Source: Brienomyrus brachyistius
Lineage: Eukaryota > Chordata > Actinopteri > Osteoglossiformes > Mormyridae
Direction of reading: 5' to 3'
Assembly: GCF_023856365.1 (NCBI RefSeq)
Contig: NC_064554.1
Location: forward strand, 10,827,801 to 10,891,800
DNA: 64,000 nt
Positions 1 to 64,000 of the stretch are shown here, piece by piece (position 1 is the first letter of the stretch; each line of letters begins with the position of its first letter). The position numbers were made by a program, and so were the translations under genes. Under the pieces are notes generated by a model, which did not search any database, was not told the DNA's origin, and was given only the letters and a program-made list of their open reading frames with translations.

Positions 1-1007
1 ATAGTATTCCTAAGGAATACTTTCTTTGGGCTTTGTGATCAAATTATCCGATCCAGTTAAATTTTTTTATTCAGTTTACTAAAGTTATGGCACTGTTAAG
101 CTCAATTCACAGTGAAGTGAACTATTATTAATTTTACTTTTAAAAGGAGCCTAACTCTCTGCTAATTGCTTTTGAAAATGTAGTAGAATAATATTTCCCG
201 TCTGGTACCGACATCCTTGTACCGATATCCTTATTTTACCTAATAAAGCGGTCAGTGAGTGTGTACAGTATTGCATGAAAACGTGATTTTCGGAGCAGCA
301 GATCCCACCTCCATACGGCGCATTCATGAATCTTCGCAGGACGAACCGCACCTGCGACCCTCTGCTGCCACCTGCAGGTGAGCCGGTAAAGGTGGCTTTG
401 GAGAGCGACAGTGACGTAAAACCGGAGTGGATGTTCTGTTCGCACGGTGTACCATGCAATGTTTTCGTCCGTGAGAATCCTTATTTTGCGTTAGCATCAA
501 ACGCTAGCAGAATTAGCATTTGCTTGAGTAAAATGTGCATTACGAATAGATTCCGTTCAGCTGTTGGAAATTTTCAAAGTTCCAAGTTATCGGGAATCCA
601 TCACTATATCGCGATTTGTAATACTACTAATAATGAATAATATATAGAATGGAGTCCTTTGTTCCCACAGATAATAAACCCAGATCACTGGTTCTTTCTT
701 ATCTCCGTGCATTTCGACCAATCAGATAGTGGTGACGCAACCAGCTTAGTTTATAAAGATAATAAAATAAATGAATAAATAATTTTAAAATGGCAGGGCC
801 GAGTCGGCACTGTATGCTGGTTACATCATTTCCACACCAGACCTGCTGTGCAGCAGTGCACAACATGAAACATCTTGGCTCGGATAATTTACAATGGAAA
901 ACCATCGCTTCCCAGTTCGGTTCGGTTCTTGTGACAGTGGAAAAGCGCCCATAGGAACAGCATGTTATAATAAGCATTAAAAATAACAGTGATGGTATCC
1001 ATGCTTG
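1..1007. other. Sequence downstream of adsl, no gene recognised
   Basis: AT-rich DNA with only short ORFs that resemble no family I know. A canonical AATAAA polyadenylation hexamer for adsl (minus strand) lies at 1008-1013, so the adsl transcript probably ends around 985. I see no tRNA, repeat array or coding exon in the rest. Confidence 0.5.
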
Positions 1008-1013
1008 TTTTAT
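1008..1013 (-). terminator. Polyadenylation signal of adsl
   Basis: TTTATT on the plus strand reads AATAAA on the minus strand, about 160 nt downstream of the adsl stop codon at 1174. No closer canonical hexamer was seen. Confidence 0.6.
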
Positions 1014-1173
1014 TGTACCTCTTCCATCAAACAGACAGAGCTACCAGGGTCAGTAACAGCTCATCCGGTACATTGAGGTGCTCGCTGGCTCAAGACACAC
1101 AACCCACACTTAAGCCCCAAACACTCCAAGACCCACAGCGGCCGCTAGTGCCCAGATGGAATTCATCCAAGTG

Positions 1174-4100
1174 CTATAGCTCCAGTTCAATTTTGACATT
1201 CATCTTCTCCTTGAAGGGCTCCAGCAGGGGATATACCTCCTCAGACAGGAACCTCGACACCTGGCAGAGAGTGGAAATAAACGTCAAGCCAAATCTGAGC
1301 TAACAAAACAGCTGTTTGCCAACAGTTATCTCGCTGAGGTTATTGCACTGCTGCACATGATTACCTGCTGTGGGGCTCTCCCAATGAACGTTTTGGGGTC
1401 CAGTAAGGTGTCAAGTTCGCCAAGAATCGGGGCAAAATAGGGGTCTGCCTTCACACGGGCCAGAAGGTCATTGTCACCACCTTCCTGTTTGACCACAGCA
1501 GCTGCTTGCTGGGAAAGTACTCTGATTTTTTCGTGACAGTCCTGAAAGAGGAAAGGGGTTTTCAGACATGCTTCTGGGAAACAGCCATTCTGAGGAGAAC
1601 TATGCAGAAAATTATGACATGACAAAAAAAGAGGATGATGTGATGCGATTCTGTGAATCTCTATTGGTCAGTCTGAACCCGCGTGTCATCTAGTTCTAGT
1701 GGTCTACTTATACTGGTCTGTCTGTACAAATCACAAAGACAGCTATCTCACGTAAGGGGTAGGATAATCACATGTTAGACCCACATGAGGGCCTGAAGGC
1801 GAGGCTGATACCTGTCTGTTACCTCCAGCTTTCACCATGGCCATGATGAGGTTCTCGGTGGCCATGAAGGGCAGCTCATGACGGATATGCCGCTCAATCA
1901 CCTACGAAGGAAGGAGAAGCTGTTCAGTATGTCATTTCCCACTTACAACCTTAGTTTAAATGTCTAAATGCATGTTTGTACGGTTCTAAGCGTCCCAGGA
2001 AGTCGACGTGCCTTGGGATAGACAACGAGGCCTTCGGTGATGTTCTGCAGGGTGCTGAGGATGATGTCCGCAGTCAGGAAGGACTCAGCCAGAGAGATGC
2101 GGCTAAGAGATGGAGAACAGGAAGGTCAGCAGACTGGGTCGCCCGCTCCAGGGGGAGCAATGCGGTACCACATACCGGTTGGCGCTGTCGTCCAGCGTTC
2201 GCTCCAGCCATTGCACTGAGGCCGTCTGCAGTGGGTCAGAGAGGAGCGCCACCAAGTGGCGGGACAGGCTACAGCACCGCTCTGCCCGCATGGGATTCCG
2301 TTTGTAGGGCATGGCGCTGGACCCTGAAGGGTGGGACATATACCGGATGTAAGGTTTAGGTACTGCAATCTAGGGCGGTACAACAGCAGTGATGCAGGTT
2401 TGGGTCTACATCCAATCTGCATTGTGCAGGAATGTATCACAACACACCAATGTAAAGTGCCACTATATAAAAATAAACTAAACTGAATTGTGGTTGCAAG
2501 GAACTACAAATCCCATGAACCTCAGCTCACCGATCTGCTCCTTCTCAAACGGCTCCTCGATCTCCTTCAAGTTGGCCAGCAGGCGGATGTCCGTGCAGAT
2601 CTGGGGGTGGGGCGGCAGTACGTGCTCAGTCAATACAGAGGGAAGTTCGACTAGGTGGGTGACAGGGCCCTCAGGTCTCATCAGGCCCCAGACGGCTGAG
2701 TGGCAGTGGGTCTGACAGTCTGCTCACCTTATGCACCGTGGCTCCCAGACTGGCCAGGACTGACAGCGAGTCTATGTCCACCTTGCGACTGTACGTCTGC
2801 CCCGTTACCAGGTACGCCCTAGACAGACACAGACAGGCATTCTGACGTGTCTACGGGGCACACCTATCCCAAAAGCCAGCAGTAAACTTACTTTTTAAAC
2901 CCCGCCATTTCTGTGACCATCCTGTCCAACTCTTCTACCTGCAAAAGAAGCATTCTTTCAGCTGGACTTAAGTCTACCATCTTTCAGGCCTGGGAAATAA
3001 TGTCCAGCTACTCAGTTCTTTCATCTGTGTTTTGTGCTCACTTTATCATGGTCCCCCTGGAAAAGCTGCAGGAAGCTGGCCTGTGTGCCCGTGGTTCCTT
3101 TGACCCCCCGGAAACGCAGGTCATCCCTGGCACGCTGAAGGTTCCGCATGTCCATAGTCAGGTCCTGCAACCAAAGACAAGCCCGCTTCCCCACCGTGGT
3201 CAGCTGGGCAGGTCTGGGTGGGCAGACAGGGAGAGAAAGTTCGTTCACTAATTTATAGCTTGAAGGAGGGCGCTGACGCTGACAAGGAAACAGCAAAGAA
3301 AAAAAGCAAGGGGAAGGAGACCTACTGGTAATGTGTGAAACCCAGCGTGGGTAGATCAGCATATTTCTCAGCAAAGGTAGCCAGTCTATCTATCACTCGA
3401 GCCAGCTGAGCAAGAAGGGAGAAGCCAGGGTTACCAATGCAAAAGTCCAGCCATCCATGGCTTATCCGGCACAGTGGCACACTGTGCTACTGTGACGTGA
3501 TTTTAAACGACTTACCTTCGGTAGGAGAATGTCAAACCCATCCCGCAGGACAATCAGATCCTGAAGGACCATTAGAAATTAAACGTCAAAACACACTACA
3601 GGCCACATCAGAACTAGGAGGCATCTACTTGTGATCGTAAGACCTTAATGTCACGATAGGTGAACAACGCAACATGTACACCAAGAAGGACATAGATTCC
3701 CTCGTGAAGAAAATCGGAAATGACTATATTACAATAAATATATGATAAACTGGAAAACATCCTCTGGAAATTCTTATTTAAACCATATTAAAACAACACC
3801 TGTGTGCATAGAAACTGATTCAGTTTGATTATGCAGCCTTGCCTTTTACCACTACGCCACCTGGTTGTCTCAAAGGGTAGTGCTGGGTGGCCCTGTGAGT
3901 CCTCACCGTGTTGTCCCCCACGTAGCAGGACGTGGCCCCCAGGTGGATGATGGGCGCGGCAGTGGGGCAGCAGTGGGCAAAGGTATGCACATGTGCCATT
4001 ACGTCATGCCGAAGCCTTTTCTCCTCCTCCGCCGCCATTGCGAAGTCGACATCCTCTGCACGGCTCTCCATCTCGGCCACCTGGGCATCGGTGATAGGCA

Positions 4101-5255
4101 ATCCAAGGGCCTTCGAGCAGAAGATGGGATTGGCAGGGAGAGACGGGGTGAATACAGAGACAGAAGAATAGCCCTGGTCTTCAAAATGCTCTCAAGACCT
4201 TGGAGAAACTCCTGCTAAGGCTAACCAAGGTGCAGGGCTGCTAGTTAACGTGTCTCTCCTCCTGCATCCTTCTCAACTAACACTCTTACCTGCTACAGCG
4301 TGCCTGCCACTGGAAATACTGGCATTTCTTCTGCATGCTGAACAATTAGACCAATTTGCCTACAATTGTTACTTGCAATAAACCGGCTAAGCGGATGCAT
4401 GTGACTTCAGACATTCATTCATTTTCAGATTTCCTGTCGCTTGTTTGTACCGCAAAGGATCGAAACAGCGAGCGTCAAAGGAATTAAACTGAACTGCTAC
4501 CAAACATGAAATTATTTTTTAAATTTACAAAATTATATTCCCGTATCAAAAAAAACTGCATTAGCATTTTCAAAATCAAGTAATTATTTAATGATCTCAC
4601 TGCACTAAACTCAGAACTCCCAAGTGTGCAAGAGTTCTTTGAAAGAGTGCAGATCCTGACGGAAAATACCATACCTTCCAAGGTACCTAATATAGGATTC
4701 GAGTAATAGCTAATGCATGTCATGTCACGCTTTTACTACATGTTAACTTTGATTCGCGTATTACAAATCGTGCGACAGCATGCAGATTCCCGAAAGCATA
4801 CCCTATATTCCTAATTACTCAAATCGTCGGTTAAGCAATACAGATTGGTCGATGTTCGCGTCTTGGGTTTTGAAAACGACCTCTTGACAACTATTTTTGG
4901 TTATGCAATTTGAGATGAGTTGCTAAAGGTCGACCACTTCGATAAATGTCCACAATTCACAGCAAGAATTACTTCGGGGACTGTAAATAAGCAAAACGGC
5001 ACACTAGATACATGTAAAACCAATCTACGGCTGTTTGGTCCGTCTGTAAACTCTGTAAAAGAGGAGACAATCACAGCGTACTGACAAACAAACAGAGCAC
5101 TGTTAGACCTTCTCAGCTTTGGCAAGGTAAATCCATAGTTTTCTCCACGTCGTGAATTTCTTCCTGTCGCTGAAATTGTAGGACATTTCTTTGCTGGCAT
5201 ATCGTGAGACTAGAGGCGATCGATATTTCATAAATTCATCCCCCGGCGTATCCAT
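1174..5255 (-). CDS. adsl: Adenylosuccinate lyase, 13 exons
   Basis: Adenylosuccinate lyase of the fumarase/aspartase superfamily. It releases fumarate from SAICAR and from adenylosuccinate in purine synthesis and the purine nucleotide cycle, as a cytosolic homotetramer. Coding exons on the minus strand: 5255-5109, 4110-3907, 3560-3516, 3405-3326, 3213-3042, 2938-2892, 2818-2728, 2600-2531, 2323-2176, 2102-2012, 1901-1812, 1541-1365, 1260-1174. They sum to 1,449 nt, or 482 residues against 484 in human. Seen in the sequence: the [17 protein letters not shown] block, the [11 protein letters not shown] block, the [10 protein letters not shown] block and the superfamily signature [11 protein letters not shown] near residue 288, and a C-terminus reading [18 protein letters not shown]. 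The start is the ATG opening [20 protein letters not shown], which aligns with the known SPLASRYASPEM region. The intron after exon 10 seems to use a GC donor, and the exon 1 donor (AAG then GTCTAA) is weak. Confidence 0.95.
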
Positions 5256-5259
5256 GACT

Positions 5260-5880
5260 GTATGGCACTGCTGCTAACCAAACTGCAATAGAAGCGTCTT
5301 ACTGTCAGCCCGCTGATGGGAAACTGACCCGATGTGGTCTGCTGAGCTGAAACACCAGGAACAACGTGCCATAGTCGTGCGACACCTTGTGACAAAATAC
5401 GGCAGTATGGTTACCGTAAGGCAGTCGTCCTGGCAACGCTGGAACGTGCGATTTATTTTAGAATCTTCTTGTTTCTTTATTAGATGTCAGGTGTAATATG
5501 ATACGGATTACAATATTTTCGTCTCTCTGGGGATTTGGGTATGGTAACCTCACTGAAAAGGAAGGTTATTAGTAATTTTAAATATTTGACAAGTATTGCT
5601 TTTCTTGTGTTGCTATATAATGGGTAAATAATAAAGGGAAAGGGACTGTCTTAAATTGCGCAGTTGTACGTAAACTGACCAGTTAATTTAACATTCTTTC
5701 GTACATTTATTTCTGATATATACACCAGGAGTCGCTGCGAGCAGAGTAATTTTGTAAATCTTTAACTCTCGAATTAGGGAGAGAATACTAACGTAAACCA
5801 GCCTGCTAATCACTTCCCACTGGGATGTTGGGAATCTGTCACAACAGGATTTAATCGTTCGCAACTCATTACTTACAATG
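5260..5880. other. adsl upstream region, no further gene
   Basis: This DNA lies upstream of the adsl start codon and should contain its promoter and 5' leader. I see no clear TATA box and no exon of another gene. The stretch becomes AT-rich before the repeat that starts near 5885. Confidence 0.4.
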
Positions 5881-5884
5881 CATT

Positions 5885-8260
5885 CAGAAAGTAGTTCAAG
5901 TATATTTGTATAGCACATTTACAGACAACCACTTGCTGGCCAAAGTGCTTTACATATAATAAATGCACCACAACATATTAAAGATAAATTGTATAGATAA
6001 AGTATAATTAAACTACAAAAGAAATATCAATATCAAGGGTCTTATAATAGTAAACGACATTGATATAGTAAATGAGTTCAATGATAGTTTTGCACGGGTA
6101 TTCACTGTTGAGGACCTTAGTAATTTACCAGTTATTACCTATCCAGCATTGTCTATAGCTAATATATATATAACTGAAGCAGATGTTTTGCAAAGCCTAG
6201 CTAAGCTCAAAATAAATAAATCACAGGGTCCTGATGGCATCTTACCTATAGTGTTAAAAGAGATGAGGGATATTATTTGCCGACCCTTAACTTTACTGTT
6301 TCAAAAATCCTTATCTGAAGGTGTGGTACCTTCTGATTGGAAGCACGCCTTCATAACGCCTATTTTTAAAAAAGGGGATAGAAGTAATTTGTCTAACTAT
6401 AGGCCAATCAGTCTAACTTGTATAACTGGTAAAGTTATGGAGGCTATAATCAAAGAGAAAATGGTAGATTACCTGGACTCTAATAACATTTTGCGGGATA
6501 GCCAGCATGGATTTAGGAGAGGTAGATCCTGTTTAACAAATCTGTTGGAGTTTTTTGAGGAAGCTACTCAGGAAGTTGATGATAAGAAGGCCTATGATGT
6601 CATCTACTTAGATTTCCAAAAGGCTTTTGATGTTGTCCCCCACAAGAGGCTCCTACTTAAACTCAAAGCGACAGGTATTTTAGGTACCGTAGCGACCTGG
6701 ATTGATAACTGGTTAACAGATAGGAAACAGCGAGTAGTTATAAGAGGCACAATGTCAAAGTGGGCTTGCGTTCATAGTGGGGTACCGCAGGGTTCGATTT
6801 TAGGACCACTATTGTTCCTAATTTACATAAATGATATGGATACCAATATATACAGTAAACTGGTGAAATTTGCAGATGACACCAAGGTGGGTGGTGTAGC
6901 AGATACTGAATTAGTGGCTCAGCAGCTACAGCGGGATCTTGATTTAATTAGTGACTGGGCCGATACCTGGCAGATGAAATTTAACATCGATAAATGTAAG
7001 GTACTCCATCTAGGGAGCAGAAATATAAAGTACAGGTATTTCATGGGTGTCACTGAAATAAAGGTAGCTGATCATGAGAAAGACCTTGGTGTGTATGTTG
7101 ATGCTTCCATGTCCCATTCTCGCCAGTGTGGGGAAGCAATAAAAAAGGCCAATAGGATGTTGGGGTATATCTCCAGGTGTGTGGAGTTTAAGTCAAGGGA
7201 GGTAATGCTAAGACCTCACCTAGAATATTGTGTGCAGGTTTGGTCACCATATCTTAAAAAGGACATTGTGGCCTTAGAAAAGGTGCAGCGTAGGGCCACA
7301 AAAATGATTTCTGGTCTTAGAGGAATGTCATACGAGGAACGGTTACTTGAGCTAAATCTGTTCAGTCTCAAGCAAAGGAGACTGAGGGGGGACATGATCC
7401 AGGTATATAAGATTCTAACAGGTTTGGATGCTGTTCAAGCAAATAGTTACTTCAGCATTAGTTTAAATACACGAACTCGTGGCCATAGGTGGAAATTAGC
7501 GGGAGAACACTTCAAGCTGGATTTAAGGAAGCACTTCTTTACACATCGTGTAGTCAGAGTATGGAATACCCTTCCTGATAATGTAGTGCAAGCTGAATCC
7601 TTGGGTTCCTTTAAATCAGATCTAGATAAGATTTTAACGACTCTGAGCTATTAGTTTAGTTCTCCCCAAGCGAGCTTGATGGGCCGAATGGCCTCCTCTC
7701 GTTTGTATAGTTCTTATGTTCTTATGTTCTTAATTAATGTCAATACCGACTGGGATTAAAAGCCAACTGAAATAAATGAGTCTTAAACAAAGACTTAAAA
7801 CTTTCGAGGATTTGAGCAGCTCTGATATGAAAGGGCAGAGCGTTCCATAATTCAGGACCAGCGGCTGAAAAAGCTCTGTCACCTCTGGTTTTTAATCTGG
7901 AAGCTGGGACATCCAGAAGCAGCTGAGATGTTGACCTCAGTGTTCTGACCGGAGCATGTTAGTACAACAACTCGGTCAAGCAGGTGCATTCCCCTGAAGT
8001 GTTTTAAAAATAAGTAATACAATCTTAAACTTGTTACTGAAAGCGTATGGAGTGCAGAGGCCAGTACAGGAGTGATATGGTCATCCTTTCGCTTTCTAGT
8101 CAACAGGCGTGCTGCTGCGTTTTGGACCATCTGCAGGCGTCGAAGGGACGGCTGATCTAGCCCATAATATAAGGCATTACAGTAATCTAACCGGGATGTA
8201 ATAAATGCATAGATGAGCCGCTCGAATTCATTTTGAGGAAGATAAGGTTTTTACCTTATC
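5885..8260. repeat. Old interspersed repeat interrupted by a CR1-like LINE
   Basis: A left arm (about 5885-6034, containing the text TTGTATAGCACATTTACAG and AAGTGCTTTACAT) and a right arm (about 7735-8235) read together like one dispersed fish repeat whose members carry phrases such as GCATTACAGTAATCTAACC. The LINE at 6036-7733 sits between the arms. The sequences next to the insertion share AATATCAAT / AATGTCAATA, which fits an insertion site. I recognise the repeat type from memory of fish genomes and cannot name its class. Confidence 0.5.
6036..7733 (+). mobile_element. 5'-truncated CR1-like LINE with open reverse transcriptase frame
   Basis: Non-LTR retrotransposon fragment. The frame is open from about 6036 through the stop at 7652-7654 with no internal stop; the first ATG is at 6149 and gives 501 residues. 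Reverse transcriptase landmarks are visible in order: [82 protein letters not shown] and the catalytic FADDTK. It ends with the domain of unknown role downstream of RT (RGHRWKLAGEHFKLDLRKHF). The 3' end carries GGGCCGAATGGCCTCCTCTC and then about three TTCTTATG-type octamers, the usual CR1 tail. The 5' half (ORF1 and the endonuclease) is missing, so it cannot move by itself. The open frame suggests a fairly recent insertion. Confidence 0.9.
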
Positions 8261-9193
8261 TAATATGAATTATTTTATATTAATTTAAATGCACTGTTAA
8301 GAACCACTCCTAAATTCCTTACAGAATGGCGACTACATAAGGCTAACGGACCCTCACTATCAAACATCTTGATATGCCGCGGGGGCGCCCCCTAGAGGCA
8401 GAAGCCAGGTGTAGTTGGGCAGACAGGTGTCCTTTTCTGTTCGGCAAGGTCGGTCCTGAGAAACATTACGGACACCCGCATTCACAAGTTTCGTAATATG
8501 CACAATCTGCGAAGCAGGCCAAATCCCTGGTGCAATGTCTTTACAGTCCGGACCGATCTCTGTTGCTGTTATTCCACGGCTATTTTATTCTAATAAAAAA
8601 CAGTCGATGTGTTTGGAGAAACACTGAAAATCACAAAAAAATTCACCACTGTTAACTCGCTGTTAGTATGTTAACTTACATTTTAGTTTGTTTTTAGGTT
8701 ACTCTTGCAAATTTATGAATAATGCCTTTTAATCAAGCACATTTTTTAACTTATGGCACTAAAATGAGAAACGCAGTCTGTATGGATGTGATTGTCTGTA
8801 GAAGATATAAAATTAGTTTCAGGGTAGAAAATGTGTAACTCATTTTCAAGATAACTATTAACAACCTTCACATTTTCCATGCATCGTAACACTGTTCTGG
8901 TAAATGTGGCCACATTTGCAAAGGTCCCATTATGTACCATGTAGCATTCTCTAAAAATGTGAAGTACTTAAAGACACCCACTGTCCACAAAGCCATGGAC
9001 ACTTGTGACCAGAAACAAGAGGAAGGTGATCAGGAGGCTCCCTTACAAGAGTACATTACTCCCTCAGGAGCCTCCTCGTGGGCTGACAGAGTAACAACTT
9101 CATTTTGAATTCAAGACTGACATGGAGCCTTTTCACAAGTTAATATCTTGTTCATCTTACAGAAGAGGGAGAATTCATAGGTTCACTTCATTT
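8260..9193. other. Intergenic, no gene recognised
   Basis: AT-rich spacer between the LINE-containing repeat and the 3' end of atf4. It holds only short ORFs without recognisable similarity. A GC-rich patch near 8375-8400 has no obvious function. Confidence 0.4.
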
Positions 9194-9199
9194 TTTATT
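9194..9199 (-). terminator. Polyadenylation signal of atf4
   Basis: TTTATT on the plus strand (AATAAA on the minus strand), about 415 nt downstream of the atf4 stop codon. This would give a 3' UTR of about 430 nt. Confidence 0.55.
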
Positions 9200-9614
9200 A
9201 GGAAATCCACCATACTGTAGAGCCAGAGCAAAACCAAACACTATATACAGAGCAAAAGGACTCGCATTAAATAAATTCACAATGAGTAAAACTACTTAGA
9301 CACACTAAATGTGCATAGAACCGTAAAAAAAATATTAATCTGAAAGCACAAACTACCAAGTACAAACAGCCTAGATTCAAAGCAGATCATATGAGCAGAT
9401 GACCTTTTGTTAAACCATCAAAGCACTCGGACAGTGTGAGATGTAATGGACAGTGAATATACAAACTTGCTTTAATTCTAACACTGATCTACTGACGCTG
9501 CATGTAACTGGTGTGAGTCCGGAACGGGCGTGTGGATTCTGTGCTGCAGCAATTCATTTCCTGTTCCAGGGACATGCAAGTGGGTTCTCGCGGATGTTCT
9601 TGTCCAGCTCCCAC

Positions 9615-11068
9615 TTAGGATGCCGCTCTGTTGCCACCTTTGCTCCTTCTGTTCTTGGCGTTCCGTACCTCCTCCATGAGGTCCTTGAGGTACTGGATCT
9701 CCTTGCTGATGGATTCTGCTTTCTCTTCCAGCTCCCTGTTCCTCGTCTCCAGCTCAGTGCATTCTTCTACCAGTGCCTCCTGTTCCGCTCGCTTTTTCTG
9801 GCGGTACCGGGTAGCGGCGGTCTTGTTCTGCTCCATCTTCTTCAGCTTCTTCTCCACCACCTTAGGGCCTGTCCTCGTAGAGGCAGACTTCACCTTCCCG
9901 GTACACACTGCATCAGATTTTGATGAAGGGGAGTAGGGCTTGGTCCTGGATGAACCGACAGTGTGACCCAGTGGACTGAGGCAGGGCTCGTGCTGGAGAG
10001 ACTCTGCGACAGAACTGATGCCACTGTCACTGTCGGAGTGGTCGTCAGGGGTGACAGTTGCCAGGGTGCAGACGGTAGGTAGCTTCTCCTCAGGGGACAA
10101 GAGGAGGACGAGAGACGGGGAGAAGGAGAGGATGATCTTCGGCACTGGCGCGCTGTCGACAGGCGCCGTCTTCTCGCTTTCAGAGACATCGACCTCGCTG
10201 CCTAGATCCAGGGTAAAGCTGGGTGAAGAAGGAGGGAGGGAGGGAGACGGAACTGGGGATGGAGGCTCGATCTTCATCTCCACCTTCTCAGGCGCCGCTG
10301 AGGGGAAGGCGAGATCTTCCGACAGGCTGACATCCACTTCTTCGGTGATGGAGGTGCTGAAGGGACTGGGCTCAGGCTGAGGATCCAGTTCCATGTGAGG
10401 CTCCAAGGAGGAGGTGAGACTCTCTGGGGAGGTTGGCGCTTCATCGGTGTCACAGGATCCCACGAGGGAGTCCAGGTCAAATTCACTCAGGTCGATCTTC
10501 TCTGCCATCCAGTCCATGCCAGAGAACGCATCCTCTGTGATAAAAATAAAACAGAAGACTGTCAGTACAACAGCTTCAAACCGACATAATTTTATTATCC
10601 ATCTATGGATGGCAGAGCTCGTTTAATGCACTCTGGAATAAACTGGGGTAGTCTGCAGGGCCGAGGGCCAACAGTACTGACAGTGAGATTCCTGGCAGAT
10701 AAAGGCTAGCAAAGTCATATGACTCATATGCAGCACTGCACCGCAATACATGGGGCCTCACCTCTGCGTGCATCTGGACTGATGGTGGCATCCAGCAGCT
10801 CATCTGACAGCCAGGGCAGGGAGAGCAAGTCTGACTCCACCTTGTCACCCAGAAGCGAGAGATGAGGGGAAGGAGGGGAGAGGATCGGGGAAGGAGAAGC
10901 AAGGATGGTGTGGATATAACTTGGGGATGAGGAGAAAGGGGAGGGCACCCCCTCTGCTAGGGAATCTTCATCTTTGTCCAGGAGGGATCCTAGGGGGTCA
11001 ACCGTCTGATACAAGCCCCCCCAGAGGGTCCCGGCATTTGCCGGGCAAAGTGTGGAGCTCAGTGACAT
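9615..11068 (-). CDS. atf4: Activating transcription factor 4, bZIP
   Basis: ATF4 is the effector of the integrated stress response. It binds C/EBP-ATF composite sites as a heterodimer and drives amino-acid, redox and UPR genes in the nucleus. Coding exons: 11068-10762 and 10534-9615, 1,227 nt, 408 residues. The split codon restores the conserved EDAFSGMDWM stretch, which supports the intron. The bZIP lies at about residues 330-394, with basic region KKMEQNKTAATRYRQKKRAE followed by a leucine-type zipper. A beta-TrCP phosphodegron of the DSGxxS type (DSGISS) is near residue 272. The middle is rich in Pro, Ser and Glu. The start is the only ATG in its exon after the acceptor and is preceded by overlapping uORF2. 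Teleosts keep atf4a and atf4b; I cannot tell which one this is. Confidence 0.95.
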
Positions 11069-12062
11069 GGCTGCCAGTTAAGTGGGTGTTTGATTGGCCA
11101 AGAAAGATGAGTGGGTGTTTGGCAGACAAAAAGTCTGATGTGAAGTCGAGCTTTTCTTTTATGCTGTCGACTACAGCAGTGCTGAGGGTTACTTCAAGGG
11201 ACCTGCAGAGAGAAGGCATGTTAAGTAACTCCACACTAAGCCAATGCCATAAAACGCTCATGTAAAATATTTATTAAAATGTATACGAACATAGCCGTGT
11301 CTTGTCTCTGAAATTGTTCTAAAAGTGAGATGCTATAATAAATGTTCTAAAAGCACAATGTCAGATTAAATATACTTGATCTTCTAACAGTTGACCTAGT
11401 CTAAGCATGAAGTTTAAAAATACTCGCGCTTGGACCAGGCATTTCCATATATGGGAATGGTCCGACCGGGAGCCCCCGCCCCTGCCTGTCTCGAGACCAA
11501 GGCACGCAAAGCTTTCTCCATAGCAACACTAATCACGGAGATCCGCAGGAGTCACCAGCATTGTTGCGCGCCCCCTCCTCCCTCCCCCTCCCTCCGTCTA
11601 CAGACTGTCGCACGAAGTGTCCATGACGCACATGGCGCGTCCCCGCCTGTCTAGGGCGCCGAGGGTTAGAGGACGTATAAGGCGCCATTTTGACCAACAA
11701 CTCGTGTTCCTTAGTGAAGAATAAACGCCATTTTAGGATTGCCACGTTGTCAAAAATATTACACTTGATGGCCATGTAATGTACGTAGATCAAGACAGAT
11801 GTACTACAAACAAAGTATAGACATTAATCAAATCAACACAAGCATCATTTAGTCAAATTATTCCAATCAAGACACTACAAATGACGTTTGTCAACTACCC
11901 ACGTCGCTATTCATACATTATACGTGTCATCATATATAAAGCGAACTGCTTTCATATACTATATTCATATTATACTATTCAAACGGAAGTCGCCTCTTAG
12001 CAAAACGTGTCTTTATATTTCAGCTGAATATTTGGAGGTCGAACATGGATTACTTACGCCAT
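10998..12062 (-). promoter_or_regulatory. atf4 uORF2, split by an intron and overlapping the atf4 start
   Basis: An inhibitory upstream ORF. Its ATG at 12062 lies five bases before the donor (ATGGC then GTAAGT); the ORF resumes at 11202 after acceptor CTCTGCAG and stops at 10998. That gives 210 nt, 69 residues, starting MASLEVTLSTAVVDSIKEKL. It overlaps the atf4 ORF by 71 nt in another frame. Human uORF2 also begins ATGGC and overlaps its start. In the known mechanism, initiation at uORF2 bypasses the main start; when eIF2-alpha is phosphorylated, reinitiation is delayed and reaches the ATF4 ATG instead. Confidence 0.85.
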
Positions 12063-12143
12063 TTTTCCAAATGTACAGGAAGCCAGTGCACTGGACTGCT
12101 GCACTGCCGCGTTTGCCGCTGCTAAGAAGGCCGCTGCAAGCCG

Positions 12144-12164
12144 TCACACTGCCATTTCGCACAT
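12144..12164 (-). promoter_or_regulatory. atf4 uORF1
   Basis: Short ORF ATG TGC GAA ATG GCA GTG TGA (six residues) in leader exon 1, ending 81 nt before the uORF2 ATG. It is in the position of the permissive, reinitiation-promoting uORF1 of vertebrate ATF4, which is MAY-stop in human. Confidence 0.75.
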
Positions 12165-12208
12165 GGAGCGAAGGCGCTCAGAGGAGAAGGACAAAAACGA
12201 CAATGAAA

Positions 12209-12217
12209 CTAGAGCAT
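12209..12217 (-). promoter_or_regulatory. atf4 uORF0 (minimal)
   Basis: ATG CTC TAG lies close to the expected cap site, about 30 nt downstream of the TATA-like box. Its place and tiny size match the ATG-stop element sometimes called uORF0 in mammalian ATF4 mRNA. It matters only if transcription starts upstream of 12217. Confidence 0.5.
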
Positions 12218-12259
12218 GCTTCTATAAAAGCGCCGGCCGCCATCGGTATTTATAAATTC

Positions 12260-13352
12260 GCAGTACATCCGCGTGGATTCCTCCGCGGCGTAGGTATGTT
12301 CATATCAATGCGCGAGTAACGCTGTTTTTCATAGGCTAGACAGCCAGCATATAACCATCGTCACTATCTATGTCACTAGTTGTCTGTCACATTGTTGTAT
12401 CATTTACCAATCGTGTGCGTTATTGAAATACATATATTTGCGCAAAAAATAATTCAGAGTGTACCATAAATAACCAAGAAACCGGATTCAACCAGATACG
12501 TGGCGGGTTCACTGCCTCTGACTTTTTGTCATTGTATCTCCGAGTCCCCAAGTCTGAACCGAATTGCTTTAGTACATTATAAACATGCTACATAAAATCC
12601 TGTATTAAAATATGCAGGATAAATAATCTATCGATTATTTTGACGAATGCCACTAATAATTTACAAGTAATTTTTTTTCGGAAAATGAATGATGATTTAT
12701 TGAAATTACGCTTCAAGATAATTCGGCTTGAAATCAGGCTTCAACCCCCATCCTCCCCACCCTGTTCAGAATAAATAGTTGGAAAATGGATAGATTATGA
12801 GCAGGTTATTTTGTTTTCTCTGGTTATTTAAGAAAATGGTTCGTAAAGCGAAGCAGTAATTATGGTGCCCCCTGGTGTGCATATGGAAGCAGTGCTAAAT
12901 TTCTACAGAAATACTTACATTATTACCTCAGCGAGTCAATAACGGATGAGGGTCACGTGATCATGTACAGGAACAGAACAGTTTATGAAAATTAGCAATG
13001 GAAAGAGTGAGGAATCACAATAAAACAATGATAATACTGATATTTCATTTGGTTAAAGAACATATTGTATTCAAATATAACAAACATTTCATAGTAGCAA
13101 AGATAAAATTACTAACAGCAATACATGTTTTAAGGACTGGATTTAAGACAATTGCATTCCTTGTCATCTCACAATACACATTTAGGAAAGGCTATGAGTA
13201 CTTGTAAATAATAGCTCCAAATTAGGGACTAATAATGAATTTTGTATTGCAAATATTTTTGCTCCAGAACTGTATGATTTCTGTAGTTATGACATGTAAA
13301 TCATGAGCCATGAGTGAGTGTAATAAAGGAACATTTCATACAGAGGTAAGGA
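12260..13352. other. Intergenic between atf4 and the APOL-like gene
   Basis: AT-rich spacer. It includes the atf4 upstream region and the 3' flank of the APOL-like gene. No exon, RNA gene or clear repeat was recognised. Confidence 0.4.
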
Positions 13353-16300
13353 CTACAGCTCTGCTGTGGAGAATATCTCCCTGAGGCTGTTGAGATCATC
13401 CAGGCCGTCCTGCAGCTGCTGAGCAAGTTCCCGGACACTTGTGGAATATTTGTTGGTGGAGTCTTTCTTGGTCTTCTGGCTTTCCTCCTCGGGGAAGCAG
13501 CCGTCCAAATGCTGGGCGAAGCCCTGCAGGATGCCGCTGGACCTGGCAGCTGCCTGAATGAAGCTGAGGTTGCGCACAGCCAGCTGCACCTCCGTGGGCA
13601 CTACCAGAGAATCTCCATCACACATCAGACGGGAGACATCGTGCTTCTCAAGCTCGCTCACCCCCATGGCAACAAATTCCAGACTCTGGTCGATGACCTC
13701 CACCTCAGCTCTGTACTCATCCACTATCTTCTCCACCGTCTTACGGCCGGTATTGTTCCATTTCTTGTTCAATATGGCAGCACTGGCCCCCGTCACCCCG
13801 CCGGCTGCTATCGCTCCCACTCCCACCGCTGTAACCACTAGTGAAGTGCCCATGGTCAGGGGGGCCAAAACAATGCCCGTTACGGTAGCCACGCCCCCAA
13901 GGGCTCCCGTAGTGCCACCAGTGATGGCCCTGACCTTCAGGCTCTTGCTTGATTTGTCAAACTTATCAGCAACAGCATTCAGCTGGTTTATGTGATCCCC
14001 GAACGCACCACTGTGCTTCTTCAGAAGGCAGAGGAAGAATTCGATTCCCCTCTGGATTCTGTTCACTTTCATATGGAATATTCTGGAAGAAGAAGAATTG
14101 CACTCAGAAACTCATACGTGTTCAGACTGAGCAAAGAGATTCCATCGATATTAATTACATTCATCCGTCTTGAAGAACATTCATCCGTCTTGGAAATGCA
14201 CTTACTCTGTCTCGTCTTCCTCGTCACCCCCGTGCTCTAGCGATACGGCCCCCCAGGCTAAGGGAAAACCACAGTGAAACACTCACGAAAAGGAAACGCG
14301 TTTGGCAGTTTGGCACTCAGAGAGCCACCATGCCACATTGATGTTTCACTTTGGTGAACCTCTGTGCAGCGGTGAACAGCACCTCAAAGCGAACATCCTG
14401 ACCAGAGTAACTGCAAAAATGACTCACGCAGCACTGAGCTCCACCACTCTGCCAGGTCGTCTGTTTCCTGGAGCAGAAGAAGCAGAAACACAGCTCTGAT
14501 CACGTAACCAGATCCTGAACATGGACAGGCAGACGACTCCATCATGCTTCAGTGCCGTTTGTAGCTTCTCAGAAATGGAATGTTCACTTTTCGGCCAAAA
14601 GGATGTGGACACCAGCCTGTCCCACATCTCATTCCAAAACCAAGGGTATTAATATTAAAATCTGCTTGCACATTTGTTGCTGTAGTAGCCTCTACCCATT
14701 AGCCAGTGGAACATTGCTGGTGGGATCTGCTGCCATTCAGGTTGGGGATTGTTGCTGGGTTATCAGGTCAATTTCTGTCAGCTTGTGTGATCTACTCCCT
14801 GTCAGGCAGGAATGTAATGCCAAGCTGATTTAACACACCTACAACTTTCCAAGCCAAACAGGATAATTCCTTCTGCTTCGGATATGAGCAACCCAAAAAT
14901 GGGAATCTCGGGTGTCTGAGCGTGGCCGCCTCAAAAAGTGCCTCACTGCAGTGCGACCAGTGCTTCCAGCACTGTGTTACTTTGACCCAGCTCAGCTCAT
15001 GGCACACACCCACTGCAGGTTCTGCGATGCCTCTAAGCTGGGAAAGGATCGCTGGAAGCTCCCCTGCAGGGCAGCCAAATGCTCAGGTATGTTAGCCTCA
15101 GTCAGTTGCTTCTGAAGGGGAATACCCAGTTTCCCCTGATGATTAGAGAGGACGGGATACATGGCTAGGGTTCCTGCCTCCAGCTGAGATCACCACAGAC
15201 CCAAACATGCTGTGACTCCCACTCTCTGCCTTCCACGTCCAAAATGCCATTATCTTGCCCCTGAAGGTATCTGTTTGGGGTGCTGAGCTTAGTGAATATG
15301 TCCACAATGTAGACCTATTGCTGATCTTGAAAATACTTAGCAAGTTTTAGTCTTAATTCTGAAGACAAGTCAAGACCTCTTCTCTGAGGACCCACAGCCT
15401 CGCTAGAACTTTCCCCATGGATAGCCTCCTAGCCTCGACCTGAAAGAGCAGGTGCTCATGTTCTGCCCTAACCTCCATGTGGAGCTCTCTGAAGAGCCTT
15501 GTTTGCAAAGGCCTCTTTTAAATTAGATCCACCGCTTTGATAACAACATCAAAAACTTCCCCAAGATTATAGGGTAAAATTTTGCTGGCAAAAGTCCCCC
15601 TAGATAAGATACAGTGTGTCAGTTTTGCATCTGGGGTCATTTTGCGAAAGAGTCACCAAACCAGGTCTCAAACCAGCTATACTTCCGGCTCCATCGGCGC
15701 AAACGCCGACACAATGTATTCATTCTCATTTCAGTCTGTTTACATTTTTGTCCAAGAGTCTGAAAATTTCCCTGCCGCTTGTGTTTGTCGATAGCTGGTG
15801 CTCTTTGATATCATTGCCACAATGATATTTAATAAAGATCATCAACTAAGCCTTTCTATCAATAGCTATTCACTCATCTGTTTGAAGTGCAATTTTTTGC
15901 ACTCTAAATCTTGCTCTATAACTGAACTTTCAATGACCTCCCCCATCTCCGTGAAAAACAATATTTGTTATTGAATTATAGTCTTTCAATACAGTACCGT
16001 AACTACTCAATATTTCACGATCTTTCTGCACATCCTTACTAAACAGACAACAGTGATGTACTGAACAAAAGCACAGCTCAGGCTGATCAGGTAACGTAAA
16101 TATGCTTTAAAATTGAATGGTTTGGCCACGAAATGCAACAAATGCCTAAAGCAATAAATCGTGTTTTAACGAAAAATGATTTCTTCAAATGTAAACTTGT
16201 ATGGGGGAAACTGGACGCTGAGTCTGGTTTTTGCAATCAAACCATCCAACTGTTTAAAATGATACTCCCGCAATTTGCAACCCATCAACAAAGGGTCTGT

Positions 16301-19300
16301 GAGCCAAAACACTGCTCTAATTAACAGGGCTGTCCACATACTTCTGGCCATGTGTTGTATGTTGAAATTAGATCTAAAGTTTAGAAATGCATCTGTAAGA
16401 TGCAGATTAGTTACCTGCGACTTGTCTGCGTCACGTGTATCCTGGCTGCCCTGACTGTTCCGGTTCAGGGTGGGAGGCCTCGCTTTGGGTAATGGGGGGA
16501 GCGGCTTGTGGAAAGACCCCGAGGAAGAACCTTCATCCTGCAGGGTTTAAAATCACAGGGGCTTCAGGTTTGGTATCATTGCCATAAACATATCTAACGA
16601 AGACCATCAACTGAGGGATTCCAGCAAAATCTACTTACCAATATATTTAAAGTGCAATTTTTTTGTACTTCAAAACTTGCTCTCTAACTGAACTTTCAAT
16701 GTCCTCCACCACCTCCTTGATTCTTTTGGCAGCAGAATTGTTTCAGAAGGGCACAGAATCCACTTTTTTTTGCAGCCTCCCCACCAAGAAGAGAGAGGCA
16801 CGCATCTACTAGGCAAGGCTTAATAAGCTGTTCTCCAGTGCAGTGCGGTATCTTTGCCCTGGCATTTTTTAATCTTACTATCTAGGATGCTTTTACTGCT
16901 GCTCTGTACCCACTGAAATCCTGGAGAATGAGATAGTCAGTACCCATGTCCACCATGCCTTCAGTTCTGACATTTAACTCTGATGTGCTGTGATTTCCTG
17001 CTGTACCCTGAGCGTACCCTACTAATAATAAAACACTGTCTCTTGAAGTTCTCCTTTCAGCACTGGAAGAACTGGCTTGGCTTTCCCTGATGCAGAAACT
17101 GCGTTGTTTGGAGATGTCTGTTCAGCTCATCCTATTTTTTAAACTTTGGGCATATTTACGCTTTGAGATGGTTTTGAATTATAAATGGCAGTGGCTGCAG
17201 GTGAAATGCAGTGAGTGAAAAGAGTGCCAGTAGGTGTCTGCTCAGCCAAAGCGCGAGCAGCGGAAGCGGCGGTGTGGAGTGAGAAATGAGAGCCCCTCCG
17301 GAGGCAGGGGGGCGAGCACTGCAGAGTGTGACACACGGAGCTCAGGGTTTGAACTGCAGCGATGGCCGATACCACGCCTCTTCTTTTCAATCCCATTCAG
17401 TCCACCATCAAGACTGGTATTGGCGATACCTATTCCGATATTTGGTTCTGGCCCACCCCCTGCTGGTAAAAACTCTGCACTTTGCCGATTGAGGTTGGTG
17501 GCAGTGGATTAATCGTTCCTAGTCATTAGTGTCTGGCAGCGATGGCTGAAATGCCTCTTTTTGGGATGCAGTTCGTTTGATTCGGTTCACCTAAAAAAAC
17601 ATCATTCTGCTGCATTCTGCAACTCGTTAAGTGGAACTTCCTCCATAAAACAGATCTGAAACACTTGTCCACTGATATGTAAAAAAAAAATTACCTATTT
17701 GACATAAATGGAACTAAGGTTTAAGCTCCAATAAACCATGTTTGTTATTGATTTATAGTCGAAGTCTCTCAATATTGTATCTTAGCTAATAATAAATGAT
17801 ACTTTATTGATCCCCATGGGGAAATTTTCTTTATGTCACTCCCAAGTTGCTCTCTGTAGGTGATGGCAAGCTGGGTGTGCGGCATGCAGGGAGCTGGGGG
17901 TTAAGGACCTTGCTGAAGGCCCAAAGGTGGGCCAAGGATGGGCTTGACCCCGCGATGTACCAGTCACAGCCACAGAGGCTTAGCCCGCTGAGCCAAACAC
18001 TGTCCCTAAGCAAACTACAAACCTACCAGCTCATCACATAGCTAACGAATCCAAGCGCTAACAAATCTTGCTTAAAATGTCGCATATCTAAAACGTCACA
18101 GTTTAGAAATGCACCTGTAAGATGCAGATTAGTTACCTGCGACTTGTCTGCGTCACGTGTATCCTGGCTGCCCTGACTGTTCCGGTTCAGGGTGGGAGGC
18201 CTCGCTTTGGGTAATGGGGGGAGCGGCTTGTGGAAAGACCCCGAGGAAGAACCTTCAACCTGCAGGGTCTAAAATCACAGGGGCTTCAGAAGCAAACTGG
18301 GACTTTTTATGGAAAAAGATGAATTTTTGCCTTCGCCGTGTGATTCTCACATCATCTGGCACTATGTCCAGGTACATGGGAGTCTGCCCACATTCCAGCG
18401 GGTAGACAGGCTTCTGGGGCACCGGAGGGAGCTGTCGTACGGGACGTGGCAAACTACCTCTGCCACTTTTGGGGAACTGTCGAGTTCAAAAGAAGAGAAA
18501 GCTATGAGTCTGAGAACGGGCTCCATCCCTCAGGGCTGGCAGATACATGATCCTGCTCCGGTGACAAAATGTTACCTTCTCTGCTGCTGCCTCGTCGGCA
18601 TGGGAGCCCTGGGGGTCCAAGGCAGCGCAAGGCCCAATGATGGGCAGCTGGAGTGGCTGTAAGGGCTTGGGGGGGACAGGAGGCGGCTGGTGGGCAGACA
18701 CCCTGACCTTGGCATCCTGTCATGATAACCAGATATAGAGATATAATCTTTGAATATGCAAAGCAAGTTAGGTACATAAAAATTCTGTTAATTATTACTG
18801 ATTCCACACAAATCTTAAATGATATTTTTCCAAACTGAGTCCCTCGGAGTCAGATTTCTATAATAAATGGTTGTGATGAGTTTTAAGCAACTCAGTCATT
18901 GTTATTGTTTAATTGACTCACAGATGACCCCATTTATATTTTACGGTACATTCACAGCAGTCATTTACGGTGCAGCATTACCATTTGTTGGTCACCAGAT
19001 TAGAGCGCCCTCAGCAGGAACTCAGCAGCATACACACCCCAGACTGCAGGGCAGCTCACAGACTCTCATACCTCCTGCGTCTGCTGGCTGTTGGTGATGA
19101 AGTTGGGCTCTTCATAGATGTGCTCCGACAGCGATGTACATGTGGGTAGTGCTGGGAGGACCTTCCAGTGCAATGACTGGCTCCCTTTGGTGTTGGTAAC
19201 CTAAACATTTGGGAGGTTTGCATGTAGTAAGGTCTGGTGTCACAGAGTTTATTACTGGCAGTTGAAGCTCATGCTGCCATCACCTCCGTGTCCTTGTCAG

Positions 19301-20363
19301 CCTCTGTAGCTCTGTCAGGCCTCACAGCCAACTTGGAATCGTCAAAGCTGGTCCCCGAACGTGACGTCACTCCAGGTAATGGTGGGAGGGGCTTCTTGGA
19401 GACCCGCAACTGGCTTCTGTGAATTTGGTTGGTCTGGGAGTTCTTGAAAATTGAGGTTTGAAAATTGAATTTCAAGTTCTGGATTTACTAACTCAAATCA
19501 CCAGAAATGGTATCAAAGAAATATTATGCCGTCAAGTTCATGGTTCTATTCATGAAACATACATGTTTGAAATATAATACTGTGTTTACTTTTACCTCTA
19601 CATCTGTAGGCCCTCGGGTTTCTGAACCTACTGCAGAGTCCTGCTTGGTTTTGGGGGGCTGATTGGGCCCCGTCAGGAAAATAGTCCTGGGAAAGAGAGG
19701 TGGGGGCTGTGGAAGGAAGTTCCAACAGGAGCTGATTATTACCAGATATTTAATTTAGAAAGTAAGCATGTCATTTTCATTACAACAGTCATTAATTATC
19801 TATCTGGATAAGTGCTGTTATGTATCATTTAAAGTTCTCTAGATTATCTGGTTCCTTCAAAACATTCTGTGAAAATAAAATAGGATTTTGGCTCTTTGTG
19901 AGTTGGTGTGTTTCATATAGTAGTTTTTTAAATTCCACATCAATAAATCTGTAATCCATCAAATGCTTCGGAATCTGTGGTAGCATCCAGCTTTGGTTTT
20001 TACAAAGAGCAGCAGTTTTCTGTAGAGTTATGTCAAGAATGAAGCTCCTTTATAAACAGAGCACTGGTTCAACCTGTTCTTTGTGTTTCAAGCTGTTCTC
20101 TGTTTGATATTATTCGATAGGTTTTGTAAGAAATGTCTACACATCAGGTAATTCTTTCCCAGTTTTAACCTTTTTTCTATCTTTGTCTTCTCTGTCACCT
20201 GAAAAGCAAACTGATTCCATCGTGTAGTTTTTCTCTCTAAATTTCTATACCTAATATCGCCTTTTAGCGCAATTCCTTATGAAATACACGATACCCTCAC
20301 TCATCGACAGCATTTCCTATTGTCAGGGTTTGAAGTAAGAAAGTCAGAGCTTACGCTGCTCAT
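13353..20363 (-). CDS. Apolipoprotein L family protein with serial proline-rich exons
   Basis: Member of the apolipoprotein L family, whose known proteins are lipid- and membrane-associated. Exons on the minus strand: 20363-20355 (tentative, ATG AGC AGC), 19706-19596, 19433-19284, 19200-19072, 18716-18576, 18476-18351, 18259-18137, 16537-16415, 14467-14428, 14257-14206, 14082-13353. Total 1,734 nt, 577 residues. The last exon holds the APOL domain with long Gly/Ala/Val-rich hydrophobic stretches (GGTTGALGGVATVTGIVLAP, then MGTSLVVTAVGVGAIAAGGV), likely membrane hairpins, and a C-terminal helix. Just before it lie EEDETEIFH and TDDLAEWWSSVLPWG. The seven upstream exons are all phase 0-0, 37-50 codons long, and most carry SH3-ligand-like motifs (KKPLPPLPG, PPPVPPKPLQP, RQLPPVPQKP, KPLPPLPKARPP); one has EHIYEEP. 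Two exons are near-identical copies. Exon 1 and the completeness of the exon set are uncertain. Confidence 0.75.
14580..16351. mobile_element. DNA-transposon segment with terminal inverted repeats
   Basis: The left end (GGCCAAAAGGATGTGGAC at about 14584) and the right end (GTCCACATACTTCTGGCC at about 16331) are imperfect inverted copies. Text such as CCCACATCTCATTCCAAAAC follows the left end; I recognise this from many fish genomes as the start of a common DNA-transposon family. hAT relic A lies between the ends, so this is either one decayed autonomous element or a nested pair. Confidence 0.55.
14900..16010 (-). mobile_element. hAT transposase relic, copy A
   Basis: A decayed hAT (ZBED-like) transposase on the minus strand inside an APOL-like intron. 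In frame-shifted pieces one can read ALQTDESIAIDRKA and LMIFIKYHCGNDIKE (about 15885-15810), then ADGAGSIAGLRPGLVTLSQN (about 15700-15640), LASKILPYNLGEVFDVVIKA (about 15590-15530), RLFRELHMEVRAEHEHLLFQ (about 15500-15440) and VDIFTKLSTPNRYLQGQD (about 15310-15250). These match the order of the DESTD, CTDGAP, ASK and LFHTEVRWLSRGKV regions of hAT transposases. Stops and frameshifts show it is inactive. Confidence 0.75.
16565..17050 (-). mobile_element. hAT transposase relic, copy B
   Basis: A second decayed hAT fragment on the minus strand. It reads ARAKIPHCTGEQLIKPCLVD then ACLSLLGGEAAKK (about 16860-16770), AAKRIKEVVEDIES then SVREQVLKYKKIA (about 16730-16660), and after a gap IPQLMVFVRYVYGNDTKPE (about 16620-16565). 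It breaks off where the duplicated proline-rich exon unit begins. It is not colinear with copy A at the nucleotide level, so it is an independent or strongly rearranged copy. Confidence 0.7.
17785..18005. repeat. Dispersed fish repeat
   Basis: It begins TACTTTATTGATCCCCATGG and continues with GGACCTTGCTGAAGGCCCAA and a final TTAGCCCGCTGAGCC. A related stretch is at about 28855-29015. I recognise the opening and GAAGGCCCAAAGGTGG as common fish interspersed-repeat text but cannot assign the class. Confidence 0.55.
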
Positions 20364-20976
20364 GTCTGTATGAGTGTTCAGTCTTCAGCCTCTAAGCAGC
20401 TGCTCTTCCCATGTGTCTCTCACTTTCCCCTTGTTTCTGAGCCCAGAGTGTCAGCCGCATGCCCTTATGCTATTTGGCGCCTCTGAAATGCACTGCAGTC
20501 GGCTCTTTACCTGTCAGCAAACTCCACCTCTTGTTCAGATCTAGATAACAAACAGGTTCCCCCAGTGTGTGATGTGTGCCGATACTCACACGTAAAGCTG
20601 GTATTTGTAAGAATTATTAGCAGACTGTCCTAATTAAGAACAAGGTACTGACCACGGTTTTCGCAAAATGGACTTTTTCGCTTTTACAGATATATTCTGA
20701 ATTCTTGCCAGACACTATAAACAAGGCCTGTACAGACCACTTTGTAATAAGACTTTAAAAACACATAAGAATTCATATTCAGTTGTCCGCATAACTTACA
20801 TACAAAACAATGACACTCTATACTGACCAATAAAGAACTCAACTTTAAGAATTACAACCAATGAACCAATGAGAAAGCAGAAAGGCGGAGCTTCTGGGGG
20901 ACATTAAGGGGTTTGTTATCAAGGCTGAAGAGAAAAAGGTGAGCGCCTGGCCGCCGAAGCTCCGCGACTTCCGAAG

Positions 20977-23905
<2,929 letters not shown>

Positions 23906-24339
23906 GTGGGGCCGAGTGACAAGCAAGGAAGGAGAGACCAAAATGCAACAACATGCAGGCTTGGTTTCTTAGCACAGAACAAAACTACTGTACACTTAAC
24001 ATGGTTTTAACACCTTGCATTGTCACGGCAAGTTGCAACACCATGTACGGAGTGACCAATTAACATCCTTTATTTCAGGAAGTGTGTTTATTTTAGCTAT
24101 ATGCAAGGGTGGATTTTGCTGAAATACCCAATGCGGCAGCGCTGCCTTTAGCGTTGCTGCCGAGATGCACTGCTTCACCTTGACGATTTTTGCCTAGATT
24201 AATACAAGCAAACGCTTTAGTCTAACAGGAGCAGCAGTGTACAGTGACTCAGTTGGTTTAAGACCGCAGTGCTCGTTTCAGGCTGAAGCCGCTTTCAACA
24301 TGTAAAACGATGTTTCACAATCTGTTAAAATGCCAGACA

Positions 24340-24345
24340 AATAAA
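24340..24345 (+). terminator. Polyadenylation signal of the nothepsin-like gene
   Basis: AATAAA 435 nt downstream of the protease stop codon, followed by T-rich sequence at about 24361-24376. No earlier canonical hexamer was seen in the 3' flank. Confidence 0.6.
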
Positions 24346-24359
24346 GACGAAAGACACCG

Positions 24360-25594
24360 ACTTGATCTCTTTTAATAAATCACAGAGAAACAAAACACAA
24401 TCCGTGGTTCTTTGAAACATGTACTTCCTGTAGGCGATGGCCCGATGTGGACAGGAAACTATAACCATGGAAACTAAGTCTAAAGGCCCAGAGCAGGCCG
24501 AGGTCACAAAGAACTATACTCCCCTGTATGCGTTTCACACAGTCACTCCTGTCTGCCCTAGGGGTCCCATGACAGGCGCGTTCGAGATTCTGTAACAGCT
24601 CAGGGTTCTCATTTGACTGTGGCAGGTGACTTTCTGCGTCAATCGACAAAAAAACCCAAAACAAAGAACAGTTAGGGTCAGCTCTCAAAAGACCATTCAT
24701 GGAACAAAACAGACTGTTGGATAGTTACCAAAAAAACACATGAAGAAACACAGTTGATGTTTAACCACACTGCAAGCTTCTGTGGGCTGACGAGGTTTTT
24801 GCCAAAAAATGTATACATATTTAAAACTACAGCATAAGAGCACCTTTATTTTCAGGACAAAAACAAGGCTAAGATTTAAAGGCCGGTGCAAGTCTGACAC
24901 GTGACCCTTATCGCTGCTCTGGGGCTTCCTGGAAGCTAGCAGGATGTGACCATTTAACCAAGACACACGTCTCATGCAGTCATCAAAATGTCCTAGCTGG
25001 ACAAACAGAAGCTACCGCCCTCTACAGGCCGGCACCCCAAAGAGCTGTTCTGACCTGACATTAATGAATCGGGGCTTCAGTAAGAAGCTTCAGATAAAAA
25101 GCATGCAGGGCGACACGTGACTGGAGCTCCGGCCACAGACACATCAGAATGAGTCAAAAGCAGAAAGTCTGCGAAGGACACAAGTTCTCAAAACATGTCC
25201 GAGTTCGTGCAAATTTCCCCGTCACGCAGTTCCACATGGTTACGTTGGTGACATACTGGCTACATCCATACAATAAATAGAAAAATACTAGAGTCTGTAG
25301 ATTTATTGTACACTTTATTAAATTTCATTACTTGCCAGAAAAGTCACCATAAAAAGTAAATAAAAAGCTCTTATAGTGCTTTAGTGAAAGGATGAGACAC
25401 AGTGGTCAGAGGTGCGGATAACAAGAAGCCTGCGTGCAAACGGTTAGATGATGGAGGCCTCACAGCCAGCACGGCGGGCCGGGCCGGGTCTCACAGCCAG
25501 CATGGCGGGCCTTGCTGGATCGCCGTTTCACAAGTGCAGAATCTCACCGCTGACCACAAACATCCTCTTCTGTCTCCTTATCTCTCTTCGCACG

Positions 25595-25630
<36 letters not shown>

Positions 25631-26286
25631 GACCTCGTACCTTCCTGAACCCCCCCCCCACCAAAGAGATGATTCTCACGCAAATCTCCATGGTCTATTT
25701 GGTTTTAAAATAAATCCTGGTTCCGCCCAAGAAAAAAAAAAAAAAACACTGTAGCCCACCTCAGGTAAAACAATCGCCCACCCACTCACACCTCTATCAG
25801 CTTTACTGTTTCTTTTTGTCTGGTTGTCAAGCTTCGTCAGCAACGCGGTGTCAAGATATATGGGAACGTGACACCCGGCGAGACTAACAGCAGAGAGAAA
25901 ACACTGCTATCGACACACACTGAAGACAAACACTGTTTCGCTACGCGGGTCAGGGATCATGTGGAAATCTAGGAAATCAGAGCTGGAGAGGGAAGGCGCA
26001 AACTGGCAGGGCAGAGACACGCCCACACACACAATTTCTGTGCATGTCGGACATGGCTCTGCGAGGGAGCCCAGGTGACAGACTGCAGACACATGGCTTT
26101 ACTCTCCTGACCTCCCCCCTGCAATGGGGGCCCTCTGAACACGACGCCCTGAGACATAAAGTCCTGCTAGGTCACGAGTAAATCATCCTACCTCCTCGTT
26201 GCAGGTGGAGGATGGAGAAGAGGATCCCAGGCATAAAGGAGGAAAATCCAAACAGAATAAAAGTGAAAATCATTCATATATTTGAT
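24360..26286. other. Interval between the protease and mief1 3' ends
   Basis: No coding exon recognised. It holds a CA microsatellite at 25594-25628 and a short imperfect duplication near 25455-25515 (CTCACAGCCAGCACGGCGGG and a second similar copy). Reverse-strand AATAAA signals near 25300 could serve a long mief1 3' UTR. Confidence 0.4.
25594..25628. repeat. CA microsatellite
   Basis: A run of about 17 CA/AC dinucleotides after CGCACGCACG, a simple-sequence repeat likely to vary in length between individuals. Confidence 0.95.
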
Positions 26287-26292
26287 TTTATT
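26287..26292 (-). terminator. Candidate polyadenylation signal of mief1
   Basis: TTTATT on the plus strand reads AATAAA on the minus strand, about 255 nt beyond the mief1 stop codon. Further reverse-strand hexamers near 25300 may be used as well. Confidence 0.5.
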
Positions 26293-26546
26293 GGTTGGGT
26301 GTGTAATTCCAGCGGAGGAGCCAATCACACGTCTCGACAGAGGGGCTGTGAGAGGATCCTTCTTCATCAGGCCAACGGAAGACTGACAGAAGAGTCAAGG
26401 GACTGAGGGCAAAGGAAACCGAAGAGTGAGGCATATTACCACACGGCGCTATTGGGTCAGGGTGTGAGGCCACAGGGCGTGAGGCCTTCACAAGACCGTA
26501 CGCAGGACCAGCAGTTAGCTTGATGCTGGCTAATGGCAGCCCCAGC

Positions 26547-28572
<2,026 letters not shown>

Positions 28573-29051
28573 TTTCTCTGCTAGATGAGATTGGGTGGAG
28601 ACCATTAATTCACACATCAAATGACTAATATTACCGTCACAAAAATGCAGATTATTGTCAAAGTTTAGCGTTTCACTTCTGTGAACCACAAAATCAGCAA
28701 ATACACAGAGCTGAAGCCCCTACGCACCACCTTCACTCTCCCTAGGATGCCAGCTGTACATTGCAATTTGGTTTCAGCATGACATGTCCTGATTTCCAAC
28801 AGCATGTACCCATTAAATAAAAACAAACTCTTCTGAGTAAAGCCTAAGCTTAGAGTCAGGGGACAGAGTCAGTGGGCCAGGAGGAATATAGGTTAAGGGT
28901 CTTGTTCAAGGACCCAAAGGTGATCTGATTATTCTGCCAACCAACAGATCTGAACCTATAACATTCCGGTCACAGCCCCCACCGTCACTAACCCACTAAG
29001 CTATACACTGTCCTCCCCCACAATCTCCAACCCATTGAGTTACACACACCT

Positions 29052-29369
29052 GTTGCTAGTCCAACACTGGATGCCCGGAACAGTCCAGTCTAGGATGTGT
29101 GTGGTTCCCCCAATGATACTAGACCAGGCCTCCCAGGCGACTGCTGAGGAAGAACTGGCCCCTCTTCAGTGCCTCCTCTCTGTCCTGCTGCGTGGACAGG
29201 GCCTGGCAGCGGCGGAACTCGCGGGACACGGCACGCCTGTAGTAGTTGCGGTCCGTGTACTGAAGGTGGCGTCCCGCCCGGAGCAGTGCTCTGTACAGCT
29301 CCAACACCGCAGTTCGCGACCAGCCGCCCATCAGGCACCATGCGCAGAGGGACACTCAGTCAACTGTAA
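29052..29369 (-). promoter_or_regulatory. mief1 leader exon 2
   Basis: Bounded by acceptor TTTCTGCACAG just before 29369 and donor CAACAG/GTGTGT at 29052. It carries the microprotein ORF and about 65 nt after its stop, and then splices to 28577. The microprotein and MiD51 are therefore encoded on one bicistronic mRNA. Confidence 0.75.
29119..29331 (-). CDS. MIEF1 microprotein (altMiD51-like, LYR motif), in the mief1 leader
   Basis: A 70-codon ORF in the exon upstream of the mief1 coding exons, on the same transcript strand. It begins MGGWSRTAVLELYRALLRAG and ends FFLSSRLGGLV. The human MIEF1 microprotein is also 70 residues and shares the WSReAVL-LYRALLR core, so this is the fish orthologue. 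LYR-motif proteins act in the mitochondrial matrix with the acyl carrier protein; the human one is linked to mitoribosome assembly and translation. The LYR triplet is intact. An out-of-frame ATG lies 10 nt upstream (29341), and both ATGs have weak contexts (C at -3, G at +4). An in-frame TGA just upstream in the same exon fixes the start within this exon. Confidence 0.9.
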   Translation of the reverse strand: MGGWSRTAVLELYRALLRAGRHLQYTDRNYYRRAVSREFRRCQALSTQQDREEALKRGQFFLSSRLGGLV

Positions 29370-30003
29370 CTGTGCAGAAAGACAAGGATCCAGAGTCCAA
29401 TATATTGACACACTCCAGTAACCATGCACACGAGGAAGACACAAGAGCTGGTAATAACACACGTCAATTTAACACATACCTGAAAGATGAAAGCTACAAT
29501 TTAACTAATCTATAACTTCTAAAGGGTGAGACATTTTTCAATTTCGTTAGACGTCTTAGACAAGATGGTTACAGACACTCAGCAAATACTACATGTGATG
29601 CCCTCTGCTTAACTACAAAGCAAAAATCTTAAGCATACCAAAACGTAAGGCAAGGCATATTTACAACTAATATAAGCGCTTCAACATTAACACGGAGAAA
29701 CAGTAAAATCTTAATGCCAGATTCGGAGTAAGGGTTTTTATATGTTAATTCACGGCGACTGCTACTACAGTGAGCCTTCAACCAAATTAAAAACAAAATT
29801 ATGTTGCACATAAAAAACAAAAAACGGTAATAAGCAAAAAAAAGGGTATCTCACGAAACAGCACTTCGAATTAAGAAAGGACGGAAATGTGAAACAGCAT
29901 GTTCATTGACCTTAAGTAAAATCACACAACTGTATAAACAAACACACAGTGACATGAGAAATGAAAACACCACATGCACCTTGAGCAAGATACACAAACT
30001 CAC

Positions 30004-30130
30004 CTTTTGACTTAAAGCAGAGTGAGAAAGGCTGTTTTAATCAAACAAAACAGCTTTCTCTAGTTTCATCGGTCAAGAAACTCGCACCGGAACACGATGG
30101 CCACCTCACGACCCCCCGATGAAGTACTTC
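30004..30130 (-). promoter_or_regulatory. mief1 first (non-coding) exon and promoter region
   Basis: A G+C-rich patch on the minus strand runs into donor AAAAG/GTGAGT at 30004. It contains a short upstream ATG ORF of 10 codons (ATGAAACTAGAG...). The palindromic CTTCCGG/CCGGAAG at about 30127-30135 resembles an ETS-type site, common in housekeeping promoters. The exact cap site is not known. Confidence 0.5.
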
Positions 30131-30135
30131 CGGGG

Positions 30136-33100
30136 TGCCGGCAAAGGAAAAAAAGATTATTTTAAATACCGTATTTCATTATATAGAGTTGAACACAGAT
30201 ACAATTGTTAAACTAACGGGATCGTATTTTTTTTTTTTTTTATAAAAAAATGATCCTTAGTGGTAGAACCTCTATTATGAAACAAGTAACTTTGAAATAA
30301 CTCATTACCAGGGTGAGCCTCATGGCGAATTATGATGGACATTTCGATCAAAATGCAATTTTTACACGGGCATGGTATTTAAAAACGTATTCTCTATTAA
30401 AACGTTTGTCCGGGTACGGCCCATTACTCATTAGTATTATTTTATTGTCATTTAAAACATTTCGTCTCCCTTCTCTTTAAAAAAGAAAATGATTATAATA
30501 TTGTAAAATGCGTTATCTTCTTACCTCCTCAATTTTAAGCCAACTGACGCCACTGTGTTGTCTCAACGAAGTTGGACACGAATGAAAAGCTCAATGCTTG
30601 TTTTAGATTGTCTAAACCTGACGACTTCTAAGATTAATCTTTATATTAATTGTGGTGTATGCCGCTTTAAATCACTTTTTTATGCTACTAGATGTCATGT
30701 GCTTTCTCATGCACTTAACTAGCCCTAACCGACGTAATCTGAAGAGTTTTTATTGAAAAGAAAGCCGTACACAGGAAACCTACTTTCAGAACTGTGCACA
30801 TATTTGCTTCATTCAGGTTAGGTGGGGCAGAAAAACATAGATTCCATGAATTTCTTCAGTTCTTCAGTAGAAGTGCGTGACAGATAAGATTAGTAAGCAA
30901 AGCAAATCACCTGACTGTCCATCCATATTTCCACCATACGCCTCCTTTTTCTCACAGTGCGCTTTTGAAGATGTTCTTGCATTTATGACCTTTGTTCAAA
31001 ATGCATTAAATCTTGAACTAATAGAATCAAAGTTCATTATACCTATCCTCTTGTACATAAAAAGCGCAGAGGACAGGCAGCCAGTTGCAGAGGGCTCAGA
31101 ATCTTCCTATATACATTGCAAACATGGAGTCCACCATCTATTACTGTAGTTGGCATTATACAACAGATGGACACAGGTTTCTTCCTTGGGCTACTCACCA
31201 CACATAACTGCACTTGTTATTGTTATGGTATTTTTTCCATATCAGTAGGTGGGGTGTCCAAAATCACATTTCTTCAGGGCCACTGCAGGGCTCACTGTTA
31301 TTTGTCCTTGTTTGTTCCATATTTCCATTGTTCCTGGTGTTTTCCACATATTGCTACATTCTGCTTGGTTCCCCAACAAAACTGAGACCCCCAACTAATC
31401 TCAGACCCAAACGTCATTTTCTTTCTCTAACTGAAGCCACTGAAAAGGCAACAACAAAAAAACTCCATTGTGAAATTCCCTTCTGCTGAGGGTTTTACAG
31501 CATAAATAATAAACAGTTACGTAATTATATTTGGGCAAGACAGTATGATAAAGCCTCCTATAAATGTCATATAAGAGGAAAACAACATTACAATTGATAG
31601 CAAATGAACGAAATCAATATAAAATCCGCGTGAACAGTTTTAAAATAGGAAAACGTCACGTTATTCATTGACAGGGCTCTGTCATGGGAATCTGCATCAC
31701 ACTTAGCCTCTGTGCGGGAAATTAAATTCCATAATTGGAATCAGTGTGTCCATATTAGGGCCCAGCTCTGTTTTACTTGGCATAGGGAACCCCATTGTAC
31801 TAAACTCTCCTTACATTCCAGACCCTCTTCATATCTCCGAGCCTTTTCTACCCGGAGGTAAGTCCATCTTACAGAAATTACTATATGTATTATGGAATAT
31901 GATGAATATTCTGTTTGTGTATTTTGATGTATGTGACATCGGGTGCATATGTTAGTTTAGGGTGAGTCCAGACGTACCACCCAGAGGTAAGCTGTGCATA
32001 CATTAAAGAGATTGTTATACCTGTAATTAGTATCACTGACTGGAACCAAACCAGATCACAAGATTTTTTATAAATGATCTATCTACATCCAGTGCAAAAA
32101 GCAGTATTATAAATAATCAGAATTCAATGAGCATGATATAATGATATATTTTTGGAGTACTTTTAGTTCTCTCTGACAGTGTTAACTGTGATTTACAGCT
32201 ACAATTCCTATTGTGGAAGACAACGTTTAGCTGTGTGTTCTGACATGTAAATTGGAAAAAAAAGGTTTCTGAGACAGTGTAATCCCTATAGCTTCTTTTA
32301 AATCCAGGCTTTAATTATGTCTACAAACCAATTACAGCTTACAATTACAATTACAGAGGTTTTGTATGTATGCAGTTTATAAAGTTTCAAAACTCTATAT
32401 TGATTGTAGTGTCATGGTTTCGGGCACAAATTAAAATATGTTCATTGGCCATTTTGTTAGGTACCCCTACAAAGACCCACTTAAATCAGGCACTGTTGCT
32501 CCTCTAATGCTGTAACTTCAGTAACTAAACATCTTGAAGCGGTTTGTGTGCTGTATGTGATACAATCACAGCTGATCATAGGAGCAGGCTTCCATAAAAA
32601 AGCTGATGTACCTAATAAACTGGCCACTGAGTTTAACATTTTAAAAAATAATAATAGAGCCAGATTCATTTATTTTACCTACAAATCTATCTCTGTAAGT
32701 AACTCAGGAGTGATATCCAGGACTGCTTAGCTCACATACCTTATTTTATCTATTTATTATTGTCAGAAATAACTCAAAGTTATGACAAGCATGCATACAT
32801 GTATACACTAGCAAACCTACTCAAGCACTTGAACATTAATGAAATTAATGTAAACGTAATTTATTTAATTGTAAGATTATAAACTTTTAAACTTTTTTGT
32901 TATATTTTAAAGTGGGTTACATTGACGAGTTATTGTGTGTTTGTAATGGGTTCTGGGGAAAACATCAGCATTTATGCAATGAACAGCATCAGAAATTTTG
33001 TTACATAAAATTAGTTTTGTATAAGGAGACATTTTAAATTCTCACATTCCTAATGAAAGACTTAGTAAATTATTGAGCCAAGCCAAGCTAAATTTCTTGC

Positions 33101-33747
33101 AAAGCTAGTAGTCATTACTGGGAGAAAAATCTAATTATGAAACTCAATTACACAGCATGGGGTATGTATCCGTGGCGACCAGAAACAGAAATGTCACAAG
33201 AGAAAATTTATAGAAATGTCCAAAGAAAAATATATAAAAAGTGAAAACGTAGGACAGACATAGAGAGTAGAAATGAGTAACAGAATCTGAGTAATGAGTA
33301 ATTATATATTTATAGGTTTTGACCTTGGCAGCACTGAATTAAATGTATGTGATTACAGTGGCTCAGAATACTGACTGAGGATACTTCCTCCCCAGTGATA
33401 CTTCCTCAGCAGTACGCTGAGTACCTTCTCACCTTCCTCCTGGTGTGGCCATCTATAAGGTTTTCTTGTTAAAATACCTCACAGTTTGAAATAAACTGGC
33501 AGCCACTGTTACTATGGTGATCACCTGCTGCCCAGTGAAGCTGCTAGGTTTGGTCGGGCAGCTGTGCTAAGATCTGTCTGCTATCAGGGAGGCTGACGGG
33601 AGCTGAAAGCTCCGGGCATTTTAGACCTTACCCTCCCTGGCACCTACAAGCCTCCTACAAGCCTCTAAAATGCACAAATAATTATAATAAAAATACCAAT
33701 AATTATAATATTGACTAATTCTTGGATTCTGTAGTCATAGGTCATTC
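30136..33747. other. Intergenic, AT-rich, between mief1 and the multi-enzyme gene
   Basis: About 3.6 kb without a recognisable exon. It contains one short Tc1-like non-autonomous element (32433-32640) and A/T runs such as the T14 near 30228. The promoter of the multi-enzyme gene should lie at its right end but has no clear TATA box. Confidence 0.4.
32433..32640. mobile_element. Short non-autonomous Tc1-like element
   Basis: The ends are imperfect inverted repeats: TTGGCCATTTTGTTAGGTAC on the left and GTACCTAATAAACTGGCCAC on the right. I recognise these as the ends of a common fish Tc1/mariner-type family (CCTAATAAAGTGGCC text). At about 200 bp it is an internally deleted copy. Confidence 0.7.
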
Positions 33748-36700
33748 ATGGAAATGAAGCTGCTTGACTTCCCCATTCCCAAGCTGGAGGTCACCCTGGG
33801 CGAGGCCAGCCGTGTGCTGCAGCTCACCCTGGATCCCCAGCAGTACTCAGACTATGAGAGTACCCTGTCCCACCAGAAGGGGGTGCTTCAAGACATGCAT
33901 GCCCAATTGGCTGCCACTGCGTCCAGACACGAGAACTGGGTGACCGACCAGTTCAAGTGCCGTCTGCTCTCTTGCCGTGAACCTCTGCCCACCTCCACCG
34001 CCGTCCCTGCTGTCCTGGCCCCCTCCAGATCTCAGCGGACCGGCGTCCCAGCTGAGCGCGCAGCAGCTCTACTCTGGGCGGTGGCCAGGCTCTGCACTGA
34101 GCCGCAGCTGGTGGAGGGTGAAGCTCCCACAGAGAGGACACAGCAGTCGGAGATCTTCTCCGCCAGCCGCCTCCCTGGTAAAAGTCTGGACCAGATTCAG
34201 GTGAGCTTCATGCCTAAATATTACTTCCAGACTGATTAGGAATGCTCACCCCATGTCCTGAAAATGAAAATGCAGCTTCTCGCTCACATACTGAAGCCCC
34301 TAAAGCCCATTTCAGACAACGCTTTATACTTGAAGGCTACGTTTGGAATTTCCCGTACTGGATATTTTCTGTGAAGTATTTCACCGTTGCCTGCATATAT
34401 GGCAGCAGAGCTCCACCCAAAATCCTTAATCATGATCCAATCGGCTGTCCTTTACTCTCCGCCTATCTGGGTTTTCTCCAGGTTTTCCCGGACAGCCTTC
34501 ATGCCATCTTGATCTGCCATGGAGGGATATTCCCAGTGCAGATCCTGTGTCGTCCGAATCCTGGGGTGCCCCCATACCCGCTACCTTTCCTCGACATCTA
34601 CAGCCAGGTGGCAGAGGCCGCCAATTGGCCCCAAGCAGCTGAGGAACAGGACCCTGCCATCATCTGTGGCTTCTCCACCCTCCCACGCCAGGACTGGCAT
34701 GCCCTGAGGCAGCGCATCCTAGACAGCGGGGGAGAAGCGGCCGTCTCGCTTGAGCTGATGGAAAGCGCCGTGGTGGCCCTGACTCTGGACAATTCTCCAC
34801 CTCCACCTGGTCTGGCTGAAACCCTCAACAAACTGAGACTTGGGAGAGATGATGGACGTTGCCTGCGATACTATGACAAGGTAATGGAAGGTCTTTATGG
34901 GATGCTTTTGACATGTGGTGACCAAAAGGGAAAAAAGCTCCAGTGAGACAACATGGAATAACGACTAAATCATACTTTATGGAGGGTGAAGTAACTTATG
35001 ATTTTAGAATTTGCCTTTTAATTAAAACAAGCAGAAGATGACCGAATAGAACCTATGTAGTGTAGAATAGCTGGTCTGAGCAATGAGAGTGGTGTCTATT
35101 TCTGATGAGTATCGTGTTTCTCACAGGTGATGAATATAGTGGTTTTCCAGGACAGCACGGCAGGTGTGGTGTTTGAGCACAGTGCCGTGGATGGCATGGT
35201 CGCCAGCTTGGTGACAGAGAGCGTGTGGCACCTCTCTGAGTCACTTCAATTAAGCCAACTTCTGCCGGAGGCTGGACTCAGCCCTCAGAACATCTTGAGT
35301 ACCAGCAATTCCTTATCTCTTCATCCACTGTCCTTCCCGCTACAGGCCATAAGGCAGCAAAGCACCCCCACCCCCCAATCACTTCTTCAGGCTTCCCATC
35401 CTATCATGACATTTGAGGTTCCATCTTATCCAGATATCTTCAGCACCCTGAGAGCTCACAGGGCCTTGTTCGATGCATGGGTCAATTTCTCCTTACAACT
35501 TGCCCTTTGGCAGACTCTCAGGGATTCTGCTAAGAGACACATCCTGGTCACACCCACCCATATGCGTCACTATAAGCATGGCCGCTGTGATCCCACATTC
35601 ACTTCAACTGTGCAGTCCCACCAGCTACTGAAGGTCTTAATGTCCTGCACTGGGCCCAGCAACACCCTTCAGCACACCAAAGACCTCTTGTGTCTCTTTC
35701 ATCAAGCATTCCAGGAGCACAAGCACCTCATCAAAAACACAAAAAGTGGTCAGGGTGTAGGTCCTCACTTGGCTGCCCTACGCTTACCTTTATCCCAGGA
35801 CAACCCTCTTAAAAAGTTTCTAGATCCCTTTGGCTGTCCTTCAGTCTACCTCACAGGCAAAGATTTGATGGAAGGGGTGGAGTGCGCCGTGGGGAATGTG
35901 TATGCGCAGGACCAGCTGGCTGTCACCTACCTTGGAAGAAGAGACCGAGTTCGCATGGTCCTTAATGGGAAAGGTAGTTTTGCTAATGTTTTGGACCAAC
36001 TTCAGGAGAACCTTAAAAACACTCTTAAACTGATGATGCTGTTGGCTCTGAGGTACGCTATCGCAGCTCAAATGGGGGCACTGGAATGCTGGTTGCATGA
36101 TCAAGATGATATGACAGAGAAGGAAAATCCAGTCACTGAAGCAGGAGGTTTCAATCAGCAGAAAGCTTCTTCTGGTTTGACTGCAGATATGAAATCAGAT
36201 TTCACTCTGCTGATCCATGGTGGGGCTGGGGAGGACATGACACTGAAGCAGAATGAGATAAATATGATTGAGTTCTCACTGCAGTCAGCCCTAATGCTGG
36301 GGGCACGAGAGTTAGGAGGTGGAGGCAGCAGCCTCAATGCAGTTGAGAGATGCGTGTCTGCACTTGAGGACTGCTTCTTGTTCAATGCCGGCAAAGGTTC
36401 AGTGTTCAACAGGGAAGGGAGGAACGAAATGGAGGCAACTATCGTAGATGGCAGCGAACTGAATTCTGGGTCTGTGGCTTGTGTGAAAACAGTGAAAAAC
36501 CCAGTCAAAGCAGCAAGGAAGGTCATGGAGAAGAGCCCCCATGGACTCCTGGTTGGAGATGGTGCCGAAGCATTCCTGCAGTGCCTGGATGACAAGGAGA
36601 AGCCAATGGGAGCTGAGTACTTTCACACTGATGTGCGGCACAAGGAGCTGAAGATGAAACTCATGGATAGAGGTACCTCAAGAAGCAACCACCCACAAAC

Positions 36701-39035
36701 AGTAGGAGCCGTCGCTTTGGATCGGCATGGGAAGCTGGCTGCAGCAACGTCCACCGGCGGGTTAGTGGGAAAGTGCGCAGGACGAGTTGGAGACACGGCA
36801 GTGGTGGGTGCTGGGATTTTTGCTGATGCGAAGTTGGCAGTGACCTGCTCTGGAGATGGGGATGTGTTTCTGAGAAGGACGGTTGCACACAAAGTAGCTA
36901 GTCTCTACCACCACAAAGGCCATAGTCTCCAGGAAGCCTGTAAGGAGGTGATTTCTGAACACCTGAAGGGGTCTTGTGCAGGAATAATAGCTGTTGATGC
37001 TTGTGGTGACACTGCGATTGAATGTAATGCAGGGGTGATGTTTGTTGGATCAATAATACGGGGCACCGCATGTGCTCAAGTCATAAGACCCTTAAAAACT
37101 TATTCTAATGTAATTTGGGAGACAGATAAACTAGTAGCCTACTTACACTCTGAGCCATGGACTCCAGGAGCAACAATACTTACTCAAAAGAACCCAAACA
37201 TGCCCAACAGTATCTTTCATCTTCCAGAGCAAGAGTTCCTAGAGCTCCTTCTAGGGGCGAAGACGGTCGCCAATCTTCTCTGTGAACAACTAGAGGTACA
37301 GCATTGTGCTCTAGTGTTCAAGCCACAACCGGAGCGAGCAGCTCACATCCGACTGTTGCCACTGCATGGACTGGAACCAAACTGGAAGCCTCACCTTGCT
37401 GAAGAAATGAACTTCCAGTATTATGACCCTGGTTACTGTACTTCTAAGAATGGTCCACTTTGTGAGGATGCAGAACTAAAAAAAGTCCAAGCTAAAATTA
37501 GATCATACCTTTCGACACCTGATACACCACCTAGCTATAAATTTCTTGGAGACCCTTCCCACGATAACCTCTTTTCCCGCATAGTGCGTGGGGAGGAGAA
37601 ACAGTGGAGAGTGTGGGAAAGCAGTGAGCATGTGGCTTTCCTCACACCATTTCCCAGTGCTCCAGGTTTTACCGTTCTTGTGCCACGTCGCCCACTACCA
37701 AGCAATATCTTTTGCTTGGAGGAAGACGACTACAAGGCTTTGGTCCTGGCCTCCCGTGAAGTAGCCCATCTGCTGAAAAAGGCAATGGGTGCCCATGGGG
37801 TGGCGCTAATCTTTGAAGGCTATGAGATTGATTACGCCCATGCAAAATTGATTCCATTGCTTTCACCGCCTGAAAATTTTCATTTAAGCAGCATCCCCCA
37901 GTTTTGTTCAACCTACCAGGGGTATGTGACATCTGCCGATGGCCCACTGGCTACTCCTGATAGTCTGAAAGAGATCCAATCAAAAGTCACACGCTGCAAA
38001 CCACCTCAATCTTGGAAGGACCCTGAAAAACACGCTGATCTAGCTGTCAGAAGCCAGTGGTACCGCCAGCTCTTTAAAATCCAGGATACTCTTTTTCATT
38101 CTACTGTGGAGTTTTTTCACAACATCTGCAGGTATGCATACGCTCTGACTCCCATCACTACTGACACCATCTCCTCACCCATGGGCCTCGGATCTGACTC
38201 TGAGCCAGTTCATGTAAACATGCTTGGGCAGGATGTCTACTTAGCAGACTCCATGCAGTTCATCCTTGAGTATTTCCTGCGCTTTCAGGAAGGCCTGCGA
38301 GGTACCTATTACGTGTCACCCAGTTTCCGTGGGGAAGATCCTGACGCTACACACCTGAACCAGTTCTATCATGTGGAATGTGAGCTTCCGGGAGACATGG
38401 AAATGGCTATGCATGTAGCTGAAAACTATGTAGCCCACCTCACACACACAATGCTGAAAAAACACTCTGACATTATCTTGGTGTGTGCCGGGACCCTCTT
38501 CCATGCTCAGAGTCTGCTGAAGAGTTTAGATGGACAGGAACGCCTACCAAGGGTCACACTGGAGCAGGCCTTGCCTATGATGCCATCTGAGGATTGTTTT
38601 GAATGGGTGCAGGATGGACAACCCCAGTATGGGAAGAAACTGACGCGTAAAGGGGAGCAAGTCCTGATCAGGAGGTATGGGGGAGCGGTTTGGCTGACGG
38701 AAATGGACCACCTCGGGGTGCCTTTCTACCAGGCGTATGTCGAGGGATCGGGGAAGCAAAAAGCCAAAGCAGCAGACCTTCTCCTGGGTCTGGGAGAGAC
38801 CATCGGCCTGGGGGAGAGGCACTCCACCCCTGAGATGGTGCAAGAGGCCTTGAGGCACCATGCAGTGCCAGAAGAATCTTACAAATGGTACATTCAGATG
38901 CGTCAGATGAAGGCCCTACTCAGCAGTGGCTGGGGCATGGGCACCGAGCGATACCTGTGCTGGCTGCTCCAGCACGATGACGTCAGAGACATGCACATCA
39001 TACCTCGTCTGAAGGCCAAGAAGTACATGCCGTGA
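33748..39035 (+). CDS. Multi-enzyme fusion: carnitine/choline acyltransferase, asparaginase, two HIT-like, AsnRS-like domains
   Basis: Three exons (33748-34200, 34482-34880, 35127-39035), all joined in phase 0, encode 1,586 residues; I do not recognise a named gene. Residues 1 to about 610 are a carnitine/choline O-acyltransferase: opening FPIPKLEVTLGEASRVLQLT, NWVTDQF, and the catalytic His302 in FEHSAVDGM. The STS motif position appears changed. From about 642 to 935 is an isoaspartyl peptidase/asparaginase: LLIHGGAGED, FNAGKGSVFN, and the nucleophile-type Thr809 in PQTVGAVALD then ATSTGG. From about 946 to 1250 are two HIT-like modules, each with an HxK-type or eroded triad (AAHIRLLPLHG, YAHAKLIPLL). 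From about 1262 to the end is a class II synthetase core with motif 2 (FRGEDPDATHLNQFYHVECE) and motif 3 (GWGMGTERYLCWLL), closest to asparaginyl-tRNA synthetase. No signal peptide or membrane span is apparent, so a cytosolic role is likely. The start ATG could be preceded by an unseen exon. Confidence 0.85.
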
Positions 39036-39061
39036 AATGCTAAGTGCCCGACTCTTTCTGT

Positions 39062-39067
39062 ATTAAA
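39062..39067 (+). terminator. Possible polyadenylation signal (ATTAAA) of the multi-enzyme gene
   Basis: The variant hexamer ATTAAA lies 27 nt after the stop codon. A canonical AATAAA occurs at about 39447. Either may be used. Confidence 0.35.
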
Positions 39068-39617
39068 AGGTTTAGACTTTAAGATCCTAAAGAAAGTAAA
39101 ACCTGGCTGACAGTATAAATGTCAGACTCTTTAAAAAAGTACTCAAGTCAAGTAAGGTATCATTTATATCCATCAATGATGAAGAACCCCTGAACTAATT
39201 AAGCAGGAATTAAACAGTCAGATCCACCCACTTTACACACAACTGAAAACTAAACCCAACTGCATAATGTCCATTTCTATCAGCGTTCAAATGTCATGAA
39301 CAACATGTGGTGAAATGAGGCCACGGATACAAACAGTTGGAGTTCAGCTAGTTTGATTCACATTAACAGCAGTTCTTATGTAATTGCGTGTGTTAGTCTA
39401 ACTCAATCAATACAGCTGCTCCTTCTAACGTTGACAATGATTATTAATAAACAAACATTTACAGGACACCATCTGCATTTATTTGGTTTTTATTTACTTA
39501 TATTCCATATATAATATTTTTCTGAAGGATACTCAACTGAACTATTCCATCAGTTTGGCTCAGGAACCTGGAAATTCAGTAAATCATTTTGACCTTTTCA
39601 TTAATATAGGTAAGTAG

Positions 39618-39987
39618 GGAGCAACTAAAGTCACATAAGGTGATTATTTTTATCTTGTGCGCACAAGTTAATTTACTATATATTCATGGTACCACGAAAT
39701 GGCATTTCGTCTTTTGCCGAGTCACGAAAAGCACTACAAAAAGTTTGATTTCGTCATTAAATAATGATTTTTTTTTTGTGGTACAGAATGTATTTTGTGC
39801 ACGAAAATGAGTTTTACACTTGAATGATATTCTAATGTGAAAATGAATCTTGATTAGCTGAATTCTGTCCGTTATATGGTCTCTGTGTGCATCTAAAGTC
39901 CGTAGAGACGGACACGAATTTATAGTAAATTATCTTGTGTGCACAAGATTAAAAAATCACCTTGTGGGGCTTTAGGGACTCCATAGG
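39618..39987. mobile_element. MITE-like element with long inverted repeats
   Basis: The left arm (39618-39690: CAACTAAAGTCACATAAGG, TCTTGTGCGCACAAG, TTAATTTACTATA) reappears inverted at the right (39920-39987: CTAAAGCCCCACAAGG, TCTTGTGCACACAAG, ATAATTTACTATA, read on the minus strand). That is about 70 nt of inverted repeat around a core rich in short TTTCGT repeats. There is no coding capacity. The class is unknown to me. Confidence 0.7.
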
Positions 39988-40500
39988 TAAGAACATTCCA
40001 AACCAGAAGAAAAAAAGCGGACTTCGGGTTTGTATTACGCACTGCACAGTCCCTGTATTATGCACCTGAATACACAGAACCTCACCCACCCATTTTTTGG
40101 TACTCGCTCATGACAGAACATAAAATGGACAAAGGGAACATCACACATCAATCCTTGCTAAAATAAAAACAGCAGTAAATTTCACAGAGCACCGCATGTT
40201 CTTGAGACACTTCTCACCTAAAGGTGGCTAAAAAATACAACAAATTAAAAAAACACATATTTTCTTAAATTACACAATATTTCTTTCTCAGGTTCTATGT
40301 TGTTTATGTGTTTATCCAGAATAGCTAAATATATTCTGCTAATTTATTCTAAACTAATAAAAATCTACAACTACCGGCGGATTACCAGACACGTGCGTTG
40401 AAAAGCAATCCGTGATTGAATGATACTTCATTCGTCAGTCGTACAAAGAGAAGCACATATGAATTCCTCCGTTTTCATATCATCGTATATCTTCCCTACA

Positions 40501-40533
40501 AGTCACACACACAGACACACACACACACACACA
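40501..40533. repeat. CA microsatellite
   Basis: Interrupted (CA)n tract next to the tRNA-Lys gene. Confidence 0.9.
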
Positions 40534-40613
40534 AGGCAAGAGTAAAGTTCCAAAGAGAAAAGTCCCTTTGCAGATTCTTCCTGCAGGACCGCACATCAGT
40601 CGCAAAATTACAC

Positions 40614-40686
40614 CGCCCAACGTGGGGCTCGAACCCACGACCCTGAGATTAAGAGTCTCATGCTCTACCGACTGAGCTAGCCGGGC
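40614..40686 (-). tRNA. tRNA-Lys (anticodon CTT)
   Basis: Reading the minus strand: acceptor GCCCGGC pairs with GTTGGGC, box A is TAGCTCAGTCGG, the anticodon loop is CTCTTAA with anticodon CTT, box B is GGTTCGAGCCC, and the 3' end is discriminator G. The length is 73 nt with no intron and no mismatch that would suggest a pseudogene. No CCA is encoded, as expected for a eukaryote. A terminator-like T run just downstream on the minus strand is short (GCGATT... with TTTT near 40607 absent), so transcription termination is not clear. Confidence 0.95.
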
Positions 40687-40689
40687 TAA

Positions 40690-40985
40690 CATGACAACAA
40701 CTCTGCCATTCTTACAGACAATGCAGCTATTAACACACAGCACCTAAAAAAAGAGGTTTCCATTGATTAAAGGGTATGCAAAAGCCCTCGTTGGATGGTT
40801 TGTTTGTGATAGCTTTAGCCACCCGTTAGGGCTCTAACTGATCAACACATATTTATGGCGCCACCATGACCACACATATAATACGTTACAATTCTTGTTC
40901 ATGAAAATTTGGGAACTACTAAAAATTAGAGCCGCATCAGAGCTTCCGTGCTCTTTTATGGACATCATTCAGAGCCAATGAAAAT
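40690..40985. other. Spacer between tRNA-Lys and the mpst promoter repeats
   Basis: Nothing recognised in this stretch. Confidence 0.35.
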
Positions 40986-40986
40986 G

Positions 40987-41310
40987 GAAGAGAGGACAAT
41001 GGGGGCGACGTTGCGGTAGCGCCCTTTACGCTCCCCAAACAGATCGCAGTGATAGGTTACGGAGAGGGGTTGGTCCGCATAAACACGACATTACGGTAAC
41101 GTCCTTTTCACTCCCCAAACTGATCGCAGTAACACGTTATGGAGAGGGGTGTGTCCGCATAAACACGACATTACGGTAGCGCCCTTTACACTCCCCAAGC
41201 TGTTCTCAGTGATAGGTTACGGAGAGGGGTGGGTCCGCATAAACACGATATTACGGTAACGTCCTTTACACTCCCCAAACTGATCGCAGTGATAGGTTAC
41301 GGAGAGGCTG
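40987..41310. repeat. Four 80-bp tandem repeats upstream of mpst
   Basis: Repeat starts recur exactly 80 nt apart: GACGTTGCGGTAGCGCCC at 41007, GACATTACGGTAACGTCC at 41087, GACATTACGGTAGCGCCC at 41167, GATATTACGGTAACGTCC at 41247. Each is followed by CACTCCCCAAACTGATCGCA-like text and GGTTACGGAGAGG. The array ends about 90 nt before the mpst start codon, so it probably overlaps the core promoter. Confidence 0.9.
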
Positions 41311-41395
41311 GGTCTTCACTTCCGTGTGTCTGGTAGGAAAAGCCAGTTTACAAACATTCGCCGGCCGACTTTATCGTCTGCGAAATATAACTGAC

Positions 41396-42465
41396 ATGTC
41401 AATTAATATACGTGCTCTCGTCGGAGCGAAATGGCTAGCTGAAGCAGTGAAGAATAACCTTCTGGGGCCTAAGTTGCGTGTTTTGGACACTTCGTGGTAC
41501 CTACCCAAACTGAAACGTAACCCTTCAGTCGAATTCAAAGAGAGACACATACCGGGGGCTTCCTTCTTCGATATTGATCTATGCTGTGATAAAACGTCCC
41601 CGTTTGATCACATGCTGCCAGCTGAACACGAGTTTGCGGACTATGTGGGCGACCTGGGCATCTGCAACGACACGCACGTCGTGGTGTACGACGCCAGCGA
41701 CTTCGGCTCCTTCTCCGCCCCAAGGGTTTGGTGGATGTTTCGGGTCTTTGGCCACCACTCCGTGTCCGTGCTTGACGGCGGTCTCAAGAACTGGCTAAAA
41801 GAGGGCCACCCTGTCACGGCAGATTTCTGCAAAGCTGCCTCTGCGCAGTTCAGTGCGTCTCTGCATCGGCCCTGGGTGAAAACCTACGAGGATGTCCTGA
41901 AAAACATTGAGAGCAAACTGTTTCAAGTGGTGGACGCCAGGACTGAGGGGAGATTCAGGGGAATAGAACCGGAACCAAGAGACAGTACGTATTCCAGTCT
42001 TGCAGTTTGATATTGTTATTAAAATGTTAAGACTTCAAGGAAGCAAAGCAAGACATGGCAAGCTCCTGCTCTTGCAGATAAGATCTCCTAAAACGTCTCA
42101 GCCTGTATTGTTTTAAATATGATCTGACGCGACGGTAGGTCACATGACTTTCTCGGTTCCTGACAGATACAGAGCCTGGCCATATCCCGGGCTCCATCAA
42201 CATGCCGTTCACTTGCTTCCTGGATGCCTCTGGCCTTGAACGTACACCGGAGGAGCTGGCGGAGATGTTCCGGGGTGCCGGAGTGAATTTGACCAAACCG
42301 CTGTGTGTCTCCTGCGGCTCAGGGGTGACCGCCTGTCACGTGGCCCTGGCAGCCCATCTGTGCGGCCACCCCAGCGTGTCCGTGTATGACGGGGCCTGGT
42401 CCGAGTGGTATACCAGAGCTGCCCCTGAGCACGTCATCTCGGAGGGCAGGGGGAAGCACGTGTAA
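41396..42465 (+). CDS. mpst: 3-Mercaptopyruvate sulfurtransferase
   Basis: Rhodanese-family enzyme that takes sulfur from 3-mercaptopyruvate and passes it to thioredoxin or other acceptors; it contributes to cysteine breakdown and H2S/persulfide formation in cytosol and mitochondria. Two exons, 41396-41984 and 42167-42465, 888 nt, 295 residues against 297 in human. The inactive N-terminal rhodanese domain shows [13 protein letters not shown] text and [20 protein letters not shown]; the catalytic domain shows [13 protein letters not shown]. The active-site loop is CGSGVTAC with Cys246, the MPST type, whereas thiosulfate sulfurtransferase has CRKGVTAC. The split codon regenerates EPEPRDNTEPGH. 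The ATG chosen ([18 protein letters not shown]) aligns with the human start; the frame is open upstream but has no ATG. Confidence 0.95.
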
Positions 42466-42469
42466 CGGA

Positions 42470-43430
42470 CAAAGACTGCCCAATACATGGGTCAGTGCCC
42501 AAGATGTCAGTCCAGGCTGAGATACCTATCATGTCAAAAATGTTCACTGGATTTACAGATAGAATCCATGTCAATTCTCAGTGATGCTGTATAGTTTACC
42601 TGATCTGGTATGAGCAACATATCCGTCTGTACAGTAACAGCTTAACCTATTTGGTAGTTTTATAACAAAAACATTGAGCGGTAAAAATGTTTTATATTTG
42701 AAAAGTCACACTTAATTGGATTTTTTGCAAATTTCTACAAACAAGTGAAATTTCATCCTGTCCAGGTGTCGCCTGCCTGGTGCTTCGTGGCATCTGCCCC
42801 AGGGCCACTGTCACCTGGCAGTGGATGAGGGGCCGTGGAAGGTGGGTGGACAGTCAAAAGTCATATTTAGTTCTGACTGCACTTGCTGTGATTTGTGACA
42901 GTATGGATGATTACTGTTGATGTAGCCTTTTGGGTCAGACTCCAGTCAGAGAATAATTTATGTCTGGGTGTGTATAATAGTAGAAATACTAACTAAAAAT
43001 GTACAGAGATTCTTTTTGCATTCAATGAATAAAAAAATTTGTAGAAATTTTACAGAAATGAGTTATATTTTCATTTCTCTTTTGATTTGATTAAATATAC
43101 ATGAAATATTCAATTTTGAGGGTTTGTACGTGCCGAATGCTATGAAGCCCTCGACCATCCTGATGATGTCAGCTCTCACCATATGCAGGAAGGGTCGCCT
43201 TTATTTAATGGCACAAAGTCTGCAGTCGGTAAACATGACACAAAAGAGCTAAGATGCTATGCTTATCGGGCTCAGCTGCCAGCTATTAAACATGCTATGG
43301 GCTTCTGGGTGTGGTGTGCAAGTCTGCAGCGTAACCCCATGGGAGAGAGATGACGGCTTTAGCTTCTGCATAAGCAGGCTGCCCCTGCTCTGGGGGTCTG
43401 TGCTCCAGCTAATTCTACAGCAACACTACA
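42470..43430. other. mpst 3' flank
   Basis: No coding exon recognised. An AATAAA at 43028-43033 is a candidate polyadenylation signal for mpst with a 3' UTR of about 560 nt. The remainder is AT-rich. Confidence 0.45.
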
Positions 43431-43439
43431 GCACAGCAC

Positions 43440-43672
43440 GGTATAGTACATCTGCCTGCCAGCCCATCGCAGGGCACACTCACACACCATTCACTCACAC
43501 ATGCACACCTACGGGCAATTTAGCAACTCCAATTAGCCTCAGCATGTCTTTGGACTGTGGGGGGAAACCGGAATATCCGGAGGAAACCCTACGACGACAT
43601 GGGGAGAACATGCAAACTCCACACACGTGTGACCCAGATGGAGACCACTGCACCACCGTGCCGCCCCGATTA
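43440..43672 (+). repeat. SINE/LINE-tail-like interspersed repeat
   Basis: Text such as CCCATCGCAGGGCACACTCA, CTTTGGACTGTGGGGGGAAA, GAGAACATGCAAACTCCACA and ACCACTGCACCACCGTGCCG is typical of a very common fish repeat family. It explains the longer ORF that crosses this stretch. I cannot assign the class reliably. Confidence 0.75.
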
Positions 43673-44690
43673 AAGAATCCTCTGCATTTTATACAAAGTA
43701 AAAAGTTAGTTATGCAGTTACACAACTTCTCCAGTAGAGGACTCTATAGATCGATAAATGCCTGCATTGGTCTGAGACTGGAAGGCTATAAACTATTTGC
43801 TGGCTTCTACAGCTGTAGCTTAAAGCAGGGCTGTTCTCATCACGGTCCTCAAGGTCTGAGTCCTGCTGATTTTCCACATTTCTTTACCTGTGAGCCAGCT
43901 GTGAAGCCACTGAATCCAATCAGAATCAGTAATTATTAAACTAACTACCTGGGAGAACTGAAAACACGGCCTGGATTTGGGATCAGGCCTGATTTGAAAA
44001 GTTCTGGCGTAAAGGGTGTAGTGTTTGAGGATATGAAGTATTTTTAGTCCACTGTCCATTCTCATTTTCTTAACGAAAGCTGAGTAATTGTATATATTTA
44101 TCCAAATTTTTTTCATTTTGTCAAAAAAAAAAAGTTAAATAGTGGTTATTTCCTTTCAGTTATTAGCTGCGACAAAGCGAATCAGATTGACATTACATAC
44201 CGGAGTGGTTGAATCACTGCTATGAGACAAAGCTCAGGAAGGTTTTGTTTTGCAGGAAGTAAAACCAGACGATCACTGCTCACAGTGGGATCAAAGGTCA
44301 GACAGCCCAGTGCCCTTTATGGGCTGTACAGTGACATGGAGAAGCAGAGGCAGTGAAATCAGTCAGGTTCGGCTCAGCTCAGGTTCTCGTTCTGTCGTAA
44401 TCGGAGTACTTAACCAGGCCAATTTAGGTAAGCCTTTGTCATGCCCTTCCTGAGAGACGGAGAGGTCCTGAGGTCACATAAGCAATCACAGTCCTGAACA
44501 TAAGCCAGGATGCACATTATCTGTAGCATGGAGGACTTGCAGGCAGAGTTGCTGCTGGTGTTGTGGTAAAGCGTAGCATCCGGTCTGTGGGGACTTAACA
44601 TTACACACAGATATATCTATATAGGGTTGCGGTTGGGGGGGAAGGGGGAGGCTCTAACGAGGCAGTTTACTAGCTACACCTCCTCCTTAA
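43673..44690. other. Intergenic, no gene recognised
   Basis: Short ORFs only; no repeat family or exon that I recognise. Confidence 0.35.
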
Positions 44691-44696
44691 AGCAAG

Positions 44697-45040
44697 CAGC
44701 CTGCTCCTCCAGGAGGCGATGATGTTAACGTGCGTAAATGTGACAAAATATTATAACGGCTAACATTCATGATTTTAAACATGGTGCGATTGTTGGGTTT
44801 TAGCCGATCAGAAACGGCTGCATTCCTGAGATTCTCACACACTACAGGGTCTAGTGTCTGCAGACGATGGTGTGACGGACAAAACCATCCAGTCGTGGGC
44901 TGATCTGTGGCCAGAAACCCCACATTAATGACAGAGGTCAGAGGAGAACGGCCAGACTCGTTAATGCTAACAGGAAGCCCACAAGGGCAAAGAAAACGGG
45001 TCAGGGCATCAGCGGTGTGCAGGATAGCAACTCTAATTGC
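44697..45040 (+). mobile_element. Tc1/mariner-like transposon relic
   Basis: The stretch contains AAACATGGTGCGATTGTTGG, TCCTGAGATTCTCACACAC, AGAGGTCAGAGGAGAACGGC and CAGACTCGTTAATGCTAACA, which follow the order of the 5' transposase part of the fish Tc1-like family also seen as a short element at 32433-32640. The frame is broken and the 3' half is missing. Confidence 0.6.
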
Positions 45041-46565
45041 TTAACTCATTTACCTTGAAATCAGTTCCGGTGATAAATTGGGTGACTTCCTAGCGCTATA
45101 TTGAGGACCAAACACATAAAGAGAAACCCTGCAGAATTGCACCAATGTTGTGGCTGCTGTGAATACAATTAATTCATGTATGTGTCAGTATTTCTATCTA
45201 TATATGTATTCTGTCTCCCCATGAAGTGTGTGTACGTCTGTGTACTTGTCCATAGGTATTGGTATGTTTTAGGACCGTGATCCTCAGCAGCTTTGACTTC
45301 ACCACCCACAATTTTCCTTGGTCACTTAGTCACTGAAATCTCAAAAAATTTTAACCAAAACTGACGTCACAAAAACTACCGCAGGCAGTGACATTTCCTG
45401 AACCAAGGAGGGGGGAGGGGATGCTTGTGACCTGTGCTGGTCTAGGAGCTGTTGTCAGGGCCTTTCTGGCTTCCCAGCCCCTTCCAGCATGCTCACTTTA
45501 CAGCAGTCCTGTCTTTTCCTTGTATCGTGGCCCTAGAATAGCCTGCTTGGGGCTAACATCCTCACCGGGGTGTAAATGACTGATGCGTCACCAAACCGAA
45601 TGACGAACATTCGACAGAAGCTGGGCAGCAGCAAGACAAACATCCACAGGAAGAACCAGGGCCTTTCGAAGGCTCCGCCGATGAGTGCCTATTTTTTACC
45701 GTCCGTGCAGTTATGAGAGGAGCTGCGATTTAGGTGAATCTGCCTTCCAGATCTGGATACTGTCCTGCTGTTAAAACAGGCACAGCATCCTTCACTGAGC
45801 GCTATGGATCCTGAAAAACCCTGAAAGTGTCATTGGGAGAGCGACAGCCAAGCCATGGGAACAAAAAAAAAACAAAGAAAGCGAGAGGAACCGGCTTCCT
45901 CTGACGCCCACGGCAGAGCCAGCGTGGCACCGTCTGTGACAGAGGCAACCTATGCCCACCTCCGCCCACCTCTGCCCACCTCCCCCACGCCCTGAGCCAT
46001 GGTGCAGGTAAGGGGCCTGGGCTGTACCACATGCGTGGGTGCACTGTGGTCACCGTGTCAAAGCGCTTTGTTTTCTTTGAACCCTCAAGGCAAACATCCC
46101 CCTGGGGGGGGGGGGCAGAGCTTGTTCCTACAAGCAGGAAGGTGGAGCAGTTCGGTATCCGACGTCTGTCTGGTGGCCTCACTGGACGCTGCACACTAGA
46201 ATAGCACAGTTTTAAATTTTTTGTCATGGTACCTGAATACACTCAGTGTCGGAGTCTCTTCTCATGGACCCTGCAACACTCCTAATCCCAGGGTCGGAGA
46301 GTGATCCCACCATCGGGCTCCTGAGCGAGCCCCCTAACCCCTGATTGCTTCAGGGACCAGCTGCCCCTGTTCTCTGTAAAAGTCCACATTGCTTTGGATG
46401 AAAGTGGCAGCCCGATGGAGGGCCTGCATCATGACGCCAGTGGGCAGTGTCTGCTCAGACCACAGCATTCCAAAGGAGAACTCAACAAAATGTGGTCAAT
46501 ATAAAAATAAAGGCTCTTAGCGCATTGATCTTCCACTTGGGGTTTGCGGTTTTCAGAAAAAGATA
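45041..46565. other. Intergenic, no gene recognised
   Basis: Fairly G+C-rich in places (45380-46200). No exon or known repeat was identified. Confidence 0.35.
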
Positions 46566-46570
46566 AAATA

Positions 46571-47062
46571 CTGTCACTGTGCCTTCATCACGGTGAATAT
46601 TAGCAGGGATGCTGTCACCATGCCTTCATCACAGTGAATATTAGCGGCGATGCTGTCACTGCGATTTCATCACGGTGAATATTAGCAGGGATGCTGTCAC
46701 TGCGATTTCATCACGGTGAATATTAGCAGGGATGCTGTTACCATGCCTTCATCACAGTGAATATTAGCGGCGATGCTGTCACCATGCCTTCATCACAGTG
46801 AATATTAGCGGCGATGCTGTCACTGCGATTTCATCACGGTGAATATTAGCAGGGATGCTGTCACCATGCCTTCATCACGGTGAATATTAGCAGGGATGCT
46901 GTTACCATGCCTTCATCACGGTGAGTATTAGCAGGGATGTTGTTACCATGCCTTCATCACGGTGAATATTAACAGGGATGCTGTCACCATGCCTTAATCA
47001 CGGTGAATATTAGCAGCGATGCTCTCACTGTGCCTTCATCACGATGAATATTAACAGCAAAG
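46571..47062. repeat. 41-bp minisatellite, about 12 copies
   Basis: The unit CTGTCACCATGCCTTCATCA followed by CGGTGAATATTAGCAGGGATG repeats every 41 nt, beginning at 46571, 46612, 46653 and onwards to about 47060. Variants alternate between CACCATGCC and CACTGCGATT, and between CAGGG and CGGCG, so higher-order copying is visible. Confidence 0.95.
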
Positions 47063-50000
47063 AACCGCAGAAACCTTTCTCTGAGAGGAAGATATCCATC
47101 GTCCATCGACTTGCTCTGTCGCTGTGAATTACGGAGCAACAACATCTCCTTATTCTTAACACAGTTGTCAGTTCTTCTATAAGTTGCAAGGAGCACAAAC
47201 GTCTTGCAGCCATGGCCAAGGAGACCCTGTGACTGGGTGGACTGGGCTGCTGTGTTTCAGAGCTCATGGAGAGTTCTGCTCTGCTCACGGCATGTTAATG
47301 GGCTGAGGGTTAAAATAACATCCACAAATAAGCTTCTGGGTATTCTTTGTCTGGAGGACCATAAATATTCTGGTGGGCAAGAGCACCTGGAAATGAGCAA
47401 GAACGAGAGAAGATTATTCATGCCGAAGGTGTTGGCATTTACCTTGGCTTTGAACAAGAATCATTTTCAAAGCAAGTGGCATCATTCTGTGACACTTTGG
47501 CAGCGGTTCGCTGGACATGGTCCTTTATGTTTCACTGCTGCTAAAGTACAAAGGCGGCTTCTTTAATTTAGGATGAGTGGAGGACTGATGAGGTCTGGCT
47601 GGGGAGACGCAGACAAGCAGCAAACATACTTTGTTAGGTAGAAACCAGTGATTTATTTCACCCAGAATTGCAAAAAAAATAAAAAAACGAGCGGCCAGAG
47701 AAAGAATGTGTGCGGGTGTGTCTTGTATTTAGTTTGGTTACTTATGGTTAAGTTTAGGTTTGGGTTAGGATTAGGATTAGCCTGCAATGGAGAGTCCCCA
47801 TCAAAATATAGATACCTAATCTGTATGTGTTTGGAAAGTATTGGCATCATTTATTCTGAGTGTGTGTAAAGGGATCCAGAGATGTCTGTCTGTAAAATGT
47901 GAATATACTGAATAAAACGTCATTCTGTGGTCACATTATCCTGTGATCTTAAATGCTTTTTTTTAATGGAAATAAAATACCCATTTCGAGATGGATTATT
48001 AGATAGTGTGTCGTGGTTCCACTCTTACAGAGAAGGTGATCGGATTCGATTTTGGTAACTAAGGGCATTTTTGTTCTGTTGTGCTTCTGGGAAGTTTTTC
48101 AGACATTCTGAAGAAAAAAAAAAGTAAAATAGCAGGAGGCCAAACTCACAGCAATGCAGCTCAGCTTGCCGCACGTGGACGGCTCTGCGGGACCCGTCAG
48201 ACGTCAGCGTCGTGTCTGCGTGGCCCATCGAGCTCACGGATCAGACAACAGCCTCGCTGCACCATGGGGACAATCTGCCCTGTGTTACTTGGTAACCTGC
48301 CAGGTGGGGAGGCTGCTACGGATAAAATTAAACCAGTGTGAAAAATGATTGTTTTGTGTATGAGGAAAAGGGGTGAAACAATGCAAGCAGCTTCTAGAAA
48401 GTAATGATTCTTCCTTACAAGGCTGGACACAGCAGGCACCTTCATCTGGGTGAAATGAGGTCAGTGTGTTAGGGGCCAGGGTGCGAGCATAGCAGACGGC
48501 TTGCGGTCCGCGTCTGCTAGCAGTGTGAAAGCAGTGAGGCTGAGTGAGGGGCCAGTGGCGGCTTAGAGAGGGGGGTCTTTGCACTCTGAGGGACGTGCAT
48601 TTCTCACGTTTAATCAGCTATCAGCCAAGCTTCCTTCACAGCTTTCGGCTCCTGTAGATTGTGAATCCCCCCGACTACGGCCACCTCCGTCTGTTGCCGG
48701 TTTCACCATCATTGCTGTCAGTTTTATTCACGCCTCCAATAATCTTTTCCCCAGTGCATTACGCTCAGTGACTAATGCAGACTGATACTCATATTTAGCA
48801 CCGTAGTGAATAATATTCTCTTGCTTATGTTAGCGAAAATGGTCAAAACAACTGAGGCGATTGCAGATGTGGAAAAGGGACTGAACTTGTAAATGCAGGG
48901 ATCTACTTGCATGTAATATTCACCAGACATTTAGTGGAGATTGCAGCTGATACCAGTTTCTGTTCTGGACGTATCCGGGCCGTGGGGCTTGTGTCCGAGC
49001 AGATTCTGCAGCTCTCTTCTCGAATGCCCTTCACGTCGTTGCTTGAGCAGAAACCACGCCTTGCACAATTTCGCTTTCAAAACCATCTCAGCCTTTACTT
49101 TATACTCGCCTCGCCCTTCACAGCACAGCCTGCCCTCCCCCAGTTACCGCTCACTGTGGTCTGCAGTCGTATGTCTTTGTTTTCTGTTGTTTTGCTCTTG
49201 CCTTTGTACACGGACTGCACAATGTACCACAGCAATTTCCGCTGACAAACCTGACCTTTAAGACAGCGCTTGGGCCACTGTGAGGTTCAGAGGGGTGATG
49301 GAACTGTTGCGAAACTCCACCCATCCCCCCCAGCACCAAGCCCACCTCCTCGACACGGGTGCTGGAGGATAGGTGGACAAACAGCTATGCAGGTTGACGG
49401 ACTATACTAGTGTGTCTGGGTTTTGCAGATTCACTGTAATGGATTTCGCGTGGGGAAGTGCTGCAAAGAGGACACGTGAAAATAGACAAATCTTCTATTT
49501 ATGTAAAAACACACGAATCCATCCACTCTGTAGCGTTCTGGGAAATTAGTCTGGAGAAAAGCCTACACGAGTGCACATTGCACCCAAGCAGCCATAGTGA
49601 TTTTGCGTTGACTGCCAGGCTTATATTTTGTCTGCGACGTCGAGGGTGTTGCTTATGGACAGCAAAGCAGTACTCCTGCGGGGAACTTTACTGGTGACGG
49701 TAGAGCAGTATGACCACAGCGCTGAAATGAAATTAGCTAGATAGTCGATGGGAAATCCAATGGAACTTCCCTAGCTGTACTATGGAATGGCACCTTTCCG
49801 AGACACATTTATGCTATGCCGTGTGTTTGTGTTTTGTCACAGATAACTGGTGCTACTCCAATTCATTCAAGCCATGTGGCAAACATTCTGCTGATCCTCC
49901 CCTACGGCAAGTCGCATCAGCGCGTCTGTCACTACACCGACTTATTATCCAGCAAGGCTGCGGCAGCAGTTTGCAAATTTACATGCAACATTTGAGTGGC

Positions 50001-53000
50001 AATAACCCCCGAGACGGCACGGCGCTTCACTAAATGCATGTACTTGTTTATACATTTGGAAGTCTGAAATGTTTTCTTGGGTTCAGTGAAACAGGATGTG
50101 GTCTGTATGATCACACTTGTCTCTATTTATACCTGTACGGGTAACATTTGGCTAAAAACCTAATCGCACTTCAATCACTAAAATGTGTGTGCATCTGCAG
50201 CCTGATCAGTCTGAGAGGAATAGTAGGACTGTGTATCGAGTTTCCGGACAGCTGGACTAACGTCAGAAGCAAAGTTGTGGTTTGGCTCCGTCACCATAAA
50301 ATGTATCTGGGCACTCAGGTGGAGAAGGAAGAAGCATCGTTCTGAGTGAGGTCCAGCGGCTGGCATCGAGAGAGCGACTGTGCGGGTGGAGGGCGAGCCT
50401 GCATGTCCCGGGACTCGCGATCGGCAACTGGGTGATGCCAAAGCTGGAAAGAGAGGTATGCCTGCCACATGGTTCATGTCAGGGAAAAAATGCTCATTTG
50501 TTGGTCTTACTAACTGTGAATGTATAAGAATTTCCCCCGATGTCAGAGGTGCTTAGGAAACAGGTCGTTCTTTTAACTTAAATAACATCCCCCATTTCCT
50601 TTTGTTCTAGCGTAGGATGACAATACCAATGATAAAACTACCAATTATGAGCAAATGAAACAGTGAAGTGAATAAAAGTATAGACATATCAGGCTACCTG
50701 TCCATTTTTAGCACATGCTAACCACGGCTGAATGCAACCCTCAGCTAAGAGGAGTCACTCAGTCGTTGCTTCGCGATGAAGACTATGGTGTGAATCAGTT
50801 CCTTTCTAGTTCCACCTTAATGTCCCCAAATGACAATTTCTTCGATTTCTTGTCTATTGATGAGACTCTGCTAGTACTGTAGTAAACAACTACTACAGAT
50901 CTGTCCAAAGTCCTACGATAAAAAAAGACTTTATGCCTACTTGGAAGGGTGGCCCTTGCAGATCTGAAGTGTTTGCGCGTCTGTCGGTAAATCAGTAACT
51001 GACAGTCTTCAAGAACAACGTCAATCCTGCTACAATTTACCTCCTAGACATCACCCACGCTGAGTTTCTGCCAAATCCTGCAGCATCCGTGCATAAGATG
51101 AGAAAATCGCAGTTTATTTCATTAAATAAGCAGTTGCTTTTGTTAAAAGAGATGTGGGAGTGGAGCTATGTTTGGCTGGGATGTGCAAAAATGTGACAAA
51201 AGTACAGTACAGTGAAAATGTCTTAGGCAAAGACAACGATGTTTAAATGTGACCCGTCGCCACGAAATGAGTCTTAAGTCGCACAGGTAGAAATACACCC
51301 ATAAGACTCCTTTCGTGGTGATGGGTCACAAATGATCTTAATGTTGGTGAAAAACCAGCAGTGTAGGAGAGAGTTTGATATCATTTCATGCTTGTCGAAG
51401 TGTGTCAGCTTAGGCATTTCAAAACCCCTCCTGAAAATCACCCCAGTGTTTGCACGAACCCTCCAACACACCAACGTATTTTTTGCCTCTACAGCAGCTC
51501 AGCAGGCTAAGCCTCCGCGGCTGCGATTATCTGAACCCCAACTCCATGCTGGCTGCCCAGGTTATTAGTGTCAATATAATTTCCCAATGCGACCTCCATA
51601 TGACACTTAGTTCATTCCATATCTGAATACACGCTTGAGCAGTTTAAAGCTTTTATTTGTATTATATGGTTTCTGGCTGCTCATGTACACAGGACTAGTG
51701 TTTGGGAAATTCCCAGAAAGATTGCTTCCCAATCTTATGAAAGGTGAGTTTTATTCTTGTCTTACTGGTGCTGCGATGTGTAATGACAGACAGACAGGAT
51801 GAAAAGCAACTGTGTGTGAATCAATTCTGACATCAGCCAAGTGCTGCACGATATGGTAGCAAATTTAATCATGTTTTTTTTTCCATATCAAACTATATTG
51901 ATAATCACGATATCATTCAAGTAATTGTTGATTTACGCCAATGTTCCATCTTTGCTTAGAATTCACTTAGAACTGGCATTTAACAGTTTTTCAGAACATG
52001 AAAAAAATGCAAAATTTTTTTTTGTAAATTGCATGCTGTCATACGCATAAATGGGTCATACGCAAAAAAACATATATAACTCATACATATAAATAACACA
52101 GAAACGCAGTTAATCAATGAGCGGCCGATTTTCCCTTCTGACTGCTGCGATCCACTTACTGCGTCTGTCTGGGTCTGCTGGGAATCTATGGGAATCAGGT
52201 CTATCACCTCTCTGACATCTCAGGCGTATTTAAGAAAAATCTGCTAGAAAATTAAACATACTGCTGCTGCTTTTTCTGCATTCTAAAGCGTTTCGTTTGG
52301 AAATACCGCGATTTCGTTTGACCTGCACTAAAAAGAGCAGGTCAAACGATTGTCCTTTTGCGTTATAGGAAGGGAAATTAAAATTTGTTTTTAAGTAAGT
52401 CCAATTTATCTAAATTTAAGAGTTGATTTAATTCTATATTTTGTTTTATTCCATGTTATCTAAAGAAATAAGTACGATTGCAAACCCATGCATATGGTTC
52501 ACTAATCTGTGGGACAGATTATGAATCTGAGAGCACAGATTAACATGTAGTTCTTCTCATTTGACACTAGGGAAGCATGAACCCTGTAAACCTGCTACGA
52601 AATTACGATAAGTGGATTATTTGAACATTATTTATATGGAAATGATTCTGTCCCAAAATTCCAGATACCTGTAAGTGGTTGGTCACTATAACCGTGATCA
52701 CTGTATTCCATGGCTGTAAATTATGGGGAGCCCCACATTAATCCAACAACTCCCTCAACACCCCCCCCCCCCTCCAACAATGTTCAACCCAAACCATTGT
52801 CGAAGTGTGTAATACCCGACTGTACATGAAATGGCTGTTTTTTTTCTGAGCAAATATACAATGAATACAAAGATACTACCCAGAAAAATAGCCTTAAATA
52901 TTTTCACTGACTGCCTTTGCACAGTATTGCATGTGTAGCAATTACAACTGAATTGTGAAGCAAATAGCACATTACAAACACTACTGCTCATAAATCAACT

Positions 53001-54375
53001 GTGCATAAGCGCAGCTGTGCTGAGCCAACGAAGAATACATAGTCACTGTAAGCAGCATCGGAGCACGAATTACATGACGTCTTCCAAACAAGTTATCAGC
53101 AATCAGAGTGGTGGCTGCGAGGGTTCGCTGAAAGTGAAAAATGACTTGACTGTTCTTTGGTAGTAGGTGGTTTAAGCAGAAAGAGATAATAGAAGTGACT
53201 GGTACTCGGTCAGATCCACAGCGATTCTATTTCCTTGCCATTTACCCTCAGCAATCCAGAACTTTACCCTTTCCTCTGGATCATGCTTGAGGGCCAGGGG
53301 CGAGAGGGCTGTGGGCGTGCTGGCGAGGAGACGGAGGGTGTCGCTGTATGCGATAAGGACAGGGCAGAGTGTATCAGAGGCTCCTTGGGAGAGGAGAGGA
53401 TAGAGGAGGGAGAGAAGAGAAAGCAGGAGAGCGAGTGACGGATGGAGACCCAAGAGTGTCAAGGTGAACTGAATGAAGCAGGGCTCAGAGGCAAGGGGTG
53501 GAGTGGAGATTCAGTTACGTGTCAGGATGAGGCCCCGATCCTGTCCAGCTTTGAAAGTAGGAGGAGTTTCTGGTTTCCCTTCCCTTGTGCCCCCTATGGG
53601 CAAGAAATTATAAAAAATATGCAGTTTTGCAGTGTTAGTCAAAATAACTACATGGCATTCAAATACAGAGTAACTAGAAAGAACTAAGACAGGTGTACAT
53701 TTGCAAGTTTTGTGGAAATTAGCAAACCTCTCCCCCCTCCCCGTGTGGGAAAGAGGGCAGTCAGACTAGGGATGTTCTTGGGGGGGGTGCAGGATTCTGA
53801 TAGAGCCAGGATGTGAGGGGCCAAATGCATTCTGAGGCTAGAGATTATATCAGTTTATACCATGGTGCTGTTGAATTTTCCAACCTGATTGGTTAGCAGG
53901 GTGGTGATTAATTTTCTATAGCACACATAGTGTCAGACGATCATATCAGAGTAGTAAACTGACGTGCTATCTGTAGTTCTATGTGAGTGACAAGATTAGC
54001 GTTCGACAAGTAAGCGCCCGGGGCTCTGGAGGTACAGAAGCAGCTGCTGTTTATACTGCACTTACCACACATTTGTACCTAAAGACATCATTTTCACAGT
54101 CAAAAATTCAAGAGATCATCTGCAAATATCTCAGTGATAACTTTTCCTGGATACTCTTTGTCAAACTTTTCTTTGTCGTTGCGGGGTTTGGAATTAAATG
54201 CAGAATTTCAAACCAATGACAGGCCTATGGTCTAAGCACCAGACGGTTGTTAACAACAGAGGCTTGGGTGAACCATGCTACTAACAGTCACTTACCAAGC
54301 AGAGCTCAGATGTTTGTCAGATCAACACGAGCGCTTTACATATCTTTGAGCTTCTTCTCTTGGCAGCAGGCTGAT
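47063..54375. other. Long gene-poor interval before il2rb
   Basis: About 7.3 kb with only short, unconvincing ORFs. At about 47740-47820 it holds a fragment with GGTTTGGGTTAGGATTAGG and GAGAGTCCCCATCAAAATAT, the same repeat type as the inverted stretch at 62745-62830. A purine-rich stretch lies at 53280-53440. In human, KCTD17 and TMPRSS6 lie between MPST and IL2RB; I found no exons of either here. Confidence 0.4.
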
Positions 54376-57300
54376 ATGGGGGCTGTGCATCTGAGTCTTC
54401 TGACCTTCCTGCTGAATCCCTGGATGGTTCTCTCCATTAAAAGTAAGTACATGCTACCCCTAAAAGACGCGGGATTGGATTCGTCCATCCTATGTTTTCG
54501 GGCTCCAAAACAGAACTTCTCAAGGCCTGTAGCTGGAGGCTCCAATTCAGCTCTTACCTATGACTCAATCAGGTGTCCATTCAAATACTTTTGATCGCAA
54601 TGACAGTGACACTTGTACCACGTTACTGACAGTATCCATTCTGAGGTAGCTCAGATCAGCAGTCTGCCCTCATTCTAAAGCTTGTGGTCGTCCCAAAGAA
54701 CGAGCTGAGTGTCACGGTGTACAGAAGTGAGCATGAGGGGAGGTACTGTCGGGATTACCCTTGGTGCCGAATGACTGTTGTGTCGTGATCTCTAATTGAC
54801 GCTTTCACGCAATGCTCTTCTCTAAGGAATGTGAAATGCATGACGATTTCTTTTGCCCCAAGATCTCACCTGTGTCAATGACTATATCAACAACATCACC
54901 TGTGTCTGGAACGCCTCCGCAGTGGGTCCAGGGGCGGTCTGCCATCTCCAAGGACAAAAGGCAAACAGGTGAGAATCGCTGAAGGGAAACCAGGTGGACG
55001 GGAACATATCTTACAGGAAGCTGAATATATTCTCCTCTGTCCCACCAGTGTCAGGACATGTGATCTGAAGCCTTTGATGGGATCAGACGGCACTTTGAGG
55101 GGCTGCCATCTTGTTTTTGTGTCAAATGTAAGTGTCGACAGCCCGACTCTCCCAGATGCATGGAGAGCCTTTCTCAGATGATATTGGTATCACACATATC
55201 ATGGGCTTGATGCAGAAAACTGGCCCCTCAGTTTACGGCTCGATGCTTCAGAAATTCCATCCTCCTCGCGGATGTTCTTTCTGTGAAGTTCTACCACATA
55301 AGAAAAAACCGGGGTGCTTGTTTAATGCCATATTTGTGTCGAACCAAAAGAGTAATTAAATTTTGTAATAATTAAATAAAATGGTGAGTCTCACAGGGAC
55401 GAGTGTATCGACAGGAAATCCACTGTAACATGGGGAAAATGCAGATGCTTCACAGGGTTTGGAAACCGAACCCAGGACCATACAGGTGCCTGGCTACCGT
55501 GCAATTTACCGTCAATTTCTTATTTAAAAATGCACAATTAGCCTAAAGGTAAAAATGTAGTGTCATTAGGAATGAACCTGCGCAGCCTATAAATACATTG
55601 GTGTGACTGAATTGTTACCGTAGATCTTCGAATCGCTTACTGTGATACGGGGGAGCTGGATCCCTTCCCAGGAGGATGAAAAGATGAATCATCTGGACTA
55701 TTTACCGTCTTTATTAACGTAACTTTCCTTCCTTCCAGCGATTTATTTCTCTGGACAAGATACCACTTAATGTTACATGTAACAACTCTACCATGGTCAG
55801 GATGCACAGATACTCACCAGCAAATTTCAGTGAGTTTCCCTGCCACTTTTCTCTGCCCTAAAGTGGTGTGTTAACTATTTTGTTAAATCGGCATAAAAAT
55901 ATGGGTGTGTCTGACTGGACGTTTGGTTTAATGTGTGCATGTTTGCTTTTGGCAGTCAAAATGCATCCCCCCGGCAGGCCTATCGTACTCAAGTCCAACG
56001 TGTCATGGAGTCCCGGTCACCCCTTGTCATCTTACATATTTACTTACAAGTTTCAAATGCAGTTCAAGCTTGAGAAACATGGATGGGAGGTAAGCGTTTA
56101 GAAGGAATCCGTGGGTGAGACTGGGCGCCATACTGGTGCATCCACTATACCCGTTTTAATTTCCCATACGGCATGAATTTATCGCACCAATGTATCGTTT
56201 GTTGCTAGAAGCACTATTGATCGCTGTATTGAGAGGGGACCCCTGTTAACTGTGCGTACGCTCAGTTTTAACTTTATAACGTAATGTAACAATTCTCCGT
56301 ATGTAACTGTTCAGCATGATAATATTTATATCTACTGCTTCAGTCTGTGCCTGAAAATGTGGATTACGTATAATATAACTAAGTGTGCAGTTAAATGCGT
56401 ATCGGATAAGCAAAATCCCTAATATTATTGATTTATTACGGTAATAATTACTAAATTCATGCCAGTTAAACAAACATGTTGTTATCAATCTAAATATTTG
56501 GGAATAATTAATAAATCATGTCACCATCTAGCTAAATTAATCTAATAAAATATGTTAATGAAACAATTATAGAGCTAAACATACAGGTGTAGTCAGTAAC
56601 ATGTCGCTATCTGGCTGAATATACGTCAATAATCAAATCAAAGTTAGTTATAGGCCGACTATCTAGCTAAAGGTATGCAATTTATATAATAACAAAAAAC
56701 ATGTTTTAAAATGTGAAAATTTTATTGACGTAAACGCTTGTGCTTAAGGGTGAAAAATAGACATTTTCGGCGGTAGTTCCCAGCACTATGGGGAAGCAGG
56801 TTAAGAGGCATTTCGGCAGGGTGGCCGTCAGCTTTGGGGGGCGATGAGCATGTGGTTTGCTTCTGCTTCTCAGCAGGCGCAGGACGTCACCACTGAACTT
56901 AAAAAGTGGGTGGAGCTAAATGAAGACATGCTGGAGAAAGCGGCGCTGTATCAGGCCCGGGTCCGGGTTCGTCCGGAAAAGGACCTCTTAGGGGTTTGGA
57001 GCGACTGGAGTCCCACCGCTTCCTGGAGGTCAGAGGTTGGGAATCTTCCCTCCTCACAAGGTATCGTGCCATTAATGCTGGGTGATCGTACACCCATATA
57101 TTTGGCTGTGAAATTTGTTGATGTTGCATATTCATCAGTGGCATGGTTTGGAATTATGTGTAAGAAGATAATCTGGATGCTGACGGTTCTGATGTCCTAG
57201 GCTTTAGCTGGACTGTGGAGATCCACGTGGGGCTCGTGGTCAGCTTCGTGATCGTAGTGATTTTCGTGGTTTTCCTTTGCTGCACCTACCAGGAGAAATG

Positions 57301-58820
57301 GTGAGGGTCACCTGCGGATCTCACATGACCCAAGGCTGTGTGACCTGCCACTGCTCATTTTCTCTCTCCCCCGTCCTGTTGGCAGGTTCTACCAGGATAA
57401 ATGTCTGCACGTTCCCGACCCCTCGAAATACTTTGCCAGCCTCCACTCTATTCACAAGGGAAACTTCCAGGTACCCAGGGTTACGCACAGGCTTGTCTCA
57501 TGTGTATATCAAAAGATTAACGAAATGTGGTTTAACGCAAATAGTTTTAACATGTCATAGTTTGTCGTACCATCTTAAATGGTGTCTCTGTGATAAAAAA
57601 AAGCTTCACACTCATGAGTTCAAGGAAGAACTCCACCACACCAAAAGCCCCGGTTTCCTTGGGAAGTGTCTTTTGAGCGTCGGCCCTTGGTGTGGTTTCT
57701 TTGCTTCTTTGAGTCCCCGTCAGTGACGGATGCAAATGGGTGTGGACTCTCACCTGATCTCAGCGAGTGCTTGGGGTGTGATACCGGAAGGGTGCTTGAG
57801 TATTCTTGACGTGCAGAACATCATCAGAGTATCTAGAACAGATGATGGCTGAAAGCCAGCCTCCATTTGCACATTTACTGTGTTTACAACAGAAAGGTGT
57901 AACTATGGCAACTGTGTAAATAGGAGGCTAGTTGATGGGGGGGGTAATATTGAAATGCCAAAGATGCTTTTGTTTTACCACTTAGATAGATCTCTGTTGC
58001 TGAAGGCCTTAACAATGATGCTTCCTTGGCGGTTTGGAGGTGGCAGCTCTCCGCTGCCGTTACCCGCATCTCAAAGCTCTCCTATTCTCCACAGAAATGG
58101 TTAAGTCCCATGTTCTCACCGGAGTCTTTCGACATTCTATGCAACTCCGAGGATATTTCGGTGCTGGAGATCTCCAAAGAGAAAGTCACCCCAACCTACC
58201 TGGAGTTCAGCAACCTGGCCAAACAGTGGGACAGTAGTGGTCATTCCACCTTCTCCAACTTAGGATACCTATATTCCAAGTACCCCAGCTCCTATGAGAT
58301 CGAGCCCTGCTCCGTCTACTTCAGCTACCAGTCGGGTGAGGGTCTCCTCGGAGGAGAGCAGTGTGAGGACGATAGCTGTTATGAACCTACTCTTCAAACG
58401 AGCACCTCCTATGAGTGTCTAGCGAAGATAGGAGACTTCCAGAGGCATGCTGAGGGGCCCGACTCAGGCTTCGGGACTGGCCAGGAGGATCAAGAAATGG
58501 AGGAGAATGAAGAGGAGAAGGTGGAGCCGAGCAGACTTGGAGAATCAGCACACTGGCCTGCTTCTTCTGTGGCATGTCCTCCATCTAGAGCATCCGTCTT
58601 TCCTGCAGCCTCCTCTCAGCCCTTCCACAGCTTCCCACAGCTGCCCTATCCCGTTCCCTGTGACCTAGGTTTAGCAGATAGGCCCAGCGCCGCCGTGGAA
58701 TCATTTGGTGTAACCCCCGGCAGGTTCTCCTCAGTGAAACTGGAGCCCTCCAAAGGCGGATACCTGTCACTGCAGGACATGGAGCTCCCTGGAGGCAACA
58801 AGACCATCGGGAAAGCTTAA
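54376..58820 (+). CDS. il2rb: Interleukin-2 receptor beta chain
   Basis: Type I cytokine receptor shared by IL-2 and IL-15, signalling with the common gamma chain through JAK1/JAK3 and STAT5 in lymphocytes. Exons: 54376-54442, 54863-54968, 55049-55127, 55739-55829, 55956-56089, 56877-57060, 57201-57300, 57386-57470, 58095-58820; 1,572 nt, 523 residues. Visible in order: signal peptide (MGAVHLSLLTFLL), N-terminal fibronectin domain with NLTC and NITCVWNAS, the WSDWS box at 200-204, a transmembrane segment at about 230-250, Box 1 (HVPDPSKYF, 262-270; human NTPDPSKFF), KWLSPMFSPESF, the acidic EIEPCSVYFSYQSGEG region and a C-terminal YLSLQDM (Tyr505) like the human STAT5 docking site YLSLQEL. 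Exon 6 could start 3 nt earlier (CAG/CAG acceptor). Confidence 0.92.
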
Positions 58821-59242
58821 AAGCTAATCAGGATAGGGTCAGTTTATGAATGGACGTCTTGCGAATTTTTGCAGTCGTCCTCATAAGCTCTGTCAGAAAG
58901 GACAGACGTTGTGGGGGAGTGTTCCCTTACCGTTACACTGAGGTTTGCACCACAGATTGTACAGACCATGCTGTCTTTCAGCTCTGTAACTCTTTGCTCC
59001 CTGCAGACACCGTGCCAAATGCCGCAGGTTAGACAGACTTATAGGAGTCCTATAGGAGTGTGGGAAGGTGGTCCATCTTTTTATGGAGAGCATTTGGGTG
59101 CAGGAAGATCACATGCAGTCACGGCACGAGGGCTGTCCTGCCTCCTGTATTCCACGCAAGCTGCCCATGAACTTGTGTCATAATCAATGACAAAAAAGCA
59201 GAATCTTTTAATCATATTCACTTAATTGCTTTTCATTGCATT

Positions 59243-59485
59243 AATAAACTCTCCATTTGAAATTTATTTGAGATGAAGTGTATGGATGCTGTGGATTTGT
59301 ATGTACAACATGTTCATGTGCTGTATGCTTGTCCCTTTTAGGCAATTAAGTTGGTATTTTTCCTTTTTTTTTAACTTTCTGTGAAATACTGTCATAGTTT
59401 GAAAGTAAACAAGCCTTTGTATAGTATGTTTTATATGCTGTTAGCTGACTCAGCTTCTGGGCTGACTGTATGAACTGAAAATAAA
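59243..59485 (+). terminator. Candidate polyadenylation signals of il2rb
   Basis: AATAAA occurs at 59243-59248 and again at 59480-59485, giving 3' UTRs of about 0.44 or 0.68 kb. Confidence 0.5.
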
Positions 59486-59927
59486 TGATACGCTGCCCAT
59501 TTTCGAGCAGCTTGCCAGCGCCTTTCTGGCTTTTGGAGCGTGAGTGTGCGCACGGTGAGCACTGTTTGGTGACCACGGTTTGGTGTGTGCGGTGTGACCT
59601 TTAACAGAGACAAAACTCAGGTGGGGGAGAGGGGAGGGGTGGCTGTTGGGGGGCCATCTGTTCTGAGTGCAGAACCAGGGGTGGAGACAGGAAATAGACG
59701 ATGTTTTTCTAAAATGTATGCAACGTCAAACCCCCTCTACCTTGGGCCGCTTGCATTCCTGGGAGCGCTCGTAGCCCAGTAGCCTCCTCCCGAAGCACAG
59801 AACATTTTGGGATTGCGGGCAGTTAGGGGGGTGGGGGGCGATCAAAAGTTCAGATTAGAGAGAAAGAAGTGGGAAAAGGGTAGGAAAATGTACTGAAAAT
59901 GCTAAATGAAAGCAGACACCTCTGGTA

Positions 59928-59958
59928 CGAGAGAGAGAGAGAGAGAGAGAAGGAGAGG
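59928..59958. repeat. GA microsatellite
   Basis: About 12 GA units followed by further purine-rich sequence. Confidence 0.9.
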
Positions 59959-60944
59959 GAGGAAGAAAAAACAAAGAATAAAGTCAGAGAAAAATAGCTG
60001 GAACATGCAAGCTTTCTTAGGCCAGCATGCGTGGGCAGCTACGTTATCTGACTGCAAATTCTGGGCTAAATACTTTCTGACCACCAGCTCCAATCATTTC
60101 CCTGACAGCTATTTAAAACAGGCGTGCGCATGTGACACGTCGTCCCTGCCGTTGCTCCCAGCATGGTAAAGCCGGTGGGTAAAGCCGGGTCGAGTACAAT
60201 GGCTCGCCTGCAGGCAGGGATGTCATGGGCGCTGATGCGGGCACGGCCCTCACTGTCTGTGCGTGTCTGCAGTCATCCAGTCGTTACTTCACTGAGAAAC
60301 TGACTAACGAAATCTGCCCACGCCTTTTGTGCCTGAAGAGAAAGAAATCTCACCTAAGGAAGAGAGAAATGACTCATATTCTCATTCGCCAGAATCTTTC
60401 TCTCGCAGTCAGGACAGAAAAGTGTACCTGTTATTTTTATTATCTTATACTGGATACTAATTTCTGAAAACCGTGCGGAATAGCTTTTCTATGAAAAACA
60501 TATTTACAGCGTACGGTTAGCAGCTAAATAATAATGTTTCCCAGCAGCTACATCCAGGCGGCATTTAGACGAGTGCAAATTATTAAGCTGTTACAATTAA
60601 AGGCTGCTGCAGTCACTGATGCTACTTAGAGGAAACAGCTTGTGAATTTCCATACACACATAATATTTCATATTTGTGGTCCTGGACGGGCACCCAGGAT
60701 GTCACAGTGTCACCTAGGATGTCCTCCAGGCTGACTGCAACCCTTTACCAGGCAAGAGATTATGGAAGATGGATATTTCATTAATACTCATCAGAGTATA
60801 GTTCTGATTATTTTTTATCAAGTTCTGAATATTTTTAAAAACATAAGCCAAAATCATCATGTTTCAATGTTTTTACCTTTATCCTCTACATAAAAAAAAA
60901 AAAATCTCCAAACAACCTTGACCAGGATGAGCAGAGCAGTTATC

Positions 60945-61010
60945 GGATGGATGGATGACTGAATGGATGGATGAATGACTGAATGAATGGATTGATGGAT
61001 GGAAGAATAA
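60945..61010. repeat. ATGG/ATGA tetranucleotide repeat
   Basis: Imperfect GGATGGATGACTGAATGG units. Confidence 0.85.
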
Positions 61011-61057
61011 TTCATATGTAGTCACTTATGTTTTCATTATGGAAGCCAGAGTAACAT

Positions 61058-61222
61058 TGCACGTACACTAACACGCACATACACTAACACGCACATACAC
61101 TAACACGCACGTACACTAACACGCACATACACTAACACACACATACACTAACATGCACATACACTAACATGCACATACACTAACATGCACATACACTAAC
61201 ACGCACATACACTAACACGCCA
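61058..61222. repeat. 16-bp minisatellite
   Basis: Units of the type ACACTAACACGCACAT repeat about ten times with ACG/ATG and CAT/CGT variants. Confidence 0.9.
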
Positions 61223-62708
61223 CAAATGTCATGCTGGGCTGCAAGGCTATTAACAGATGCTGACTGACAATCTGAATTCAATGTTTCTCCTCAAAGAAGC
61301 ATTTTTTTCTGCTACTGTGTCTTGCACTTGACGTCACCTTGATTTGGCTGAGATATGAATGCCTGGAAAACCCCAAAACACCTCCCCCGTATCTCAGCCA
61401 TGATCAGCTATGAGTTAATATCCAGAAGATCTAACTTTCACAGCTGTCCTGAGAGACGTGAGAGGGGACAGGGGACAGAGCACCCCCCCCCCCTCCCTGT
61501 TCCCATGGGCATAAACTGGGTAAACCACTAATCTGAACTACACCACCTCTCTCCTTAAAGATACAGCCCCAGTATATTTTAGGAGACACAAATGTACTGT
61601 AATGTCTCTGGTGTTCGTGGGATTTGAGCCCATTAATTGACCAGATGAAAAATCTTTTTTGCACTCCTCTGGCAACTGAATCGTGTATCTGAAAGGTGGC
61701 TCTGGGAAAGCTTTTAATGAGAATTTCAAAGACAATAAAATGGTAGGTGGGGGTGGAGGTATTAATTATGGGAGTGCATCTATATAGAGCTATACATGAC
61801 AATTCAGGGGATGCCACTTGACACAGGTCTAGTACAAAGATTGACATCGGCAGTTTCATCGGAAGGCTGCTGTTTTATAGTGGGAAATGTGCAGGAAAAT
61901 GATGCAATTCGTCTCATCAGGTGCAGGAAATGAGGTCACCCTCCCACGGCTCTCCTGTCAGCTCCCAGAGGTTTGCAGTGTGACTCAGTGACATTTTCCA
62001 GTATCTTGTCTCCTAAAAGTGCATAGAGATTCTGGTGCCCTGCACTGCATGCTGGATGTGAATCTAGAGCCCTTAATATAATCTAGAACCCTGAATGTGA
62101 ATATAATAAGGAAGGATCAGGTCAAAGATCAAATGGAGAAATTCTCTGCAGTATTCAGGTTTGAGTACATGTGTGGGTTTGCATGGCGATGTTCTGTTTA
62201 CACAGGGTGTCTAAATGTGTGTGACCACGTTTAGCGTCACCAACTCTCGGACAGTGGTGGCTCATTTGAAACAGGGCTGGTGACAAATATCGAGTGCATT
62301 GAACACAACAACAGTAACAGCAGATGACATCCCTCAAATGTAACAGGTTTGACTATCACTTATTCTACCACCTACTGGTCTGTGGCAGTCAGTCTCTGGC
62401 TCTTTCGAGGAGGATTTTTGATGCATTCTTCTGGAAATAAAGAAATTGACCTCTCGAAATCTTGCAGGATTTTAAAGTGTTGATGTCTGATTAAGGCCTG
62501 GGAAGAGTCTCTCCGTAAATCATTTCCTTGGACATACATGTACGACTTGGCACACAACTGTATCAAGTGTGTTTAACGTGTGACACAATCACATAAGTAC
62601 TGTAAATAACCAATGACACTAATGTGTGAACGTTCACAGCAAGTAAATGATGTGAATGGCCCCACTGCAAATATAATATCCATGAAATATTGATCTGTGT
62701 TTTCTTGG

Positions 62709-62709
62709 C

Positions 62710-62741
<32 letters not shown>

Positions 62742-62830
62742 TTTGTATTCATATCTTTGTGGGGACTCTCCATTCATTTCTATGAGAAAACCCTAATCAC
62801 AACAATGACGACCTTAACCTCTACCCACTC
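62709..62830. repeat. CA microsatellite with adjoining dispersed repeat
   Basis: A (CA)n run at 62709-62738, followed by TTTGTGGGGACTCTCCATTC and ATGAGAAAACCCTAATCACA. The same text in the opposite orientation flanks 47740-47820, so this is a dispersed family carrying its own microsatellite. Confidence 0.7.
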
Positions 62831-63499
62831 TGACTTAAAATAAAAGTTTCTTCAAAGACACAAGCCAAAAGATGGAGAAAAAGTGAAGGAAGTAATACTG
62901 CCGTCTTATTCTTGGTCCTACTTTTGCATGAGCATCAACAATCAGATACAGACGTCCGAAACCATTATCTGCTGGAGATAGCAATCTGTACAGTGGATGT
63001 TTATACACGTTAACCCGGTCACCCCTCCTTTTAGTCTTAGTGCTTGAACTTTCCCCTGAGGTTCTCCTGCTGCTGCAAGATCAACACCTGGGGGCTGAAT
63101 GATTTTAGAGCATTCTCAGTTGCCATGGGAACAGCACTGGGACTGGAAAAACAGACGGACGGTGGGGGGGGGGGTGGGGGCAGTCTGCAGAGTTTTTTAA
63201 ACCAGGGCGTCTCACAGGGAACAAACATAACACAGAGAAACAGATGGAGAGAGCAGCAAGCAAAAAGGAAAATGGAGCAAAGACTATAGGACAGTGAGAT
63301 CCATTGGTCAGTGTGAGAATCCAGAACTGGGGGAAATGGACCGGTTATGGAAAGAGCAGCCTGAGCATAATTACATAACATCCAATGGGGTCAGACAAAG
63401 GGCCCCGAAGTCAGTAACACACTCCAGATGGATGCCTGATCCCCACGTAGTGAGAGCTGCATGACACAGCTTCACCTCTGATGGTGGCATCCATAATGA

Positions 63500-63650
63500 G
63501 GCGAAGCCAGAACAACAAGGAAGCTGAAGGAAATAAGAACCGAAACAAGGAAACTGAAGCGGGACAAGAACAGAATCAAAGAAGCTGATGGAAAAAAGAA
63601 CAGAAATAAGAAACCAAAGCAGAAAAAGAACAGAATAAAAACATAATAGC
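63500..63650. repeat. Purine-rich tandem-like stretch
   Basis: Degenerate repetition of AAGAACAGAA and GGAAGCTGAAG-type words over about 150 nt, ending at the left junction of the second CR1-like copy. Confidence 0.6.
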
Positions 63651-64000
63651 GGGTAGTTATGAGAAGCACAATGTCACAGTGGGCCTGCGTTCATAGTGGG
63701 GTACCGCAGGGTTCAATTTTAGGACCACTATTGTTCCTAATTTACATTAATGATATTGGCAGCAATACATGCAGTAAACTGGTGAAATTTCCAGATGACA
63801 CCAAGGTGGGTGGTGTAGCAGATACTGATCTAGCAGCACAGAGACTACAACGGGATCTTGATTTAATGAGCGACTGGGCTGATACCTGGCAGATGAAACT
63901 TAACATAGATAAATGTAAGGTACTCCATGCAGGGAGCAGAAATATAAAGTACAGATATTTTATGGGTTCCACTGAAATAAAGGTAGCTGATTATGAGAAA
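63651..64000 (+). mobile_element. Second CR1-like LINE copy, cut by the window end
   Basis: The sequence aligns closely with 6757-7080 of the first LINE and encodes the same RT region ([38 protein letters not shown]). The catalytic motif reads FPDDTK instead of FADDTK because of a G-to-C change, so this copy is probably inactive. It is 5'-truncated at about 63651 and continues beyond the window. Confidence 0.9.

Follow-up and report, generated by a model that had tools for sequence, protein, structure and literature searches.

Choline/carnitine acyltransferases carry a catalytic His-x-x-x-Asp, and their acceptor motif reads GRTDT in CrAT and GRTET in CPT2. In characterized Asparaginase_2 enzymes the nucleophilic Thr follows Gly or Asp, Gly being the residue in the plant-type L-asparaginases/isoaspartyl peptidases (IaaA/ASRGL1). 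The canonical triad of the HIT superfamily is HxHxH, and members of its GalT-like/ADP-glucose phosphorylase branch consist of two tandem HIT folds. AsnRS and archaeal asparagine synthetase A have a class II core with motifs 2 and 3, preceded in AsnRS by an anticodon-binding OB domain. Relatives of all these enzymes are joined in the protein described here.

The gene has been named saiyan in print, from clownfish and zebrafish, as a marker of reflective iridophores. In the parts of these publications available to us it is treated as an iridophore-linked or neighbouring gene, without domains or enzyme activity, and the literature as far as it was accessible, papers naming the gene included, yielded none on its domains or chemistry; the five-domain architecture may thus be undescribed. 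The original prediction, that such a fusion was unseen in a vertebrate, fails, since the protein is annotated in many ray-finned fishes among the matches listed and is named in print.

In the 64-kb window from Brienomyrus brachyistius NC_064554.1 (the whole stretch of DNA analysed, in which all coordinates are given), the spliced coding sequence 33748-34200 + 34482-34880 + 35127-39035 specifies 1,586 residues and then a stop. The splice sites are GT/AG and both junctions are in phase 0, in keeping with the in-phase junctions predicted. The conceptual protein is identical (100% over 100%) to P0001, NCBI si:ch211-256m1.8 of B. brachyistius, which shares its NCBI gene name with saiyan of clownfish and zebrafish. 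In the Pfam search Carn_acyltransf, Asparaginase_2, HIT and tRNA-synt_2 all exceeded their curated cut-offs, so that the predicted single frame through four enzyme families is borne out; the predicted motifs, His302, Thr809 and class II motifs 2 and 3, are all present at the codon level. Two points needed correction. The last three domains do share exon 3, but so does the second half of the acyltransferase, and the predicted HIT-like domain, which Pfam HIT matches, comprises two HIT folds according to an AlphaFold model and Foldseek. The features are as follows.

33748..34200, + strand: coding exon 1 for residues 1-151, with the beginning of the choline/carnitine acyltransferase-like (CAT) domain (Carn_acyltransf E 2.9e-10)
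34482..34880, + strand: coding exon 2 for residues 152-284, within the acyltransferase-like domain (Carn_acyltransf E 1.9e-7)
35127..39035, + strand: coding exon 3 for residues 285-1586 and the stop codon, a single 3.9-kb exon with the rest of the acyltransferase, the asparaginase, the double HIT and the AsnRS-like ligase
35178..35192, + strand: catalytic His302 and Asp306 (FEHSAVDG), aligned with FEHSWGDG of CPT2; the His302 codon is 35178-35180
36204..37052, + strand: Asparaginase_2, Ntn hydrolase of isoaspartyl peptidase type (Pfam E 2.4e-78)
36699..36701, + strand: Thr809, predicted nucleophile and predicted self-cleavage site (Gln808|Thr809), Thr in 131/131 sequences
37092..37460 (approximate bounds), + strand: first HIT-like half (AlphaFold model m98c66f2d16c9, Foldseek and column counts)
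37557..37874 (approximate bounds), + strand: second HIT half (Pfam HIT), triad [Y/H]-x-H-x-K = Y1187, H1189, K1191
38010..39032 (start approximate), + strand: class II core, AsnRS/asparagine synthetase A-like (tRNA-synt_2 E 2.8e-28 over 38040-39011)
38328..38330, + strand: class II motif 2 Arg1352, Arg in 130/131
38928..38950, + strand: class II motif 3, GWGMGTER, with Arg1559, Arg in 131/131

The five-domain fusion is genuine. Fish gene models do sometimes run wrongly into their neighbours, as in Conger (P0114, with a sulfurtransferase domain) and Channa striata (P0108, with MIEF1), and the fusion could in principle be an artefact of this kind, joining adjacent genes. We reject that explanation, which can hardly be true: one open exon holds half of CAT together with all later domains, the identical domain order occurs in one open frame of L065, a contig recorded under the sulfur bacterium Parabeggiatoa, and it recurs full-length in the brachiopod Lingula and the scorpion Centruroides. 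The same observations support the earlier view that the fusion is no splice-prediction accident. Indirect transcript support comes from three full-length relatives that were inspected, P0014, P0031 and P0038 (1,582, 1,586 and 1,574 amino acids, each a single protein), whose source label 'lgn' we take to denote assembled sequencing reads. Their contigs measure 6,410, 6,326 and 5,018 bases, and the alignment has no insertion at either exon junction, the pattern expected of a spliced transcript. Identity to P0001 and conserved neighbours place the gene in the si:ch211-256m1.8/saiyan orthologue group. Rhodanese (sulfurtransferase-like) ORFs lie downstream; an ORF upstream, with no Pfam match of its own, resembles MIEF1 through its likeness to P0108, in agreement with the MIEF1 neighbour reported for Cottus and stickleback in the synteny data accessible to us.

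Conservation of key residues was scored over 131 aligned sequences, the Brienomyrus protein included. Nearly all retain the active sites of CAT, the Ntn domain, the second HIT and the ligase, which makes live activities likelier than a scaffold. We tentatively propose, while rating the proposal at less than an even chance, that saiyan processes itself and unites several enzymes that together assemble and trim a small molecule with a beta-aspartyl linkage. The fusion and its conservation, the retention of catalytic residues and the gene neighbourhoods in bacteria described below are observed, and the iridophore link is taken from the published text available to us; the reactions, their substrate and order, and the self-cleavage we infer.

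The first step would fall to the class II core. Its degenerate motif-3 DNA pattern matches once in the window, against a mean of 0.00 in shuffled sequence. The best NCBIfam model is that of asparagine synthetase A, PRK06462 (E 1.4e-56), although the score of 192.1 bits does not reach the curated cut-off of 322; four bacterial stand-alone relatives (244-282 bits) also fall below it. The PDB profile search instead ranks AsnRS first (1x54, 129 bits), ahead of an archaeal asparagine synthetase (3p8t, 67 bits). A Pfam search of exon 3 with E-values up to 10, within HMMER's filters, found no anticodon-binding domain, which makes tRNA charging unlikely; the place that the OB domain has in AsnRS is taken by the HIT pair. 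The core would rather adenylate aspartate with ATP and join it, with no tRNA involved, to the amine of a small metabolite.

Using His302, the N-terminal CAT-fold domain would acylate that metabolite at the expense of a CoA thioester. The domain scores 39.8, 30.5 and 73.7 bits in exons 1, 2 and 3, respectively, against a Carn_acyltransf cut-off of 22.3 (E 1.6e-20 for the exon 3 piece). It shares the catalytic His-x-x-x-Asp of the choline/carnitine acyltransferases (H302 in 129/129 and D306 in 128/128 ungapped sequences) as well as their fold, the modelled L065 domain giving a TM score of 0.70 against ChAT 1q6x. The acceptor motif differs. In place of GRTDT or GRTET saiyan has GR[C/S/T]DP, with Pro last in all 127 of the 131 sequences that have a residue there. 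The carnitine-like partner suggested earlier is accordingly left unsupported; judged by this motif carnitine is an unlikely acceptor, and choline is predicted to be an improbable one.

The Asparaginase_2 domain, whose best PDB sequence match is 2zak, an L-asparaginase precursor, is complete and has the Thr nucleophile of IaaA/ASRGL1. Also kept are T827, R837, D840, S/T859 and G860, which we take to be the substrate/partner residues of the active site; among the 131 sequences T827 is Thr in 129 and Ser in two, and R837 and D840 are invariant in the 130 that are ungapped there. Unlike IaaA/ASRGL1, the domain is embedded in a fusion, and Gln rather than Gly precedes the nucleophile in 129/131 sequences (Gly in P0241, Arg in P0057), Pro-Gln standing directly before Thr809 in 129. 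Self-cleavage is not assured, since this residue is neither Gly nor Asp. The predicted autoproteolysis would yield chains of 808 and 778 residues, and once cut the Ntn domain would hydrolyse the beta-aspartyl amide, freeing the product or recycling aspartate.

The AlphaFold model of the HIT region (pLDDT 89, pTM 0.88) contains two tandem HIT folds. Together they match the GalT-like structures 1zwj, 6k5z and 2h39 over 277-311 columns, at TM scores of 0.46-0.49 and rmsd 9-12, so that the modelled pair resembles ADP-glucose phosphorylase and the uridylyltransferases loosely. The Pfam HIT match (E 1.6e-7) belongs to the second half, in which the triad, aligned to the HxHxH of PDB chain 3p0t_A, departs from the canonical form in all 131 sequences: the first position is Tyr in 119 and His in 12, and H1189 and K1191 are invariant. 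Column counts over the same sequences reveal no conservation of the triad positions in the first half, which probably has no active site of its own. The double HIT, with His1189 as the nucleophile, would transfer or clear a nucleotidyl group.

A simpler arrangement would have the core make asparagine and the Ntn domain break it, setting the aspartate available for the heavy synthesis of purine (guanine) in iridophores, with the other domains regulatory or separate. The closest NCBIfam models for the two domains, asparagine synthetase A and beta-aspartyl peptidase, would suit it, as would the iridophore role in the publications accessible to us. We nevertheless judge it distinctly unlikely. A single chain that both makes asparagine and breaks it runs a futile cycle if the two activities are not separately controlled, the exon 3 protein lies below the curated cut-offs of all 11 NCBIfam models that it matched, and HIT and CAT are not needed.

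Gene neighbourhoods were surveyed at 80 loci of ligase relatives, mostly unfused and bacterial (L065 is fused). A beta-aspartyl peptidase (TIGR01975, above cut-off) is near the ligase in four (L018, L023, L038 and L043), lying within 15 bases of it or overlapping it in the first three and at 1.5 kb in L043. HIT proteins occur in three (L016, L036 and L037; a match 6.6 kb away in L002 was left out), and a frame for a double HIT stops four bases short of the ligase frame in L016. Asparaginase_2 occurs in one (L052), and a CAT match is absent from all the bacterial loci among the 80 except L065. IadA and Asparaginase_2 have unrelated folds and a common substrate class, the beta-aspartyl amide; since both pair with the ligase, the pairing points to that bond. 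These neighbours are equivalents of the domains fused in saiyan and suggest that its substrates belong to the beta-aspartyl compounds. L018, L023 and L038 represent one shared arrangement, however, and the three HIT loci one clade of the AsnRS-like tree, so that few of the pairings are independent and the support is thin. The aspartate/asparagine chemistry of the original prediction is in this way upheld in part, by those unfused relatives that adjoin beta-aspartyl peptidases.

The same domains might instead form an asparagine-dependent amidotransferase, in which the Ntn domain frees ammonia from asparagine and passes it to the class II core, to amidate an adenylated acid that is not aspartate. 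AsnB offers a precedent for fusing an Ntn amidohydrolase to an ammonia-using synthetase, its Ntn glutaminase half taking ammonia from glutamine. The IadA-type dipeptidase at the four loci above is not known as an ammonia source, which tells against this alternative, and the double HIT and CAT would be left unexplained. The ranking of asparagine synthetase A first among NCBIfam models is in its favour, and so is the strict ammonia dependence of the type A synthetase, as given in the accessible part of PMC4714757. On balance we find an amidotransferase unlikely.

The commonest neighbours are S66 carboxypeptidases, at 37/80 loci by clustering and 38/80 by blastp (one member of the cluster, from L001, was checked with Pfam), and methyltransferases are found at 20/80 and 12/80, respectively. 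Both are superfluous to a beta-aspartyl model. Microcin C immunity employs an acetyltransferase, an S66 amidase and a HIT phosphoramidase, and the S66 neighbours together with the HIT, acyltransferase and amidohydrolase activities would fit a clean-up role, in which the enzyme destroys compounds resembling aminoacyl adenylates, or damaged beta-aspartyl ones, and the class II core serves as binder or re-ligase. We know of no microcin C-like toxin in fish, and we consider this role very unlikely: retention of the motif 2 and motif 3 Arg argues for synthesis, the exon 3 protein has no match among the PADLOC defence families, and the tissue link, in the text available to us, is with pigment cells and not defence. 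Building and trimming of a beta-aspartyl-linked molecule remains our preferred reading.

A search for the domain order in other fishes and in invertebrates was positive. Among the matches listed it occurs in many ray-finned fishes, Lingula and Centruroides, and a fusion confined to Brienomyrus or to vertebrates is rejected; no named row from tetrapods, sharks or coelacanths is among those listed (120 of 216 and 120 of 201). A Lampetra planeri sequence (P0213), by eye close to percomorph sequences, was for that reason set aside as possible fish contamination. One scan of viral_contigs gave 75 pattern matches and no relatives. The survey that included fungal relatives considered proteins of about 200-630 amino acids. 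In a tree of the AsnRS-like domain only (70 chosen rows, quick method), the saiyan ligase groups with fungal, fusion and some further rows and is separate from 31 treated as stand-alone bacterial proteins, of which P0224, P0227, P0234 and P0237 are bacterial by assumption. L065 falls on the eukaryotic side. The lack of any ORF of 100 amino acids in its 2-kb tail raised the possibility of a eukaryotic contaminant, but the tail has dispersed repeats in common with at least 39 further contigs of that genome (110 matches including its own, with 40 of 1,177 candidates scored), so that L065 seems to be part of that bin. The GC content of the gene is 0.536, against 0.407 for the tail, and five further contig samples span 0.358-0.445; this, with the position in the tree, suggests transfer into Parabeggiatoa.

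Taken together, saiyan may be an undescribed animal multi-enzyme, one self-cleaving chain that attaches aspartate to an amine, acylates the carrier and clips the aspartate off; fish iridophores would need its product, which may have the same use, in purine-crystal handling, in guanine-excreting arachnids, and the gene would have moved between eukaryotes and a sulfur bacterium as well. In this full form the account is rather unlikely. The gene has a reported visible phenotype, in reflective skin cells, yet no biochemistry was found in the literature accessible to us, and its anatomy offers four active sites, each separately testable. If iridophores need a metabolite that saiyan makes, the chemistry of guanine-crystal cells would be opened beyond purine synthesis, and saiyan would, if the proposal is true, count among the rare small-molecule enzymes of animals that have parts in bacterial style.

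It had been predicted that one frame runs unbroken through four enzyme families. Splicing 33748-34200, 34482-34880 and 35127-39035 keeps phase 0 at both junctions and yields a 1,586-residue protein that is identical over its full length to NCBI si:ch211-256m1.8 (P0001, the saiyan protein) of Brienomyrus brachyistius (Mormyridae). The Pfam matches all pass their curated cut-offs: Carn_acyltransf is placed in all three exon pieces, and exon 3 also matches Asparaginase_2, HIT and tRNA-synt_2. The reported fusion holds. The four families are as described, but one HIT domain had been overlooked, since the HIT region comprises two folds. The 3.9 kb exon 3 does carry every later domain, as proposed, but also the second half of the acyltransferase (CAT). 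The neighbouring features are as follows.

28354-28719, minus strand, MIEF1-like neighbour
40614-40686, minus strand, tRNA-Lys (CTT), between saiyan and the downstream sulfurtransferase-like gene
41243-42462, plus strand, sulfurtransferase-like (Rhodanese) neighbour

Gene models of Channa striata and Conger wrongly fuse the MIEF1-like or sulfurtransferase-like neighbours to saiyan, which suggests that this synteny is common to those teleosts.

A second copy lies about 917 kb downstream on the same contig (C22:11777647-11782937, L103+L106). It is near-identical (96.7% at the DNA level across an alignment of 5,549 bases that takes in the gene and short stretches on either side) and its exon 3 frame is open, with a single TGA just upstream of the exon start. 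A diverged paralogue occurs on C5 in two pieces. The first (L104, 7831864-7835571, minus strand) comprises CAT and asparaginase (52-58%), ends in a stop, and has Ser in place of the Thr nucleophile and GQVGQ in place of GRVGD. The second (L107, 7862338-7863231, plus strand), 28 kb away on the opposite strand, is an open stand-alone double-HIT frame of 322 residues (69%). Genome search found no AsnRS-like part on C5.

Column counts on 131 proteins (P0001-P0120, this fish's included, and P0241-P0251) bear out the motifs of the original prediction: CAT His302 is present in 129 of 129 ungapped sequences, Thr809 of the asparaginase (Ntn) domain in 131/131, and Arg1352 of motif 2 and Arg1559 of motif 3 of the synthetase core in 130/131 and 131/131, respectively. 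CAT Asp306 is kept in 128/128 ungapped sequences, Ntn Thr827 in 129 of 131 proteins (Ser in two), and Arg837 and Asp840 each in 130/130 ungapped. Judged by sequence, the active sites of the family are kept. The CAT acceptor motif is GR[C/S/T]DP, with the last Pro in 127/127 ungapped sequences and Arg replaced by Ser in one; the same site reads GRTDT in CrAT and GRTET in CPT2. A model of the CAT domain of the L065 relative, built without approximately the first 107 residues (490 residues, pLDDT 72, pTM 0.68), matches choline acetyltransferase (1q6x, TM 0.70). Thr809 is preceded by Pro-Gln in 129/131 proteins (Val-Gly in P0241, Gln-Arg in P0057). Asparaginase_2 relatives self-cleave; if saiyan does likewise, subunits of 808 and 778 residues are predicted. 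With this domain beside a ligase core, the protein could be an asparagine-driven amidotransferase, which we consider unlikely.

Modelling of the stretch that separates the asparaginase from the synthetase core (37047-37964) gives two HIT folds of the alpha/beta type (mean pLDDT 89, pTM 0.88). The top Foldseek matches across the pair (E 7e-6 to 1.1e-5, 277-311 columns) are a GalT-like ADP-glucose phosphorylase (1zwj/2h39) and a uridylyltransferase (6k5z), a likeness clear in kind but loose, given TM scores of 0.46-0.49 and an r.m.s.d. of 9-12. The second half aligns to HIT proteins by sequence, and its triad is [Y/H]-x-H-x-K: the central His and the final Lys are invariant (131/131), and the first position is Tyr in 119 proteins and His in the other 12. 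In the first half the triad positions lack conservation in the same counts.

Among the best 120 of 216 matches to the fish protein, those named are all ray-finned fishes, down to gar. The best 120 of 201 matches to the L065 protein include full-length fusions of the same order in Lingula anatina (P0242) and the scorpion Centruroides sculpturatus (P0249), and two more (P0243, P0244). The AsnRS-like domain alone has relatives in named fungi (about 47-53% identity) and in bacteria (about 39-46%); it is joined to Asparaginase_2 in Fusarium P0180 and to HIT in Byssothecium P0216. A lamprey gene model (P0213, Lampetra planeri) joins a percomorph-like AsnRS-like piece to a sulfurtransferase and may be fish contamination. 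In bass, an AsnRS-like protein (P0153, Micropterus salmoides) of only 55% identity is either a second family member or a contaminant.

L065 (contig QNER01000461.1) is filed as Candidatus Parabeggiatoa (Gammaproteobacteria) and holds all domains within one open frame of 1,499 residues, its 5' end open; P0241 (1,607 residues), 99% identical, is found on contigs of up to 32.9 kb. The contig is not an obvious contaminant, since its tail carries dispersed repeats common to 39 other contigs of that genome. The fusion gene (L065:1-4500) is GC-rich compared with its genome and unlike it in base composition. In an AsnRS-like tree of 70 chosen rows, a branch with 100% SH-aLRT sets 39 fungal, fusion or unnamed rows, the Parabeggiatoa fusion among them, apart from 31 rows treated as stand-alone bacterial genes; of these 31, 26 come from genome loci, one is named and four are unnamed. 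A eukaryote-to-bacterium transfer in this sulfur-bacterium MAG is likely. The five non-fish full fusions do not form one clade (four changes, three forced by starred branches). A single origin of the fusion is compatible with the tree, as are several, because unnamed pieces that cover part of the domain order are interleaved among these fusions.

A genome scan for the AsnRS-like core confirmed 122 stretches as relatives, of which the best 80 (L001-L080) were kept and the 852 ORFs within 6 kb, ligase ORFs among them, were clustered. S66 carboxypeptidases occur at 37/80 loci by clustering and 38/80 by blastp, and methyltransferases at 20/80 and 12/80 (one cluster member of each Pfam-checked), company which suggests that the stand-alone genes belong to an uncharacterised small-molecule cluster. 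A TIGR01975 beta-aspartyl peptidase scores above cut-off at 4/80 loci (adjoining in L018, L023 and L038; at 1.5 kb in L043), HIT proteins occur at three (L016, L036, L037; the first and last Pfam-checked) and Asparaginase_2 at L052 besides L065. L002 has another HIT match, but at 6.6 kb from the core it falls outside the range. Of the 80 loci, L065 alone has a CAT match. Several pairings have a common arrangement or clade and so represent few independent events. Even so, beta-aspartyl hydrolases of two unrelated kinds, as well as a double HIT, do turn up beside or near the unfused ligase, and these are the partner kinds fused in the fish protein.

The gene is already known, and no paper describing its domain combination or its biochemistry was found in open-licence literature. 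One study places saiyan among three discussed colour genes on only in white skin of Amphiprion ocellaris (TPM 0 in orange, 4.7 in white) and describes it as a gene without previous function (PMC12918100). Other papers tie it to iridophores (PMC12919797), report its joint copy gain with MIEF1 in invasive Cottus (PMC5638112), include it on one zebrafish toxicology gene list (PMC10606920) and, in a methods paper on functional-site prediction, name two of its Pfam families (PMC2709924). An enzyme balancing Asp and Asn in the service of purine synthesis seems improbable, and a clean-up enzyme more so. From the anatomy of the protein and the bacterial neighbourhoods, we favour a putative module in which a ligase would activate aspartate, a hydrolase would act on beta-aspartyl bonds and the HIT part would handle nucleotidyl groups; with an acyltransferase joined on, the module might, as a tentative order of events, attach, acylate and then release.
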